A stretch of DNA of 64,000 bases. Origin: Pseudomonas versuta (GTDB lineage Bacteria; Pseudomonadota; Gammaproteobacteria; Pseudomonadales; Pseudomonadaceae). Below are positions 1 to 64,000 of this stretch, in pieces. Position 1 is the first letter of the stretch. The number at the start of each line of letters is the position of its first letter. The stretch covers positions 310,001 to 374,000 of the forward strand of contig NZ_CP012676.1 in the NCBI RefSeq assembly GCF_001294575.1. The letters are read 5' to 3'. The position numbers and the translations under genes were made by a program. The notes beneath the pieces were generated by a model. It saw only the letters and a program-made list of their open reading frames with translations. It did no database searches and was not told the origin of the DNA.

Positions 1-486
1 GCGTTGTCGCTGCATGCCCCCAACGATGCCTTGCGCAGCCAGTTGGTGCCGATCAACAAAAAGTACCCGCTCAAAATGCTGCTCGAGTCCTGCCGTCGCT
101 ACATGGCGACCTTGGGCGAAAAGCGTGTCTTGACCGTTGAGTACACCATGCTCAAAGACATCAATGACCACGTCGAGCATGCCGTGGAAATGATCGAGTT
201 GCTCAAGGACACGCCTTGCAAGATCAACCTGATCCCCTTTAACCCGTTCCCGCATTCGGGCTATGAGCGTCCAAGCAATAACGCCATTCGCCGTTTCCAG
301 GATCTGCTGCATCAAGCCGGTTATAACGTGACAGTGCGTACCACTCGCGGTGAAGACATCGACGCGGCGTGCGGGCAACTGGTTGGTCAGGTCAATGACC
401 GCACCCGCCGTAGCGAGCGCTGGGTTGCCGGGCATGAGCAGAGCGCTGAAGGCGATGTAGCGCCAAACGCTTCGCCGGCTCCCTGA
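1..486 (+). CDS. rlmN: RlmN 23S rRNA/tRNA adenine-C2 methyltransferase, C-terminal part
   Basis: This is the last ~161 codons of the radical-SAM enzyme that methylates C2 of A2503 in 23S rRNA and A37 in some tRNAs. The frame is open from base 1, so the 5' end, including the CxxxCxxC iron-sulfur motif, lies outside the window. Family signatures present are SLHAPND at the start, [17 protein letters not shown] in the middle and DAACGQL near the end. In the family the cysteine of the last motif is the one that carries the transient methyl adduct. The tail after it is variable and Ala/Pro-rich. The gene ends 12 bases before pilW, as in other pseudomonads. Identification is secure; only completeness is limited. 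Confidence 0.96.
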
Positions 487-498
487 GAGAGGACATCC

Positions 499-1257
499 AT
501 GATCCTGCGCGCCGCGCTTTCTTTCGGACTGGTCAGCTTTTTGGCTGGCTGCGTGTCATCGGGTGGCTCAAACCCGATGGCTACCGACAAGGGGCGTGAC
601 GAGGCGCGGGAGGCCTATGTTCAACTGGGCCTTGGTTATCTTCAGCAGGGGATGACCGAGCAGGCCCGGATTCCCCTGAGTAAAGCCCTCGAACTCGACA
701 GAAACGACCCGGACACCAATGCCGCACTGGCGTTGGTGTTTCAGTCTGAAATGGAGTTTGAGCTGGCCGAACAGGCCTTTCGCACAGCACTGCGGGCGCG
801 GCCGAACGATGCCCGCATCCTGAACAACTATGGCAGTCTGCTTTTCGGCCAGCAGCGCTATCAGGAAGCCTCTGACCAGTTCAGCAAAGCACTGGCCGAC
901 AACCTTTACCCTGAGCGTTCGCGGATCTACGAGAACCTGGGTGTCGCCTCGCTCAAGCTGGGCCAGCGGGATGCAGGTCGCCAGCAGCTCGAAAAAGCCT
1001 TGCGTCTGAACCGTCAGCAACCTCGCGCATTGCTCGAAATGGCTGAGTTGTCTTACGAAGACAGGCATTATGTGCCCGCACGTGACTTTTACGATCGTTT
1101 TAGCCTGCTTAGCGGGCAAAATGCACGTAGTCTATTGCTCGGTGCGCGACTGGCGAATGTATTCGACGACCGCACCCCAACAGCCAATTACGGCCAGCAA
1201 CTAAAACGACTCTATCCCGGCACGCCGGAATATCAGCAATACCTGTCGGAGCAATGA
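499..1257 (+). CDS. pilW: PilW/PilF type IV pilus pilotin lipoprotein (TPR)
   Basis: A 252-residue outer-membrane lipoprotein. Residues 1-18 form a short signal peptide ending in the lipobox LAGC, so Cys18 should be the lipidated N-terminus. From about residue 35 to 240 the protein consists of tetratricopeptide repeats (for example AYVQLGLGYLQQGMTEQA and ILNNYGSLLFGQQRYQEA). In Pseudomonas this protein (PilF in P. aeruginosa, PilW elsewhere) brings the PilQ secretin to the outer membrane and assembles it there for twitching motility. The ATG follows a GAGAGGA ribosome site. The 3' end overlaps rodZ by four bases (ATGA), so the two are translationally coupled. Confidence 0.95.
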   Translation: MILRAALSFGLVSFLAGCVSSGGSNPMATDKGRDEAREAYVQLGLGYLQQGMTEQARIPLSKALELDRNDPDTNAALALVFQSEMEFELAEQAFRTALRARPNDARILNNYGSLLFGQQRYQEASDQFSKALADNLYPERSRIYENLGVASLKLGQRDAGRQQLEKALRLNRQQPRALLEMAELSYEDRHYVPARDFYDRFSLLSGQNARSLLLGARLANVFDDRTPTANYGQQLKRLYPGTPEYQQYLSEQ

Positions 1258-2237
1258 TGAAAGCGGCGCAACCCGAAGTTCTAGCAGCGACTCGTGTCAA
1301 TCCCGGTGAGACCCTGCGTCAGGCCCGTGAAAACAATGGATGGACGTTGGCTGAAGTCGCCTTGAAACTCAATCTCACGGCCAGTTCCTTGAGCAACCTT
1401 GAGACCGGGGCGTTCGACAAGCTGCCAGGCCATACGTTTGCGCGTGGTTACATCCGTGCCTATGCCAAATTGCTTGGCATGGACCAGACCAGTCTGGTCC
1501 ATGAGTTTGACCTGTACACCGGGACTGATGCCAACGGCAGCAATGTGCACAGCCTTGGCCGTATAGAAGAACCCGTGCGGGTTTCGCATACCATCTTGCG
1601 TATTGTCAGCTTGCTGTTGCTGATCGCCGTAATCGGCGGCGGTTTCATATGGTGGCAGGACCAGACGTCCATGCGCGCCAAGGACCTGATCGGGCTGAAC
1701 CCGGAGCACGTTGAAGTTGAAGGCGCTGACGGTACGACCCGGATCCACCCGCTCGACGAGCCGGAAGATCAGGCTGTAGCAGAGGCCAAGGTTGAAGGCG
1801 AGGCACCTGTGGCCGCTGAGGCAGCTCCAGAGCAAGACACAACGGCTGCGCCGGTGTTGCCGGTTGCACCCTTGACGTCCGGCGCTGCGCCGGCGCCGGT
1901 TGCCCAGGCAGCTGTTGCCCCGACAGCAACCCCGGCAACCCCGGCAACGCCGGCTGCTGCGCCTGCAGCACCCGCGGCCACAGCACCTGTTGCGGGTGCT
2001 GGCAAGGTCGCTCTGCAATTTACCGCTGACTGCTGGACTCAAGTCACCGACGGCACGGGTAAAGTGCTGTTTGGTGGCCTGAAGCGCAAGGGCGAGAATC
2101 TTGAACTGAGCGGCAAGCCTCCACTGACCCTGCGTCTGGGTTATGCCCGTGGCGCGCAGGTGACCTACAACGGTCAGCCTGTGGATGTGGCTCCTTTCAC
2201 CAGTGGCGAGACTGCTCGCCTGAAGTTAGGTCAATAA
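1254..2237 (+). CDS. rodZ: RodZ cytoskeletal helix-turn-helix membrane protein
   Basis: A 327-residue cell-shape protein that links MreB to the wall-elongation machinery at the inner membrane. Residues ~15-85 are a Cro/C1-type helix-turn-helix (TLRQARENNGWTLAEVALKL). One transmembrane helix lies at ~103-125 (TILRIVSLLLLIAVIGGGF). An extended Ala/Pro/Thr-rich low-complexity periplasmic linker spans ~175-245, and a C-terminal beta domain (DUF4115 type) spans ~250-327. The start overlaps the pilW stop and ispG begins three bases after its stop. This is the usual pilW-rodZ-ispG order in pseudomonads. The simple Ala/Pro repeats in the linker could vary in length between strains. Confidence 0.94.
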   Translation: MMKAAQPEVLAATRVNPGETLRQARENNGWTLAEVALKLNLTASSLSNLETGAFDKLPGHTFARGYIRAYAKLLGMDQTSLVHEFDLYTGTDANGSNVHSLGRIEEPVRVSHTILRIVSLLLLIAVIGGGFIWWQDQTSMRAKDLIGLNPEHVEVEGADGTTRIHPLDEPEDQAVAEAKVEGEAPVAAEAAPEQDTTAAPVLPVAPLTSGAAPAPVAQAAVAPTATPATPATPAAAPAAPAATAPVAGAGKVALQFTADCWTQVTDGTGKVLFGGLKRKGENLELSGKPPLTLRLGYARGAQVTYNGQPVDVAPFTSGETARLKLGQ

Positions 2238-2240
2238 GTC

Positions 2241-3350
2241 ATGCACGGCGAATCACCAATCAAACGTCGCGAATCGCGAAAAATCTGGGTTGGCTCGGTG
2301 CCAGTAGGTGGCGATGCCCCTATTGCCGTACAGAGCATGACCAACAGCGACACCAATGATGTGGCTGCCACTGTTGCCCAAATTAACCGACTGGAAGCCG
2401 CTGGCGTCGATATCGTGCGCATTTCCGTGCCGGACATGGACGCAGCTGAAGCCTTTGGCCGCATCAAGCAACTGGTCAAGGTGCCCCTGGTTGCCGACAT
2501 CCACTTCGATTACCGGATTGCCTTGCGCGTAGCGGAACTGGGTGTGGATTGTCTGCGGATCAACCCGGGCAATATCGGTCGCGAAGACCGTGTGCGTGCA
2601 GTGGTTGATGCTGCGCGTGACCGTGGTATTCCGATCCGTATCGGCGTCAACGCCGGTTCTCTGGAAAAAGACCTGCAAAAGAAATACGGCGAGCCTACGC
2701 CTGCCGCTCTGGTTGAGTCGGCACTGCGTCACGTTGAACACCTTGAGCGCCTGAATTTCAGGGACTTCAAGGTCAGCGTAAAGGCCTCGGACGTGTTCAT
2801 GGCGGTTGAAGCGTATCGCTTGCTGGCCAAGGAAATCGTCCAGCCACTGCATTTGGGTATCACTGAAGCCGGCGGTTTGCGTTCAGGCACAGTGAAATCT
2901 GCGGTGGGCCTAGGTATGCTGCTCGCCGAAGGGATTGGCGATACTATTCGCATCTCTCTGGCGGCAGACCCGGTAGAAGAGGTAAAAGTCGGTTACGACA
3001 TCCTCAAATCCCTGCACCTGCGCTCGCGTGGTATCAACTTTATTGCGTGTCCAAGCTGCTCACGGCAGAACTTCGACGTGGTGAAAACCATGAACGAACT
3101 CGAAGTGCGGCTTGAAGACTTGCTGGTACCGCTGGATGTGGCGGTGATCGGTTGCGTGGTCAACGGTCCCGGCGAGGCGAAGGAAGCTCATGTGGGCTTG
3201 ACCGGCGGCACCCCGAACCTGATTTACATCGACGGCAAGCCGTCGCAGAAGTTAACGAATGAAAACCTGGTGGACGAGCTCGAAAGGCTGATCCGGCAGA
3301 AGGCGGCCGAAAAGGTCGAAGCTGACGCAGCAGTTATCGCGCGCGGCTAA
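2241..3350 (+). CDS. ispG: IspG 4-hydroxy-3-methylbut-2-enyl diphosphate synthase
   Basis: A 369-residue 4Fe-4S enzyme of the MEP isoprenoid pathway. It reductively converts MEcPP to HMBPP. An N-terminal TIM barrel (residues ~20-260, with [10 protein letters not shown] and [12 protein letters not shown]) is followed by a C-terminal iron-sulfur domain. The cluster ligands are visible as CPSC (in [11 protein letters not shown]) and [16 protein letters not shown]. Length matches the short bacterial form. It lies three bases after rodZ and 22 before hisS, so it is part of the same transcript. Confidence 0.97.
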
Positions 3351-3372
3351 TCAAACGAATAAAGGATTTTCT

Positions 3373-4662
3373 GTGAGCAAGTCTTTGCAAGCCATTCGTG
3401 GCATGAATGACATCCTGCCGGAGCAGACGCCTCTGTGGCGCTACTTTGAGAGCACGGTGTCGCGTTTGCTGGATAACTACGGTTACAAGCAAATCCGCAT
3501 GCCTGTCGTTGAGTTCACCGAGCTGTTCAAGCGCTCGATCGGTGAAGTGACCGATATTGTCGAAAAAGAGATGTACACCTTCGAAGACCGCAACGGCGAC
3601 TCGCTGACCTTGCGCCCAGAAGGCACTGCTGCCTGCGTACGTGCGGTGCTTGAGCACGGCATAACCGGCGGCGGCCAGGTTCAGAAACTGTGGTATATCG
3701 GCCCGATGTTCCGCCACGAGCGCCCGCAAAAAGGCCGCTACCGGCAGTTTCATCAGATCGGGGTTGAAGTGTTCAACCTCGATGGTCCGGATATCGACGC
3801 CGAACTGATCGTGCTCACCTGGCGCCTGTGGGGCGAGCTGGGTATCCGCGACGCGGTCAAGCTTGAGCTCAACAGCCTGGGTACCAGCGAAGCCCGCGCG
3901 CGCTACCGTGCCGCGCTGGTCGAATACCTGTCCTCGCGTCTGAGCGAGCTTGACGAAGACAGCCAGCGTCGCTTGAAATCCAACCCGCTGCGCGTGCTCG
4001 ATACCAAAAACGCTGATACCCAGGCGGTTCTGGTCGATGCACCGAAGCTGGTGGATTACCTGGACGAAGAATCCCGTGTGCACTTCGAGGGCCTCAAGGC
4101 TCGTCTGGATGCTGCCGGGATTCCATACGTCATCAACCCCAAGCTGGTTCGCGGGCTCGATTACTACAGCAAAACCGTATTTGAGTGGGTCACTGACAAA
4201 CTGGGCGCCCAGGGCACCGTGTGTGCCGGTGGTCGTTATGACGGTCTGGTTGAACAAATGGGTGGCAAACCCACCTCGGGTGTCGGCTTTGCAATGGGCA
4301 TCGAGCGCCTGATCCTGCTGCTCGAAACCCTTGAGCAAGTACCGGAAGAAATCGCGCGTCAGGTTGATGTTTACCTGTGTGCTTTCGGCGAGGCTGCTGA
4401 ACTGGCTGCCCTGACATTGAGCGAACGTGTTCGTGATCAACTGCCAAACCTGCGCTTGCAGATCAATGCAGGCGCTGGCAGCTTCAAAAGTCAGTTCAAG
4501 AAGGCCGACAAGAGCGGTGCGCTGTTTGCGCTGATCCTGGGTGACGACGAATTGGCCCAGCAAGTAGTAGGCGTCAAACCCCTGCGTGGCCAGGGCGAAC
4601 AACAAACAATTGCCTGGGATGCTCTTTCCGAGCACTTGGCCACCTGCATCGTGCAGGGTTGA
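3373..4662 (+). CDS. hisS: Histidyl-tRNA synthetase
   Basis: A 429-residue class II aminoacyl-tRNA synthetase charging tRNA-His. Motif 1 is near residues 15-75, motif 2 is [18 protein letters not shown] with [20 protein letters not shown], and histidine motif A is [12 protein letters not shown]. The C-terminal anticodon-binding domain starts at ~330. The start is GTG (GTGAGCAAGTC), preceded by AAAGGATTTTCT, which supplies an AGGA ribosome site. Placement between ispG and the yfgM-type gene is conserved in Pseudomonas. Confidence 0.97.
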
Positions 4663-4702
4663 AGCTGTAAATCAGCCGAATTAGCGAATAAGGAGTGTTG
4701 GG

Positions 4703-5344
4703 GTGTCGAGTAACGATGATGATCAGCTGGGCGAGTTGAAAGACTGGTGGCAGCGTAACGGCAAACCCCTGGTCACTGGCGGCTTGCTGGCGCTGGTGGT
4801 GGTGTTCGGCTGGCAGGCCTGGCACAAATATCAGAGCGGCCAGTCGCAAGGGGCGTCGGCTCTGTATCAGCAATTGCTGGAAACCACCCTCACGCCTGAC
4901 GGTCAGCCCGATGTGGCCCGTGTGGCGGATCTGGCCAACAAGTTGAAAGGCGAGTACGCAGGTACGGCCTACGCACAATTTGGCGGGCTTTTTGTGGCCA
5001 AGGTTGCTGTGGACAACGGCAAGCTTGATGACGCCGCCACCGAGTTGAAAGCCATTGCCGACAAGCCGGCAAACCCGACCCTGGGTGAAGTGGCGCGTCA
5101 GCGTCTGGCTCAGGTTCTGGCAGCACAGGGCAAGGTTGATGATGCCCTGAAGTTGCTCGAAGGCGATTCGGACAAGGCATTCCTGGCCAGCCGTGAAGAG
5201 TTGAAGGGCGACTTGCTGGTACAGCAGGGTCGTACTGACGACGCACGTGCCGCCTACGAAAAAGCCAAGGCAGCGCTCTCTGACGAAGCCGCTGTAGGTG
5301 GCCTGCAAATCAAGCTGGACGACCTGGCCAAAGGAGATGCGTGA
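4703..5344 (+). CDS. yfgM: YfgM-type ancillary SecYEG translocon subunit
   Basis: A 213-residue inner-membrane protein with a short cytoplasmic head, one transmembrane helix at ~21-40 (KPLVTGGLLALVVVFGWQAW) and a TPR-like periplasmic domain (residues ~50-210). In E. coli YfgM joins the SecYEG-PpiD translocon and helps hand over secreted proteins. The start is GTG after AAGGAGTG, an excellent ribosome site that fixes it. Only four bases separate its stop from the bamB start, indicating coupling. Confidence 0.9.
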   Translation: MSSNDDDQLGELKDWWQRNGKPLVTGGLLALVVVFGWQAWHKYQSGQSQGASALYQQLLETTLTPDGQPDVARVADLANKLKGEYAGTAYAQFGGLFVAKVAVDNGKLDDAATELKAIADKPANPTLGEVARQRLAQVLAAQGKVDDALKLLEGDSDKAFLASREELKGDLLVQQGRTDDARAAYEKAKAALSDEAAVGGLQIKLDDLAKGDA

Positions 5345-5348
5345 AGTG

Positions 5349-6488
5349 ATGCGTTGGAAACATGCGGCATTGCTGGCTCTGGTCATTTTGGCCGCGGGTT
5401 GCAGCAGCAACAGCAAAAAAGAACTTCCGCCAGCCGAGCTGACTGACTTCAAAGAAGAAGTCGTTTTGCAAAAGCAGTGGGATCGCTCGATCGGTGACGG
5501 TCAGGGCAAAACCTACAACATGCTGGTTCCGGCTGTTGAAGGTAATAACATCTACGCGGCTGACGTGACCGGTGTAGTGATGTCCTTGGACCGCATGAAC
5601 GGCGACGTTCAGTGGAAAAAAGATCTCGAACTGCCTGTTTCTGGCGCCGTTGGTGTTGGCTATGGCCTGGTGATGCTCGGCACCCTGCAAGGTGACGTCG
5701 TAGCCCTGGACGCCAGCACGGGTGAAGAAAAATGGCGCTCTCGTGTTAACAGCGAAGTGCTTGCTCCACCACAGACCAATGGTGACATCGTCGTGGTTCA
5801 AACCCAGGACGACCATCTGGTAGGTCTGGATGCTTCAACCGGTGACCAGCGCTGGATTTACGACAGCACGCCAGGTGTTCTGACCTTGCGTGGTACCGGT
5901 GCACCGCTGGTGACCAACCACCTGGCAATTGCTGGTCTTTCGACCGGTAAAGTCGTTGCCCTCGATACTCGAAACGGCGTGCCGGTGTGGGAGCAACGTG
6001 TTGCCATTCCGCAAGGCCGCTCGGAGCTTGAGCGTATCGTCGATATTGACGGTGGCCTGCTGCTCTCCGGTGGCACGCTGTATGTCGCCAGCTACCAGGG
6101 CCGCATGGCTGCGCTGGAGATGGATACCGGTCGCGTGCTCTGGCAGCGTGATGCTTCCAGCTACGCAGGTGTCGCCCAAGGTTTTGGCAACGTCTACGTC
6201 AGTCTGGCGTCCGGTACTGTTGAAGGCATCGATGAACGTTCGACCACCTCACTATGGAGCAACGATGCTCTGGCACGCCGTCAATTGTCGGCTCCGGAAG
6301 TCTTCTCCAGCTATGTGGCAGTCGGTGACATGGAAGGCTATCTGCATCTGCTAAGCCAGGTCGATGGTCGTTTCGTGGGCCGTACTCGCATAGACAGTGA
6401 TGGTCTTCGGGCGCGTCCGCTGGTGGTCGGTGACATGATTTACGTGTTTGGTAACAGCGGCAAACTGGAAGCCCTGACCATTCGCTAA
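5349..6488 (+). CDS. bamB: BamB outer-membrane assembly lipoprotein
   Basis: A 379-residue lipoprotein of the BAM complex, which inserts beta-barrel proteins into the outer membrane. The signal peptide ends in ILAAGCSSNS (lipobox AAGC). The rest is an eight-bladed beta-propeller of PQQ-like repeats, such as GDVVALDASTGEEKWRSRV and GKVVALDTRNGVPVWEQRV. The chosen ATG at 5349 gives a proper signal sequence; an in-frame extension to 5298 would place charged residues before it and overlap yfgM. A stem-loop with a T-run follows the gene and separates it from der. Confidence 0.95.
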   Translation: MRWKHAALLALVILAAGCSSNSKKELPPAELTDFKEEVVLQKQWDRSIGDGQGKTYNMLVPAVEGNNIYAADVTGVVMSLDRMNGDVQWKKDLELPVSGAVGVGYGLVMLGTLQGDVVALDASTGEEKWRSRVNSEVLAPPQTNGDIVVVQTQDDHLVGLDASTGDQRWIYDSTPGVLTLRGTGAPLVTNHLAIAGLSTGKVVALDTRNGVPVWEQRVAIPQGRSELERIVDIDGGLLLSGGTLYVASYQGRMAALEMDTGRVLWQRDASSYAGVAQGFGNVYVSLASGTVEGIDERSTTSLWSNDALARRQLSAPEVFSSYVAVGDMEGYLHLLSQVDGRFVGRTRIDSDGLRARPLVVGDMIYVFGNSGKLEALTIR

Positions 6489-6571
6489 GGCGTCTATGCT
6501 TGAGGCTCTAGGGTCTCAGGCAGCCTTGCCCTGGCAAGGCTTGCGGCACATTTGTGCTGTTCCGAACTCTG

Positions 6572-6600
6572 GCCGCTGCCTTGCAGCGGCTTTTGTATTT
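6572..6600 (+). terminator. Rho-independent terminator between bamB and der
   Basis: The stem GCCGCTG/CAGCGGC with a five-base loop is followed immediately by TTTTGTATTT. It ends the long rlmN-to-bamB transcript, or weakens read-through into der, whose start is 27 bases further on. Confidence 0.7.
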
Positions 6601-6626
6601 TCTGAAATAACGAAGTGGAGAGCCGC

Positions 6627-8096
6627 ATGGTTCCCGTAATCGCCCTGGTGGGCCGACCTAACGTCGGCAAGTCCACCTTGTTCAACCGCCTGACCAGGAC
6701 TCGCGACGCCATCGTCGGCGACTTGTCCGGTCTGACCCGTGATCGCCAATACGGTGAGGCCAAGTGGCAAGGGCGTTCCTACATTCTGGTCGACACCGGC
6801 GGTATCTCCGGTGACGAGCATGGTATGGACGAAAAGATGGCCGAGCAGTCGCTGCTGGCTATCGAAGAAGCTGACGTCGTTCTGTTCCTGGTAGATGCAA
6901 AAGCGGGTTTCACAGCCGCTGACCAGATGATTGGCGAACACCTTCGCAAACGTAACAAGCGCTCGTACGTTGTCGCCAACAAAGTCGACAACATCGATCC
7001 TGAATTGGCACGTGCAGAATTTGCCCCCTTGGGTATGGGTCATGCGATTCCGATCGCCGGTGCCCATGGCCGTGGTATCACCCAGATGCTGGAAATCGCC
7101 CTGAGCGATTTCCCGAAAGATCCGGAAGAGGAAGAAGAAGGCGAAGCCGAAGTCGTTCTTGAAGGTCAGGAAGCCAAGCGCATCCCGGGCCCGAGTGAAA
7201 AAGACGGCATCAAGATCGCCATCATCGGTCGTCCTAACGTTGGTAAATCAACGCTGGTCAACCGCATGCTGGGCGAAGACCGGGTCATCGTTTATGACGA
7301 GCCGGGCACCACGCGCGACAGTATCTACATCCCGTTTGAGCGTAACGACGAGAAGTACACGCTGATCGACACCGCGGGTGTGCGCAAGCGCGGCAAGATC
7401 CACGAAGAAGTAGAAAAATTCTCCGTGGTCAAAACCCTGCAGGCCATCAAGGACGCCAACGTGGTGATCTTTGTCATGGATGCCCGCGAAGGCGTGGTAG
7501 ACCATGACCTCAACCTGCTGGGCTTTGCGCTGGAGGCCGGTCGGGCTCTGGTCATCGCGATCAACAAATGGGACGGCATGACCCCGAGCGAGCGCGAGTT
7601 CGTCAAGGTCGAGTTGACCCGTCGGTTGTTCTTTGTCGACTTCGCCGACATCCACTTCATCTCGGCTCTGCACGGCACGGGCGTAGGGAACTTGTACCAG
7701 TCGGTGCAAAACTCCTTCAAGTCAGCGGTTACCCGCTGGCCGACCAACCGTCTGACCCAGATCCTGGAAGACGCGGTAGGTGAGCACGCACCACCGATGG
7801 TCAACAACCGTCGGATCAAGTTGCGCTATGCCCACCTGGGTGGTGCCAACCCGCCGATCATCGTGATCCACGGTAACCAGGTCGAGAAGGTTCCAAAGTC
7901 TTACGTCCGTTATCTCGAAAACACCTACCGTCGTGTCTTGAAGCTGGTCGGTACACCGATCCGCATCGAGTTCAAAGGTGGCGAGAACCCGTACGAAGCC
8001 AACAAGAACTCGCTGACCGACCGTCAGGTCAACAAGAAGCGCCGCATGATGTCGCACCACAAGAAAGCCGAGAAGAAGCGCAAAGACAAGCGTTGA
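6627..8096 (+). CDS. der: Der (EngA) double-domain ribosome-assembly GTPase
   Basis: A 489-residue GTPase needed for 50S ribosomal subunit maturation. It contains two consecutive G domains, each with the P-loop GRPNVGKST, at residues ~8 and ~199. A very acidic linker at ~165-175 ([10 protein letters not shown]) lies between them, and a KH-like domain follows at ~375-460. The C-terminus is strongly basic ([13 protein letters not shown]), as expected for rRNA contact. The ATG at 6627 is preceded by AGTGGAG at proper spacing. The GTG 12 bases upstream is inside that ribosome site and is less likely. Confidence 0.96.
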
Positions 8097-8118
8097 TACG
8101 CAACCTCTCGCAGCAACG

Positions 8119-8145
8119 AAAAAGGGCCTTGATCGGCCCTTTTTC
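8119..8145 (+). terminator. Terminator after der
   Basis: AAAAAGGGCC, a six-base loop, then GGCCCTTTTTC. This perfect GC stem is flanked by an A-tract and a T-tract, so it can also work in the other direction. Confidence 0.88.
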
Positions 8146-8218
8146 GTGTCTGGCGTTTGGGCTATCCTCGGTAGGTCCTGTGCCGTAGTCAGAGCCGGGG
8201 ACATCACAGGGAACGGCC

Positions 8219-9367
8219 ATGATTACCAGCAAGTTGCCGAATGTCGGCACCACTATTTTCACGCGCATGTCGCAGCTCGCCACTGAAACCGGCGCGCTCA
8301 ACTTGTCTCAGGGTTTCCCTGACTTCGATGGCCCGCAAGCCTTGCGCGATGCCGTCGGACATCACATCGCCAGTGGCCACAATCAATACTCGCCCATGAC
8401 CGGCTTGCCAGCCCTGCGGGTGCAGGTAGCGGCGAAAATTGCCCGTAGTTATGGGGTGAGCGTCGATGCCGATACCGAGGTCACCATCACCCCCGGCGCC
8501 ACCCAGGCCATTTTTTGCGCGATTCAGTCAGTGATTCACGCCGGTGATGAAGTCATTGTCTTCGACCCGTGCTACGACAGCTACGAGCCATCGGTCGAGC
8601 TGGCCGGTGGGCGTTGTGTTCACGTGCAGCTGGGGCTGGATGATTTTTCGATCGATTGGCAAAAGCTCGAAGAGGCACTGACGCCCCGCACCCGAATGAT
8701 CATCCTCAACAGCCCGCACAACCCGAGCGGCGCCCTGATCAGCCGCGCCGAGCTGGACACGCTGGCTGCGCTGATTGCGGACCGCGACATCTACATCATC
8801 AGCGATGAGGTTTATGAGCACCTGGTGTTCGATGGCATGCCCCATGTCAGTGTTTTGTCCCATCCCGAGTTGTACCATCGTGCCTTTGTTGTCAGCTCTT
8901 TCGGCAAGACGTATCACGTCACGGGCTGGAAAACCGGCTATGTGGTGGCCCCTGCGGCCCTGACGGCAGAGCTGCGCAAGGTTCACCAGTACGTCAGCTT
9001 TTGTGGTGTTACGCCTTTGCAGTATGCATTGGCCGACTTCATGGAGACCCATCCTGAGCATGTTGAAGAACTGCCGGCGTTTTATCAGGCCAAGCGCGAC
9101 CTGTTTTGTGATTTGCTGAGCCCGTCGCGCTTTACCTTCAAGCCGGTGGCCGGCACTTATTTCCAGTTGGTGGACTATTCCCATATTCGTCCGGACCTCA
9201 ATGACGTCGACATGGCCGTATGGCTGACCCGCGAACACGGCGTGGCGACGATTCCGGTTTCGGTGTTCTACCAGTCCCCGCCCGAAGGGCAGCGGCTGGT
9301 CCGCCTGTGTTTTGCCAAACGCGAGGAGACGCTGCGTGATGCAGCAGAAAAACTATGCGTGATCTAA
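8219..9367 (+). CDS. Class I PLP aminotransferase (methionine/glutamine-type)
   Basis: A 382-residue fold-type I aminotransferase of the YbdL/MtnE-like group. These transaminate methionine, glutamine or aromatic amino acids with keto acids such as 2-keto-4-methylthiobutyrate. Visible motifs are LSQGFPDFDGP near the N-terminus, NSPHNPSGALI (substrate/cofactor contact) and SSFGKTYHVTGWKTGY, whose first lysine should bind PLP. The 3' end overlaps the next gene, an omega-amidase, by 13 bases. In the glutamine transaminase/omega-amidase pathway the aminotransferase makes an alpha-keto-amide that the amidase hydrolyses, so the pairing supports a role in methionine salvage or keto-acid repair. The exact substrate is inferred. 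Confidence 0.88.
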   Translation: MITSKLPNVGTTIFTRMSQLATETGALNLSQGFPDFDGPQALRDAVGHHIASGHNQYSPMTGLPALRVQVAAKIARSYGVSVDADTEVTITPGATQAIFCAIQSVIHAGDEVIVFDPCYDSYEPSVELAGGRCVHVQLGLDDFSIDWQKLEEALTPRTRMIILNSPHNPSGALISRAELDTLAALIADRDIYIISDEVYEHLVFDGMPHVSVLSHPELYHRAFVVSSFGKTYHVTGWKTGYVVAPAALTAELRKVHQYVSFCGVTPLQYALADFMETHPEHVEELPAFYQAKRDLFCDLLSPSRFTFKPVAGTYFQLVDYSHIRPDLNDVDMAVWLTREHGVATIPVSVFYQSPPEGQRLVRLCFAKREETLRDAAEKLCVI

Positions 9368-10146
9368 CTGGTTTACCCGATTTAACCGTTGCCCTGGTGC
9401 AGACCACACTGGTCTGGCACGACCGCGAAGCCAATTTTGCACACTTTGACGAGCTGCTCGAACAGGCTAGGGGGGCAGACCTGGTGGTCTTGCCCGAGAT
9501 GTTCACCACCGGATTCAGCATGCAGTCCGAAGCCCTGGCGGAACCCGAGCACGGTCCCACCAGCAAGTGGTTGCAGGCTCAGGCCAAAAAACTCAATGCC
9601 GTGGTGACTGGCAGCGTGATTGTCCAGGCCGCCGACGGCAGCCATCGCAATCGACTGCTGTGGGCGCGTCCGGATGGCGAGGTGCTGCACTACGACAAAC
9701 GCCACCTGTTCCGTATGGCCGGCGAGCATGAGCATTTCACGCCGGGCGAGCGTCAGGTTCAGTTCGAAGTGAAGGGCTGGCGCGTTCGCCCGCTGATTTG
9801 CTATGACCTGCGTTTCCCGGCATGGAGTTACGACCCGCACGATACCGACCTGCTGCTGTACACCGCCAATTGGCCGGGCGCGCGTCGTTTGCACTGGAAC
9901 CGCTTGCTGCCGGCGCGTGCCATCGAGAACCTCTGCTACGTGGCTGCGGTTAACCGGGTGGGTACGGACGGTAAAGGCATGGTTTATACCGGCGACAGCC
10001 ATGTCTTCGACTTCCAGGGCGAACCGCTGCTCAGTGCTGGCGAAGCAGACGGTGTGTTCCAGGTGTGCCTGACTGCGGGTGAACTGGCGGCGTACCGCGA
10101 GCGCTTCCCGGCCAACCTGGATGCGGACACGTTCGACCTGCACTAA
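9355..10146 (+). CDS. Omega-amidase-type carbon-nitrogen hydrolase
   Basis: A 263-residue nitrilase-superfamily enzyme of the YafV/omega-amidase branch. The catalytic Glu-Lys-Cys triad is visible: Glu in VVLPEMFTTGF, Lys in YDKRHLFRM and Cys in PLICYDLRFP. The family hydrolyses 2-ketoglutaramate or 2-ketosuccinamate to the keto acid and ammonia. It is translated from an ATG inside the 3' end of the aminotransferase gene, so the two are coupled and probably act in sequence. Confidence 0.88.
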   Translation: MRDLTGLPDLTVALVQTTLVWHDREANFAHFDELLEQARGADLVVLPEMFTTGFSMQSEALAEPEHGPTSKWLQAQAKKLNAVVTGSVIVQAADGSHRNRLLWARPDGEVLHYDKRHLFRMAGEHEHFTPGERQVQFEVKGWRVRPLICYDLRFPAWSYDPHDTDLLLYTANWPGARRLHWNRLLPARAIENLCYVAAVNRVGTDGKGMVYTGDSHVFDFQGEPLLSAGEADGVFQVCLTAGELAAYRERFPANLDADTFDLH

Positions 10147-10154
10147 ACGGTATC

Positions 10155-10195
10155 TGCAGGAGCGAGCTCTGCGCATTGAAAAGCTCGCTCCTGCA
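10155..10195. repeat. REP-type palindrome, short copy
   Basis: TGCAGGAGCGAGCT pairs with AGCTCGCTCCTGCA. It is a short member of the repeat family with core GTAGGAGCGAGCTTGCTCGCGAG that recurs through the window. Confidence 0.75.
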
Positions 10196-10215
10196 AAGGG
10201 CTGAACATCCGGCAC

Positions 10216-10253
10216 AAAAAAGCCCCCAAGGCCTTCACCTTGGGGGCTTTTGC
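10216..10253. terminator. Bidirectional terminator between omega-amidase gene and leuA
   Basis: Stem AGCCCCCAAG/CTTGGGGGCT, with A-tract on the left and T-tract on the right, lies between two convergent genes and can end transcription from both sides. Confidence 0.88.
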
Positions 10254-10268
10254 GTTTCAGGCCGGCGC

Positions 10269-11948
10269 CTACGCGGCCTTGGCTTGTGCTTCACTCAGCG
10301 AACGGTTCAGGGCGCTGAACAGGGCCTTGAAGCTGGCGGTGGTGATGTTTTCATCGATGCCCACACCGTGCACTGCGCGCTCACCATTGACCCGCAGCTC
10401 GATATAGGCCGCAGCCTTGGCGTTGGTGCCTGCACCGATGGCGTGCTCGTTATAGTCCATGATTTCGGCTTGCACGGGCAGACCCGCCACCAGCGCTTCC
10501 AGTGCGCCGTTGCCTTTTCCGCTCCAGCGCAGATTGGTCTCGCCAGCGCCTTTGGCAGACACTTCAACTTCTACTGCGCTATGGCCGTTCTCTTCCTGCA
10601 GGCGATGGCTGACCAGGGCGTAAGGCGTGTTGGCCTGCAGATACTCGCTGTGCAACAAGCTGTGGATCTGCTGGGCGGTCATCTCAAGGCCAAGACGGTC
10701 GGTTTCACGCTGAACCACCTGGCTGAACTCGATCTGCATCCGGCGCGGCAGGCTGATGCCGTACTCCTGCTCCAGCAAGTAGGCAATGCCGCCCTTGCCG
10801 GACTGGCTGTTGACCCGGATCACCGCTTCATAGCTGCGGCCAATGTCGGCCGGGTCGATCGGCAAGTACGGCACTTCCCACAAGGCATCCGGTTTTTGCT
10901 GAGTGAAGCCTTTGCGAATTGCGTCCTGGTGCGAGCCGGAGAACGCGGTGTGAACCAGGTCGCCCACATACGGATGACGCGGGTGAACCGGGATCTGGTT
11001 GCACTCTTCGACGACCTTGCGCACGCCATCGATGTCCGAGAAGTCCAGTTCCGGGTTCAGACCCTGGGTGTACATGTTCAGGGCCACGGTGACCAGATCG
11101 ACGTTACCGGTGCGCTCGCCGTTACCGAACAGGCAGCCTTCGACGCGATCGGCCCCGGCCATCAGACCCAGCTCGGTGGCGGCAACGCCAGTACCACGGT
11201 CGTTATGGGTGTGCAAGCTGATCAGCACGCTGTCACGGCGATTGATATGACGACCGAACCATTCGATCTGGTCGGCATAAATATTTGGCGTTGCGCACTC
11301 AACGGTGGCCGGCAAGTTGAGGATCATCTTGTGCTCGGGCGTCGGGTTCCAGACCTCGATCACGGCGTCACAGACTTCCTTGGCGAACTCCAGCTCGGTG
11401 GCACTGAAGGTCTCGGGCGAGTACTCGAACGTCCAGTGGGTTTCAGGCTGCTGAGCGGCATATTTGACGAACAGTTTGGCAGCGCTGACGGCGATCTCTT
11501 TGATCCCCTCCTTGTCCTGGTTGAACACGATGCGGCGGAAAGCCGGGCAGGTCGCGTTGTACAGGTGAACGATGGCCTTTTTCGCCCCGCGCAGGGATTC
11601 AAACGTGCGGGCAATCAAATCTTCACGGCCCTGGGTCAGCACCTGAATGGTGGTGTCGTCCGGGATATGACCGTCTTCGATCAAGGTGCGCACGAAGTCG
11701 AAGTCGGTCTGGGATGCCGCCGGGAACGAAGCCTCAATCTCTTTAACGCCAACGCTGACCAGGGTCTTCCAGAAGCGCAGCTTCTTTACCGCATCCATCG
11801 GCTCGATCAGCGACTGGTTGCCGTCGCGAAGGTCCGAGCTGCACCAGATCGGCGCGCTGGTGATGGTTTTCGATGGCCAGGTACGGTCAGGTAAATCAAT
11901 GACCGGGAAGGCGCGGTATTTGGAAGACGGGTCTTTGAGCATGGTCAT
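10269..11948 (-). CDS. leuA: 2-isopropylmalate synthase, long form
   Basis: A 559-residue enzyme that catalyses the first committed step of leucine synthesis, condensing 2-ketoisovalerate with acetyl-CoA. The HMGL-like TIM barrel starts with [15 protein letters not shown] and carries the metal-binding HxH ([13 protein letters not shown]). The C-terminal ~120 residues form the leucine-sensing regulatory domain ([19 protein letters not shown]). This is the long, yeast/actinobacterial-like LeuA type used by pseudomonads. The ATG at 11948 ([14 protein letters not shown]) follows AAGGATTGCCTG, a good ribosome site. The 340-base upstream region is unusually long and structured and may hold an attenuator. 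Confidence 0.96.
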
Positions 11949-12029
11949 CAGGCAATCCTTATTTTGCTTGCCGACTATCAGGAGGCGGCCAGCCGAAGAA
12001 ATACAAAGCACAAGGGCGAGGCACTGCGA

Positions 12030-12107
12030 TTAGCTTTGCAGTCGTGCGCTGACGAGGCAAAGGCTGCGGTGCTGGCGGAGCAGAATGAGGGTGTGAGAGG
12101 TTTTCAT
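12030..12107 (-). CDS. Candidate leucine-rich leader peptide upstream of leuA
   Basis: A 25-codon ORF (MKTSHTLILLRQHRSLC, then LVSARLQS) ends 81 bases before the leuA start. It contains six leucine codons, including a CTC-ATT-CTG-CTC cluster, which would suit ribosome-mediated attenuation. An AGGG lies eight bases before its ATG. I do not see a textbook terminator between it and leuA, so its role is uncertain. Confidence 0.3.
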   Translation of the reverse strand: MKTSHTLILLRQHRSLCLVSARLQS

Positions 12108-12168
12108 GGCCTCAACCCTAACCATTGGGTTGAAGGATGGCAAGCGGCGAAAAAATATTGAGAGGAAT

Positions 12169-12193
12169 GCTCGAATATCATGGATATTCGAGC
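12169..12193. promoter_or_regulatory. Perfect 11-bp inverted repeat in the leuA leader
   Basis: GCTCGAATATC, a three-base loop, then its exact complement GATATTCGAGC. On the leuA strand a TTTTTT run follows 13 bases later, too far for a standard terminator. It could be a protein operator or an RNA switch element. Confidence 0.5.
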
Positions 12194-12207
12194 GTTAATT
12201 GCGTGTT

Positions 12208-12240
12208 TTAGTGGTAGTGGTGATTATTATTGCGCTGCAT
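12208..12240 (-). CDS. Candidate 10-residue Asn/His peptide in the leuA upstream region
   Basis: A tiny ORF reading MQRNNNHHYH, starting 52 bases after the M23 peptidase stop and ending just before the perfect hairpin. Runs of one amino acid next to a hairpin are typical of leader peptides, but the codons are Asn and His, not Leu, and no good ribosome site is visible. It may be chance. Confidence 0.2.
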   Translation of the reverse strand: MQRNNNHHYH

Positions 12241-12292
12241 GACGGCTGTTAAGCGTCTGGTGCTGCTGCCAATCATCCCGGTAAGGACCCGC

Positions 12293-13117
12293 TCAAGGTT
12301 GGAAGGCGCCAATAAAAATCGCCGGGTCAACCCGTGCATCGTTAAGGCTGACATTCCAGTGCATGTGCGGGCCCGTAGCGCGACCGGTCGAGCCGACTTT
12401 GCCGACCACATCACCGCGTGCCAATTGCTGACCAACCTTGGTATCGATCTTCGACATGTGGCAAAACATGCTGATAAACCCCTGGCCATGATCGACAAAC
12501 ACCGTGTTGCCGTTGAAGAAATAATTACCGATCAGAATGACCTTGCCAGCTGCCGGTGTCTTGATCGGTGTCCCGGCGGGTACCGCGAAATCCAGCCCGG
12601 CGTGGGGGTTGCGCTCTTCGCCGTTGAAGAAGCGACGTACGCCAAACTTGCTCGACAGCGGCCCGTTCACCGGTTTATCCAGCAACAGGTTGCTTGGTGT
12701 AGTGGGGCTGAACGTGCGATACGCCTTGATCTGCACCGCCAGTTCGTTGTCGATACGCTTGATGTCATCCGGGTTCGGATTGACCTGGCGCTTGTTCTTC
12801 AGGGTGATGCGCTGCTCAGGGTATTTCTTGCTGCCGACCGTAAAGTTCAGGTCGCGTCCACCGGAGCTGACCTGCTGGGGGCCGGGCTTTACGGTCAGCG
12901 GAATACCGACAATCGCCCGCCATGTGTCTTGCTCCTTGACCACCAGCACCGGCTTGCCCTGATAGCTGGCCTTGGGGGCCTGGGCCCCGGTACCCAGCTC
13001 AATCACGGCGACACCGCCAGGGACCGGCTTGTTCAGCAACCGGGTGATGTAGCTGTCAGCTGCATGTGCGTTGAGGGTCAGACACAGCAGTAACAGGGCA
13101 GAGAGAAAACGCGGCAT
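12293..13117 (-). CDS. Secreted M23 family metallopeptidase
   Basis: A 274-residue periplasmic or secreted LytM-type zinc peptidase expected to cut peptidoglycan cross-links. A cleavable signal peptide spans residues 1-19 (LLLLCLTLNAHA). A beta-rich N-terminal domain reaches ~150, and the M23 domain occupies ~155-265 with zinc ligands in NPHAGLDFAVP and the HMHWNV motif (HxH). Both metal motifs are intact, so it is likely active rather than an EnvC-like activator. Its start lies three bases after the xseA stop, so it is co-transcribed with xseA. Confidence 0.92.
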   Translation of the reverse strand: MPRFLSALLLLCLTLNAHAADSYITRLLNKPVPGGVAVIELGTGAQAPKASYQGKPVLVVKEQDTWRAIVGIPLTVKPGPQQVSSGGRDLNFTVGSKKYPEQRITLKNKRQVNPNPDDIKRIDNELAVQIKAYRTFSPTTPSNLLLDKPVNGPLSSKFGVRRFFNGEERNPHAGLDFAVPAGTPIKTPAAGKVILIGNYFFNGNTVFVDHGQGFISMFCHMSKIDTKVGQQLARGDVVGKVGSTGRATGPHMHWNVSLNDARVDPAIFIGAFQP

Positions 13118-13120
13118 TGA

Positions 13121-14500
13121 TCAATCCAGTAATGAAAGGGTGACAGGTGTGAGGTGGTTGTCTTCCACGCGTACATGCAGTTCGCCTTCCCCCAGCCTGG
13201 CCTTCAGGCGCTGGCCGGTACGGGTTTGCCCGGCGCTGCGAATGGCGTTGCCACGCTCATCCAGCAAGATGCTGTAACCCCGGCCCAGGGTGGCCAGCGG
13301 GCTGACCACATGCAGGGTCTGCATTTGGCTTTGCAGTTGCAGTCGACGGCTTTTCAGGCCTTCACGCATGGCCCGTGGCAAGCGCTCGGCCAGGCTGTCC
13401 AGACGCTGGCGCAACATGGCCAGTTGCCGTCCTGGATGTTGTGCAGCCAAGCGTGTTTCGAGCCGGATCAGGCGTTCGCGGCGGGTATTGAGGCTGCGCT
13501 CAAAGGCGCGCCGCATGCGCATGTCCAGGTCGTCCAGACGCTGAGCCTGCTGGCGCAGCCGCTCACCCGGGTGGCGCAAGCGGCGGGCCAGACCGTCCAG
13601 GCGCAGGCGGTCACGCATCAATCGGTCGCGGATGCGCATTACCAGGCGTCGATGCAGGCTTTCGACACGCCGTTGCAGATCGCTGGAGTCCGGGGCCAGC
13701 AACTCCGCAGCCGCCGAGGGGGTTGGTGCGCGTACATCGGCCACAAAGTCACTTATCGAAACATCGGTTTCATGACCGACCGCACTGACAATAGGCGTCA
13801 CGCAGGCATCCACGGCGCGGGCCACGGCTTCTTCGTTGAAGCACCACAGGTCTTCCAGCGAACCGCCGCCACGGGCCAGGATCAGTGCGTCGAAACCCCG
13901 CGCATCGGCAAGCTTGAGTGCCCGCACAATTTGCGCTGTGGCTTCGCGCCCTTGCACGGCAGTGGGGATCAGCGTCAGCTCAACTTGCGGTGCACGGCGG
14001 CGGAATACACTGATGATGTCGCGAATCACCGCCCCGGTAGGCGAACTGATGATCCCGATCCGCTGCGGATGAGCCGGCAAGGGTACCTTGCGCTCGGGAC
14101 TGAACAGGCCTTCGGCGCTGAGTTTCTCTTTCAGGGCATCGAAGGCCAGCCGCAGCGCGCCATCGCCGGCCGGTTCAACGGTATCCAGGATCAGCTGGTA
14201 GTCGCCGCGGCCTTCAAACAGCGAGACCTTGCCGCGTACTTTTACCGCCAGGCCATCCTTGAGTGCCTGGCGCACCCGTGCCGCGTTATTGCGGAACAGA
14301 GCGCAGCGCACCTGGGCGCCGCTGTCTTTGAGGGTGAAGTAAATGTGGCCGGAGGCGGGGCGGGCGAGGTTGGAGATTTCGCCCTCTACCCAGATATTGC
14401 TGAACACGTCTTCGAGCAAGACCCGCGCCCGGCCATTGAGCTGGCTGACAGTCAGGACTTCTCGATCGAGGTTGAGTCGTGCAAAAGGATCTTTAATCAT
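13121..14500 (-). CDS. xseA: Exodeoxyribonuclease VII large subunit
   Basis: A 459-residue large subunit of ExoVII, the single-strand DNA exonuclease used in mismatch repair and DNA end processing. The N-terminal OB fold (VLLEDVFSNIWVEGEISNLARPASGHIYFTL in its conserved order) is followed by the catalytic domain with RIGIISSPTGAVIRDI and LILARGGGSLEDLWCFNE. A long Arg/Leu-rich coiled coil follows (~270-400). The start MIKDPFARLNLDRE matches the usual Pseudomonas N-terminus; longer in-frame starts would add non-conserved residues. It heads a two-gene unit with the M23 peptidase. Confidence 0.95.
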   Translation of the reverse strand: MIKDPFARLNLDREVLTVSQLNGRARVLLEDVFSNIWVEGEISNLARPASGHIYFTLKDSGAQVRCALFRNNAARVRQALKDGLAVKVRGKVSLFEGRGDYQLILDTVEPAGDGALRLAFDALKEKLSAEGLFSPERKVPLPAHPQRIGIISSPTGAVIRDIISVFRRRAPQVELTLIPTAVQGREATAQIVRALKLADARGFDALILARGGGSLEDLWCFNEEAVARAVDACVTPIVSAVGHETDVSISDFVADVRAPTPSAAAELLAPDSSDLQRRVESLHRRLVMRIRDRLMRDRLRLDGLARRLRHPGERLRQQAQRLDDLDMRMRRAFERSLNTRRERLIRLETRLAAQHPGRQLAMLRQRLDSLAERLPRAMREGLKSRRLQLQSQMQTLHVVSPLATLGRGYSILLDERGNAIRSAGQTRTGQRLKARLGEGELHVRVEDNHLTPVTLSLLD

Positions 14501-14585
14501 GCGCGCCATCATAAGGGCGGAATGTGATCGCTGCACCTGTCTGGTTAAGCTCGCGCCCCTAAAAAAAGAACAACGCCATCTCTAC

Positions 14586-14711
14586 ATGCTGTACCTGAAG
14601 ATGCAGCACGGTGGTGCGCAGCTGTTGCTTGCCGCTTGTCTGTTACCGTCGATGGCGTTGGGGTTATGGACGGTCGCCAATTGCCCCGCGTGTCCTTTGT
14701 CCGGCTGGTGA
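14586..14711 (+). CDS. Possible 41-residue hydrophobic peptide
   Basis: A small ORF in the 402-base gap between xseA and the next gene. It has a hydrophobic stretch (LLLAACLLPSMALGLW) followed by a cysteine pair (NCPACPLSGW). It resembles a short exported or membrane peptide. There is no convincing ribosome site and I recognise no family, so this is tentative. Apart from this and the REP pair at 14792-14859 I see nothing in the gap. Confidence 0.2.
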   Translation: MLYLKMQHGGAQLLLAACLLPSMALGLWTVANCPACPLSGW

Positions 14712-14791
14712 CAGGGTTGGTGCTGCGCCGATTGCGCGTTATCTGAGTGCTTGACCTCGCACAGTGAGGCTTTAAGCTGCGCCCTCACCTC

Positions 14792-14859
14792 TGTAGGAGC
14801 GAGCTTGCTCGCGAGCCTTTCAACATAACGCAGAGCTCGCGAGCAAGCTCGCTCCTACA
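14792..14859. repeat. REP pair (inverted)
   Basis: Two 24-base arms, TGTAGGAGCGAGCTTGCTCG(CGAG) and its exact complement, are separated by 20 bases. This is a complete two-sided copy of the main REP family. Confidence 0.88.
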
Positions 14860-14902
14860 CGAGGAGGCGGGTTTTCCTCCCTCACACACATGTGCCGTAC
14901 CC

Positions 14903-17162
<2,260 letters not shown>

Positions 17163-17168
17163 TAGTGG

Positions 17169-17234
17169 TCGCACCCGGGCCAAAACCCGGGTGCGATACG
17201 AATTAAGTCACCGGGGCTGTTTGATTCAGCCCCG
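17169..17234 (+). promoter_or_regulatory. Two hairpins between guaB and guaA
   Basis: Stem TCGCACCCGGG/CCCGGGTGCGA (17169-17196) and stem CGGGGCTG/CAGCCCCG (17212-17234) lie in the 103-base spacer. Neither is followed by a T-run, so they look like processing or mRNA-stability elements rather than terminators. Confidence 0.5.
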
Positions 17235-17265
17235 AGTTGTTTCTGAAATTAATCGAGATTTTGTC

Positions 17266-18843
17266 ATGGCCCTCGACATTCACGCTCACCGCATCCTGAT
17301 TCTGGACTTCGGTTCCCAGTACACCCAGCTGATCGCCCGTCGCGTTCGCGAAATCGGCGTTTACTGCGAACTGCACCCGTTCGACATGGATGACGCAGCG
17401 ATCCGCGAATTCGCACCTAAAGGCATCATCCTTGCCGGTGGCCCGGAATCCGTGCACGAAGCCGACAGCCCGCGCGCGCCACAAGCCGTGTTTGACCTGG
17501 GCGTACCGGTTTTCGGTATCTGCTACGGCATGCAGACCATGGCCGAGCAACTGGGCGGCAAGGTTGAAGGTTCCGAACTGCGCGAATTCGGTTATGCCCG
17601 CGTAGACGTAGTCGGCAAAAGCCGCCTGCTTGACGGTATCGAAGACCACATCGACGCAGACGGCCTGTTCGGTCTGGATGTATGGATGAGCCACGGTGAC
17701 AAGGTCACCAGAATGCCGTCCGACTTCAGCATTCTGGCCAGCACCCCGAGCTGCCCGATTGCCGGCATGTTCAACGATGCCCGCGGTTACTACGGCGTCC
17801 AGTTCCACCCGGAAGTGACCCACACCAAGCAAGGCGGCCGCATCCTGTCGCGCTTTATCCTCGACATCTGCGGCTGCGAAGCCTTGTGGACGCCGTCGAA
17901 AATCGCCGAAGACGCAATCGCCAACATCCGCGCCCAGGTCGGCACCGACAACGTTTTGCTCGGCTTGTCCGGCGGCGTTGACTCCTCGGTGGTTGCAGCA
18001 TTGCTGCATAAAGCGATCGGTGACCAGCTGACGTGCGTGTTCGTGGACAACGGCTTGTTGCGCCTGCACGAAGGCGAGCAGGTCATGGCCATGTTCGCCG
18101 AGAACATGGGCGTTAAAGTGATCCGCGCCAACGCGGCGGACCAGTTCCTGAACAACCTGGCTGGCGAAAGCGATCCAGAGAAAAAGCGCAAGATCATCGG
18201 CCGTACCTTCATCGACGTATTCGATGCCGAATCCTGCAAGCTGGACAACATCAAGTACCTGGCCCAGGGCACCATCTACCCGGACGTGATCGAGTCGGCT
18301 GGCGCCAAAAGCGGCAAGGCTCACGTCATCAAATCGCACCACAACGTGGGCGGTTTGCCGGACGAGATGAACCTCAAACTGGTCGAGCCTCTGCGCGAAC
18401 TGTTCAAGGACGAAGTCCGCCGTCTGGGTCTGGAACTCGGCCTGCCGTACGACATGGTTTACCGTCACCCGTTCCCGGGCCCGGGCCTGGGCGTGCGCAT
18501 CCTGGGTGAAGTGAAGAAGGAATACGCCGACATCCTGCGTCGTGCTGACCACATCTTCATCGAAGAGCTGCGCAAGGCCGACTGGTATCACAAGGTCAGC
18601 CAGGCATTCGTGGTGTTCCAGCCGGTGAAATCGGTTGGCGTGGTAGGTGATGGCCGTCGTTACGCCTGGGTTGTGGCCCTGCGTGCCGTTGAAACCATCG
18701 ACTTCATGACCGCGCGTTGGGCACACCTGCCTTACGAGCTGCTTGAAACCGTCAGCGGTCGCATCATCAATGAGATCGAAGGCATCTCCCGCGTTACTTA
18801 CGACGTGTCGAGCAAGCCGCCAGCAACGATTGAGTGGGAATAA
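17266..18843 (+). CDS. guaA: GMP synthase (glutamine-hydrolysing)
   Basis: A 525-residue enzyme converting XMP to GMP. The N-terminal class I glutamine amidotransferase has nucleophile Cys in [18 protein letters not shown] and His/Glu in [10 protein letters not shown]. The ATP pyrophosphatase domain has the P-loop [11 protein letters not shown]. The C-terminal dimerisation domain ends [15 protein letters not shown]. The ATG at 17266 gives the conserved N-terminus [19 protein letters not shown] strong terminator follows. Confidence 0.97.
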
Positions 18844-18870
18844 GTCTGGCCGGGTAACCGGTCTGATTTA

Positions 18871-18910
18871 AAAAAGGCGGTCAACACCTGGTGTTGGCCG
18901 CCTTTTTTTA
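18871..18910. terminator. Terminator after guaA
   Basis: AAAAAGGCGG-TCAACAC, loop, GTGTTGG-CCGCCTTTTTTT. A 12-bp stem with one mismatch is followed by seven Ts. Confidence 0.9.
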
Positions 18911-18932
18911 TTTGTTCATCACGCCCCCCAAC

Positions 18933-18981
18933 CTGTAGGCGCGAGTTTTTCAACAGCTCGTGAGCAAGCTCGCTCTTGCAG
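18933..18981. repeat. REP-type palindrome, decayed copy
   Basis: CTGTAGGCGCGAGTTTTTCA followed by AGCTCGTGAGCAAGCTCGCTC. The left arm is shortened and altered relative to the consensus. Confidence 0.7.
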
Positions 18982-19080
18982 AAGCAGTATGCGGCCCTTA
19001 CTGTTTCGCATTTGCAGGTGTATCGTATTCGCCTTTTGCGGGCTGCACGCCTGCGCCGGATATGAGAGGTAGTTGAGTCA

Positions 19081-20457
19081 ATGTCCTTTACCCGTCGACA
19101 AATACTCGGAGGTCTGGCCGGCCTGGTAGTGGTGGGTGTTGGCGCAGGAGGCGCTTCGCGTTACTGGTTGGGCAAAATGGCCGATGCCGAGGCTGGCCAC
19201 GACTATGAGCTGATTGCCGCGCCACTGGACGTTGAGCTGGTGCCCGGTCATCAAACCGAGGCCTGGGCATTCGGCCCTTCGGTACCGGGCACCGAGCTGC
19301 GGGTTCGTCAGGGCGAATGGCTGCGGGTGCGTTTTATCAATCACCTGCCGGTCGCCACCACCATTCACTGGCACGGTATCCGTCTTCCGCTGGAAATGGA
19401 CGGCGTACCCTATGTCTCGCAATTGCCGGTTTTGCCCGGTGAATACTTCGACTACAAGTTCCGCGTGCCGGATGCCGGCAGTTACTGGTACCACCCCCAC
19501 GTCAACAGCAGCGAAGAACTGGGCCGCGGGCTGGTCGGGCCGCTGATTGTCGAGGAGCGCGAGCCCACCGGTTTCAGGCACGAACGGACGCTGAGCATTA
19601 AAAACTGGCACGTGGACGAAGAGGGCGGTTTCCTGCCGTTCAGCATCACCCGTGAAGCCGCACGTGGCGGTACGCCGGGACGACTGTCGACGATTAACGG
19701 CAGCCACGTGCCGACCATTGATTTGCCTGCCGGGCAGATCACCCGGGTGCGCATCCTCAACCTCGACAACACCTTGACCTATCGCCTGAACATCCCCGGC
19801 ATCGACGCCAAAATCTATGCACTGGACGGCAACCCCATCGAGCCAAGGCCTTTGGGCAAGGAATACTGGCTGGGCCCCGGCATGCGTATTTGTCTGGCGA
19901 TCAAGGCTCCGGCGCCAGGGCAAGAGTTGTCGTTGCGCGACGGGCCCGTGCGTCTGGGCACGCTGCGTTCGGTTGCCAATACCGATGCACCGGGTCAGTG
20001 GCCACCGGCGTTGCCCGCCAACCCGATTGCCGAGCCTGATGTGGCGAATGCAGAAAAGCTCAACTTCAATTTCGAATGGGTCGGTTCGGTCTCCGAAGAC
20101 CTGGGCCCCGACCAGCCGCCGAGCCTGTGGCAGATCAATGGCGTGGCCTGGGACATCAAGGACAAAACCTGCGCCGATCGGCCGATAGCCAAACTCAAAC
20201 TGGGCCAGAGCTACATCTTCGAATTGAAGAACATGACCCAGTACCAGCACCCGATCCACCTGCATGGCATGAGCTTCAAGGTGCTGGCGTCCAATCGCAA
20301 AAAAATCATCCCGTATTTCACCGACACCTACCTGCTGGGGAAAAACGAACGTGCCCGCGTGGCCCTGGTGGCGGATAATCCCGGCGTGTGGATGTTCCAC
20401 TGCCATGTGATTGACCACATGGAAACCGGCCTGATGGCCGCAATTGAGGTTTCCTGA
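19081..20457 (+). CDS. Tat-exported multicopper oxidase
   Basis: A 458-residue multicopper oxidase (orthologue of the metallo-oxidoreductase PA3768 by context). The N-terminus has a twin-arginine signal (SFTRRQILGGLAGLVVVG), so it should be folded with copper before export to the periplasm. All four copper-binding motifs are present: HWHG (in TTIHWHGIRL), HPH (WYHPHVNS), HPIHLHG and HCHVIDHMETGLM. The family includes CueO-like metal oxidases and laccases; the substrate is unknown, and no methionine-rich CueO insert is visible. Its stop overlaps the tadA start (TGATG region), so the two genes are coupled. Confidence 0.93.
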   Translation: MSFTRRQILGGLAGLVVVGVGAGGASRYWLGKMADAEAGHDYELIAAPLDVELVPGHQTEAWAFGPSVPGTELRVRQGEWLRVRFINHLPVATTIHWHGIRLPLEMDGVPYVSQLPVLPGEYFDYKFRVPDAGSYWYHPHVNSSEELGRGLVGPLIVEEREPTGFRHERTLSIKNWHVDEEGGFLPFSITREAARGGTPGRLSTINGSHVPTIDLPAGQITRVRILNLDNTLTYRLNIPGIDAKIYALDGNPIEPRPLGKEYWLGPGMRICLAIKAPAPGQELSLRDGPVRLGTLRSVANTDAPGQWPPALPANPIAEPDVANAEKLNFNFEWVGSVSEDLGPDQPPSLWQINGVAWDIKDKTCADRPIAKLKLGQSYIFELKNMTQYQHPIHLHGMSFKVLASNRKKIIPYFTDTYLLGKNERARVALVADNPGVWMFHCHVIDHMETGLMAAIEVS

Positions 20458-20945
20458 TGCGACAAGGGCGTCAACCGCAAATCATCGACCGCAGCCGCGA
20501 TCAAGACTTCATGCGCGAAGCACTGGCGCTGGCGGCCCGGGGCGCGGCACTGGGCGAAGTGCCGGTGGGCGCGGTGCTGGTGCAAGACGGTGAAATTATC
20601 GGACGCGGGTTTAATTGCCCGATCAGCGCCAGCGACCCCAGCGCCCATGCCGAGATGGTTGCCATCCGTGCGGCCGCGGTGGCGGCCAGCAACTATCGGC
20701 TGCCCGGCAGCACGCTGTACGTCACCCTTGAGCCGTGCAGCATGTGCGCGGGCCTGATCGTACACTCGCGCGTGGCCCGGGTGGTCTACGGGGCGCTGGA
20801 GCCCAAGGCCGGGATTGTGCAAAGTCAGGGGCAGTTCTTCACCCAGGGTTTTCTGAATCACCGGGTGCTGTTCGAAGGCGGGGTACTGGCCGAAGAGTGC
20901 GGGGCGATCCTCAGCGAATTCTTCAGGGCCCGTCGGGCCAAATAA
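20457..20945 (+). CDS. tadA: tRNA-specific adenosine deaminase
   Basis: A 162-residue zinc deaminase converting A34 to inosine in tRNA-Arg(ACG). The catalytic HAE (PSAHAEMVAIR) and zinc-binding PCSMC (TLEPCSMCAGLIVHSR) are intact. It starts inside the stop region of the multicopper oxidase gene. That pairing is conserved in Pseudomonas, although the two activities are not obviously linked. Confidence 0.95.
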   Translation: MRQGRQPQIIDRSRDQDFMREALALAARGAALGEVPVGAVLVQDGEIIGRGFNCPISASDPSAHAEMVAIRAAAVAASNYRLPGSTLYVTLEPCSMCAGLIVHSRVARVVYGALEPKAGIVQSQGQFFTQGFLNHRVLFEGGVLAEECGAILSEFFRARRAK

Positions 20946-20956
20946 CTCTGACTGCG

Positions 20957-21066
20957 TAGTCGCTGACGAGGAACGAGGCTGCGATAAGGGCCGCAGGACC
21001 TTCAATCACGGGCCTGCTACGCAGTCCATCGCAGTCCATCGCAGCCTCGTTCCTCGTCAGCGACTA
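20957..21066. repeat. Long palindromic repeat, third family
   Basis: A perfect 29-base inverted repeat (TAGTCGCTGACGAGGAACGA at its left end, 20957-20985; complement at 21038-21066) encloses 52 bases with further nested complementarity. The same sequence recurs at 23968-24075 and in half form at 24199. It lies between the convergent tadA and cmoB genes. Confidence 0.85.
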
Positions 21067-21076
21067 CAGGTTTTTT

Positions 21077-22033
21077 TTATTTTCTGGCGATGATCACTGC
21101 GCGCATCGGCGCCGGCAGCCCTTCGACGGTTTTGCCGGGGTCGTTCGGGTCCAGATAGTCGCTCAGGGACTGGAACTTCATCCACTCCGTGGCGCGCTGT
21201 TCTTCTACCGTGGTGGTGCTCACGTCCACGCAGCGTACGTCGCTGAAACCGGCACGGCGCAGCCAGCGCTCCAGCGCCGGGATCGATGGCAGGAACCACA
21301 CGTTGCGCATCTGCGCGTAACGGTCTTCAGGCACCAGCACCTGATTGACGTCGCCTTCAATGACCAGGGTTTCCAGAACCAGCTCGCCACCCTTGACCAG
21401 GCAATCCTTGAGTGCCAGCAAGTGTTCGATCGGCGAGCGGCGGTGGTAAAACACGCCCATGGAAAACACGGTGTCGAAGCCTTCCAGGTTTGGCGGCAAG
21501 TCTTCGAACGGGAAGGGCAGGTGCCACACGGCTTCTTGTTGCAGGAAGCGCTGCACGGCCTGGAACTGGCAGAAGAATAACCAGTTCGGATCGACCCCGA
21601 TCACGCTGTGGGCACCGGCGCCCAACATGCGCCACATGTAGTAACCGTTGCCGCAGCCTACATCGAGGATGCGTTTGTGCTTGAGGTTGATATGCGGTGC
21701 GACCCGAGACCATTTCCAGTCCGAGTGCCATTCGGTGTCGACATGCACCCCGAACAGGTCGAACGGGCCCTTGCGCCACGGCGACAGGCCCATCAGTGCC
21801 TGACGCATTCGCGCACGGGTTTCGTCGTCGCAGTCGGTGTCCAGGGTCAGGCCGTTGAGCAGGTCGATCTCGGTCGGCTTTACGTCGGGCAAGGCATCCA
21901 GCGCGCTTTGCCAGCGTTCCAGGTCACCGTGGCCTTTCTCCATTTTGACGTCGAGTTGCGCTTGCAGGGTGTTGGCCCATGCAGCCAGTGGAGTGCCGGC
22001 CAGACGCCGGGCGAGGGGGGACAGATCAATCAT
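21077..22033 (-). CDS. cmoB: tRNA U34 carboxymethyltransferase
   Basis: A 318-residue enzyme that transfers a carboxymethyl group from carboxy-SAM to 5-hydroxyuridine at tRNA position 34, giving cmo5U. The Rossmann motif is [17 protein letters not shown] (~residues 125-141), followed by [18 protein letters not shown], typical of CmoB. It overlaps cmoA by four bases and is translated after it. Confidence 0.96.
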
Positions 22034-22773
22034 GGCAAGGCAATCAACGAGGCAAAGTTAAGACACTGGAACCACGGCACGACTTTCGAGAACCCGGCCG
22101 CCAGCAGGCGCTCGCGGTGTTCTTCGAGGCTGTCGGGCTTCATGACGTTTTCGATGGCGCTGCGCTTTTGCGCGATTTCCAGATCGCTGTAGCCATTGGC
22201 ACGCTTGAACGCGACGTGCAAATCGGTGAGCAGGGCGTGTTCCTCTGCATCATTGAAGCGCAGCTTCTCTGAGAGGATCAGTGCGCCGCCGGGCAGCAAT
22301 GACTGGCGAATCCGGGCGAGCAGGGTCAGGCGCTGGTCAGGGGCGATAAATTGCAGGGTGAAGTTCAATGCCACCACCGAGGCGGGCTTGAACTCCAGCG
22401 CGAGGATGTCGCCTTCGATCACCTCAACCGCCAACAGCTCCTGGAACATCGAGTTCTGGGCGTTGAGGTATTCGCGGCAGCGCTCGACCATGGCTGGCGA
22501 GTTATCTACCGCAATCACCTGGCAACCTTCGCTGCGCACATGGCGGCGCAGTGCCTGGGTGACCGCACCCAACGAGCAGCCGAGGTCGTACAGGACGCTG
22601 TCGGGCTGGGCAAACTGGGCTGCGAGCACGCCGAGGTTTTCGACAATGGTCGGGTAGCCGGGCACCGAGCGCTTGATCATGTCCGGGAACACCCGCACCA
22701 CGTCCTCGTTAAAGGCGAAGTCCGGCACCTGGGCCAGGGGCTGGGCGAAAATACGGTCAGGTTCTTTGCTCAC
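22030..22773 (-). CDS. cmoA: Carboxy-SAM synthase
   Basis: A 247-residue enzyme making carboxy-S-adenosylmethionine from SAM and prephenate, the cofactor used by CmoB. The methyltransferase fold has [19 protein letters not shown] and [18 protein letters not shown]. It is the first gene of the cmoA-cmoB operon. Confidence 0.96.
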
Positions 22774-22831
22774 GACGGTTCCGGCACTGGAATATTTGAA
22801 AGGGCGCGCATTTTAGCCAAGTTGGCGCCGG

Positions 22832-22862
22832 GATGCGCGGTCTGTCTGATAAACCGCGCATC
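22832..22862. other. Strong hairpin upstream of cmoA
   Basis: A perfect 10-bp stem, GATGCGCGGT/ACCGCGCATC, with an 11-base loop and no T-run on either strand. It lies between the YhhN gene end and cmoA. Confidence 0.5.
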
Positions 22863-22881
22863 GTCAAAGAGCAGGGGCGCG

Positions 22882-23523
22882 TCAGTAAGCGCGTTTGTTC
22901 TGGCCAAACACCGAAGCTGCAATACCCCATTGCCCGAGCCAGTAAGTGAGAATGATCAGGTACGGCGCGGCATCGAACGGCAGGACAAAGCGGTTGATGC
23001 CAATCATGCTGTCGGATGCGACGAACGCCAGCGCCCCGGCCGCTGCCAGCCAGGCCGAGCACGTGGGCACGTGGCTGCCCACACGGGCAAGGGCGCGCCA
23101 GAGCATGGCGCTGATGGCCAGGGCGTAGATGCACACCGGGATCAATAAATCCCCCAGCCCCTTGCCGGCCATCACGCTCAGCAGGCTGATGCCTGCCAGC
23201 AGTGCCAGGGCCAATGCAGGCAAGGCCGGGCGGCGGCAGTCCACCAGATAGGCCTTGAGGTAAGCCAGGTGGGCGAACAAAAACGCTCCCAGGCCAAATA
23301 CAAAAAGGTCTACGGGCCAGGCCAGCAGAATGTCGCCGAGCAGGGAAAACATCAGGCCAATGCTGATCCAGCGCCGATATGGGCCGGGTGGAGCATCTTG
23401 CAGCCAGCCGAGCAGCGCCAGTACCGGTACTGCTTTGCTGATCAGGCACAGGAGCGTGGCGTGCATGCTTAGACCGTACAGGTACGCGCAGGCACCCATG
23501 GCCGCGAGAATCAGCCATGGCAT
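22882..23523 (-). CDS. YhhN-family membrane protein (lysoplasmalogenase-like)
   Basis: A 213-residue integral membrane protein with about eight hydrophobic helices. The YhhN/TMEM86 signature is present (FSLLGDILLAWP, FAHLAYLKAYL, SDSMIGINRFV with conserved Asp residues within the membrane). Relatives hydrolyse the vinyl-ether bond of lysoplasmalogen in animals; the bacterial substrate is uncertain. It begins one base after the icp stop, so it is co-transcribed with the inhibitor gene. Confidence 0.85.
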   Translation of the reverse strand: MPWLILAAMGACAYLYGLSMHATLLCLISKAVPVLALLGWLQDAPPGPYRRWISIGLMFSLLGDILLAWPVDLFVFGLGAFLFAHLAYLKAYLVDCRRPALPALALALLAGISLLSVMAGKGLGDLLIPVCIYALAISAMLWRALARVGSHVPTCSAWLAAAGALAFVASDSMIGINRFVLPFDAAPYLIILTYWLGQWGIAASVFGQNKRAY

Positions 23524-23524
23524 G

Positions 23525-23917
23525 TCAGTTCACCGTGATCTGGCAATCGAATGCTTGCGCGGGTTCGGCTTCTGGTTCCCAGGGTTGCTGAGAGGTCAGG
23601 CGCAGGCGCCCGTTGCCGCTGGCAAATGCCTGAAAGCGCCAGGTTGACTGGCCGCCGCTACCCAGCAACTGGCCATCGTCGGTACTGCTGTAAACCTCGG
23701 GGCCGAGGCTGTGCAGAACGCCCCCGGCGGAGTCCTGAATTGCCCAGCGATAACCTGTTGTGGGATTACTCGGAAGCGAGAGGGTCAAATTTTGCCCGGT
23801 GTGCAGTTGTATCGGACAGTCGCTTTGCTCTTCAACGGTCACGTTGTTCGCAGGCTGGTGCGCACAGGCCGTCAGCAGGCTGAGGCTGAGCAGGGAGAGA
23901 AGACGTGCGTGGGGCAT
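23525..23917 (-). CDS. icp: Chagasin-type (I42) peptidase inhibitor lipoprotein
   Basis: A 130-residue lipoprotein with lipobox LLTACAHQP. The body is an immunoglobulin-like inhibitor of cysteine peptidases. The three inhibitory loops of the chagasin family are visible: NPTTGY, a glycine loop (GSGGQSTWRF) and an aromatic C-terminal loop (TSQQPWEP). In P. aeruginosa the icp gene (PA0778) lies next to the Lon-like asrA (PA0779), as here. The ATG at 23917 gives a proper signal peptide. An upstream in-frame extension would run through repeat DNA and is rejected. Confidence 0.85.
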   Translation of the reverse strand: MPHARLLSLLSLSLLTACAHQPANNVTVEEQSDCPIQLHTGQNLTLSLPSNPTTGYRWAIQDSAGGVLHSLGPEVYSSTDDGQLLGSGGQSTWRFQAFASGNGRLRLTSQQPWEPEAEPAQAFDCQITVN

Positions 23918-23967
23918 TGATGGCTCCGGTCGGACAAATACAAGGGCGCAGCATACCCCATGATTCC

Positions 23968-24250
23968 TGTAGTCGCTGACGAGGCACGAGGCTGCGATAA
24001 GGGCCGCAGGACCTTCAGTCAGGGATGGCCCTGCTGCGCCGTCCATCGCAGCCTCGTACCTCGTCAGCGACTACACAGGATTCGGAGGTTGTAACGACCC
24101 GATTCCCGCAGCAGCTGGCGAGTGAAACGAGACCGCGTCCGGCGGCGCAGCCGTCGTAGGGACGTAGCCTTCGGCAACTGCTACAAAGGCGCAAATCCTG
24201 TAGTCGCTGACGAGGCACGAGGCTGCGATAAGGGCCGCCAAATTCCCCCT
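23968..24250. repeat. Repeat cluster between icp and asrA
   Basis: This 337-base gap holds a full copy of the third repeat family (23968-24075; arms TGTAGTCGCTGACGAGGCAC and a complement with one mismatch), a diverged unit (24090-24186, GCAGCAGCTGGCGAG and a partly complementary GGCAACTGCTAC), and a left half-copy (24199-24238). No gene is visible. Confidence 0.8.
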
Positions 24251-24254
24251 AGTT

Positions 24255-26684
24255 TCAGAACAGCACTTTGGCCACGTCGGTAAAGCGTTTGGCAAAGTGC
24301 ACGGTGATGCCTTCTTTCAAGTAGTCCGGCAGTTCCTCAAAGTTGCCCCGGTTAGGTTCGGGCAGGATCAGTTCGTGAATCTTCTGCCTGCGTGCCGCAA
24401 TCACTTTTTCACGCACCCCGCCAATCGGTAATACATACCCGGTCAGCGTCAGCTCGCCGGTCATGGCGATGCCTTTTTTCGGCGCCTGATTACGGGCCAG
24501 CGATAACAAGGCACTGGCCATGGTTACGCCTGCGCTCGGACCGTCTTTGGGGGTCGCACCTTCCGGTACGTGCAAGTGCACAAAGGCTTCATCGAAGAAG
24601 CGCGGGTCGCCACCAAATTGCTGGAGGTTGGCGCTGATGTAGCTGTAGGCAATTTCGGCCGACTCTTTCATCACATCGCCCAGTTGCCCGGTCAGTTTGA
24701 AGCCGCGATTGAGGGTGTGGATACGTGTCGCCTCAATCGGCAGTGTCGCACCGCCCATGCTGGTCCAGGCCAGGCCAGTGATGACTCCCGTACCGCTGAT
24801 GACCTGCTCGTTGCGAAACGGCGGCATGCCCAGTGATGCTTCGAGATCCTTGGGGCCGATCTTGATGACGGTTTTGGGGTCGTCCAGCAACTTGACCACA
24901 GCTTTGCGTACCAGTTTGCCCAGTTGTTTTTCAAGTTGGCGCACACCGGCTTCACGGGCGTAGCCATCGATCACGGCGCGCAGAGCGCTGTCGCTGATAC
25001 TCAGGCTGTTTTTTGATACACCGGCTTTCTCCAGTTGCTTGGGCCACAGGTGACGCTTGGCAATCGCGATCTTTTCCTCGGTGATGTAGCCGGACAGGCG
25101 AATCACTTCCATGCGGTCGAGCAAGGGTCCGGGGATCGAGTCCAGGGTGTTGGCGGTACACACGAACAGCACTTTGGACAGATCCAGGCGCAGGTCCAGA
25201 TAGTGGTCGAGGAAGTCGACGTTTTGTTCCGGGTCCAGGGTTTCGAGCAGCGCCGAGGCCGGGTCGCCCTGGAAGCTCTGGCCCATTTTGTCGATCTCGT
25301 CGAGCATGATGACCGGGTTCATCACTTCGACATCTTTGAGCGCCTGCACCAGCTTGCCCGGTTGGGCACCGATATAGGTGCGGCGGTGGCCTTTGATCTC
25401 GGCTTCATCGCGCATGCCGCCAACGCTGAAGCGATAGAAAGGGCGCCCCAGAGATTCGGCAATGGACTTGCCGACGCTGGTTTTACCCACCCCCGGCGGA
25501 CCGACCAGCAACACGATCGAGCCGCTGACCGAGCCTTTGTAGGCGCCTACGGCAAGGAACTCCAGGATGCGGCTTTTAATGTCATCGAGCCCGGCATGGT
25601 GGGCATCCAGCACTTTGCGCGCGTGCTTGAGGTCGAGTTTGTCCTGACCGAACACGCCCCACGGCACCGATGTCGCCCAGTCCAGATAGTTGCGGGTTAC
25701 TGCGTACTCGGGCGATCCGGTTTCGAGGATCGACAGCTTGTTCAATTCTTCGTCGATGCGTTTGTGTGCCTGAGGGGGCAGGGTCTTGCCTTCAAGGCGT
25801 TGTTTGAACTGCTCGATATCGGCGCTGCGATCATCTTTGGTCAGCCCCAGCTCTTGCTGGATCACCTTGAGCTGTTCCTTGAGGAAGAATTCGCGCTGAT
25901 GCTCGCCGATCTTGAGATTGACCTCGGCCGAAATCTCTTTCTGCAACCGTGCGACTTCGACTTCCTTGCGCAGCATCGGCAGGACTTTTTCCATGCGCTT
26001 GAGCATCGGTACGCAATCGAGCACTTCTTGCAGCTCGTTGCCGGTGGCCGAGGTCAGGGCCGCCGCAAAGTCGGTGAGCGGCGACGGGTCGTTCGGGCTG
26101 AAGCGGTTGAGATAGTTCTTCAGCTCTTCGCTGTACAGCGGGTTGAGCGGCAGCAGCTCCTTGATCGCGTTGATCAGCGCCATGCCGTATGCCTTCACCT
26201 CATCGGTGGGGGCGGTATTTTCTTTCGGGTATTCCACCTCCACCAGATAGGGCGGACGGTGATGTTTGAGCCACATGCTGATGCGTACGCGGGTCAGGCC
26301 CTGGGCCACAAACTGCAATTTGCCGTTTTCGCGGCTGGCGTGATGCACCTTCACCAGCGTGCCGTATTCCGGGAGGCTGTCGGTGTTGAAGTGGCGAGGG
26401 TCATCGGGAGGGGTGTCGACAAAAAACAGCGCCAGCGAATGATGCGGCGACTTGCTGACCAGCTCCAGGGTTTCGGCCCACGGTTCTTCGTTGACGATGA
26501 CCGGCAGCACTTGCGCCGGGAAGAACGGCCGATTGTGAATCGGGATGATGTACACCTTGTCCGGCAGATTCTGCCCTGGCAGAGCCAGTTCAGTACCCGC
26601 TGCGTGTTCGGTTGATGCGGTCTCGGTGTGCTCTACATCGGTGTACTCAGCTGTGTTGTCCGGGAATTCTTGCTGGTCGCTCAT
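24255..26684 (-). CDS. asrA: AsrA, Lon-like ATP-dependent protease
   Basis: An 809-residue LonA-type protease. The N-terminal LON substrate domain covers ~40-240, followed by a coiled coil. The AAA+ module has Walker [10 protein letters not shown] and Walker [11 protein letters not shown]. The C-terminal Ser-Lys peptidase has [15 protein letters not shown] (catalytic Ser) and the catalytic Lys further on ([12 protein letters not shown]). Neighbouring icp indicates this is the AsrA paralogue, linked in P. aeruginosa to heat shock and aminoglycoside stress, rather than the housekeeping lon beside clpX. A near-consensus sigma32 promoter lies 30 bases upstream of the ATG at 26684. Confidence 0.88.
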
Positions 26685-26714
26685 GGGGCACCTGCGCAAT
26701 GGGGTATGTGTCTT

Positions 26715-26743
26715 AGATGGGGCGCGCAGCCAGTGGTTTCAAG
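26715..26743 (-). promoter_or_regulatory. Sigma32 (heat-shock) promoter of asrA
   Basis: On the minus strand CTTGAAA (26743-26737), 14 bases, then CCCCATCT (26722-26715). This matches the RpoH consensus CTTGAAA-N13/15-CCCCATNT at every fixed position and is well placed relative to the asrA start. Confidence 0.88.
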
Positions 26744-26830
26744 GTGAAGTGATTTTCATCGTCAAAGGCTCGTGCCTGCGACAGTCTCTGGAGCGGGTGT
26801 TGCCATCAGACCGGGCTTGATTGCGCCCAC

Positions 26831-26867
26831 AAAAAAAGGCGGCCATCGCAAGATGGCCGCCTTTTTC
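26831..26867. terminator. Terminator after gcd
   Basis: Stem GGCGGCCATC/GATGGCCGCC with a four-base loop, flanked by A7 and T5. It ends gcd transcription and can also act in the other direction. Confidence 0.9.
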
Positions 26868-26883
26868 GGAACCGGCTGTAAAG

Positions 26884-29301
26884 TTACTCAGCCAGTTTAA
26901 ACGCTACCACGTAGTCACCTTGTTTGGTGCCCAGCGAGCCGTGGCCGCCAGCGACAACGAGCACGTACTGGGTGCCGTCCTTGCCGGTGTAGGTCATCGG
27001 TGTGGCTTGACCGCCAGCAGGCAGGCGACCTTCCCACAGCAGCTTGCCGTTGCTTACATCGTAAGCGCGCAAGTACTGGTCAAGGGTACCGCTGAGGAAG
27101 GCTACACCACCGGCAGTGGTGAAGGTCCCGCCCAGGCTTGGAACACCCATTGGCAGTGGCAGTGGAACCGGCGAGCTGTCACGCACGGTGCCGTTTTTGT
27201 GTTTCCAGATCAGTTGGTTGTTGGTCAGGTCGACTGCAGCCACATAACCCCAGGCCGGTGCCTGGCAAGGCAAGCCCAGTGGCGACAGCAGTGGTTCAAG
27301 TACCACGCCGTAAGGAGCGCCTGCGTTAGGTTGAACGCCTTCGGTTTCACTGACACGCGGACCCAGTGCAGCAATTTCTTCACGCGGGATCAGCTTGGAA
27401 GTGAACGCCATGTAGCTTGGGTTCAGGAAGGCGATCTGGCGAACCGGATCGACCGAGATACCGCCCCAGTCAAACACGCCGAAGTTACCTGGATACACGA
27501 TCGAACCTTGCAGCGATGGCGGGGTGTACATGCCGTCATAACGCAGGGATTTGAAGTTGATCCGGCACAACATCTGGTCGAACGGGGTGACACCCCACAT
27601 GTCGCGTTCAGTCAGGTCCGGCGGGCTCAGGTTCAATTCCGAGCGAGGCTGGGTTGGCGAGGTGTGGTCGCCTTTTACCGCGCCGCCAGGTGCTGGCACT
27701 TCATGGATCGGAACGATGTCTTCGCCAGTGCGACGGTCCAGCACGTAGATGCTGCCTTGCTTGGTCGAAGCCAGCAGTGCCGGTTTCACGCCATCGGCTG
27801 TTTTCATGTCCATCAGGGTCGGTTGACCACCAACGTCCATGTCCCACAGGTCATGGTGAGTGAACTGACGGGTCCAGCGAACTTTACCGGTATTGATGTC
27901 CAGTGCAGTCACGCCTGCGCTGTACTTCTCGGAGTCCTCTGTACGATCGCCGCCATATTGGTCTGGCATCTGGTTGCCCATCGGCAGGTAAAGCATGCCG
28001 AGGTTTTCGTCCACTGCGAACATCGACCACATGTTAGGCGAGTTGCGAGTGTAGGTTTTGCCTTCAGCAATCGGCGTAGTGTCGTCCGGATTGCCGCTGT
28101 CCCAGTTCCATACCAGTTTGCCGGTACGTACGTCGTACGCGCGGATCACGCCGGATGGCTCGTTGGTGGACAGGTTGTCGGTTACGTGACCACCAATCAC
28201 AACCAGGTCTTTGGTCACGGCAGGTGGCGAGGTGGAGTAGTAGCCACCCGGAGTGAACTCACCGATGTTGTGGCGCAGGTCAACCTGGCCGTGGTCACCG
28301 AAGTCTTCACACATTTTACCGGTGTCGGCATTGATGGCGATCAGACGGGTGTCGGCAGTCGGCACGAACAGGCGGCGCGGGCACGAGTTGCTGGCAGTAG
28401 CGGCCGCAGGCTCGGCAGGGCTTTGTTCAGTGCTGGTTTTGGTGTAGGCCGCTTCGTCGTGATAGCTCACGCCACGGCAAGTCATGTGCGCCCAACCCTT
28501 GAAGTTGGCTTCGTTCATGGTGCTGATCTTCGGATCGAAGCGCCAGATTTCCTTGCCGGTATCCGGGTCAAGGGCAATCACCTGGCTGTGTGGGGTACAC
28601 ACGTACACCATGCCGTTGACTTTCAGCGGGGTGTTCTCGGCAGTCGTTTCGCCCGGATCGCCAGCGCCAGGAATGTCACCGGTGCGGTATGTCCAGGCTG
28701 GAACCAGCTTGTGGACATTTTGCGGGGTGATTTCTTTAAGCGGCGAGTAGCGGTCGCCATGGGCAGTACGCCCGTAGGACTGCCAGTCACCATCAGGCAT
28801 GGCCGGAGCAGTGTTGGTCATGCCAGGTACGGCATCACGGTCCAGCTGGCCTTTGATTTCGCCCGGGCTGGTGAACTGGCTAGCCAGTGCGGCCGCACCG
28901 GCCAGCACCACGGCAACGCCCAGCGCGCCGGTAGCAACCGGAGCTGGCTGGCCGCGCAGCAGTGGACGACGGAACCATGGCAGCAGCAGCACGATGCCGA
29001 TGGCAAACCACAAGGCCAGACGTGGCACTAACTGCCACCAGTCCAGACCTACTTCCATCAGCGCCCAAACGGTGCTTGCAAACAGCACCAGCGCGTACAG
29101 ACCCAGCGCCGCGCGGCGCCCGGCAATCAGCAAGGCGCCCGATAAGCCAAAGCCGATACCGGCCAGCAGGTAATAACTCGACCCGCCGAGCGTCAGCAGC
29201 TTGATACCCCCGACCAACATGGCCAGGCCCATTAGCAGCAGCAAGATACCGAGTAGGCTCGGTAGCAGGCGGCCTCGACTGAAAGCACCATCAGTGCTCA
29301 T
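26884..29301 (-). CDS. gcd: Membrane-bound PQQ glucose dehydrogenase
   Basis: An 805-residue quinoprotein that oxidises glucose to gluconate in the periplasm and passes electrons to ubiquinone. Five N-terminal transmembrane helices (~residues 1-140) precede an eight-bladed PQQ propeller. Blade repeats such as GKEIWRFDPK, GKVRWTRQFTHHDLWDMD and GKLLWEGRLPAGGQATPM, and the PQQ-ring and calcium region (WDMDVGGQPTLMDM), are present. The ATG at 29301 follows GGAGAACC. oprB lies immediately upstream, so uptake and oxidation of glucose are neighbours. Confidence 0.96.
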   Translation of the reverse strand: MSTDGAFSRGRLLPSLLGILLLLMGLAMLVGGIKLLTLGGSSYYLLAGIGFGLSGALLIAGRRAALGLYALVLFASTVWALMEVGLDWWQLVPRLALWFAIGIVLLLPWFRRPLLRGQPAPVATGALGVAVVLAGAAALASQFTSPGEIKGQLDRDAVPGMTNTAPAMPDGDWQSYGRTAHGDRYSPLKEITPQNVHKLVPAWTYRTGDIPGAGDPGETTAENTPLKVNGMVYVCTPHSQVIALDPDTGKEIWRFDPKISTMNEANFKGWAHMTCRGVSYHDEAAYTKTSTEQSPAEPAAATASNSCPRRLFVPTADTRLIAINADTGKMCEDFGDHGQVDLRHNIGEFTPGGYYSTSPPAVTKDLVVIGGHVTDNLSTNEPSGVIRAYDVRTGKLVWNWDSGNPDDTTPIAEGKTYTRNSPNMWSMFAVDENLGMLYLPMGNQMPDQYGGDRTEDSEKYSAGVTALDINTGKVRWTRQFTHHDLWDMDVGGQPTLMDMKTADGVKPALLASTKQGSIYVLDRRTGEDIVPIHEVPAPGGAVKGDHTSPTQPRSELNLSPPDLTERDMWGVTPFDQMLCRINFKSLRYDGMYTPPSLQGSIVYPGNFGVFDWGGISVDPVRQIAFLNPSYMAFTSKLIPREEIAALGPRVSETEGVQPNAGAPYGVVLEPLLSPLGLPCQAPAWGYVAAVDLTNNQLIWKHKNGTVRDSSPVPLPLPMGVPSLGGTFTTAGGVAFLSGTLDQYLRAYDVSNGKLLWEGRLPAGGQATPMTYTGKDGTQYVLVVAGGHGSLGTKQGDYVVAFKLAE

Positions 29302-29430
29302 AGTGTGGTTCTCCGTTACGTTTGAGGTGTTCCCGCCCATGCTGCCTTTTAAGGACGATTCGAGGCGGGATGATTCATTGAAATAAGTTCTTTGTTTCAA
29401 CTTTCAATTACGGGCGTTGCAACTCGTCAT

Positions 29431-30813
29431 TTAGAACGAGCTTTGAATCTTCAAGCCGCCGATCAGGGCGTCATCTAGCTTGCTGACACCGCCGGGATGG
29501 CGGATGTACTGCAGATTCGGTCGAACGGTCAGCCAATTGGTGACATGCACGCCGTAATAAAGCTCGGCGCTGTACTCGGTATCCTGAGGTGGCAGGTAGT
29601 CCGGGTTATCGAAATCGTAGACAGCGCGGGCCTGGTTGGTGGCCTGGGCATTTTTGCGGTAGGCCGGGTTGACATGTACCCGGGCCATGGCGAAACCGAT
29701 GTCGTCCTTGGGACGCGCATCGAACACGCCTTTGTAGATGAGACCGGCCTGAACATAGTTGTCCACGGCGTTGGTTTTCTTGTCGTGAGCGGTGGCATTG
29801 GCAAAAACACTCAACCCCCTTGACTGGTCGCTGGCGCGGGAAGTGAGCTGTTGTTGCACGCCCAGCCACATCCCGTTTTTGCTTGAACTGCTGCGATATG
29901 CTTCGCCGGTTAAAGCGGCCGGTTGACCATTTGTATCTTTGTAAACATTTGTTGCCTTGGCATTACTGTAGTAGTAACCCGCTCGATATTCCCCTGGCAG
30001 GCCATTAATTTTTGGCGTCCACACCAGTTCGATCGGCAACACCGCGCCTTGTGTACCACTGCCGCTGAGCTTGAAGCCGTTGCCGCGATCCAGGTTGGAG
30101 GGGTTTTGCTCATAGGCGCCGACCTGGGCGTACAACTCGGGCGTCAGGTGGTATTTGACCCGCAGCGCCCACTGGCTGACGGGCCAGTTGTACCAAATGC
30201 TGCCTGCCCAGTTACCGACCTGCGAGCCGCAGAACGCAAGGTTCTGGAAGTCGCAAGGGAAGGTGTTGAAGTCTTCGCCCTGACCGAAACGACCGACCTT
30301 GATGTCCAGCTTCTGATCGAAAAATTTCTGCTGGTACCACATCTGTGTCAGGCGTGTGGTCTGGCCACGGCCCCAAACTTCCTGGGCCGAGGTGAAGCCG
30401 CCTACGCGCGGATCGTTGATCCGGTCATTGCTGATGTTGTTGCCGCTGCGCTGGGTAATGGTCAGCTGAAACTCAGCATCTTCCCAACCCAGAATTTTCT
30501 GCAAGTCCAGGTGCGTGCCCAGGCCGAATTGATCGCTGTAGCGCGCAGTGCGGTCATGGTCATAACCGCCATGCAGGTTTGAACCCACTTCGCCCACATA
30601 ATCGAGGGAGAATGCGTAGCCCTGTTTTTCAAGCTCGCTTCGTTTGCCGTCCCAATCGCCAAGCATCCATTTGGAATCACTGTCAAAAGCCGGGGCCGCC
30701 TGAACGCAGGAGGCAAAGCCCAAAACAGTCAGGCCACCGAGCAGGCTGAAAGCCTTTTGCCCGGCAATAGGGCGTCGCGCGCCGGGTTTGCGCAAAATCT
30801 GGAATGTAGACAT
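29431..30813 (-). CDS. oprB: OprB carbohydrate-selective porin
   Basis: A 460-residue outer-membrane beta-barrel for glucose and other sugars. The signal peptide ends SCVQAAPAF. The mature protein starts with the OprB signature WMLGDWDGKRSELEKQG and ends in a terminal phenylalanine (GGLKIQSSF), as outer-membrane barrels do. It lies 129 bases upstream of gcd on the same strand. The ATG at 30813 was chosen because longer starts disrupt the signal peptide. Confidence 0.92.
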   Translation of the reverse strand: MSTFQILRKPGARRPIAGQKAFSLLGGLTVLGFASCVQAAPAFDSDSKWMLGDWDGKRSELEKQGYAFSLDYVGEVGSNLHGGYDHDRTARYSDQFGLGTHLDLQKILGWEDAEFQLTITQRSGNNISNDRINDPRVGGFTSAQEVWGRGQTTRLTQMWYQQKFFDQKLDIKVGRFGQGEDFNTFPCDFQNLAFCGSQVGNWAGSIWYNWPVSQWALRVKYHLTPELYAQVGAYEQNPSNLDRGNGFKLSGSGTQGAVLPIELVWTPKINGLPGEYRAGYYYSNAKATNVYKDTNGQPAALTGEAYRSSSSKNGMWLGVQQQLTSRASDQSRGLSVFANATAHDKKTNAVDNYVQAGLIYKGVFDARPKDDIGFAMARVHVNPAYRKNAQATNQARAVYDFDNPDYLPPQDTEYSAELYYGVHVTNWLTVRPNLQYIRHPGGVSKLDDALIGGLKIQSSF

Positions 30814-31235
30814 GGTCGAGATGTGAGTCTTTATTAATAGGGCTATGGCAGTGGGTAGCGCTGTCTTTGGTGACAGGATTAGCACTTGGGGATTCGAAGG
30901 CGGAATGAATCGATTCAGCCTCGATAGGGAAATGATAAGGCCATGAAACGTTTAGAAACAGCACTTTAAATGACATGGATCATTTCTGATTCTGTAACAG
31001 TGTGCTGCGACCGTTCGACACAGAGGCTTTTTGCCTCATGTTCGAGGCTAATAGCGGTATATGCGTACCGGATATTTTTTTGAAATATGTCGAAATAATG
31101 AGGCCCCGGCCGTGCCGTGCCGGGGCAGAAATGGATATTTAATTGTGGGATTTGTCATGCCAGCGATGCAGGCGACGCTGTTTCCCTGCGCAAGCGCAGT
31201 GCAGGGAAACAGGAGCGTGCACAGAGGCAAGAGCG
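30814..31235. other. 422-base gap with two hairpins
   Basis: The gap lies between oprB and the TonB receptor gene and carries no convincing ORF. It contains GCCCCGGC/GCCGGGGC (about 31105-31128) and a perfect 12-bp stem CTGTTTCCCTGC/GCAGGGAAACAG (31178-31212) just after the receptor stop. The latter probably stabilises or ends that transcript, although no T-run follows. The oprB promoter must lie here but is not obvious. Confidence 0.6.
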
Positions 31236-33272
31236 CTAGAAGGTGGTTCGCAGACCGAACTCGACTCCTCGGCCCGGGGCGGGGGCAATGTCTCGCAAAA
31301 TCGAGCTGGCATAGCGCACGGTCTGGTTGGTCAGGTTGTCGCCTTTGACGAACGCCAGCCATTGGCTGCGGCCCACATCAAAGTGATAGCCGGCACTGGC
31401 GCCCAGAGTGGTGTAGCCGTCGGTACCGGACTCATTGGCCGGAACCCGGCCCTGGTCGCTGGCATGCTCGATGTCCACCCGGGCCTGCCAGCGATCCAGC
31501 TCCCACAGCAGGCCGCTGCCCAGGCGCAGCGGTGCGATTCGCGGCAGGGCTTCACCTGTGTCGAGGTTGGTGGCGCGGGTGTAGTCGCCCGACAGTTCCA
31601 GAGCGAACTTACCGTAGGCACTTTCCCCTAGCGTCCAGTGATCCTTGGCCTCAAAGCCAGTGAAACGTGCCCGTACCCCGGAGTAGGTGTACTCCGGAAT
31701 GCCGTGCGCATCGGGCTGACCTTCGTCGTTCAGGGTACGTCCTGTGCCCAACAAGCCGATGTAGTTGGAAAAGTGGCTGTAAAACACCCCGAGGCTGCCT
31801 TTGTGGGTGCCATTGTCAAAGCGCAGGGCCAGGTCGCTGGACACGGCTTTCTCTTTCGACAGGTTGGCGCTGCCCACCTCATAAGTGCCGGTAGCGACGT
31901 GAGCGCCATTGGCGTAAAGCTCATAGAAGGTTGGGGCCCGCTCGGTGTAGCCGAGGGTGGTGGCCAGCGACCAGATGGGCGTGAGGGTAAACACGGCGCC
32001 TGACGACAGGCTGGTGGCGGTGAAGCTTTTGGAGCTGTCGGCGGCAGAAAAACGCTCGTTACCCTTGGCATCCGGATCGACCACGGTATGTTCCAGTCGC
32101 CCGCCGAGGCTGAGTTTCAGCCTGTCAGTAGCCTGCAGCTCTTCGAGAATAAACAGCGCGCCGCTGTTGGTGTCGGTCTGGGGCACGAAAGCTTCATCGC
32201 CCAGCGCCGAGAACTCGCTGCGGTTGACCTGAGCGCCGACTACCCCGTTCAACGGCCCGAGCGGCAGGTGACGTGCTTCGACCCGGGCTTCGTAACCCTT
32301 GTTCTTGAAGGTGGTACCCACTTCGCCACCCTCGATCTCGCGGTGCTCGTAGTCGGTGTACCCGGCGTTCAATTTCACGGAGCTGAACGGACCTTGCAGG
32401 TTACGTATTTCCGAGGCGAAGGCGTAATGATCCTGCTTCATGCGGATGCGTACGTCCTGCTCGGCAGGCGAGCCGTAATTGGCGTCGTAAGTGCTGTAGG
32501 ACAGCCCCGCGTAACCGTCATCCCAGGTGTACGAGCCGCCCACGGCGCCGCCATCCTGACGCCCGTTACTGTTACCCAGGCGGCCCTTTTTATTATCGTC
32601 GTCGTCACTTTGCGGTGCGTGACGGCTGCGGGCCTCGCCCGGGATTTTCAGGTCGTTGAACTCGCGGGCGTTGGCATCCAGGTGCAAGGCGAAAGTGCCG
32701 TCGCCCGCTTCCAGTTTGCCGGCACTGCTGCGGGTGGTCGCGGCGCCGCCATAACGCAGTTCACCGGCGCCATGAATCCCGTCGATGGCTTCGGTCGGGA
32801 TGCGATTGTCGAAGGTATTGACCACGCCGCCGATGGCATTGCCGCCATATAACAGGGCCGCCGGACCGCGGACGATTTCGATACGCTCAACGTTGACCGG
32901 GTCCAGTGGCACCGCGTGATCGTATGACAACGACGAGGCATCCAGCGCCCCGACTCCGTTGCGCAGGATGCGGATCCGGTCGCCATCCAGTCCGCGAATG
33001 ATCGGTCGGCTGGCACCCGGGCCGAAGTAGGACGAAGACACACCGGGTTGCTTGTTCAGGGTTTCTCCCAGACTTCCTTGTTGTTGCAGGGTCAAGTCGT
33101 CGCCCTCCAGCACCGTGGTCGGCGAGGCCAGTTGGCTGCTGCCCAGAGGATTGCCGGTAATCACTTGCGGTTGCAGTTCGAGGGCATAGGCCGGGGAGGC
33201 GATGAGCAGGGCGGTAGCCAGCGGCGTCAGGCGCAGACGTCGCAGGTGACGTGGGAAAGCAGGGGAGGACAT
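31236..33272 (-). CDS. ZnuD-like TonB-dependent receptor
   Basis: A 678-residue TonB-dependent outer-membrane receptor. The signal peptide ends PAYALELQPQ. The plug domain has TPLATALL-processed start, RGLDGDRIRILRNGVG and RIEIVRGPAALLYGG. The barrel ends GRGVEFGLRTTF with a terminal Phe. Similarity in layout to ZnuD and PA0781, and a Zur-type operator 66 bases upstream, indicate zinc uptake. An unusual acidic loop (SDDDDNKKG) lies in the barrel where neisserial ZnuD has a His-rich loop. Heme or another metal chelate as substrate cannot be excluded. Confidence 0.85.
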   Translation of the reverse strand: MSSPAFPRHLRRLRLTPLATALLIASPAYALELQPQVITGNPLGSSQLASPTTVLEGDDLTLQQQGSLGETLNKQPGVSSSYFGPGASRPIIRGLDGDRIRILRNGVGALDASSLSYDHAVPLDPVNVERIEIVRGPAALLYGGNAIGGVVNTFDNRIPTEAIDGIHGAGELRYGGAATTRSSAGKLEAGDGTFALHLDANAREFNDLKIPGEARSRHAPQSDDDDNKKGRLGNSNGRQDGGAVGGSYTWDDGYAGLSYSTYDANYGSPAEQDVRIRMKQDHYAFASEIRNLQGPFSSVKLNAGYTDYEHREIEGGEVGTTFKNKGYEARVEARHLPLGPLNGVVGAQVNRSEFSALGDEAFVPQTDTNSGALFILEELQATDRLKLSLGGRLEHTVVDPDAKGNERFSAADSSKSFTATSLSSGAVFTLTPIWSLATTLGYTERAPTFYELYANGAHVATGTYEVGSANLSKEKAVSSDLALRFDNGTHKGSLGVFYSHFSNYIGLLGTGRTLNDEGQPDAHGIPEYTYSGVRARFTGFEAKDHWTLGESAYGKFALELSGDYTRATNLDTGEALPRIAPLRLGSGLLWELDRWQARVDIEHASDQGRVPANESGTDGYTTLGASAGYHFDVGRSQWLAFVKGDNLTNQTVRYASSILRDIAPAPGRGVEFGLRTTF

Positions 33273-33337
33273 TGCAGGTTCCTTGGCAACGAGAGGGGAG
33301 AAAGGCGCGTTGAACGCTCTTTGATTCGAAAGTTACA

Positions 33338-33355
33338 GTTACAATATAACATCTC
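33338..33355. promoter_or_regulatory. Candidate Zur box
   Basis: GTTACAATATAACATCTC matches the gamma-proteobacterial Zur core GTTATAnTATAACATTTC at all but two defined positions. It lies just upstream of the ZnuD-like gene and between it and the rightward DUF2132 gene. Confidence 0.65.
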
Positions 33356-33489
33356 ATTCAGGCTCTCCAAGCGGTACTTTCATTTCGGTGTCAGGTAAGC
33401 GCTAAAGTGGTGCCCCGCCGAATGCACTTCCCCCTGAGCAAGTGCTCGGATAAGGTGCGCGACTTTCCTCTATTGCTTAAAGGCTCGGC

Positions 33490-33720
33490 ATGACTGAACC
33501 CAACAACAACCCACTGCACGGCGTGACGCTGGAACAGATCCTCACTGCGCTGGTGGCGCACTACGAATGGGAAGGGCTGGCCGAGCGCATCGATATTCGC
33601 TGTTTCAAGAGCGACCCGAGCATCAAGTCGAGCCTGACGTTCCTGCGTAAAACACCTTGGGCGCGTGAAAAGGTCGAGAAGCTGTATGTGAAATACGCCC
33701 GTACCAAGCGCGAACTTTGA
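33490..33720 (+). CDS. VF530-family DNA-binding-like protein (DUF2132)
   Basis: A 76-residue soluble protein of the VF530 family. The family motif is [16 protein letters not shown], followed by the basic tail [16 protein letters not shown]. The Vibrio member has a solved helical structure related to double-stranded nucleic acid binding; no role is established. It lies seven bases before the next membrane-protein gene, so the two are likely one transcript. Confidence 0.85.
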
Positions 33721-33727
33721 TTGGCGC

Positions 33728-34396
33728 ATGAAAGAAGCCACGTTGAGATTGAGTGCTGCCCGCCAGCGCACGCTGTGCGCGCTGGTCGCGATACTGGGAT
33801 GGGCAGGGCTGGCCATTCAGCTCGAACTGCTGCTGTTTGCGCGCTGGACGTCGGGGGCGAGTGTGGTGGGCGCTCTGGTGACCTACTTCAGCTTTTTTAC
33901 CGTCCTCAGCAACACGCTGGCCGCGTCAGTTCTGACCTTTGCAGCGGGCACGCGCAATTCCACAGGCAAGGCGTATTTCCTGCTGCCATGGGTCAGCAGC
34001 GGCATTGCCGTGAGCATTATTGTGGTGGGCGTGGCGTATAGCCTGTTACTGCGCCAGCTGTGGCAACCGCAGGGACTGCAGTGGCTGGCCAATGAACTGC
34101 TGCACGATGTGATGCCTGCGCTGTTCGCGTTGTACTGGTGGTTTTACGTGCCTAAAGGCACGCTGCGCCTGCGCCACATCGGGTTATGGGTTTTGTATCC
34201 GGTGCTGTATTTCGCTTACATCCTGCTACGCGGGCACCTGCTGGGTGCGTATCCGTATCCGTTCGTCGATGTTGAAAAACTCGGTTATGCACAGGTGTTC
34301 GTAAATGCGTGCGGGATTTTGGCGGGGTTTGTGCTGGTAGCGCTGGTTGTGGTCGGGCTGGATCGCTGGCGAGGTCGAACAAACCTGTTGCTGTAG
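33728..34396 (+). CDS. Pr6Pr family integral membrane protein
   Basis: A 222-residue protein with six hydrophobic helices (first at ~13-35, last at ~190-215) and the family motifs FFTVLSNTLAA, LLHDVMPALFALYWW and YPFVDVEKLGY. The Pr6Pr family is widespread and uncharacterised. It follows the DUF2132 gene by seven bases, and a REP pair begins at its stop. Confidence 0.82.
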   Translation: MKEATLRLSAARQRTLCALVAILGWAGLAIQLELLLFARWTSGASVVGALVTYFSFFTVLSNTLAASVLTFAAGTRNSTGKAYFLLPWVSSGIAVSIIVVGVAYSLLLRQLWQPQGLQWLANELLHDVMPALFALYWWFYVPKGTLRLRHIGLWVLYPVLYFAYILLRGHLLGAYPYPFVDVEKLGYAQVFVNACGILAGFVLVALVVVGLDRWRGRTNLLL

Positions 34397-34447
34397 GAGC
34401 GAGCTCTTTGAAACGCTAACAGCTCGCGAGCAAGCCCGCTCCTGCAG
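34392..34447. repeat. REP pair
   Basis: TGTAGGAGCGAGCTC and AGCTCGCGAGCAAGCCCGCT plus CCTGCA are opposed around a short spacer, directly after the Pr6Pr gene stop codon. Confidence 0.82.
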
Positions 34448-34464
34448 GTCAGGTGTGTGCGGGT

Positions 34465-35247
34465 TTAGTCTTCGGTGCTGCTGTCCAGCCGCCAGTAACC
34501 TGCAGCTTTGACGAATTCTTCATTTAGACCGTGGGTATCGAGCAACACTCTGCGGACTTTGCGCGATAACGCCGTTTCGGTGGCGACCCAGGCATAGAGC
34601 TTGCCCTGGGGAATGCTTAGTCCTTGGACGATCTCCAGCAAATTGTTTGAGCCGTCGCGATGAACCCAAATCACGTCGACTGAGGCTGCGCTGTTCAAGG
34701 TTTGCTCTTCAGCGGCATTTTCCACTTCGACCACCACCAGGGCGCGGCGATTGGCGGGCAGTTCTTCCAGGCGCCTGGCAATCGCAGGCAGTGCCGTTTC
34801 GTCGCCGATCAGCAGGTAGCTGTCGAACATGTCCGGCACCACCATCGAACCCCGCGGGCCGCCGATATACAACCATTGCCCCGGCCTGGCCTGAGCCGCC
34901 CATGTGGCTGCCGGGCCGTCGCCGTGCAAGACAAAATCGATGTCCAGCTCAAGTGTGTCCAGGTCATAGCGACGCGGGGTGTAGTCGCGCATCGGGGGCA
35001 TGGTCTTGCTCTTCATGCCTGCACTCAGCTCCAGATTTTCCAGAGTCGCCAGTTCTTCGGCTGTCTGCGGGAAAAACAGTTTGACGTGGTCATCGCTGCC
35101 CAGACTGATAAAGCCTGCCAGTTGCGCACCGCCAACAGTGATGCGGCGCATGCGCGGAGTCAGATCGACTACGCGTAGCACGTCCAGTTTGCGGCGTTTG
35201 ATTTCATGCGTGACCCGGTGAATGGTCTGGGTATCAGTGGCATTCAT
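34465..35247 (-). CDS. Siderophore-interacting protein, YqjH-like ferric-chelate reductase
   Basis: A 260-residue FAD/NADPH-dependent reductase of the SIP/ViuB family, which releases iron from ferric siderophores in the cytoplasm. The FAD-binding part has the RDYTPRRYD motif (R-x-Y-T) at ~85-94. The SIP C-terminal domain has GDETALPAIARRLEELP. It overlaps the upstream PadR regulator gene by four bases. In E. coli the equivalent pair is yqjI-yqjH, where the nickel-responsive YqjI represses the reductase. Confidence 0.9.
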   Translation of the reverse strand: MNATDTQTIHRVTHEIKRRKLDVLRVVDLTPRMRRITVGGAQLAGFISLGSDDHVKLFFPQTAEELATLENLELSAGMKSKTMPPMRDYTPRRYDLDTLELDIDFVLHGDGPAATWAAQARPGQWLYIGGPRGSMVVPDMFDSYLLIGDETALPAIARRLEELPANRRALVVVEVENAAEEQTLNSAASVDVIWVHRDGSNNLLEIVQGLSIPQGKLYAWVATETALSRKVRRVLLDTHGLNEEFVKAAGYWRLDSSTED

Positions 35248-35813
35248 TCAGCGTGCTCCTGCGAAGTGACAGGGCCATCGACGATGGCTTTGGCGGTGTT
35301 ATTGAGCAAATCGCGGACCCGCACTATTTCCGCCGGGCTCCAGCGGCCGTGGTGCATTTGCAAGGCATGGCGCAAGTTGTGCACCGCTTCGTGAATTTCT
35401 GCCGGGCGATCATGGCCGCGCAGTGAGCGCTTGCTGACATCGATGCGCATACGCACGCCATCCAGGGCGATGGCTTGATCGCTCAGGGACTGGCGGCCCA
35501 GGTCGGTCACGCAATAGCGTTTTTTCCCGCCTTCAGCGTCGCCCTGAATCATTTCACTTTCTTCAAGGAAGGTCAGCGTGGGGTAGATCACGCCGGGGCT
35601 GGGGCTGTAGGCGCCGTCGAACATGGTCTCGATCTGGCGGATCAGGTCGTAGCCGTGGCAAGGCTGTTCAGCGACCAGAGCCAGCAGCAGCAATTTCAGA
35701 TCGCCGGGTGCAAATACCCGTGGTCCGCGCCCGCCGCGCTCGCGGCCGGAGCGTTTCTCGAAACCGTCCTGGCCCGCGCCATGGTCGCGGTGATGGGGAT
35801 GATGTTCTCTCAT
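35244..35813 (-). CDS. PadR-family regulator, YqjI-like
   Basis: A ~189-residue repressor. The histidine-rich N-terminus (MREHHPHHRDHG) is followed by a Gly/Arg linker and the PadR winged helix (LLLLALVAEQPCHGYDLIRQ, SPSPGVIYPTLTFLEE) and a C-terminal dimerisation helix bundle. E. coli YqjI has the same layout and senses nickel through its N-terminal domain. The ATG at 35813 follows AGAGGACTAAGAGAA. A perfect 18-bp palindrome lies 33 bases upstream and is a likely autorepression operator for this gene and the reductase coupled to it. Confidence 0.88.
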   Translation of the reverse strand: MREHHPHHRDHGAGQDGFEKRSGRERGGRGPRVFAPGDLKLLLLALVAEQPCHGYDLIRQIETMFDGAYSPSPGVIYPTLTFLEESEMIQGDAEGGKKRYCVTDLGRQSLSDQAIALDGVRMRIDVSKRSLRGHDRPAEIHEAVHNLRHALQMHHGRWSPAEIVRVRDLLNNTAKAIVDGPVTSQEHAE

Positions 35814-35845
35814 TTCTCTTAGTCCTCTCTGCAAGTTAGATACAA

Positions 35846-35863
35846 CTTAAGATATATCTTAAG
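35846..35863. promoter_or_regulatory. Perfect 18-bp palindrome, candidate PadR operator
   Basis: CTTAAGATATATCTTAAG reads the same on both strands. It lies upstream of the PadR/YqjI-like gene in the expected promoter position; an AGTTAGATA element lies next to it. Confidence 0.7.
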
Positions 35864-35968
35864 AAGTGCGCAAGTGCAGTAGACGAACGGTAATTATTCT
35901 CAACTGGAATCCTGTCAACAACCTACCGATGAACTGCCTACAAACCCGCCGCTGAACTGCTGACAAAC

Positions 35969-36039
35969 TGTAGGAGCGAGCTTGCTCGCGAGCTCTGCTC
36001 GATCTTGCAGAAGAGCTCGCGAGCAAGCTCGCTCCTACA
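35969..36039. repeat. REP pair
   Basis: A full two-sided copy: TGTAGGAGCGAGCTTGCTCG onwards and its complement ending GCTCGCTCCTACA. Confidence 0.88.
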
Positions 36040-36040
36040 G

Positions 36041-36085
36041 GGTAAGCAGGGTAAGCAGGGTAAGCAGGGTAAGCAGGGTAAGCAG
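36041..36085. repeat. Tandem repeat, five copies of a 9-mer
   Basis: GGTAAGCAG is repeated exactly five times. It starts at the last base pairs of the REP arm and ends 11 bases before the 3' end of the penicillin-binding protein gene. Confidence 0.93.
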
Positions 36086-36095
36086 GGGAGCCGGT

Positions 36096-39000
36096 TCAGA
36101 GGGTTTGTACGGGTTTCGGGATCTGGCACAGGGTTTGGGTGCCGGGTTGCAGATAGGGCGTGAGAATGGGGGCCATGCCCTTGAGCACTTGCACCGGTAA
36201 CGCCGAGGTGAACTTGAAGGCTTCGGCCGAGCGCCCGGGTACGAAGGCTGTCAACGTGCCGAAGTGGTGATCGCCGATGTAGAACACAAAAGTGGCGGTG
36301 CGGTTGATCGATTTTGAACTGAGGATTCGGCCGCCGGCGCCCATGCTTTCGATCCGGTTGTCGCCGGTGCCGGTTTTGCCTCCCATGGCCAGCGGGGTGC
36401 CATCGTCCACTTTGAAACTGCCCGATACTCGCCGCGCTGTTCCCGCGTCGACCACTTGCGACAGGGCATCGCGCATTGCGGTCGCGACTTCGCTGGGCAT
36501 GACCCGCACCCCTTTGTCGGGGTCGTTTATCAAGCGTGTCTCGTACGGCGTATCTGCAGCGAAATGCAGGGTATCAATACGCAACACCGGCAAACGGACG
36601 CCATCGTTAAGGATGATGCCCATCAGTTCAGAGAGTGCAGCCGGGCGGTCCCCGGAGCTGCCAAGCGCCGTGGCGAGGGACGGTACCAGGTGGTCGAACG
36701 GATAGCCCACCTGTTGCCAGCGCTGATGAATATCAAGGAAGGCTTCGATCTCCAGCATGGTGCGAATCCGGCTGTCACGGGCGCTTCTGTGCTTACTTTT
36801 AAACAGCCAGCTGTAAACTTCCTGGCGCTCGAACTCACTGGCGGTAACCGCTTGCTGGAAGGTGGCTTGCGGGTTATTCAGCAGATAGCCCAGCAGCCAC
36901 AGGTCCAGCGGATGGACTTTGGCAATGTAGCCCTGGTCCGGCAGGTCGTAAGTGCCCGGACCGTAGCTTTGGTAAAGCTTGGCCAGACGTTCGTCAGTGA
37001 TTTTGTCGCTGCTCAGGTGCGAGCGTACGAACCTGTTGAAGGTGGTTTGATCGGCGCGCGGGAACAGATAGCGGTGTACCGCGGACATGCGAATGGCGGT
37101 CGGGTGCATGCTGTCGAGAAAGGTCTCCAGTCGCGCCTTGGAATCCTTGCCTTTGTATTTTTTCCAGAACTTGAGCATGTAGGTCGTCCCTTCGCGGTCG
37201 GCGAAGCGGCTCAGGTATTCCTGACGGCGCGGGTTCTGGTCGTCGCGCAGCAATTCAGCATTATTGCTGGGTGCCTGATAAGAGGTGTAGCGCACCACGT
37301 CGCGCATAAGACGCACGAACGGCAGGTTGATCGATTCCCGTATTGCGTCGCGCAGGGAGGGGCTTCGGTTGTTGTCCTGATTGCGGAAGTTGTGGAAGTG
37401 ATGCATGCCGCCGCCAGTGAAGAAGCCTTCCCCCGGATTGGCTGAGTATTGGCGATCCAGAGCCGCATCGAGCATTTTGGCGAGGCTGGCGCCGGGGTTC
37501 TGGATCATGTAAGTCAGGGCCCAGCGAGTCAGCGGATCCTGGTCGGTAATCTGGATTTTTTTCAGATTGGCGCTTGGCTGGCTGCCATAGCGGTCATGCA
37601 ACTCGGAAATGATCTGCAGGTAGGTGGTCATGACCCGCAGTTTTGCCGTTGAGCCCAGTTCCAGCTTGCTGCCTTCATTGATATCAAACGGTTGGTCGGT
37701 GCTGTCGGTCTGAACTCGCGCGCGCGCGCCGTCGGGAGTCAGTTCAAACAGGGTGAAGCTGTAGCGCACCTGAGCCGTACTGGCAGGCGTCAGTAAGCTT
37801 GGGCCCAACAGGCCGAGCTTGCCGGCAACGACAGGGTCAGCCAGTTTGCGCAGATAGTCGCTGGCTTGCTGCTGCAAGTCGCCCTGCAGGGTGCTGGTGG
37901 CTGACAGATCAAGACGGTCGAGGTCATACAGCGGGCGTTTGAGCAGAACCGAAAGCCGGCTGCGGGCAAGGCTGATGCCCTTGTTGGTTTCGATGGGTTG
38001 AATCGTCGGAGCCTGTTGCCAGTCGCGATAGGTGACACGGCTGGCCAGGGCGGCGTCGGTCAGTGCGGGATCGATCACATTATTCTGTGCGAGTAAGCGT
38101 ATGTGGCTGTCGGTCAGTTGCGCCAGTTCGTCGTGGCCCTTGGTCAAATAATGTGAAGGGCGACGCTGGGCAATCATCAGTGACAACACCTCGCGCAGGG
38201 CCAGGCCTTTGCCGGCCAGGCTTTTCGGGTCAGTGGCGGTGCTGGCCAACTGCTGATTGACCTGATTGAAATCGGCGCCGTACCACACACGCAAACCCTC
38301 AGCCATGCCATGCACTTCGCCATGGCCGGGTACGGCTGACAGCGGCACGCTGTTGAGGTAGTCGCGTACTACTTTTTGCCGTGCTTCCAGGGTTTGCGGA
38401 CCGCTCTGGTACGCCCGCACACTCGCTGAAATCATTTGCCTGAGCTTTTCGCCACCGGAGACGGTCAGGCCATCCGGAGAGTGGCGGTACTTCTCGAGTT
38501 GGGTGGCCAGGGTGCTGCCCCCTGCGGACTGGCCGGGCAAGTGCAGCAGCTTGGCCACCTGGGAGTAGGCGGCCATGGCAAAGCGAGGCCAGTCGACCGC
38601 GGGGTTGGTAAGCGGCTCTTTGGGGTCCAGCAGGTCGCGGTTTTCAATGAACAGCAAGCTGTGAACCACCAGCGGCGGAATACTGGCAAAGCTGGAGTAC
38701 AGCTGCTGCGGGTAGTTGAATTGATACAGCGGGCTGCCCGCACAGTCGGTGATGGAAAGGCCTGCCTGGATTTTTTCCGAATAAGGTACGAAAAATCCTT
38801 TTTGGCTGTAGCTCATTAGCTCAGGGGAGAAGCGGGTTTGCTGAGCGATGATGTAGTCACGCTTTAAGAGACGCGGCAGGAAATCACCCAGGGAGCTGTA
38901 GCCCAGTCGCTGGTCGAAAGGGCCGGCGCCGGGATAGCGCATTGCGTCGCTGGGGCCATCATGCATGGAGTAGCTCAGGGCGGCAGCAAAACGGCTGAAC

Positions 39001-39200
39001 TCCCTGGCCTGGAGTTTGGAGGTGCGCACTTCGTTGACGATGGCAAACCCGAGGACGACCAGTGCAATTAACACCAGCAGCCAGAACAATCCCCAACCAT
39101 AACGCCGCGATTTACCCTTTTTTGGCGGGGGCACAGGATCCGCCATTGTTACTGATGGCTCTGCAGTTTTATTTGAATTGGAATTCCACAGTACGCCCAT
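36096..39200 (-). CDS. Bifunctional GT51 penicillin-binding protein (PBP1C-like)
   Basis: A ~1034-residue membrane-anchored peptidoglycan synthase; context matches PA0788-PA0789. A single transmembrane helix (LFWLLVLIALVVLGFAIV) lies near residues 40-58. The transglycosylase domain has the catalytic Glu in LLFIENRDL and GGSTLATQLEKYRHSP. The transpeptidase domain has SxxK (GSTAKLRV), SxN (RESINLPFVR) and KTGT (GGKTGTGDNR), so both activities look intact. The GT51 motif is altered from the usual EDxxFxxHxG (ENRDLLDPKEPL here). The protein is much longer than E. coli PBP1b or PBP1c. The ATG at 39200 was chosen for its AGGTGGAT ribosome site; a GTG five codons upstream is possible. Confidence 0.85.
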   Translation of the reverse strand: MGVLWNSNSNKTAEPSVTMADPVPPPKKGKSRRYGWGLFWLLVLIALVVLGFAIVNEVRTSKLQAREFSRFAAALSYSMHDGPSDAMRYPGAGPFDQRLGYSSLGDFLPRLLKRDYIIAQQTRFSPELMSYSQKGFFVPYSEKIQAGLSITDCAGSPLYQFNYPQQLYSSFASIPPLVVHSLLFIENRDLLDPKEPLTNPAVDWPRFAMAAYSQVAKLLHLPGQSAGGSTLATQLEKYRHSPDGLTVSGGEKLRQMISASVRAYQSGPQTLEARQKVVRDYLNSVPLSAVPGHGEVHGMAEGLRVWYGADFNQVNQQLASTATDPKSLAGKGLALREVLSLMIAQRRPSHYLTKGHDELAQLTDSHIRLLAQNNVIDPALTDAALASRVTYRDWQQAPTIQPIETNKGISLARSRLSVLLKRPLYDLDRLDLSATSTLQGDLQQQASDYLRKLADPVVAGKLGLLGPSLLTPASTAQVRYSFTLFELTPDGARARVQTDSTDQPFDINEGSKLELGSTAKLRVMTTYLQIISELHDRYGSQPSANLKKIQITDQDPLTRWALTYMIQNPGASLAKMLDAALDRQYSANPGEGFFTGGGMHHFHNFRNQDNNRSPSLRDAIRESINLPFVRLMRDVVRYTSYQAPSNNAELLRDDQNPRRQEYLSRFADREGTTYMLKFWKKYKGKDSKARLETFLDSMHPTAIRMSAVHRYLFPRADQTTFNRFVRSHLSSDKITDERLAKLYQSYGPGTYDLPDQGYIAKVHPLDLWLLGYLLNNPQATFQQAVTASEFERQEVYSWLFKSKHRSARDSRIRTMLEIEAFLDIHQRWQQVGYPFDHLVPSLATALGSSGDRPAALSELMGIILNDGVRLPVLRIDTLHFAADTPYETRLINDPDKGVRVMPSEVATAMRDALSQVVDAGTARRVSGSFKVDDGTPLAMGGKTGTGDNRIESMGAGGRILSSKSINRTATFVFYIGDHHFGTLTAFVPGRSAEAFKFTSALPVQVLKGMAPILTPYLQPGTQTLCQIPKPVQTL

Positions 39201-39570
39201 AGTTAACAGATCCACCTACGCATATTGGCTGCGCTTTAATGAAGCGTAGTCGCTGGCGCAAGCAGGCGAAAAAATTTGTGCAGAACGACACGAACAGATT
39301 TTCCCGACGGGTGCGGGCACCCGATTGCTAAGTGGTATTAGTCCCAAAGCGTAGGAATAGAGCGTTCCGCCAGGTAAATACGTCTTTGGGCGGGGCATGA
39401 CTGTGTACCAACCCTGTGCAATACTCGCCGCCGATCTCAATAGGGCATTTCCCTTTTGGTCTATCGACCTACAAGGTCAGGGCCGATCAAGAGGCAAGTC
39501 TGGTTAGGTACCCGGCTTGATCGAGCGCTCAATTGATGCACATCCAATAACAAGACGAGGTTGTACATTT
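39201..39570. other. Divergent 370-base intergenic region
   Basis: It lies between the leftward penicillin-binding protein gene and the rightward permease gene. I see no ORF, REP or terminator. It must hold promoters for both genes, but no convincing -35/-10 pair stands out. ACGAGG before the permease ATG is its ribosome site. Confidence 0.5.
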
Positions 39571-40986
39571 ATGCCAGTCGGCAACCACCAGCCCCACGGT
39601 GAAACCGTACAGGGCGGTCCGCTCAAACGCGAACTGGGCGAACGCCACATTCGCTTGATGGCACTCGGTGCCTGCATCGGTGTCGGCCTGTTTCTGGGCT
39701 CGGCCAAAGCAATCGAAATGGCCGGTCCGGCCATCATGCTGTCCTACATCATCGGTGGCCTGGCCATTCTGGTGATCATGCGCGCACTGGGCGAAATGGC
39801 CGTGCACAACCCGGTAGCCGGCTCGTTCAGCCGCTACGCCCAGGATTACCTGGGCCCATTGGCCGGATTTCTGACTGGCTGGAACTACTGGTTCCTGTGG
39901 CTGGTGACCTGCGTTGCAGAAATCACTGCGGTTGCGGTGTACATGGGGGTCTGGTTTCCCGATGTGCCGCGCTGGATCTGGGCGCTGGCGGCACTGATCA
40001 GCATGGGCTCGATCAACCTGATCGCGGTCAAGGCTTTCGGTGAGTTTGAGTTCTGGTTCGCCCTGATCAAAATTGTCACCATCATTGCGATGGTTATCGG
40101 CGGGATCGGCATTATCGCGTTCGGCTTCGGCAATGATGGCGTCGCGCTGGGTATTTCCAACCTCTGGACCCATGGCGGCTTCTTGCCCAATGGTATTCAG
40201 GGCGTGCTGATGTCCCTGCAAATGGTGATGTTCGCCTACCTCGGCGTCGAAATGATCGGCCTTACCGCCGGCGAAGCCAAGAACCCGCAAAAGACCATCC
40301 CCAGCGCGATTGGCTCGGTATTCTGGCGCATCCTGCTGTTCTACGTCGGCGCGCTGTTTGTAATTCTGTCGATCTACCCGTGGAACGAAATCGGAACCTC
40401 GGGCAGCCCGTTTGTCATGACGTTCGAGCGCCTGGGCATCAAGACAGCTGCCGGCATCATCAACTTTGTGGTGATTACCGCCGCACTGTCATCCTGCAAC
40501 GGCGGGATTTTCAGCACGGGTCGCATGCTCTACAGCCTCGCGCAAAACGGTCAGGCCCCGGCCAACTTTGGCACTACCTCGAAAAATGGTGTGCCGCGTC
40601 AAGCTTTGCTGCTGTCGATTGCCGTATTGCTGGTAGGTGTATTGCTTAACTACCTGGCACCGGGCCAAGTGTTCGTATGGGTGACTGCGATTGCGACCTT
40701 CGGTGCGATCTGGACCTGGCTGATGATCCTGCTGGCTCAACTGCGCTTTCGCAAAAGCCTGAGCCCGGAGGAGGCTGCTGGCCTGAAGTACCGCATGTGG
40801 CTGTATCCATACAGTTCATACGCCGCTTTGGGCTTCTTGCTGATGGTTGTAGGGCTGATGGCCTACTTCGAGGAAACCCGGATCGCCCTGTTCGTAGGCC
40901 CGGCGTTCCTGATTCTGCTGACGGTGCTGTTTTACGTGTTCAAGCTGAAGCCGACTCAAGCAACATCGGCAGCGGTCCGTAGTTAA
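39571..40986 (+). CDS. ProY-like amino acid permease
   Basis: A 471-residue transporter of the AAT/APC family with 12 predicted helices. It closely follows E. coli ProY and related permeases along its length: RHIRLMALGACIGVGLFLGSA in TM1, PVAGSFSRYAQDYLGPLAGF, and LQMVMFAYLGVEMIGLTAGEA. The likely substrate is proline or a related neutral amino acid, but the AAT family is broad. The ATG at 39571 gives the conserved short hydrophilic N-terminus; the upstream in-frame start adds non-conserved residues. Confidence 0.87.
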   Translation: MPVGNHQPHGETVQGGPLKRELGERHIRLMALGACIGVGLFLGSAKAIEMAGPAIMLSYIIGGLAILVIMRALGEMAVHNPVAGSFSRYAQDYLGPLAGFLTGWNYWFLWLVTCVAEITAVAVYMGVWFPDVPRWIWALAALISMGSINLIAVKAFGEFEFWFALIKIVTIIAMVIGGIGIIAFGFGNDGVALGISNLWTHGGFLPNGIQGVLMSLQMVMFAYLGVEMIGLTAGEAKNPQKTIPSAIGSVFWRILLFYVGALFVILSIYPWNEIGTSGSPFVMTFERLGIKTAAGIINFVVITAALSSCNGGIFSTGRMLYSLAQNGQAPANFGTTSKNGVPRQALLLSIAVLLVGVLLNYLAPGQVFVWVTAIATFGAIWTWLMILLAQLRFRKSLSPEEAAGLKYRMWLYPYSSYAALGFLLMVVGLMAYFEETRIALFVGPAFLILLTVLFYVFKLKPTQATSAAVRS

Positions 40987-41007
40987 ACTGCCTCGCTCCC
41001 ACAGGTC

Positions 41008-41096
41008 TGTAGGAGCGAGCTTGCCTCGCGAGGCAACACCCCGGTCAATCCGTTGAACCGAAGTGTCTGCATCGCCGGCAAGCCAGCTCCCGCAGT
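41008..41096. repeat. Mixed REP copies
   Basis: TGTAGGAGCGAGCTTGCCTC (main family) is followed by ATCGCCGGCAAGCCAGCTCC (second family) in opposite orientation. This hybrid pair lies between the convergent permease and OpgC genes. Confidence 0.7.
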
Positions 41097-41101
41097 GCTG
41101 C

Positions 41102-42211
41102 TTACCTGGCCGGTTGGGCCAGGCGCTTGTTCCAGTCCAGCCATGCGGCCAGCACGGCCATGATTCCTGCGCCCATCAGTGCGCTGAAAACCTGCATGAC
41201 GACCCGGTCACCACCCAGTGCATTCAGCATGTCGGCCAATGGCGCCAGAATCACACCCAGACAAAACACTTCAAGAGAATATCGGCCCATGCGGCAGGTT
41301 TGACGGGCGAACCAGTTGTTCAGCCAGGCACTGTGGGGCACACATTTGGCAACCACATACGCTAACGCCAGAAAGTGCAGCAAGCGCACCGGCGAGAGAT
41401 TGGTTTTGCTGATCGGGTACAGGTATTCCCCCAGCCATAGCGGCATGACGGCGTCGTGCAACTGAGGCCACTTCCATGACAACGCCAGCAGACCTGTGAG
41501 CAACAGGTACACCACAGCCGATATGAACAGCGTTTGATGCCACAGTGGCCGGGTTTCAGGCGCTTTGATTTGCTGGCCGTGAAGTGCAGCTGCGCCCCCC
41601 AGAACAAACAGGAACTGCCAGGCCATCGGGTTGAAGAACCACACCCCGCCTTCTTGAGCGGCGAAGTTCCACACCGGTGCCATCAGGTAAAGCGCGAAAG
41701 ACAGGGCAACGACGTAGCGGGCTTTGCGCAGCAACAACGGCAGCACCAGCGGCAACCCGAGCAACAGCACGATATACAGTGGCAGCGGGTCCATCAGGTT
41801 GGGTTTGAAGCGCAGGAGCAGCTCATCGGTCAACGCTTGTTGCGGGTTGCTCAAGAAGTACTGCAAGCCCATCTCTTGCACCAGATCCCGGGTCTCTACA
41901 TGACTGTTGGCAAAGAACACGATACCCATCAGCACTGCGAGCAAGAAGATGTGTACTACATACAGTACCCAGGCGCGGCGCAAGATTTTTACCCCGGCGA
42001 TCAGCAGACCATCGCGCTGTGCGATTTTTCCGTAGGCCAGTACCGCGGCATAACCGGCGAGAAATACAAAGATTTCCGCGGCATCACTGAAGCCGAAATT
42101 ACGCACGGTCAGTTCAGCCAGCGGGTTATGCGGGATGTGATCCCAGAAGATAAAGATCAGCGCCAGCCCGCGAAAGAAATCGATGCGGTGGTCGCGTCCG
42201 TTAATCGTCAC
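41102..42211 (-). CDS. OpgC-family membrane acyltransferase
   Basis: A 369-residue inner-membrane protein with about ten helices and the OpgC signature DHRIDFFRGLALIFIFWDHIPHN and FSDAAEIFVFLAGYAAVLAYG. OpgC of other bacteria adds succinyl groups to periplasmic glucans. The catalytic His of acyltransferase 3-like proteins may correspond to the first DHIP. No opgGH genes are nearby, so this could be a stand-alone glucan modifier or an acyltransferase for another polymer. Confidence 0.87.
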   Translation of the reverse strand: MTINGRDHRIDFFRGLALIFIFWDHIPHNPLAELTVRNFGFSDAAEIFVFLAGYAAVLAYGKIAQRDGLLIAGVKILRRAWVLYVVHIFLLAVLMGIVFFANSHVETRDLVQEMGLQYFLSNPQQALTDELLLRFKPNLMDPLPLYIVLLLGLPLVLPLLLRKARYVVALSFALYLMAPVWNFAAQEGGVWFFNPMAWQFLFVLGGAAALHGQQIKAPETRPLWHQTLFISAVVYLLLTGLLALSWKWPQLHDAVMPLWLGEYLYPISKTNLSPVRLLHFLALAYVVAKCVPHSAWLNNWFARQTCRMGRYSLEVFCLGVILAPLADMLNALGGDRVVMQVFSALMGAGIMAVLAAWLDWNKRLAQPAR

Positions 42212-42375
42212 GGTGAGTACTCAAACGAAAGGTTTAATTAAGACCGGCGCGCGTAACAGATGATGCGCGCCGTACATCGGCGGCGCGCAGGGTGCGGGTA
42301 TTGGAGGCTAATTGCAAAGGTTGGATATTGCAGAATGTCACAAGGGCTGCAGGTTCCTGGCAGCAAAGTGTGTCG

Positions 42376-42669
42376 TCAAAAAGCACTCATAAACATAAAC
42401 GTACATTCCCGTGCCTGACAGGCGTTGATCTGCGGTACCAACCGCCTGAAATGCTCACTTTGACAGTGAGCATCCAGAGCGGCCTGATCGGGCCATTGCT
42501 CGACAAAAATGAAATGCCCCGGGTCCAGGTGATCCACATACAGGTCGTAAGCGATGCAGTCTGGCTCCAGGCGGGTTTTTTCCACCAGTTCGGCGTACCA
42601 CGGGCGCACCGTTTCAAGGTGTGCGGGTTTGATGAAGTCTTCGGCAATCACTTTCAACATGTTGATCAT
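42376..42669 (-). CDS. Antibiotic-biosynthesis-monooxygenase-fold protein
   Basis: A 97-residue ferredoxin-like ABM/YgiN-type protein. Family features are the repeated beta-strands with EPDCIAYDLYVDHLDPGHF and FVEQWPDQAALDAHCQSEHF. Such small dimers oxidise quinols or polyketides without cofactor, or act as chaperone-like binders. The gene begins six bases after the FMN glutamate-synthase-like gene, so a joint function with a flavoenzyme is plausible. Confidence 0.83.
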   Translation of the reverse strand: MINMLKVIAEDFIKPAHLETVRPWYAELVEKTRLEPDCIAYDLYVDHLDPGHFIFVEQWPDQAALDAHCQSEHFRRLVPQINACQARECTFMFMSAF

Positions 42670-42675
42670 TCCTTG

Positions 42676-44295
42676 TCAGGCCACGGCAATTTCATTGGGC
42701 TCAAAGCTGTCGGCCCGGGCCATTTGCCACATGCGCGAGTAGAACTCGCCATTGATTTCGCCGGTCAGCAACTCGCCGGGTTTGAGGAATACGTGCAGTT
42801 GCGAGAAGAGTTTGATTTCGGTGGCTGTCACGCGCCGAACCAGGTGTTTGGCCGAGAGTTGCGCCGGGTGTTCCAGGCCTGCTGCCGCGAGCATTTCGGC
42901 AAGTGCCTTGAGTGTGTTGGTGTGGAACTGCAACACCCGCTGGGCCTTGTCGGGAACCACCAGTGCCCGCTGGCGCAAAGGGTCCTGGGTAGCGACACCG
43001 GTCGGGCACTTGTTGGTGTGGCAGGACTGGGACTGAATGCAGCCGACGGCAAACATGAAGCCCCGGGCCGAGTTCGCCCAGTCGGCGCCAATGGCCAGCA
43101 CGCTGGCAATATCGAATGCGCTGACAATCTTGCCGCTGGCCCCCAGCTTGATTTTGTCTCGCAAATTCAAGCCCACCAGGGTGTTGTGGACGAACAGCAA
43201 GCCTTCGCGCATCGGTGCGCCGATGTGGTCGGTGAACTCCACGGGGGCTGCGCCGGTGCCGCCTTCCTTGCCATCGATCACGATAAAGTCGGGGAGGATC
43301 CCCGTTTCGAGCATGGCCTTGGCAATCCCCATGAACTCCCACGGGTGGCCCAGGCAAAACTTGAAACCGACAGGCTTGCCGCCGGACAACTCGCGCAGTT
43401 GGGCGATGAATTGCATCAGTTCCAGTGGCGTTGAAAATGCACTGTGGCGCGACGGCGAGACGCAGTCTTCGCCCATGGGGACACCGCGTGTTTCTGCAAT
43501 TTCCGGGGTGACCTTGTGCTTGGGCAAAATACCGCCATGGCCCGGTTTGGCACCCTGGCTCATCTTGATTTCGATCATTCGAACTTGCGGCGTGCGTGCT
43601 TGCTCGGCAAAGCGCTCGGGGTCGAAACGACCGTCAGAGGTCCGGCAGCCGAAATAGCCGCTACCCAGTTCCCAGGTCAGGTCGCCGCCGTTTTCACGGT
43701 GATAGGAACTGATGCTGCCTTCGCCGGTATCGTGGGCAAAGTTACCGAGCTTGGCGCCCTGGTTCAGGGCGCGAATCGCATTGGCACTCAATGAGCCAAA
43801 ACTCATCGCCGAAATATTGAAGATAGAGGCCGAGTACGGCTGGGTGCATTGCGGGCCACCGACAATGATGCGGAAGCTGGCGGGGTCAGTGAGCGGGGCC
43901 GGACGCATGGAGTGGCCGATAAACTCGAAGCCGGGCTGGTACACGTCAATCAGGGTGCCGAAAGGTTTGTCGGCGCTTTCATTCTTGGCGCGTGAATAGA
44001 CCAGGGAGCGTTGGGCGCGTGAGAAGGGCAGCGCATCGCTGTCGGACTCCAGCAGGTATTGGCGGATCTCCGGGCGGATGGCCTCCACCAGATAGCGGAT
44101 ATTGCCTAGGATCGGGTAGTTGCGGCGCACCGCATGGGGGCTTTGCAGCAGGTCGAAAATGCCCAGTACACTCAAGATCAGTGTCACAGTGGTGAAGGGC
44201 CATAACCACTCGTAGTGCATAAACGGCAGGCTGGCGAGAGTGAAGATTACGCAGAAGGCAAAAAACGCATAGCGGCTTAACAGTGACAGGCTCAT
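42676..44295 (-). CDS. FMN-binding glutamate synthase family protein
   Basis: A 539-residue protein containing only the FMN/Fe-S synthase domain of GltB. Two N-terminal transmembrane helices (residues ~5-50) anchor it in the membrane. The barrel has SAMSFGSLSANAIRALNQGA, GAKPGHGGILPKHKVTP and FIVIDGKEGGTGAAPVEF. A 3Fe-4S-like cysteine motif follows (SCHTNKCPTGVATQDP). It lacks the amidotransferase domain, so it is not a classical glutamate synthase. Such short membrane forms are widespread and uncharacterised. It forms an operon with the ABM-fold gene. Confidence 0.88.
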   Translation of the reverse strand: MSLSLLSRYAFFAFCVIFTLASLPFMHYEWLWPFTTVTLILSVLGIFDLLQSPHAVRRNYPILGNIRYLVEAIRPEIRQYLLESDSDALPFSRAQRSLVYSRAKNESADKPFGTLIDVYQPGFEFIGHSMRPAPLTDPASFRIIVGGPQCTQPYSASIFNISAMSFGSLSANAIRALNQGAKLGNFAHDTGEGSISSYHRENGGDLTWELGSGYFGCRTSDGRFDPERFAEQARTPQVRMIEIKMSQGAKPGHGGILPKHKVTPEIAETRGVPMGEDCVSPSRHSAFSTPLELMQFIAQLRELSGGKPVGFKFCLGHPWEFMGIAKAMLETGILPDFIVIDGKEGGTGAAPVEFTDHIGAPMREGLLFVHNTLVGLNLRDKIKLGASGKIVSAFDIASVLAIGADWANSARGFMFAVGCIQSQSCHTNKCPTGVATQDPLRQRALVVPDKAQRVLQFHTNTLKALAEMLAAAGLEHPAQLSAKHLVRRVTATEIKLFSQLHVFLKPGELLTGEINGEFYSRMWQMARADSFEPNEIAVA

Positions 44296-44588
44296 ACGGT
44301 TTCCTGTTTCAGGCTTGTCTGTTCAGGCGGGCGTCGAACAGAAGAAACGGGGCGGTAAACCCCCGGCGATATAGCGGCTGCAGTCGGCTCGCTGTCTAGG
44401 GTGTCGTCAGGTCTCTCTCTGAACTGGAGGTTTGCTGATCAGGCATCTTACCCATTGAACGGCATTTAGTGTCTTATACCCGGCGAAAGTCCATACAGAT
44501 GGCTCGATTATGCCTGTGATCTGTGTCTGTGCATTGGCGTGAAGCCATGTGATCCTTCTGGCCCTGTCTAATCTGTTGGTCAACTCTT
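44296..44588. other. 293-base divergent gap
   Basis: It lies between the FMN protein gene and the Nudix gene. No ORF, repeat or clear promoter is seen, apart from a weak inverted repeat (CTGTTC/GAACAG, around 44319-44342). Confidence 0.4.
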
Positions 44589-45029
44589 GTGACGTCTTCT
44601 GAACATTTCTGCGCAACCTCCAAAGTCATCCGGATTGCCGCTGCCGTACTGATAGGCCCTGATGGCCGAACCTTGCTGGTGCGTAAGCGTGGTACCCGGG
44701 CTTTTATGCAGCCAGGTGGCAAGATCGAAGCCCATGAGCAGCCGGTCAATGCCCTGGCCCGAGAGCTGGAAGAGGAGCTGGCGCTGAACATTGATCCGGC
44801 CAGTGCCACTTATCTGGGGCATTTTTCGGCACCTGCGGTCAATGAGCCGGGTTTTGAAGTGCAGGCCGAGTTGTTCCTGTTGCACATCCAGCAATCAGTC
44901 AGCCCGGCTGCCGAGATTGAAGAAGTGCAGTGGATTGATCCGTGCGGTGACGGCGGTCTGGAATTGGCGCCCTTGACCCGTGATCTGATCCTGCCTTTTT
45001 ATCGCGACAGCGTGCTGACTTCTGCCTGA
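44589..45029 (+). CDS. Nudix hydrolase
   Basis: A 146-residue pyrophosphohydrolase. The Nudix box is at ~43-65: GKIEAHEQPVNALARELEEE followed by LAL. Compared with GX5EX7REUXEEXGU, all Glu and Arg positions are present but the final Gly is replaced by Ala. The substrate cannot be read from sequence. The start is a GTG. It is followed 24 bases later by the LysE-type gene. Confidence 0.88.
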   Translation: MTSSEHFCATSKVIRIAAAVLIGPDGRTLLVRKRGTRAFMQPGGKIEAHEQPVNALARELEEELALNIDPASATYLGHFSAPAVNEPGFEVQAELFLLHIQQSVSPAAEIEEVQWIDPCGDGGLELAPLTRDLILPFYRDSVLTSA

Positions 45030-45053
45030 GCCCCCGGCTGACAAGGATTGACC

Positions 45054-45692
45054 ATGATTGCTGCTCAAGATCTGCTGATTTTCGCTGCGGCATGTTTGCT
45101 GATGGTTTTGACACCGGGGCCAAACATGATTTACCTGATTTCGCGTTCGATCTGTCAGGGGCGAAAAGCCGGGGTTACGTCACTGCTCGGTGTGGTCGCA
45201 GGTTTTTTTGTGCACATGTTTGCCGCAGCTGCCGGGCTGACGGCGGTATTTCTGGCCGTGCCGATGGCCTATGAACTACTGAAATGGGCGGGTGCCCTGT
45301 ACCTGTTATGGATGGCCTGGCAGGCGCTAAAACCGGGCGCCCGTTCGCCTTTTGAAGCGCAGGAGCTGGCGCCGGATTCATCCCCCAAACTGGTGCTGAT
45401 GGGGTTTATGACCAGCGTGCTGAACCCCAAGGTAGCGGTGTTTTACCTGTCGGTGTTTCCGCAATTCATCAGCCCTGAGCATGGCTCGATGTTTTCCCAG
45501 AGCGTACTGTTGGGCCTGACCCAGATCAGCGTCAGTTTCACCGTGAACCTGTTGATTGCGCTGTTTGCTTCAGGCATCGCCTTCTGGTTTGTGCGTAACC
45601 CGTTGTGGCTGGCCGTACAGCGTTACGTGATGGGCTTTGTATTGGCCGGGCTGGCGGTTAAATTGATGCTGGAACAACGTAAAACCCTATGA
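45054..45692 (+). CDS. LysE/RhtB-family amino acid exporter
   Basis: A 212-residue inner-membrane exporter with six helices and the family motif LTPGPNMIYLISRSICQGRKAG near residues 19-40. GFMTSVLNPKVAVFYLSVFP follows in the middle. RhtB-type relatives export threonine, homoserine, leucine or lysine; the substrate is unknown here. The ATG follows AAGGATTGACC. The gene is 12 bases upstream of a GNAT gene and probably co-transcribed with it and the Nudix gene. Confidence 0.9.
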   Translation: MIAAQDLLIFAAACLLMVLTPGPNMIYLISRSICQGRKAGVTSLLGVVAGFFVHMFAAAAGLTAVFLAVPMAYELLKWAGALYLLWMAWQALKPGARSPFEAQELAPDSSPKLVLMGFMTSVLNPKVAVFYLSVFPQFISPEHGSMFSQSVLLGLTQISVSFTVNLLIALFASGIAFWFVRNPLWLAVQRYVMGFVLAGLAVKLMLEQRKTL

Positions 45693-45704
45693 CCTGGACC
45701 CTCA

Positions 45705-46226
45705 ATGGCTATAGAACTGCTTGACCCCTCACACGCCAGCGCTTATCGCCAGTTGATGCTGGAAGCCTACGCGCTGCACCCGCAGGCTTTTGTTTCCAGC
45801 CTGTCAAACCGTGAAAAGTTGCCGCTGAGTTGGTGGCAAGGGCAGCTGGATGATGAGCTGAGTACGCTATTCGGCGCCTTTGTCGATGCCCGGCTGGCCG
45901 GGATAGTCGGTCTGGCTTTCGAACCATGGGAAGACGCCCGGCACAAAGCCACGTTGTTTGGCTTGTACGTTACTCCGGCCTTTCGCGGACAAGGGCTGGG
46001 CGAGCACCTGGTGCAGGCGGTGCTGTCACTGGCCGAAGAGGAGCCTGAAATCAAAGTGCTGGAACTGACTGTGAGTGCCAACAGCCTCGGGGCGCTGGCG
46101 CTGTATCGCCGCTGCGGGTTTGAACAGTCGGGGCTTGAAGACTGTGCGATCCGGGTAGGGGAGGAGTATTACGACCGGGTGCATATGCGCCGGCTGGTAC
46201 AACCGGCCAACACCCCGGACCTGTAG
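45705..46226 (+). CDS. GNAT-family N-acetyltransferase
   Basis: A 173-residue acetyltransferase with the acetyl-CoA-binding core LYVTPAFRGQGLGEHLVQAV (motif A, R/QxxGxG) and VSANSLGALALYRRCGF. The target could be an amino acid or amine, given the exporter next to it, but that is inference. Confidence 0.86.
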   Translation: MAIELLDPSHASAYRQLMLEAYALHPQAFVSSLSNREKLPLSWWQGQLDDELSTLFGAFVDARLAGIVGLAFEPWEDARHKATLFGLYVTPAFRGQGLGEHLVQAVLSLAEEEPEIKVLELTVSANSLGALALYRRCGFEQSGLEDCAIRVGEEYYDRVHMRRLVQPANTPDL

Positions 46227-46282
46227 GCGCGAGCTTGCTCGCGAGCCGTTATCAAGAGCTCGCGAGCAAGCTCGCTCCTACA
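46222..46282. repeat. REP pair
   Basis: CTGTAGGCGCGAGCTTGCTC and the complement ending AAGCTCGCTCCTACAG, between the convergent GNAT and metR genes. Confidence 0.85.
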
Positions 46283-46292
46283 GGTTACAGGT

Positions 46293-47210
46293 TTAGCGAA
46301 CGGCACTTACCCCGTCCAGGGTCGAGAACGATGTGTCTTTGGCCGTCAGCAAAAAGTCGCGCATATAAGGTGCATCGAGCATATCGGCACGTACCGCTGC
46401 ATATAGCGTGGCAAACAACCCTTTCTCACCCAGGCGCTTGGCTTTTACATAGCCGCGTGAGCTGTATTCATGCAAGGCCCAGTGCGGCATCCCGCACACA
46501 CCGCGGCCACTGGCCACGAGCTGCATCATCATGACCGTCAGCTCGGAGGTGCGTACTTGCGCCGGTTCAACGTCAGCCGGTTCCAGGAAGCGGGTGAAGA
46601 TGTCGAGGCGGTCGCGCTCCACCGGGTAGGTGATGAGAATTTCGCTGCTCAAGTCCTCAGGCACGATAAATGGCTTGCTCGCCAGAGCATGCTGATTGGC
46701 AACTGCCAGCATGGCTTCGTAGGTAAACAGCGGTACGTACGTCAGCCCTGCGATCTCTTGCGGGTCAGAAGTAACCACCAGATCCAGATCGCCACGGGCC
46801 AGTGCCGGCAAGGGCGCGAAAGCAAAGCCCGAAGCCAGGTCCAGTTCAACCTCGGGCCAGGCGTCGCGGAACTGATCGATGGTGGGCATCAGCCACTGGA
46901 AGCAACTGTGGCACTCAATGGCCATGTGCAACCGTCCGGCCGTACCTCCGACCAAGCGGGCGATATCGCGCTCGGCGCCCCGTAGCAGCGGCAGCATGGC
47001 GTCGGCCAGTTGCAACAGACGCAAACCGCCGCTGGTGAAACGAACCGGCTTGGTTTTGCGAACGAACAGCGGCATGCCCATGCGCTCTTCCAGCTCTTTG
47101 AACTGATGGGATAAAGCAGATTGTGTCAGGTGCAGACGTTCAGCCGCTTCGACCAGGCTGTCGGACTCGCGTAAAGCGTGCAGGGTTTTGAGGTGACGAA
47201 TTTCCAGCAC
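46293..47210 (-). CDS. metR: MetR LysR-type activator of methionine synthesis
   Basis: A 305-residue LysR regulator. The N-terminal helix-turn-helix is LVEAAERLHLTQSALSHQFKELEERMG in its conserved order. The effector domain contains IECHSCFQWLMP, typical of MetR, which uses homocysteine as coactivator. It is divergent from metE with 107 bases between them, the classical metR/metE arrangement. The start is a GTG (VLEIRHLKTLHAL read as Met), preferred because it gives the conserved N-terminus; the ATG 33 bases upstream adds residues absent from the family. Confidence 0.93.
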   Translation of the reverse strand: MLEIRHLKTLHALRESDSLVEAAERLHLTQSALSHQFKELEERMGMPLFVRKTKPVRFTSGGLRLLQLADAMLPLLRGAERDIARLVGGTAGRLHMAIECHSCFQWLMPTIDQFRDAWPEVELDLASGFAFAPLPALARGDLDLVVTSDPQEIAGLTYVPLFTYEAMLAVANQHALASKPFIVPEDLSSEILITYPVERDRLDIFTRFLEPADVEPAQVRTSELTVMMMQLVASGRGVCGMPHWALHEYSSRGYVKAKRLGEKGLFATLYAAVRADMLDAPYMRDFLLTAKDTSFSTLDGVSAVR

Positions 47211-47251
47211 GGTGGCTCCATGAGTAAATTTGATGATCAACACGAAAACGT

Positions 47252-47264
47252 TGAGTTTGTCTCA
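47252..47264. promoter_or_regulatory. Candidate MetR box
   Basis: TGAG-TTTGT-CTCA is a 13-bp dyad close to the enteric MetR consensus TGAA-N5-TTCA. It lies in the metR-metE spacer and overlaps a possible -35 (TTGTCT, 18 bases before GATAAT at 47281), as expected for an activator site. Confidence 0.5.
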
Positions 47265-47317
47265 TGTTGTGGTGCGTGTCGATAATTGTGCCATTACTTA
47301 CACGAAGGAATGTCGTT

Positions 47318-49630
47318 ATGGCCCTGGCACACAATCTTGGTTTCCCGCGTATCGGTGCGGATCGTGAACTGAAAAAAGCACTCGAAGCGTACTGGAAAGG
47401 CGATATTGACCAGGCCGCCCTGCAAGCCGTAGGTCGTGAGTTACGCGCCACCCACTGGCAACTGCAAAAAGACGCCGGCATTGACTTGCTGCCGGTTGGT
47501 GACTTTGCCTGGTATGACCAGGTGCTGACCCACTCGCTGACTTTCGGTGTCATTCCCGAACGTTTCGCCAACACCCTCGACGCTGAAGGCCGTCCAACCC
47601 TGGACACACTGTTCGGAATGGCCCGTGGTGCGAGCCAGAGCTGCTGCGGGGGGGAGCACAGTAAAGGTCAGTATGCGCAAGAACTGACCAAGTGGTTTGA
47701 TACCAATTACCACTACCTGGTGCCCGAGTTCAGCCAGGATCAGCGCTTTGAACTGAACTGGAACCAGTTGTTCGAAGAAACCGCCGAAGCGCTGGCGCTC
47801 GGCCACAAGGTCAAGCCGGTGATCATTGGCCCGCTGACTTATCTGTGGCTGGGTAAAGCCAAAGGTCAGGAGTTCAACAAACTCGAGCTGCTGGAAAACC
47901 TGTTGCCGGTGTACGCCGGGATTCTTTCCCGTCTGGCCGAGCAAGGCGTGGAATGGGTACAGATTGACGAACCGATTCTGTCGCTGGACCTGCCTCAGGA
48001 ATGGAAAAACGCCTTTGAGCGCGCTTACCACATTCTTCAGTACTCACCGCTGAAGAAGTTGGTCGCCACCTATTTCAGCGGCCTGGAAGACAACCTGGGT
48101 CTGGCTGTCAGCCTGCCCGTAGAAGGTTTGCACGTAGACCTGGTGCGCGCCCCTGATCAGTTGCATGCCATTCTGGATCGTCTGCCAACTTATAAAGTTT
48201 TGTCGTTGGGGCTGGTGAACGGTCGTAACGTATGGCGCTGCGATCTGGAAAACGCACTGGCCCAGTTGCAGGCTGCCGAAGAGCGTTTTGGTGACAACCT
48301 TTGGGTAGCCGGCTCTTGCTCGCTGCTGCATAGCCCGGTTGATCTGGACCGCGAAACCCGACTGGATGCCGAACTTAAAAGCTGGCTGGCGTTTGCCAAG
48401 CAAAAGTGCGGCGAGATTGCCGTGCTGCGTGATGCGCTGAATATTCCCCAGGATGCCAAAGTACAACAGGCACTGGCCCAAAGCCGCGCCGTGCAGGCCA
48501 GCCGCGCCAACTCGCCGCGGATTCACAATCCCGCCGTGCAAGCGCGTATCGACGCGATCACTGCAGCTGACAGCCAGCGTCAGTCGCCGTTTGCCACCCG
48601 TATTGAAGTGCAGCGTGCCCGCCTGAATCTGCCGGCGTTCCCGACCACCACCATTGGTTCGTTTCCGCAGACCGCATCGATTCGCCTGGCGCGTCAGTCC
48701 TACAAGCAGGGCAAGTTATCGGTCAGTGAATACACCGACGCCATGCACAGCGAGATTCGCAATGCCGTACAAACCCAGGAGCGTTTGGGCCTGGACGTGC
48801 TGGTCCACGGTGAGGCGGAGCGTAACGACATGGTCGAATACTTTGCCGAGCAGCTGGATGGTTACGTGTTCACCCAATACGGCTGGGTTCAGAGCTACGG
48901 TTCCCGATGCGTGAAACCGGCGATCATTTTTGGCGACCTGAGCCGTCCCCGGGCCATGACCGTAGAGTGGATCAAATACGCTCAAGGGCTGACCGACAAG
49001 GTGATGAAGGGCATGCTGACCGGCCCGGTGACCATGCTGATGTGGTCATTCCCCCGCGAAGACGTATCGCGCAAGGTACAGGCGCAACAACTGGCGCTGG
49101 CGATTCGTGACGAAGTAGTGGACCTGGAAAAAGCCGGGATCAAGATTGTGCAGATTGACGAAGCGGCCTTTCGTGAAGGTTTGCCGTTACGCCGTGCGCA
49201 GTGGCAGGAATATCTGGACTGGGCCGTCGAGGCTTTCCGTCTTTGTGCTTCGGGAGTCGGGGATGAAACGCAGATTCATACCCACATGTGCTACAGCGAG
49301 TTCAACGACGTGATCAAGTCGATTGCCGAAATGGACGCTGATGTCATCACCATCGAAACCTCGCGTTCGGACATGGAACTGCTGGATGCGTTTGAAGCGT
49401 TCGATTACCCGAACGATATCGGCCCGGGTGTGTATGACATCCACTCGCCACGGGTTCCGGACACGGCCGAGATGGTCAAGTTGCTGAGCAAGGCGGCCCG
49501 ACGTATTCCCGCTGAGCGACTGTGGGTCAACCCTGATTGCGGCCTCAAAACCCGTGCCTGGGTCGAGACCGAAGCGGCATTGATCAACATGGTGGCGGCG
49601 GCGCGGCAGTTGCGTGCGCAAGTAGCCTGA
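47318..49630 (+). CDS. metE: Cobalamin-independent methionine synthase
   Basis: A 770-residue enzyme methylating homocysteine from methyltetrahydropteroyl-polyglutamate without B12. The N-terminal half is the duplicated barrel ([17 protein letters not shown] start). The C-terminal catalytic half starts near [10 protein letters not shown] and has the zinc ligands in [10 protein letters not shown] (His, Cys), Glu further on, and the final Cys in NPDCGLKTR. It is divergent from its activator gene metR. The ATG follows GAAGGAATGTCGTT. Confidence 0.97.
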
Positions 49631-49646
49631 ACCCTCGGCACAACTT

Positions 49647-49670
49647 TGTAGGAGCGAGCTTGCTCGCGAG
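49647..49670. repeat. Single REP arm
   Basis: TGTAGGAGCGAGCTTGCTCG plus CGAG, one-sided copy between metE and the response-regulator gene. Confidence 0.85.
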
Positions 49671-49698
49671 CATTTGATGTGGAAACAGGGATTTGGCT

Positions 49699-51090
49699 TT
49701 ATCTGATGATTTTATCCACGTGGATATCGAGCTTTTTCAGGCGATACCAAAAGCTGCGCTCTGAAATACCAATCAACTGTGCAGCAGCAGCCTGTACGCC
49801 CTGGGCTTGTTGCAAGGCCGCAAGGATGTAGGCTTTTTCCACCTCTGCCAGCGCCGCTTCCAGATCGGGCGGCACGGCTGGCCCCGGGCTCAGCAGGGCG
49901 CTGGCTTGGCTCGGCTGGGCGCTGAACAGGTAGGGCGGCAAGTCACTGTCCTGGATCGTGTTGCTGGTGGCCACAATGGTGGCGCGTTCGACACAGTTTT
50001 GCAGTTCGCGAATGTTGCCCGGCCAGTTGTATTCGGCCATGGCCTGCAAGGCACTTGGGCTGAAGCCGGTAATCCGTTTGCCCGCAGTTGCCCCCAGATT
50101 GTGGGCGAAGTGTCGCGCCAGCGGGGCGATGTCCTCAACGCGCTCGCGCAGGGCGGGAAGCGGGATCGGAAATACATTCAGCCGGTAATACAAATCCTCG
50201 CGAAACTCTTTGTTGGCCACTGCTTCCAGCAGGTTTTTATTGGTGGCCGCAATTACCCGTACATCGACCTTGCGCTCTCGCGGATCACCCACGGGCTCAA
50301 TTACCCGTTCTTGCAGCGCACGCAAAATCTTGGCTTGCAGTGCCAGGGGCATATCGCCAACTTCATCGAGAAACAACGTGCCTTTGTCTGCCTGCATGAA
50401 GCGCCCGACACGATCGGCGACCGCGCCGGTAAATGCGCCTTTGCGATGACCGAACATCTCGCTTTCCAGCAGCCCCTCGGGAATGGCCGCACAGTTGACC
50501 GCGACAAAGGGTTTGTCGGCCCGGCTACCGTGTTTGTGGATGGCCCGGGCAACCATCTCTTTGCCGGTACCGCTTTCACCGGTCAGCAGGATAGTAGCGT
50601 TGCTGTCACGTACCGAGTCGATGGCGTGCAGCACCCGACGAAAACTCGGGCTGTCACCTATCAGGTTCTCGATATGCCGGTGTTCGTCGAGTTCGGCTCG
50701 CATGCGCGCGTTGTCGCGCAGGATGTCGCGAAACTGCAGGGCTTTGCTGACCGAGACATCCAGTTCATCGATATCGAAGGGCTTGGCTATGTAGTCGTAA
50801 GCACCATTGCGCATCGACTGTACGGCGTTTTTCACCGTGCTGTAGGCCGTCATCACAATGACGGGCAGTTGCGGATAACGCAGTTTGACCTCAGCCAGCA
50901 GTTGCGGGCCGTCCATACCGGGCATGCGCCAGTCGCTGATGATCAGGTCGATGTCTTCCTGCTCCAGAATGGCCAGTGCTTGCAGGCCATTGCCTGCGGT
51001 AAATACCTGCACTTCGTTCTGGCTCAGCGCGGAACTGAGCAGGTCGCACAGTTTCGGCTCGTCATCGACCACCAGGATGTTGTGACTCAT
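49699..51090 (-). CDS. Sigma54-dependent response regulator (last gene of six-gene operon)
   Basis: A 463-residue NtrC-type enhancer-binding protein. The receiver domain (1-120) has phosphoacceptor Asp in DLIISDWRMPG. The AAA+ domain has Walker A GESGTGKE, the intact sigma54-contact motif GAFTGA and Walker B GTLFLDEVGD. A Fis-type helix-turn-helix ends the protein (AAAQLIGISERSFWYRLKK). It overlaps the kinase gene upstream by four bases (ATGA). A sigma54 promoter and a palindrome lie at the head of the same operon, so autoregulation of the whole unit is the simplest reading. The signal and true orthologue are unknown. Confidence 0.93.
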   Translation of the reverse strand: MSHNILVVDDEPKLCDLLSSALSQNEVQVFTAGNGLQALAILEQEDIDLIISDWRMPGMDGPQLLAEVKLRYPQLPVIVMTAYSTVKNAVQSMRNGAYDYIAKPFDIDELDVSVSKALQFRDILRDNARMRAELDEHRHIENLIGDSPSFRRVLHAIDSVRDSNATILLTGESGTGKEMVARAIHKHGSRADKPFVAVNCAAIPEGLLESEMFGHRKGAFTGAVADRVGRFMQADKGTLFLDEVGDMPLALQAKILRALQERVIEPVGDPRERKVDVRVIAATNKNLLEAVANKEFREDLYYRLNVFPIPLPALRERVEDIAPLARHFAHNLGATAGKRITGFSPSALQAMAEYNWPGNIRELQNCVERATIVATSNTIQDSDLPPYLFSAQPSQASALLSPGPAVPPDLEAALAEVEKAYILAALQQAQGVQAAAAQLIGISERSFWYRLKKLDIHVDKIIR

Positions 51091-52850
51091 GACTCATCCC
51101 CTCCATGGGCCGGAATATACAAGTTGAAGGTGGTTCCGGCGTCTTTCTCGCTGATGCATTCAACACGACCGTCGTGGTTATCCATGATTGAGAAAACCTT
51201 GGGCAAACCCAAACCTGTACCTGAGGCCTTGGTGGTGACAAAGGGCGTGAAAATTCGCTCGATCATGTCAGGTTCAATACCTTGGCCGGTATCGATAATG
51301 CTGATCACAGTGTCATCGTTGTCATCACGGGCGATGCGTAATGTCAGGTGCCCGCCGCCGGGCATGGCGTCGATGGCATTGATGATCAGGTTCAGACAGG
51401 CCTGTTTCAGTTGCCGGGTGTCCGCGTAAATGGTCGCCCCGGGGGCTTTGTCGTCTATTTCGGTTTTGATGTTGTGGCTGTCCAGCTCGGGCTTGCAGAA
51501 GCCCAGAATATCCTCGACCAGAGGGCGTGCCGGCTGGACTGAACGCACCGGTGCACTGGGTTTGGCAAAGTCGAGGAAGTCAGTGATCAGTTCGTTGATT
51601 CGCGATACCTCGCTGATCACGTACTCCAGATGGCGCTTGTCGGTTTCGTCCAGATTGGCCCGCCGGTGCAGCAGTTGGGTGGCGGTTTTGATAATACCCA
51701 AGGGATTGCGAATTTCATGGGCCAGGCCCATCGCGACTTCGCCCAGTGCATGCAGGCGATCACGGCGCCGTAACTGAGCCTCAAGGTGATGCAGTTGGGC
51801 CAGGCGCACGGTCATGTGGTTGAAGGTGCTGCTTAACTCTGCCAGTTCATCGCGCCCTGACACTGTCACCAGTCGTGTGTAATCCCCGGCGGTCACAGCT
51901 CGCACACCTTCAGACAGCCCCCGCAACGGCCGGGTCAGGCGCGCGGAAACCAGCCAGCCAACGCTCAGCGAAAGCATCGAGCCGACCAGGAAAATCAGTG
52001 CAAACAGGTTGCTCTGATTGACCAGGCCGACAAGGCTGGTATGGCGTAGAAGACCACTGTAGATCACCCCTTGCAGTTCACCGGTATTGTTGAGGATTGG
52101 CCAGTACAGCCCGCTGTAGCGGCTGGTGAATTGCTCGCTGGGCTGCTTGGTTTCACGCAATATTTGTTCGATCGCATGCGGCACCTGGGGCTGGCGGTCA
52201 TCAAAGTGCTGACTGGAGAAAATCTCGGAAAAGCCATCGGGATTGGCCAGATACAGGCGCAAATCCAGGGAGTGCACGTCAGCGACGCTGGTCAGAAAAC
52301 TGTTGTCCATATAAGTGGCAACCAGCAGTTGATAGGCCTCGCCATCCTGAGTGGTAGGGAAAGTCGACACTACAGTACCTGTCGGCACGCCGCCCACGTC
52401 GATGGTTTGCAGCACTGCGTTGGGCGCAAGGCTGATCTGGTCAACGATGTCTTCGCTGGCCGTGCTGAAAACTACTTTGTGATCACTGCTGCGAATCAGC
52501 GCTACGACGTCAATGTCCATCGCGCCTGCAATATCAGCGGTCAGTTTGTCGTGGCGCAGCGCTGCATGGGAAGAGGGCGGGTGGGTATAGCGCAGGAACA
52601 ACTGTGCGGCGCGGGCATTGTCGTGAACGATTTCACCAATTTCGTCTTTGACGATCTTGGTCGACTCCTGCAGCCAGACCCGCACGTTGCTGTCGAAAAT
52701 ATGCGACAGCGTGGTGGCGGCCAGTTCGGCAGCGATCATGGTGGGAATGACGCTGACCAGCCAAAAAGCCAGGACCAGTTTGCGCTGAACCGTCCAGCGC
52801 GAGACCTTGAACGGTTGGGCATTGCGCGTTGATTCAGGCGTGATTGGCAT
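51087..52850 (-). CDS. Membrane sensor histidine kinase
   Basis: A 587-residue kinase paired with the sigma54 regulator. TM1 is near residues 25-48, a large periplasmic sensor domain (PDC/Cache-like) covers ~50-280, TM2 is LFALIFLVGSMLSLSVGWLV and is followed by HAMP. The phosphoacceptor box is GLAHEIRNPLGIIKT. The ATPase has N box NLIINAIDAM, G1 DTGQGI and G2 GTGLGLP. Its ATG shares one base with the stop of the acyltransferase-like gene upstream (TAATG). Confidence 0.92.
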   Translation of the reverse strand: MPITPESTRNAQPFKVSRWTVQRKLVLAFWLVSVIPTMIAAELAATTLSHIFDSNVRVWLQESTKIVKDEIGEIVHDNARAAQLFLRYTHPPSSHAALRHDKLTADIAGAMDIDVVALIRSSDHKVVFSTASEDIVDQISLAPNAVLQTIDVGGVPTGTVVSTFPTTQDGEAYQLLVATYMDNSFLTSVADVHSLDLRLYLANPDGFSEIFSSQHFDDRQPQVPHAIEQILRETKQPSEQFTSRYSGLYWPILNNTGELQGVIYSGLLRHTSLVGLVNQSNLFALIFLVGSMLSLSVGWLVSARLTRPLRGLSEGVRAVTAGDYTRLVTVSGRDELAELSSTFNHMTVRLAQLHHLEAQLRRRDRLHALGEVAMGLAHEIRNPLGIIKTATQLLHRRANLDETDKRHLEYVISEVSRINELITDFLDFAKPSAPVRSVQPARPLVEDILGFCKPELDSHNIKTEIDDKAPGATIYADTRQLKQACLNLIINAIDAMPGGGHLTLRIARDDNDDTVISIIDTGQGIEPDMIERIFTPFVTTKASGTGLGLPKVFSIMDNHDGRVECISEKDAGTTFNLYIPAHGGDES

Positions 52851-53974
52851 TAATGCTCGCTTATTGCTGCCGCAAGGGCGGGGTCATGACGGTCGGGGCG
52901 GATGAACAGTTTGACCAGTTTGAGCACGTTATTGATCAGCCGGTTGCGATGGCGGAAAAACAGTGTATTGCTCTGGAAGCTGCACCCTAGTCGAACTTTG
53001 CAGGCGTATCCGGCCTGGCCGCACTCGTATAGCTCGATCCCGTTACGGATGCAGTAGTCGACGTTTACCATCCAGCTTCTGAAATACAAACTGTACTCGC
53101 GCGTCAGTTCAAGGTCGTGACCGAAAAACTTGTCGATCAGCCGATGTTCGTTAATCAATACCAGATTGAATGCTACCAGTTGGTCGTCGAGCCAATACAG
53201 CACGCAGAGTGCCCGGTCCCCAAGTTGCCGGAGGATACCTGTGAAATAAGCGGGTGGTAAGCGTTCGAATTGCAGGTCGCTGCGCGCCAGGCTCGCTTCA
53301 TACAACCGCATGATATCGGGCAAAACATCGTCAATGGCGCTGCGCCATTCCACCCGGGGGCCGGGCGAGCGCAATTTGCGGCGCAAGTCTTTGCGGGTGG
53401 ACTTACCCAGGGAGCCGAGGTAACAGTCAACCGAGCCAAAAGGCACCGGCAACATGGCACTGGGAAGGCTGGGCATGGACTGAAACCCCGCCGCCTTGCA
53501 GCTTTGCGACCAGTCATCGTCGTTGCTGGAGACATCCTTGACCGCTATCAAGCCGATGCCCAGTCGGCTGGCATCTTGCTGGGCCAGACTAAGCAGTTGT
53601 GCCAGCAGGGCCGGCCGCTGGGCAGGTTGAATATGGCTGGCGGTGCCAGCGGTGCATTGTTCGGTCACCGGCGAGCCGATGGCGTATAGATGCAATTGCA
53701 TCAGCCCCGGCACTGCACGGTTCAGTTTTTCGGTAAACCGTTTACCAATACCCTGAACCGTGGTGTCGAGGCGATAGCTGGTGGTGAATGCGGTGGCGGC
53801 GGCAATCAGGTCAGAACCTTTGAACAGCGCCAGGTAGCGCCATTCGAAACCCTCAATGCCAGCGTTTTCGACAGCCATGATGTAGTCCCAATCCTCCAGA
53901 GAACCTGGGAAACAGTCATTCCAGGCCTCGCGTTTAATGGCCTGGATTGATGAAAAGGCTTGGGCTGTAATCAT
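52850..53974 (-). CDS. GNAT/FemAB-like N-acyltransferase
   Basis: A 374-residue soluble protein resembling the COG3146/FemAB-type branch of the GNAT fold. Features visible are STRKDLRRKLRSPGPRVEW before the acyl-transfer domain, RLYEASLARSDLQFERLP, and DQLVAFNLVLINEHRLIDKF, the double-stranded core of an acyl-acceptor domain. Relatives attach an amino acid or acyl group to an amine. It stands between the hydrolase gene (14 bases upstream) and the kinase gene (one-base overlap). The substrate is unknown. Confidence 0.75.
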   Translation of the reverse strand: MITAQAFSSIQAIKREAWNDCFPGSLEDWDYIMAVENAGIEGFEWRYLALFKGSDLIAAATAFTTSYRLDTTVQGIGKRFTEKLNRAVPGLMQLHLYAIGSPVTEQCTAGTASHIQPAQRPALLAQLLSLAQQDASRLGIGLIAVKDVSSNDDDWSQSCKAAGFQSMPSLPSAMLPVPFGSVDCYLGSLGKSTRKDLRRKLRSPGPRVEWRSAIDDVLPDIMRLYEASLARSDLQFERLPPAYFTGILRQLGDRALCVLYWLDDQLVAFNLVLINEHRLIDKFFGHDLELTREYSLYFRSWMVNVDYCIRNGIELYECGQAGYACKVRLGCSFQSNTLFFRHRNRLINNVLKLVKLFIRPDRHDPALAAAISEH

Positions 53975-53988
53975 GGATCCTCCTTGGG

Positions 53989-54855
53989 TCAGGCCTGCTG
54001 CAGGTACTCGACAGGTTCCTGTGAGACGGTGCTGTTTTTCTTGATGAAGGCGGCACTCAGTTCAATCACTCGACGGTATTGCAGATCGACGGTGATCATG
54101 TGGTAACAGTTGTCGAGCAGAACCTTGGTCACCGGACCGCCCAGATGGCGCTCCACGTAATCGGCGTTCCAGCGGCTGGTGATGTCGTCTTCGATGGAGT
54201 GCAGCACCAGTGCGGGCGTGGTGATCGACGGCATGCGTTTTTTCACCACGGCATTCATCCGGTGCAGTTCGCGCACGGTGATGCCTTCCATCGTCAGTAG
54301 CCCGGCATTACTGCTTTCACCCGCTTTCATCTGCCGTTCAACGATTGCCCGCAAGCGCTCGTTCTTGATCCCGTAAGGCGGTTTCTCCTCAAAACTGCAC
54401 AGGCGGACGCCGAACGGAATTGCCATCAGCAACGGTGTCAGGAATGCCAGTTTGTTAATGCTCCAGCCGTCGTACCGCAAGGTGGTGGAATACATCAACA
54501 AGCCCGCCACTTGCCCCGGATGCTCGGAGGCTACGTACATCGACATCACGGCCCCCATCGACAAGCCGCCGACGAAAACCTGGCTATGGCGCTGGCGCAC
54601 ATCGGCGAAGGTCTTACGCACCCCTTCGTACCAGTCTTGCCAGCCGGTGGCCTGCAGGTCGCTGTTGTCTCCGCAATGGCCAGCCAGAGTCGGTACGTAC
54701 ACCGTGCACGTCCCGTCCTTGGCCAGCCCCTGGGCCACCCGACGCAACTCCGTCGGGGTGCCTGTGAGGCCGTGGATCAACAGAATCCCGACCTCGCCCG
54801 TGCCGAGAACGAAACCGGCGTCGCCTTCGCCCAGATCGATCCCTGCACTGTTCAC
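53989..54855 (-). CDS. Alpha/beta hydrolase (lipase/thioesterase-like)
   Basis: A 288-residue hydrolase. The oxyanion start is GILLIHGLTGTPTELRRV, the nucleophile elbow is GLSMGA (FVGGLSMGAVMSMYVASEHP), and catalytic Asp and His are likely in LHSIEDDITS and LDNCYHMITVD. This is close to carboxylesterases and monoacylglycerol lipases. There is no signal peptide, so it is cytoplasmic. It starts four bases before the stop of the aminotransferase gene (ATGA overlap). Confidence 0.87.
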   Translation of the reverse strand: MNSAGIDLGEGDAGFVLGTGEVGILLIHGLTGTPTELRRVAQGLAKDGTCTVYVPTLAGHCGDNSDLQATGWQDWYEGVRKTFADVRQRHSQVFVGGLSMGAVMSMYVASEHPGQVAGLLMYSTTLRYDGWSINKLAFLTPLLMAIPFGVRLCSFEEKPPYGIKNERLRAIVERQMKAGESSNAGLLTMEGITVRELHRMNAVVKKRMPSITTPALVLHSIEDDITSRWNADYVERHLGGPVTKVLLDNCYHMITVDLQYRRVIELSAAFIKKNSTVSQEPVEYLQQA

Positions 54856-56246
54856 CGTTTCATGGCCCGATGCAGCAGGCGGTCGAGCAGGGCGATGCCC
54901 AGATCGATTTCGGCGTAGCTGATTTCCAGCGACGGAGCCAGGGTGATGACGTTTTTGTAGTAGCCGCCAACGTCCAGAATCAGACCCAGGCGCTTGCCGT
55001 CGATTTCGATGTCGCCTTTCATTCCTTCTTCAACCATGTAGTCCAGGGTTGCCTTGTCTGGCGTGAAGCCATCCGGGCCGCAGATTTCGCAGCGCAGTGC
55101 CAGGCCCAGGCCGTCGACGTCGCCGATGATCGGATAGCGTTTCTGCAAGTCCTGCAGACCTGCCAGGAAGTATTTGCCTTTTTCCATGACCATCGCGCCG
55201 TAGTCGATTTCGCTGGTCATTTTGAACATTTCCAGACCGACCGCAGTGCCCAGCGGGTTGGAGGCGAAGGTCGAGTGGGTCGAGCCAGGCGGGAAAATTT
55301 TCGGGTTGATCAACTCCTCACGGGCCCAGATACCGCCCAGCGGGTTGAGACCGTTGGTCAGTGCTTTACCGAACACGATCACGTCGGGTTTGACGTCGAA
55401 GTGCTCAATGGACCACAGCTTGCCGGTGCGCCAGAAGCCCATCTGGATTTCATCGACCACCATCAAAATGCCGTGTTGATCCAGCACATGCTTGAGTTCG
55501 CTGTAGAAGTTCATCGGTGGAATCACATAGCCGCCGGTACCCTGGATGGGTTCCACGTAAAACGCTGCATATTCGCTCTGACCGACTTTCGGGTCCCATA
55601 CGCCGTTGTATTCGGTTTCAAACAAGCGGGCGAATTGCTGCACGCAGTGGCTGCCATATTCTTCTTTGGTCATGCCTTTCGGGCCGCGGAAGTGATACGG
55701 GAAGGGGATGAAGTTGGCACGTTCGCCGAAGTGGCCGTAGCGACGGCGGTAGCGGTAGCTGGAAGTAATCGATGAGGCGCCGAGTGTTCGGCCGTGGTAG
55801 CCGCCTTCGAAGGCAAACATCAGGCTTTTACCGTTGGTGGCGTTACGTACCACTTTCAACGAATCCTCGATGGACTGCGAGCCGCCGACGTTGAAGTGCA
55901 CTCGACCGTCGAGGCCGAACTTGTTTTTGGCATCGACCGCAATGCGCTCCGACAGCTCGATCTTGCCTTTGTGCAGGTATTGGCTGGCGATCTGCGGCAG
56001 GGTATCGATCTGTTGTTTCAGTGCGTTGTTCAAGCGCGGATTGGAGTAACCGAAGTTAACTGCCGAGTACCACATTTGCAGATCCAGATAAGCCTGGTCG
56101 CTGGTGTCCCACACGTAGGAGCCTTCGCAGCGGCTGAAAATGCGTGGCGGTTCGATGTAATGAACGGTGTCGCCGTACGAGCAGTACTTGGCTTCTTTTT
56201 CCAGAAGAATCTGGTCTTCAGGTGTAGCAATTCGGATATCAGACAT
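54852..56246 (-). CDS. Class III PLP aminotransferase
   Basis: A 464-residue fold-type I, class III enzyme (aspartate aminotransferase family in databases). Visible features are FEGGYHGRTLGASSITSS (PLP phosphate region), VVDEIQMGFWRTGKLWS (Asp contacting the pyridine nitrogen) and VIVFGKALTNGLNPLGG, whose Lys should bind PLP. The N-terminal part has CSYGDTVHYIEPPRIFSRCEG. Class III enzymes use omega-amino acids, diamines or keto sugars; nothing seen here fixes the substrate. The ATG at 56246 overlaps the HAD gene by eight bases, and the longer in-frame extension lies entirely inside that gene. Confidence 0.88.
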   Translation of the reverse strand: MSDIRIATPEDQILLEKEAKYCSYGDTVHYIEPPRIFSRCEGSYVWDTSDQAYLDLQMWYSAVNFGYSNPRLNNALKQQIDTLPQIASQYLHKGKIELSERIAVDAKNKFGLDGRVHFNVGGSQSIEDSLKVVRNATNGKSLMFAFEGGYHGRTLGASSITSSYRYRRRYGHFGERANFIPFPYHFRGPKGMTKEEYGSHCVQQFARLFETEYNGVWDPKVGQSEYAAFYVEPIQGTGGYVIPPMNFYSELKHVLDQHGILMVVDEIQMGFWRTGKLWSIEHFDVKPDVIVFGKALTNGLNPLGGIWAREELINPKIFPPGSTHSTFASNPLGTAVGLEMFKMTSEIDYGAMVMEKGKYFLAGLQDLQKRYPIIGDVDGLGLALRCEICGPDGFTPDKATLDYMVEEGMKGDIEIDGKRLGLILDVGGYYKNVITLAPSLEISYAEIDLGIALLDRLLHRAMKR

Positions 56247-56934
56247 GATTGAAGAGTTCCTGCTGTTCACGAGAATAGTGGGGTGCGTTGGCGGCATTGC
56301 TAGGCAATTCGGCGAACAGGGCTGCCAGTTCGGAGAATGTGTCGAAGCGGGCATAGGGAATGCCGTTGCGCTCGCAATGGTCGGCGAGGCTGTCTTTGGC
56401 AAACACGAAATCGGCGCTTGCAGCCACACACATGTCGGAGCGGCCGTCACCAATCACCAGCACGCGTTTGCCGCCGGGAGTGGTTTTACATTTGCAGTTG
56501 CCTGAGGCCGCACGGCAGGCATCGCTTGCATGCGGGAAGTCGATGCGCCAACTGTTGTGGTCAACCTGGCGCAGGCGGTTGGCGAGGATCGGCAGCAGGC
56601 TCACGTAGTTACGGGCCAGAATGCGCGCGATGCCCTGTTCGATACCGTCACTGACCACTTCGATAGAGGCTCCGAGACCGATGACGTGGTCAACGAAGTC
56701 CGGAAAGTCCGGGTCAATCTCAACCGTATCGAAATAAGCCAGCAGTTCGGCTGGGGAAGCTTTAACCAGCGACAGCTGGCGGCTGAGGCATTCCCGCGAA
56801 CCAATTTCACCTTTGACCCATTGATCTTCGATCGCTTCCCAGCTGGGGTCGGCGAAGCGTTGAAGAATGTTGTCGATGACATCGGTACGGGTGATGGTCC
56901 CGTCGAAATCACACACGATATGCCATTGCATCAT
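56239..56934 (-). CDS. HAD-IB phosphatase (MtnX-like), first gene of operon
   Basis: A ~231-residue phosphatase of the haloacid-dehalogenase subfamily IB. Motif I is VCDFDGTITRTD with nucleophile Asp and acid-base Asp. Motif II is EVVSDGIEQ, and motif III/IV is VLVIGDGRSDMCVAASAD. A cysteine-containing insert (SGNCKCKT) is typical of the MtnX/ThrH-like group. The ATG at 56934 stands eight bases after AGGA; ATGs at 56931 and 56940 are also possible. No methionine-salvage genes are nearby, so the MtnX label is about fold and not function. It heads the six-gene operon, 39 bases below a predicted sigma54 start site. Confidence 0.85.
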   Translation of the reverse strand: MMQWHIVCDFDGTITRTDVIDNILQRFADPSWEAIEDQWVKGEIGSRECLSRQLSLVKASPAELLAYFDTVEIDPDFPDFVDHVIGLGASIEVVSDGIEQGIARILARNYVSLLPILANRLRQVDHNSWRIDFPHASDACRAASGNCKCKTTPGGKRVLVIGDGRSDMCVAASADFVFAKDSLADHCERNGIPYARFDTFSELAALFAELPSNAANAPHYSREQQELFNHV

Positions 56935-56983
56935 CTGCATTGTCCTGTTGTGGAGAAGCGCACTTTGCGCATATACGGGACAG

Positions 56984-57000
56984 AGCATGGACTGTGCCAA
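56984..57000 (-). promoter_or_regulatory. Sigma54 -24/-12 promoter of the six-gene operon
   Basis: On the minus strand TTGGCACAGTCCATGCT reads TTGGCAC (perfect -24) and ATGC (-12 element), with GG-N10-GC spacing. It fits consensus TTGGCAC-N5-TTGCA in all but one of the fixed bases. Transcription would start near 56973, 39 bases before the first gene. Confidence 0.75.
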
Positions 57001-57005
57001 CTTGC

Positions 57006-57030
57006 CAAAGCCCCGTGGGCCGGGGCTTTG
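57006..57030. other. Hairpin above the sigma54 promoter
   Basis: Perfect 9-bp stem CAAAGCCCC/GGGGCTTTG with a seven-base loop. It has no T-run on either side, so it is not a standard terminator. Confidence 0.6.
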
Positions 57031-57057
57031 GCAATGGGGTGCGGTAAAAAGGCAGCA

Positions 57058-57087
57058 GCAAGCTACAATTTTTGTAGCTTGCTACAA
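57058..57087. promoter_or_regulatory. GCTACAA palindrome array, candidate enhancer site
   Basis: GCAAGCTACAA-TTT-TTGTAGCTTGC is a perfect 11-bp inverted repeat (57058-57082). A second dyad, TTGTAGC-TT-GCTACAA, overlaps it (57072-57087), so the unit GCTACAA occurs three times. It lies 60-90 bases upstream of the sigma54 -24 element, where activators of sigma54 bind, and also 74 bases before the rightward outer-membrane protein gene. Confidence 0.68.
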
Positions 57088-57160
57088 ACAACATCAGTGC
57101 TTGCGTCGAGTGTTCAAAAAATGGATTTATGCGCGCATGAATTTTTATGGAAGTTTCGTA

Positions 57161-57925
57161 ATGAAAACCTCAGCGCCTGTTTTTATGTTTCTCACATTGT
57201 TGAGTGTTGGTGCTGGGGCACATGCTGCGGATGGTCCCAGTGGAGAAGTCGGGGTCGGGATTGGCTATCAGCCGTCCGATCCAAGTGGCAGTCGCTATCA
57301 GACGGTGCCGTTGCCGTATTTTGATGTGGACTGGGGCGATGTCAGCCTTGATACCGACGATGGCCTTACCTGGAGCGCCTTAAAGACGGATGGCTGGAGT
57401 GCGGGGCCCTTTATCAATTACTTGTCGGGGCGTAACGCCAACGGTTCGCTGCGAGGATTGCGCGATGTATCGGATATGGCCCTGCTGGGCGGCTTTGTGC
57501 AATACAGCCCTGCCGAGTTCTGGCGTGTGTATGCGCAACTGGGCCAGGCCGTAGGCGGTAGCGGCGGGCAGGGCGGGTTACTGGGCCAAGTGGGCGGTGA
57601 GCTGGGTTATCCCCTGGGACTAGGGATTATTGGCAGCAGCCAGTTGGCGGCGCACTTTGCAGATGGTCGGCAAATGTCCACTTTCTTTGGCGTCAGCGCC
57701 AGTGAAGCCCAGGCTTCAGGGATCTCTGCCTATCACGCCAGCGGTGGCTTCCAGAATGTGACGCTGACCCAGAACGTTGAATTCCCGCTGGCGCAGCATT
57801 GGTCGCTGGTGGCCAGCGTCAGCTGGGTTCGCCTGGTGGGTTCGGCGGCCGACAGCAGCATCGTCAGAGAGCAAGGCGATGTGAATCAGGGCTCGGTGCA
57901 GACCGCGGTCAGTTATAAATTCTAA
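57161..57925 (+). CDS. MipA/OmpV-family outer-membrane protein
   Basis: A 254-residue protein. A signal peptide (residues 1-23, LLSVGAGAHAADG) is followed by a beta-barrel of the MipA/OmpV family: GEVGVGIGYQPSDP, YQTVPLPYFDVDWGD and a C-terminal Phe (TAVSYKF). MipA scaffolds murein synthases, while OmpV relatives are porins; the role here is unknown. The ATG at 57161 follows GGAAG at eight bases. The gene is divergent from the six-gene operon and shares its upstream palindrome region, so shared regulation is possible. Confidence 0.82.
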   Translation: MKTSAPVFMFLTLLSVGAGAHAADGPSGEVGVGIGYQPSDPSGSRYQTVPLPYFDVDWGDVSLDTDDGLTWSALKTDGWSAGPFINYLSGRNANGSLRGLRDVSDMALLGGFVQYSPAEFWRVYAQLGQAVGGSGGQGGLLGQVGGELGYPLGLGIIGSSQLAAHFADGRQMSTFFGVSASEAQASGISAYHASGGFQNVTLTQNVEFPLAQHWSLVASVSWVRLVGSAADSSIVREQGDVNQGSVQTAVSYKF

Positions 57926-57946
57926 AGCACAGGCACCCTTGTTTTT

Positions 57947-57973
57947 GAGGGGGCCGGCATGCCGGCTCCCTCA
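57947..57973. other. Hairpin between MipA-type and SMR genes
   Basis: GAGGGGGCCGGC / GCCGGCTCCCTC, nearly perfect 12-bp dyad between convergent genes. The T5 lies before rather than after it on the plus strand. Termination activity is uncertain. Confidence 0.45.
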
Positions 57974-57990
57974 GGTGTGCGGTCGATCTC

Positions 57991-58410
57991 TCAGTGCTCC
58001 GGCTCGCCGTCAGCCAGCAAGGCAATTCCGCCAATGATCACCGCCACGCCCACCCAGTGCAGTGTGCTGATGTGCTCGCCCAGGCCCAGCCATGACCCCA
58101 GCAACACGCCTACGAATACCAGCGAACTCAGTGGAAATGCCAGCGACAGACTGCTGCGGCGCAATATCAGCATCCATACGAAAAATGCCCCGATATAGCA
58201 GGCAATGGCTGCCCATACCCCGGGGTTCAGCATGACGTCTTGCAGCCATTGCAGGGTGAAATCCATATTGCCCAACTGATCGCCACCGACTTTGGTCGCA
58301 ATCTGCCCAGCGCTTTCGAGGATGATCAGCAGAGCCCACAGTACAACGGTGCCCAGACGGCCATGCAGCCATCCATTATGTGGCTGATTCATCGGTTCAG
58401 TGTTTTGCAT
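57991..58410 (-). CDS. SMR/EamA-type small transporter, subunit A
   Basis: A 139-residue four-helix protein of the small multidrug resistance/EamA-like group. Helix 1 is VVLWALLIILESAGQIATKVGG, with a membrane-embedded Glu at the position used by SMR proteins for proton and cation coupling. SLAFPLSSLVFVGVLLGSWLG makes the third helix. It is the last gene of a three-gene operon; the second SMR-like gene is 10 bases upstream. The pair likely forms a heterodimer, like MdtI-MdtJ or ArnE-ArnF. Confidence 0.83.
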   Translation of the reverse strand: MQNTEPMNQPHNGWLHGRLGTVVLWALLIILESAGQIATKVGGDQLGNMDFTLQWLQDVMLNPGVWAAIACYIGAFFVWMLILRRSSLSLAFPLSSLVFVGVLLGSWLGLGEHISTLHWVGVAVIIGGIALLADGEPEH

Positions 58411-58420
58411 GATTTATCTC

Positions 58421-58795
58421 CTAAGCTCCGGCGATGCAGACCAGCAACACGCCGAGGGTAATCACCAGAGTGCCCATCCAGCGGCGACGGCTGACGTGCT
58501 CGCCAAGAAACACCTTGCCGGCGTAGACCACTCCGCAATACGCCAGCGCCGCGGCCGGAAATAACAAACTCAGCGGTGCCCGCGACAACGCTTCGAGCCA
58601 GATGAAAAACTCGATCACGTAGGCGCCGATGCCCGCCCACAGCATGGGCGCCTGGAAGACTTGGCCCCAGAAGGCATTCAGGCGAAAGCCGCCTTCGAGT
58701 TCGGGTAACCGGTCGAGGCCGATTTTGAAACACAGTTGGCCGATCACATCGAGCACGATAGAAAACGCCACTAGCGCAATAACAATCAAAGTCAC
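58421..58795 (-). CDS. SMR/EamA-type small transporter, subunit B
   Basis: A 124-residue, four-helix partner of subunit A. Its helix 1 (VAFSIVLDVIGQLCFKIGLDRL) has Asp where subunit A has the coupling Glu, and the sequence ends in the hydrophobic helix TLVITLGVLLVCIAGA. Only the first helices have recognisable similarity to its partner. It overlaps the arginase-like gene by four bases. Confidence 0.82.
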   Translation of the reverse strand: MTLIVIALVAFSIVLDVIGQLCFKIGLDRLPELEGGFRLNAFWGQVFQAPMLWAGIGAYVIEFFIWLEALSRAPLSLLFPAAALAYCGVVYAGKVFLGEHVSRRRWMGTLVITLGVLLVCIAGA

Positions 58796-59712
58796 GGGAA
58801 CAGTTCCTCAAACAGTGAAATAAGGGCTTTGTTGGTGGTGGAGTTGCGCAGCAAGTCGGCTTCACTCCAGCGCTCTGGTGCAGGCTGATCGGACCTGGCC
58901 TCCCAGCGTTTGAGCAGGTTGCGGTGGGGCGCCCTGGCGAACTCGCCGCATACATCGATTCCCAGTACCCGCTTGCTGGCAGCCAGAGCACGGATGGCAT
59001 GCAGCAAGTGGGTAAGGCGCATGCCGCCCTGATCCCAATTGGTGGCAGCGTCTTCGCTGGCCAGCACGTCTTTGTCGATGGTGATCCACACGGCGGGGGT
59101 TGGCAGGCTCTGGATCAGGTCGTCGATAAAGGTTGGCCAGTCCAGATCGGCCAGGTTGCGCCAGTGCAGATGATTTTCGTGTTGCTCATGGCCCGCGCCA
59201 TCGCCGATTCGGCCCCAGACTTTGGTGGGCGCGTGTTGCCAGGGGAACAATTGCAGAGCCCCGCTGCGCAAGGCCCCCAGGTTGGCGCCCTTGAACTGCG
59301 GACTTTGCAGGTCATCGCTGCAGGGGCCAAGGGTGACGATACGCTGGATGTTTGGCAGCTTCAGGGCCCGGTTGATCCATGAACCGCAATGCCGGCGGGG
59401 GGCAAAGCGTACCCAGTCAGGGTGATTGTCGAAGTGGATCAGCGTGACCGGCTCTGCAAGGTCTGCCAGCAAAGCCGGTGTCAGATGGTGGTAATCACCG
59501 GAGCCGACAAAGAATATCTCCGGCTTGTGTGCCGGTCGTTCGGGGCGGTTTTGCAAGGCTTTGATGAAGCGTTGATAGTTGCGTTCGCTGGACCATAGCC
59601 GCAATTTCGGGCCCAGCTCCAGTAAATCAAGGCAAGTGGCACGACCATCGGCCAACCGCAGCGCAATAGGCGCTTGAGCAGTCAGGCTGTGGTCAAGATC
59701 TAGAATATTCAA
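58792..59712 (-). CDS. Arginase-fold protein
   Basis: A 306-residue protein with the ureohydrolase (arginase/agmatinase/deacetylase) metal-binding pattern: FVGSGDYHHL, HFDNHPDW (D-x-H-x-D-like) and ITIDKDVL (D-x-D-like). These could bind two Mn2+ ions. The rest is diverged from arginases and agmatinases. The gene heads an operon with two SMR-type transporters, which suggests that the product or substrate is a guanidino compound or polyamine. Substrate and activity are not established. Confidence 0.78.
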   Translation of the reverse strand: MNILDLDHSLTAQAPIALRLADGRATCLDLLELGPKLRLWSSERNYQRFIKALQNRPERPAHKPEIFFVGSGDYHHLTPALLADLAEPVTLIHFDNHPDWVRFAPRRHCGSWINRALKLPNIQRIVTLGPCSDDLQSPQFKGANLGALRSGALQLFPWQHAPTKVWGRIGDGAGHEQHENHLHWRNLADLDWPTFIDDLIQSLPTPAVWITIDKDVLASEDAATNWDQGGMRLTHLLHAIRALAASKRVLGIDVCGEFARAPHRNLLKRWEARSDQPAPERWSEADLLRNSTTNKALISLFEELFP

Positions 59713-59797
59713 CGTGTTATCTACCCCCGTGTATTCGCCGCCAGGTCAGGCCGGGCGGGCTTTAGGGGGTAAATGCAAGGGACGGGCCAGAATATTT

Positions 59798-59860
59798 GCG
59801 GGAGCGGGTTTCTGCGGGAGCGAGCTTGTTCGGCTTTGCTATCGCGAACACCCACTCCTG
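59798..59860. repeat. Degenerate REP copy
   Basis: GCGGGAGCGGGTTTCTGCGG, a second GCGGGAGCGAGCTTGTTCGG, and then ATCGCGAACACCCACTCCTG. Arms are recognisable but diverged. Confidence 0.5.
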
Positions 59861-59861
59861 G

Positions 59862-60196
59862 TCAGTGCAACCGTACCCAGACACTGACCAGTATGGTCGC
59901 GGCAATCAGCCAGGCTACGGCGGCGAGTGCCAGTGACGCTTCAAGGCGCATGCGGTCCACCAGTACGTAGAGCGCCGCGAGGTAGACGAAGTAGGGAATG
60001 ATCGACCACATGCCGAAGACAATGGTGGTTTTCAGGTCGTCCAGTGATCGCCCTTTGCCGACGATGTAATGGGCAATCAGGGCGAAGGTCGGGAACAGCG
60101 GGACCAGACCTGCGATGTAGTAGTTTCTGGTTTTTGCCAGCATCGCCAGGATGATGACCACGGCGGCGCCCAGTGCAGCTTTTAGAATCAGATCCA

Positions 60197-60197
<1 letters not shown>
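59862..60197 (-). CDS. glpM: GlpM-family membrane protein
   Basis: A 111-residue protein with four hydrophobic helices; motifs LAKTRNYYIAGLVPLFPTFALIAHYIVG and FGMWSIIPYFVYLAALY match GlpM. In P. aeruginosa glpM lies in the glycerol region and was linked to alginate. Here it starts on the base where the aauR stop codon begins (TGATG overlap), so it is translationally coupled to a regulator of acidic amino acid use. The biochemical role is not known. Confidence 0.82.
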
Positions 60198-61518
<1,321 letters not shown>

Positions 61519-61522
<4 letters not shown>

Positions 61523-63426
61523 ATCGGCTCGGCCTTAGCGGGTTGCAACAGCGGTAATAAGAGGACAAACGCGGCACCACCGGTGGCCGGGAACTCGACG
61601 CTGAGGTTACCTCCGGCGGCGGCGGCCAGACTGGCCGACAGGGTCAAGCCCAGGCCCAGACCCTGCTCGCCTGGTTTGGTGGTGAAGAAAGGTTCAAACA
61701 GATGTTTTCGGCTTTCGGGGTCAATGCCGGGACCGTTATCGCGAACACGCAGGCGATATTTACCGTCGCCGGATTCGCCTTCCAGCCACAGCCGGGGGGG
61801 ATCTGCCTGGTCTTGCATGGCGTCCAGCGCGTTGCCGATCAGGTTGACGAGAATTTGCTCCAGCCGGGTCTGATCGATCTTGAGCTGGACATCACTGAAG
61901 TCGCGATGCAGTTCGACAGCGGACGCTTCAAGGCGAACGGCCAGCAGTTGCAAGGTCGCGTCGACCGCCTTTTCCAGGCTGGCCTGGCCCTGGTCATCGC
62001 CGCGCCGGGCAAAAGAGCGCAGGTTGGCTGTGATGCGGCCCATGCGGTCGACCAGATTGTTGATGGTGTTGAGATTGTCCGCCGCTACCTTCAGGTCGCC
62101 GCGCTGGAGAAACCGTATGGTGTTGCCCGACAGCGTGCGCAAGGCGGCCAATGGCTGATTCAGTTCATGGGCAATGCTGGTAGACATTTGCCCGATGGCG
62201 GCCAGCTTGCCGGCCTGGACCAGTTCGTCCTGTGCGTGGCGCAGTGTGTCTTCGGCCTGGCGGCGTTCACGAATCTGGCCTTTGAGCCGTTCGTTGCTGG
62301 CGCGCAGGTGGGCGGTGCGCTCAGTGATTTTGCGTTCCAGCTGATTGTTGGCCTCTTGCAGGGCTTCGCGGGCTGCAAGCCTGGTGGCAATCACTTTGCG
62401 CCGCTCATTCCAGGCAATCAGCAAGAAGGCCAGCAGGGCAAAGGCGACGGCGACCAGCATGCCCTGATTGGCGGCTGCACGACGCAAATCCTGCAACGGG
62501 GTCAGCAGGGTTATTTCCCAGGGTGTGTCGTTCAATTTTCGGGTCTGGGCCAGATAACTGACTTCTTTATCATCTGTGACCAGTTCGCTATTGGCGGCAA
62601 AGGTGACGGTTTCTACGCCTTCGGCCAGTTGCTCGCGCTCAAGTGGCTGAAGTTCGTTAAGCGGCCACCAGTAATACTGCAGGCTGCGCGCCAGCCGCTC
62701 TTTGGTGTCGGCAGTCAGGGGGCGGACCGATTTCAGGCGACGGGTCGGGTCACTCGACAGAATGATGATGCCGTTTTCATCACTGACATAAGCTTCGAGG
62801 CGGGCGCGTTGCCAGCGTTCTTCAAGAGCTTCGAGGCGGACTTTGATGACCGCCACGCCAATGATCTTGCCGTGTTCTTCCAGGCCATGTGCCAGGTAGT
62901 AGCCCGGCTCGCCGGAGGTACTGCCGATCCCGTAGAAACGTCCCGGCTGACCGCGTACTGCGTCTTGAAAGTAGGCGCGGAAGGACAGGTCTTCACCCAG
63001 ATAGCTGTCGGTATCGCGCCAGTTGCTGGTGGCCATTACCCGGCCCGTAGTGTCGAGCACATAGATTGCCCGGCTGCGGCTGCGTCGGTTCAGGCCTTCA
63101 AGGTATTGATTAACGGTAACCCGGTTCTGCGCGGTCGGATCAGCCAGCAGTTGCGAAACGCTGGACTCCAGCTCCAGCAGGCTGGGCAGGTAGGTGTATT
63201 TGCCGAGTTCGCTCTCGACAGTGCGTGCGTGGAGTTCTAGCTGACGCTCGCCGTTCTCGCTGAGGCTGCGGATGCCAAAGTGTTCGCTGATGCGATAGCC
63301 GGCATAACCGAGCCCGACGGTTAGCAGCAGGATCAATGGCGGTAGCAGCAAATGACGGAGCAGGCGAGGTTTCACGGCAAGTGATGGCGGGGCACCGCGA
63401 TAAAGAGTGGGGTCGCATTTCATCAC
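61519..63426 (-). CDS. aauS: AauS DctB-type sensor kinase
   Basis: A 635-residue kinase with TM1 near residues 26-45, a double-Cache periplasmic domain (~50-300, with AIYVLDTTGRVMATSNW) and TM2 near 320-345 (VAVAFALLAFLLIAWNERR). A coiled coil follows, then the dimerisation box SIAHELNQPLAALRTLSGN and ATPase (NLIGNALDAM, DNGPGID, GLGLGLTLS). This is the DctB layout for sensing dicarboxylates or acidic amino acids. It lies next to the aat transporter, as in P. putida and P. aeruginosa. Confidence 0.91.
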
Positions 63427-63479
63427 AGATGCCTTGGGTCAACCACTGCGCAAGGGCAGCCGATTAACAGAAATCTCCT

Positions 63480-63564
63480 TCAGGAGCGGGCTTGCCTCGC
63501 GATGATCGCCACACGGTTAACCAATTGACCGCGTCGCATCTTCTCGAGACAAGCCCGCTCCTGC
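63480..63564. repeat. REP pair, GCGGG variant
   Basis: CAGGAGCGGGCTTGCCTCGC and the opposing arm TCTCGAGACAAGCCCGCTCC between aauS and aatP. Confidence 0.75.
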
Positions 63565-63579
63565 GGGGAATGGTGCTGC

Positions 63580-64000
63580 TTAGTGCTGCAGGATCTTGGC
63601 GAGGAAGTGCTGGGCCCGTTCGGAACGGGCCGATACATCACCGAAGAACTCTTCTTTCTCACAGTCTTCGACGATCTTGCCCTGGTCCATGAAGATCACC
63701 CGGTTGGCGACCTTGCGTGCAAAACCCATTTCATGGGTGACGCACATCATGGTCATGCCTTCGTGGGCCAGTTGCACCATCACGTCGAGCACTTCGTTAA
63801 CCATTTCCGGGTCGAGGGCAGAGGTCGGCTCGTCAAACAGCATCACGATCGGGTCCATGGCCAACGCGCGGGCAATGGCGACACGCTGTTGCTGGCCGCC
63901 GGAGAGTTGCCCCGGGTGCTTGTGGGCATGCGCCGACAGGCCAACGCGTTCCAGCAGTTCGAGGCCTTTTTTGGTGGCTTCTTCCTTGCTGCGCCCCAAG
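63580..64000 (-). CDS. aatP: AatP ATP-binding subunit of acidic amino acid ABC transporter, 3' part
   Basis: The last ~139 codons of an ABC ATPase for glutamate/aspartate import; the 5' part with Walker A lies beyond the window. Signature [19 protein letters not shown], Walker [16 protein letters not shown], and H-loop [15 protein letters not shown] are all present. Its neighbours aauS and aauR identify it as the AatJQMP system's ATPase (GltL-type). Confidence 0.92.

Follow-up and report, generated by a model that had tools for sequence, protein, structure and literature searches.

The stretch of DNA analysed here (the window; 64,000 nucleotides of the Pseudomonas versuta contig NZ_CP012676.1) carries six consecutive genes on its reverse strand, transcribed in the order HAD, AT, ABH, GNAT, HK and RR. 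HAD (56239..56940) encodes a HAD-IB phosphatase that contains both the DFDGT and GDGRSD motifs, matches Pfam HAD and passes the MtnX-like subfamily model (86.8 bits; TIGR01489 cut-off 81.55). It does not reach the level of MtnX itself, with the equivalog models scoring 115.6 and 98.4 bits versus cut-offs of 292 and 303.2. Several in-frame ATG codons are available to this gene, and an upstream AGGA is better suited to a start at 56934 or 56931. AT (54852..56246) is a class III PLP-dependent aminotransferase (PF00202, E 7.4e-72) and the best-conserved enzyme of the cluster, followed by the alpha/beta hydrolase ABH (53989..54855; PF12146/PF12697), which has a GTG start and the nucleophile elbow GLSMGA. 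GNAT (52850..53974) is a tandem-GNAT, FemAB-like transferase that scores above cut-off for PF13480 and for PF04339 (FemAB_like; 39.3 bits, gathering score 27).

The last two genes encode a membrane sensor histidine kinase with HAMP, HisKA and HATPase domains (HK, 51087..52850) and an NtrC-type sigma54-dependent response regulator (RR, 49699..51090). In RR, the receiver, AAA+ sigma54 activation and Fis-type helix-turn-helix domains (PF00072, PF00158, PF02954) are all above their Pfam cut-offs, as are the family assignments of all six genes. RR is nearest to AtoC, yet lies under the NCBIfam equivalog cut-off (474.3 versus 714 bits). Neighbouring genes overlap by 8 (HAD/AT), 4 (AT/ABH), 1 (GNAT/HK) and 4 (HK/RR) bases, and ABH and GNAT are separated by a 14-base gap, exactly as an earlier, sequence-only reading of this DNA had described.

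That reading also proposed that the six genes form one operon, which is borne out by comparison with other Pseudomonas. Among the best 80 of 290 relatives, for which all listed records are Pseudomonas, the gene order is intact in 80/80 loci as far as the contigs extend. All six genes are found in 77 of these, and the other three stop at a contig edge. Identity of AT is 91-100% in 78/80. Carriers of the cluster include P. protegens (L066) and the P. fragi group.

The control region upstream of HAD is similarly preserved. A sigma54 -24/-12 promoter on the reverse strand (56985..57000; TTGGCAC-AGTCCA-TGC) has GG-N10-GC spacing, by which the predicted start at about 56973 is correct. A strong match was found in 79/79 sequences (the window and 78 Pseudomonas loci), with a mean score of 27.4 of 30 against 15.5 for shuffles, which places the site beyond chance and upholds the sigma54 element described earlier. 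Further upstream lies a 41-base, near-invariant block (57062..57102, reverse strand), predicted to be the activator binding site. It contains the palindromes GCTACAA-AAA-TTGTAGC (57062-57078) and TGTAGC-AA-GCTACA (57073-57086). At least 36 of the 41 bases match in 78/81 sequences; L041 matches at 33 bases owing to an indel, and the region is missing from L045 and L046. Genome-wide, TGTAGCNNGCTACA has a single perfect match, at this block. A hairpin with 13-base arms and a 5-base loop (57003..57033, reverse strand), read by eye and with its arms partly recovered computationally, separates the palindromes from the sigma54 site. It may block readthrough out of the ARG operon described below.

Outside Pseudomonas, these signals tend to go with the regulator. 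In loci with an NtrC-type kinase/regulator pair, the sigma54 site is present in 5/5 and the palindrome in 4/5, while the two occur together in 0/16 other loci, all of which lack the palindrome. This control set includes L173, where a sigma54-like site (shuffle P 0.005) occurs along with an RR/HK pair of lower similarity (34% and 27%) and no palindrome. Arms of the palindrome covary in Roseomonas, Aureimonas, L133, L134 and L172. L134 carries both the sigma54 site and the palindrome on a contig that ends ahead of any regulator, and L179 has the NtrC pair and the sigma54 site without the palindrome. The near-invariant palindrome and its distribution make self-regulation of the operon, as originally proposed, probable.

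The six genes are not the entire unit, contrary to the sequence-only reading. Divergent from HAD is a gene for a MipA/OmpV-family outer membrane protein (57161..57925, forward strand; PF06629, E 4.3e-39), which occupies the matching position in 78/80 Pseudomonas loci. Beyond it, again on the reverse strand, lie two genes for EamA-type small membrane proteins, SMR2 (57991..58410) and SMR1 (58421..58795), and ARG (58792..59712), whose product has a ureohydrolase (arginase) fold and matches PF00491. ARG and the two ArnE/ArnF-like subunits (57991-59712) are found beyond MipA/OmpV in 59/69 Pseudomonas loci with enough flank, so that ARG, SMR1, SMR2 and MipA share a conserved neighbourhood with the operon and the six genes as a full unit were rejected. 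In the other 10/69 there is no nearby ARG or SMR pair, and G006 has an SMR pair but no match to ARG, so these genes are not indispensable neighbours. A second sigma54-type site, CTGGCCCG-N4-TTGCA (59774..59790, reverse strand), lies upstream of ARG and occurs in the matching place in 60/60 sequences (the window and 59 loci; mean 25.8 versus 18.5 for shuffles). The palindrome is absent upstream of ARG and also upstream of a desaturase gene found in some related clusters, and direct control of both through the HAD palindrome was thus rejected.

The AtoS/AtoC-like regulators, the arginase fold of ARG and the frequency of aminotransferase and hydrolase families in catabolism could together indicate a substrate-induced operon degrading an external amino or guanidino compound. 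We consider this highly improbable. The conserved set has neither an uptake system nor a dehydrogenase, and the SMR pair and the FemAB-like transferase, like the desaturase and ketosynthase/acyl carrier protein genes of related clusters, are anabolic or envelope parts. In ARG itself, the metal ligands H75, D95, H97, D99, D213 and D215 are invariant in 32/32 rows, within the motifs GxDH, DxHxD and DxD at what we take to be the arginase motif positions. The D-x-x-E carboxylate near the C-terminus, presumably the guanidinium-binding site of arginase and agmatinase, is not kept: the in-register position is G256 in 32/32 rows, a register set by sequence alone, without superposition, and an acidic residue follows it in the rows shown. 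A true arginase was rejected on this basis.

The best curated NCBIfam matches of SMR1 and SMR2 are ArnF and ArnE, although their scores are far under the equivalog cut-offs (52.0 of 99 and 42.3 of 92 bits). As with ArnB in the arn system, a DegT-type aminotransferase adjoins the pair in type B clusters. Within the cluster nothing matched an arn glycosyltransferase or decarboxylase or ArnT, and ArnB had no match in the genome of the window at the cut-off used. Complementarity between the cluster and arn was tried and rejected (10/27 versus 32/122). A domain search for ArnT matched 0/149 genomes, but no control matched either, so this negative carries no weight. The predicted structure of GNAT (pLDDT 86.4) is nearest to FemX, FemA, the streptothricin aminoacyl-tRNA peptide synthases and MprF, so GNAT may use aminoacyl-tRNA instead of an acyl thioester. 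If this modelled fold is a guide, the product may be aminoacyl, not fatty acyl. GNAT differs from MprF and FemABX in being a separate soluble protein, and its profile had no match among PDB sequences up to E 1.

These features could describe a split MprF/Arn-like envelope defence, in which GNAT depends on aminoacyl-tRNA and transfers amino acids to a lipid or an amino head group, giving a cationic product that is flipped outward by the ArnE/F-like pair. MipA would then aid cationic peptide sensing, like MipA/MipB with ParS in P. aeruginosa. We regard this account as rather unlikely.

Parts of the cluster recur, rearranged, on plasmids of Rhizobium, Agrobacterium, Aureimonas, Roseomonas, Xanthomonas and Bartonella and in other Proteobacteria. 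The commonest core is phosphatase-aminotransferase-hydrolase, to which are added the FemAB-like transferase, the arginase-like protein, the flippase-like pair, a desaturase, or a ketosynthase with an acyl carrier protein (ACP). AT is 71-79% identical among Pseudomonas, Rhizobium, Bartonella and Xanthomonas. From 16 distant AT matches, nine new loci were taken in (G569, which carries a stop, was left out), and HAD and ABH adjoin AT in 8/9 of them. Among plasmid records compared by accession, GNAT occurs in 49, ARG in 51 and both in 47; the 34 records with AT above 60% identity all fall within these 47. In type B loci GNAT adjoins ARG in 15/15, with both SMR genes in 14/15. The Pseudomonas loci L142 and L145-L149 have GNAT-ARG-SMR with no HAD, AT or ABH inside 19 kb. 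A sigma54 site lies upstream of the desaturase in 19/19, and L016 and L018 carry desaturase and CFA-synthase-like genes. Ketosynthase and ACP genes are present in L100, L135, L136, L171, L174, L175 and L179. L174 and L175 also encode, next to the core, a 245-residue protein with no Pfam match and no GNAT similarity.

Such a compact biosynthetic cluster might alternatively make a secreted signal or antibiotic, an N-acylated amine that exits via the SMR pair, with an ABC/TolC exporter serving instead in relatives. ABC-permease and TolC-like genes do adjoin the clusters of Agrobacterium and Xanthomonas and several of type B, and distribution is patchy, with type A ARG in 27/149 Pseudomonas genomes (in one genome survey 25 genomes matched, nine weak ones with E above 1e-6 being left out). 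Against this, the cluster in the window is without a dedicated multidrug or MFS exporter, and ArnE/F-like pairs handle lipid-linked cargo. We judge a secreted product unlikely.

Several known systems offer partial parallels. In Nod factor synthesis, NodE (ketosynthase), NodF (ACP), NodA (acyltransferase) and NodIJ (exporter) act together; by analogy, type B clusters combine an N-acyltransferase and an exporter with a ketosynthase and an ACP of their own. Rhizobitoxine synthesis uses serinol from dihydroxyacetone phosphate amination, and a comparable route, in which a phosphorylated C3 compound is first aminated and then dephosphorylated, would fit AT and HAD. Exosortase A/PEP-CTERM exopolysaccharide loci also hold a FemAB protein, hydrolases, an ACP and an NtrC-type regulator. 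ABH and RR fall below the exosortase A models (19.7 versus 202.75 bits for TIGR03101; 408.5 versus 502.6 for TIGR02915). The initial impression that no described pathway has this gene set agrees with searches of open-licence literature, which found no description of it. Passages of PMC11547076 and PMC8743541 hold nothing linked to the cluster locus, and the abstract and passages of PMC10936184 do not describe this gene set.

On balance, the locus is probably a self-contained inducible module for the synthesis and translocation of an amino compound, itself probably lipid-like. This proposal builds on the order of the genes, the conservation of promoters and palindrome, the families and predicted folds of the proteins and the recurrence of the parts across Proteobacteria, from which we infer the following order of steps and substrates. 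An envelope or external signal would be sensed by HK, which would then phosphorylate RR. Bound at the palindrome between MipA and HAD, RR would turn on the sigma54 promoter of HAD-AT-ABH-GNAT-HK-RR, and probably also that of ARG-SMR1-SMR2; by activating its own operon, it would create a self-amplifying circuit. Inside the cell, AT would aminate a small carbonyl compound and HAD would take off a phosphate, which would leave a small head group bearing an amine. This amine would next be acylated (or aminoacylated) by the FemAB-like GNAT. ABH and ARG would trim or hydrolyse an intermediate, and the ArnE/ArnF-like SMR1-SMR2 pair would carry the probably lipid-like product across the inner membrane.

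An acylated amino compound, as first suggested, fits the enzyme families and the fusion of ABH to the start of GNAT in two related loci (L173 and L178), with an aminoacyl product as the alternative for the transferase. Of the idea that the enzymes build and release this compound, synthesis fits the families, while release is better read as ArnE/ArnF-like translocation. The best reading of the product is an acylated or aminoacylated amino compound, switched by a two-component sigma54 system and flipped in an ArnE/F-like manner. More tentatively, it may belong to an unknown class of bacterial amino-lipid, with a head group from the aminotransferase and phosphatase, FemX/MprF-like N-acylation or aminoacylation, an ArnE/F-like flip and a sigma54 two-component switch.

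The near-invariant aminotransferase and conserved operator provide handles toward the product. If the module is read correctly, its defined switch would make the pathway directly testable. It would then account for many proteins named merely 'arginase family', 'EamA family', 'MtnX-like' or 'GNAT family', and would represent a recurring, unrecognised envelope or secreted amino-compound pathway shared by rhizobia and by numerous pseudomonads associated with plants and food. Should the amino-lipid reading hold true, it would add a further inducible route of Gram-negative envelope remodelling beside Arn and MprF, one common to Pseudomonas, rhizobia, Xanthomonas and other Proteobacteria in several arrangements.

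The sequence-only reading described six overlapping open reading frames on the minus strand, preceded by a sigma54 element. All six, with overlaps of 8, 4, 1 and 4 bases and one 14-base gap, are present in the sequence, as is the element, and the family assignments were upheld: HAD-IB phosphatase (HAD), class III aminotransferase (AT), alpha/beta hydrolase (ABH), GNAT/FemAB-like transferase (GNAT), HAMP histidine kinase (HK) and NtrC-type activator (RR). The protein sequences contain DFDGT, GDGRSD, GLSMGA and a GKALTNG lysine region, which are catalytic signatures. The open literature, searched for the gene set and for MipA with subscription papers outside the scope, yielded no description of the set, in keeping with the sequence-only reading, which recognised no described pathway in it.

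Gene order was followed across Pseudomonas by scanning named genomes with GNAT. Among the best 80 of 290 relatives, the listed records being Pseudomonas, HAD-AT-ABH-GNAT-HK-RR was kept in 80/80 loci as far as contigs extend; all six genes were found in 77, while the remaining three stop at a contig edge. The MipA/OmpV gene (MipA) adjoins HAD divergently in 78 of these 80 and is truncated by the contig in the other two. The arginase-fold gene ARG and the ArnF/ArnE-like small membrane protein genes SMR1 and SMR2 accompany 59 of the 80, although 59/69 is the fair count since 11 of the 21 loci lacking them end too early. In 19/80, SMR2 and MipA are separated by a gene for a fatty acid desaturase that shares 49-55% identity with the Rhizobium one. 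Best-match identities over the 80 loci ran to 91-100% for AT, 83-95% for RR, 75-96% for HAD, 75-94% for ABH, 66-89% for GNAT and 62-89% for MipA. Pseudomonas putida 700447 has an additional GNAT (34%) that separates SMR1 from SMR2 (L095:3310).

Strong GNAT matches (E below 1e-160) occurred in 9/57 relatives. ARG of the window type was found in 27/149 Pseudomonas genomes; six had a second, distant type and one no more than a short fragment (34/149 in total). A single-sequence search with ARG across a class-wide sample matched 3/369 genomes, counting the window's own.

Promoter conservation bears out the proposed sigma54 control, with a sigma54-type site upstream of HAD in 79/79 sequences (mean 27.4 vs 15.5 for shuffles). 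Such sites also precede ARG (60/60; 25.8 vs 18.5) and the desaturase (19/19; 23.3 vs 18.8), and none was consistent upstream of MipA (20.2 vs 18.0). As these loci are related and hence not independent samples, the constant -24 and -12 boxes around four variable spacer bases are a better sign than the counts.

Between MipA and HAD, a 41-base block matches at no fewer than 36 positions in 78/81 sequences, with variable flanking bases. It contains a predicted operator, the palindrome GCTACAA-N3-TTGTAGC; TGTAGCNNGCTACA has a single perfect match in the window's genome. The palindrome has an exact copy in Roseomonas and recurs with both arms changed in Aureimonas and the related loci L133, L134 and L172, each 70 to 103 bases ahead of a sigma54 site. 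Of five non-Pseudomonas loci with a visible NtrC-type pair, all have the sigma54 site and four the palindrome, the exception being the last tested, L179, where only the promoter was found. Loci without the pair had both elements together in 0/16. No such palindrome precedes ARG or the desaturase, and their joining the six-gene operon in a single regulon is therefore no more than likely. The stretch that separates the palindromes from the sigma54 site forms a perfect hairpin with 13-base arms (57003-57033), and some other loci seem to carry hairpins of different sequence at the corresponding place.

Outside the six-gene form, the genes recur in varied combinations. Plasmid records carry GNAT in 49 cases and ARG in 51, with 47 shared by accession; AT at 60% identity or more occurs in 34 records, all within those 47. 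Rhizobium acidisoli and Phyllobacterium have HAD-AT-ARG-SMR-desaturase-ABH-GNAT-SMR-CFA synthase with convergent MipA, and the Agrobacterium cluster has an ABC/TolC exporter in addition. Aureimonas and Roseomonas combine HAD-ARG-ABH-GNAT and an NtrC-type pair with a different class III aminotransferase, in Aureimonas one near glutamate-1-semialdehyde aminomutase. Xanthomonas sacchari has HAD, AT, ketosynthase, ACP, GNAT, ARG, a DegT-type aminotransferase, two SMR genes and ABH, and bat Bartonella only AT-GNAT-ARG, next to MBOAT and AlgX-like genes. In 15 second-type (GNAT-ARG-SMR) loci that were retrieved, GNAT always adjoins ARG, both SMR genes occur in 14 (the other is truncated) and a DegT gene in 13. 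The pseudomonad loci L142 and L145-L149 hold a second, distant module of GNAT-ARG and two SMR genes, to which some add a DegT-type aminotransferase; HAD, AT and ABH were not found within the fetched stretch around it. One genome, G031, has both this module and the six-gene operon.

Among nine loci from distant AT matches, HAD and ABH adjoin AT in eight; ketosynthase and/or ACP occur in four, and an SMR pair and an NtrC-type pair in one each. Two, from two genomes of one genus, have ABH fused to the N-terminal part of GNAT (L173:7864-9465; L178:2598-4050). These could be partial genes, since the first takes in only the first ~150 GNAT residues and the second runs past the contig end. The ninth locus has AT next to a sulfotransferase; at L176:10788-11732, a sulfotransferase is directly preceded by a more distant aminotransferase (56% identical). 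A conserved 245-residue protein without a match in Pfam adjoins an ABH-AT-HAD-ketosynthase-ACP core at L174:7920-8657 and L175:7828-8565. A Nostoc plasmid (L103) carrying nitric oxide synthase oxygenase, desaturase, class III aminotransferase, GNAT, formyltransferase and DevBCA-type exporter genes possibly holds an analogous lipid cluster.

The window-cluster MipA recalls P. aeruginosa MipA/MipB, a polymyxin co-sensor of ParS (PMC10936184). This likeness suggests envelope stress as the operon's signal, as a lead only, because the Aureimonas, Roseomonas and Xanthomonas clusters have no MipA nearby. Nothing points to the system standing in for arn: ArnB occurs in 10/27 carriers and 32/122 other Pseudomonas genomes, although the window's own genome has no match to it at the threshold applied.

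As for the product, the repeated presence of desaturase, cyclopropane synthase, ketosynthase and ACP genes speaks for an acyl chain, and the aminotransferase together with the phosphatase points to an amino head group. The FemAB-like enzyme speaks for a step that joins the two, or for one that adds an amino acid, and the ArnE/F-like pair for movement of the product.
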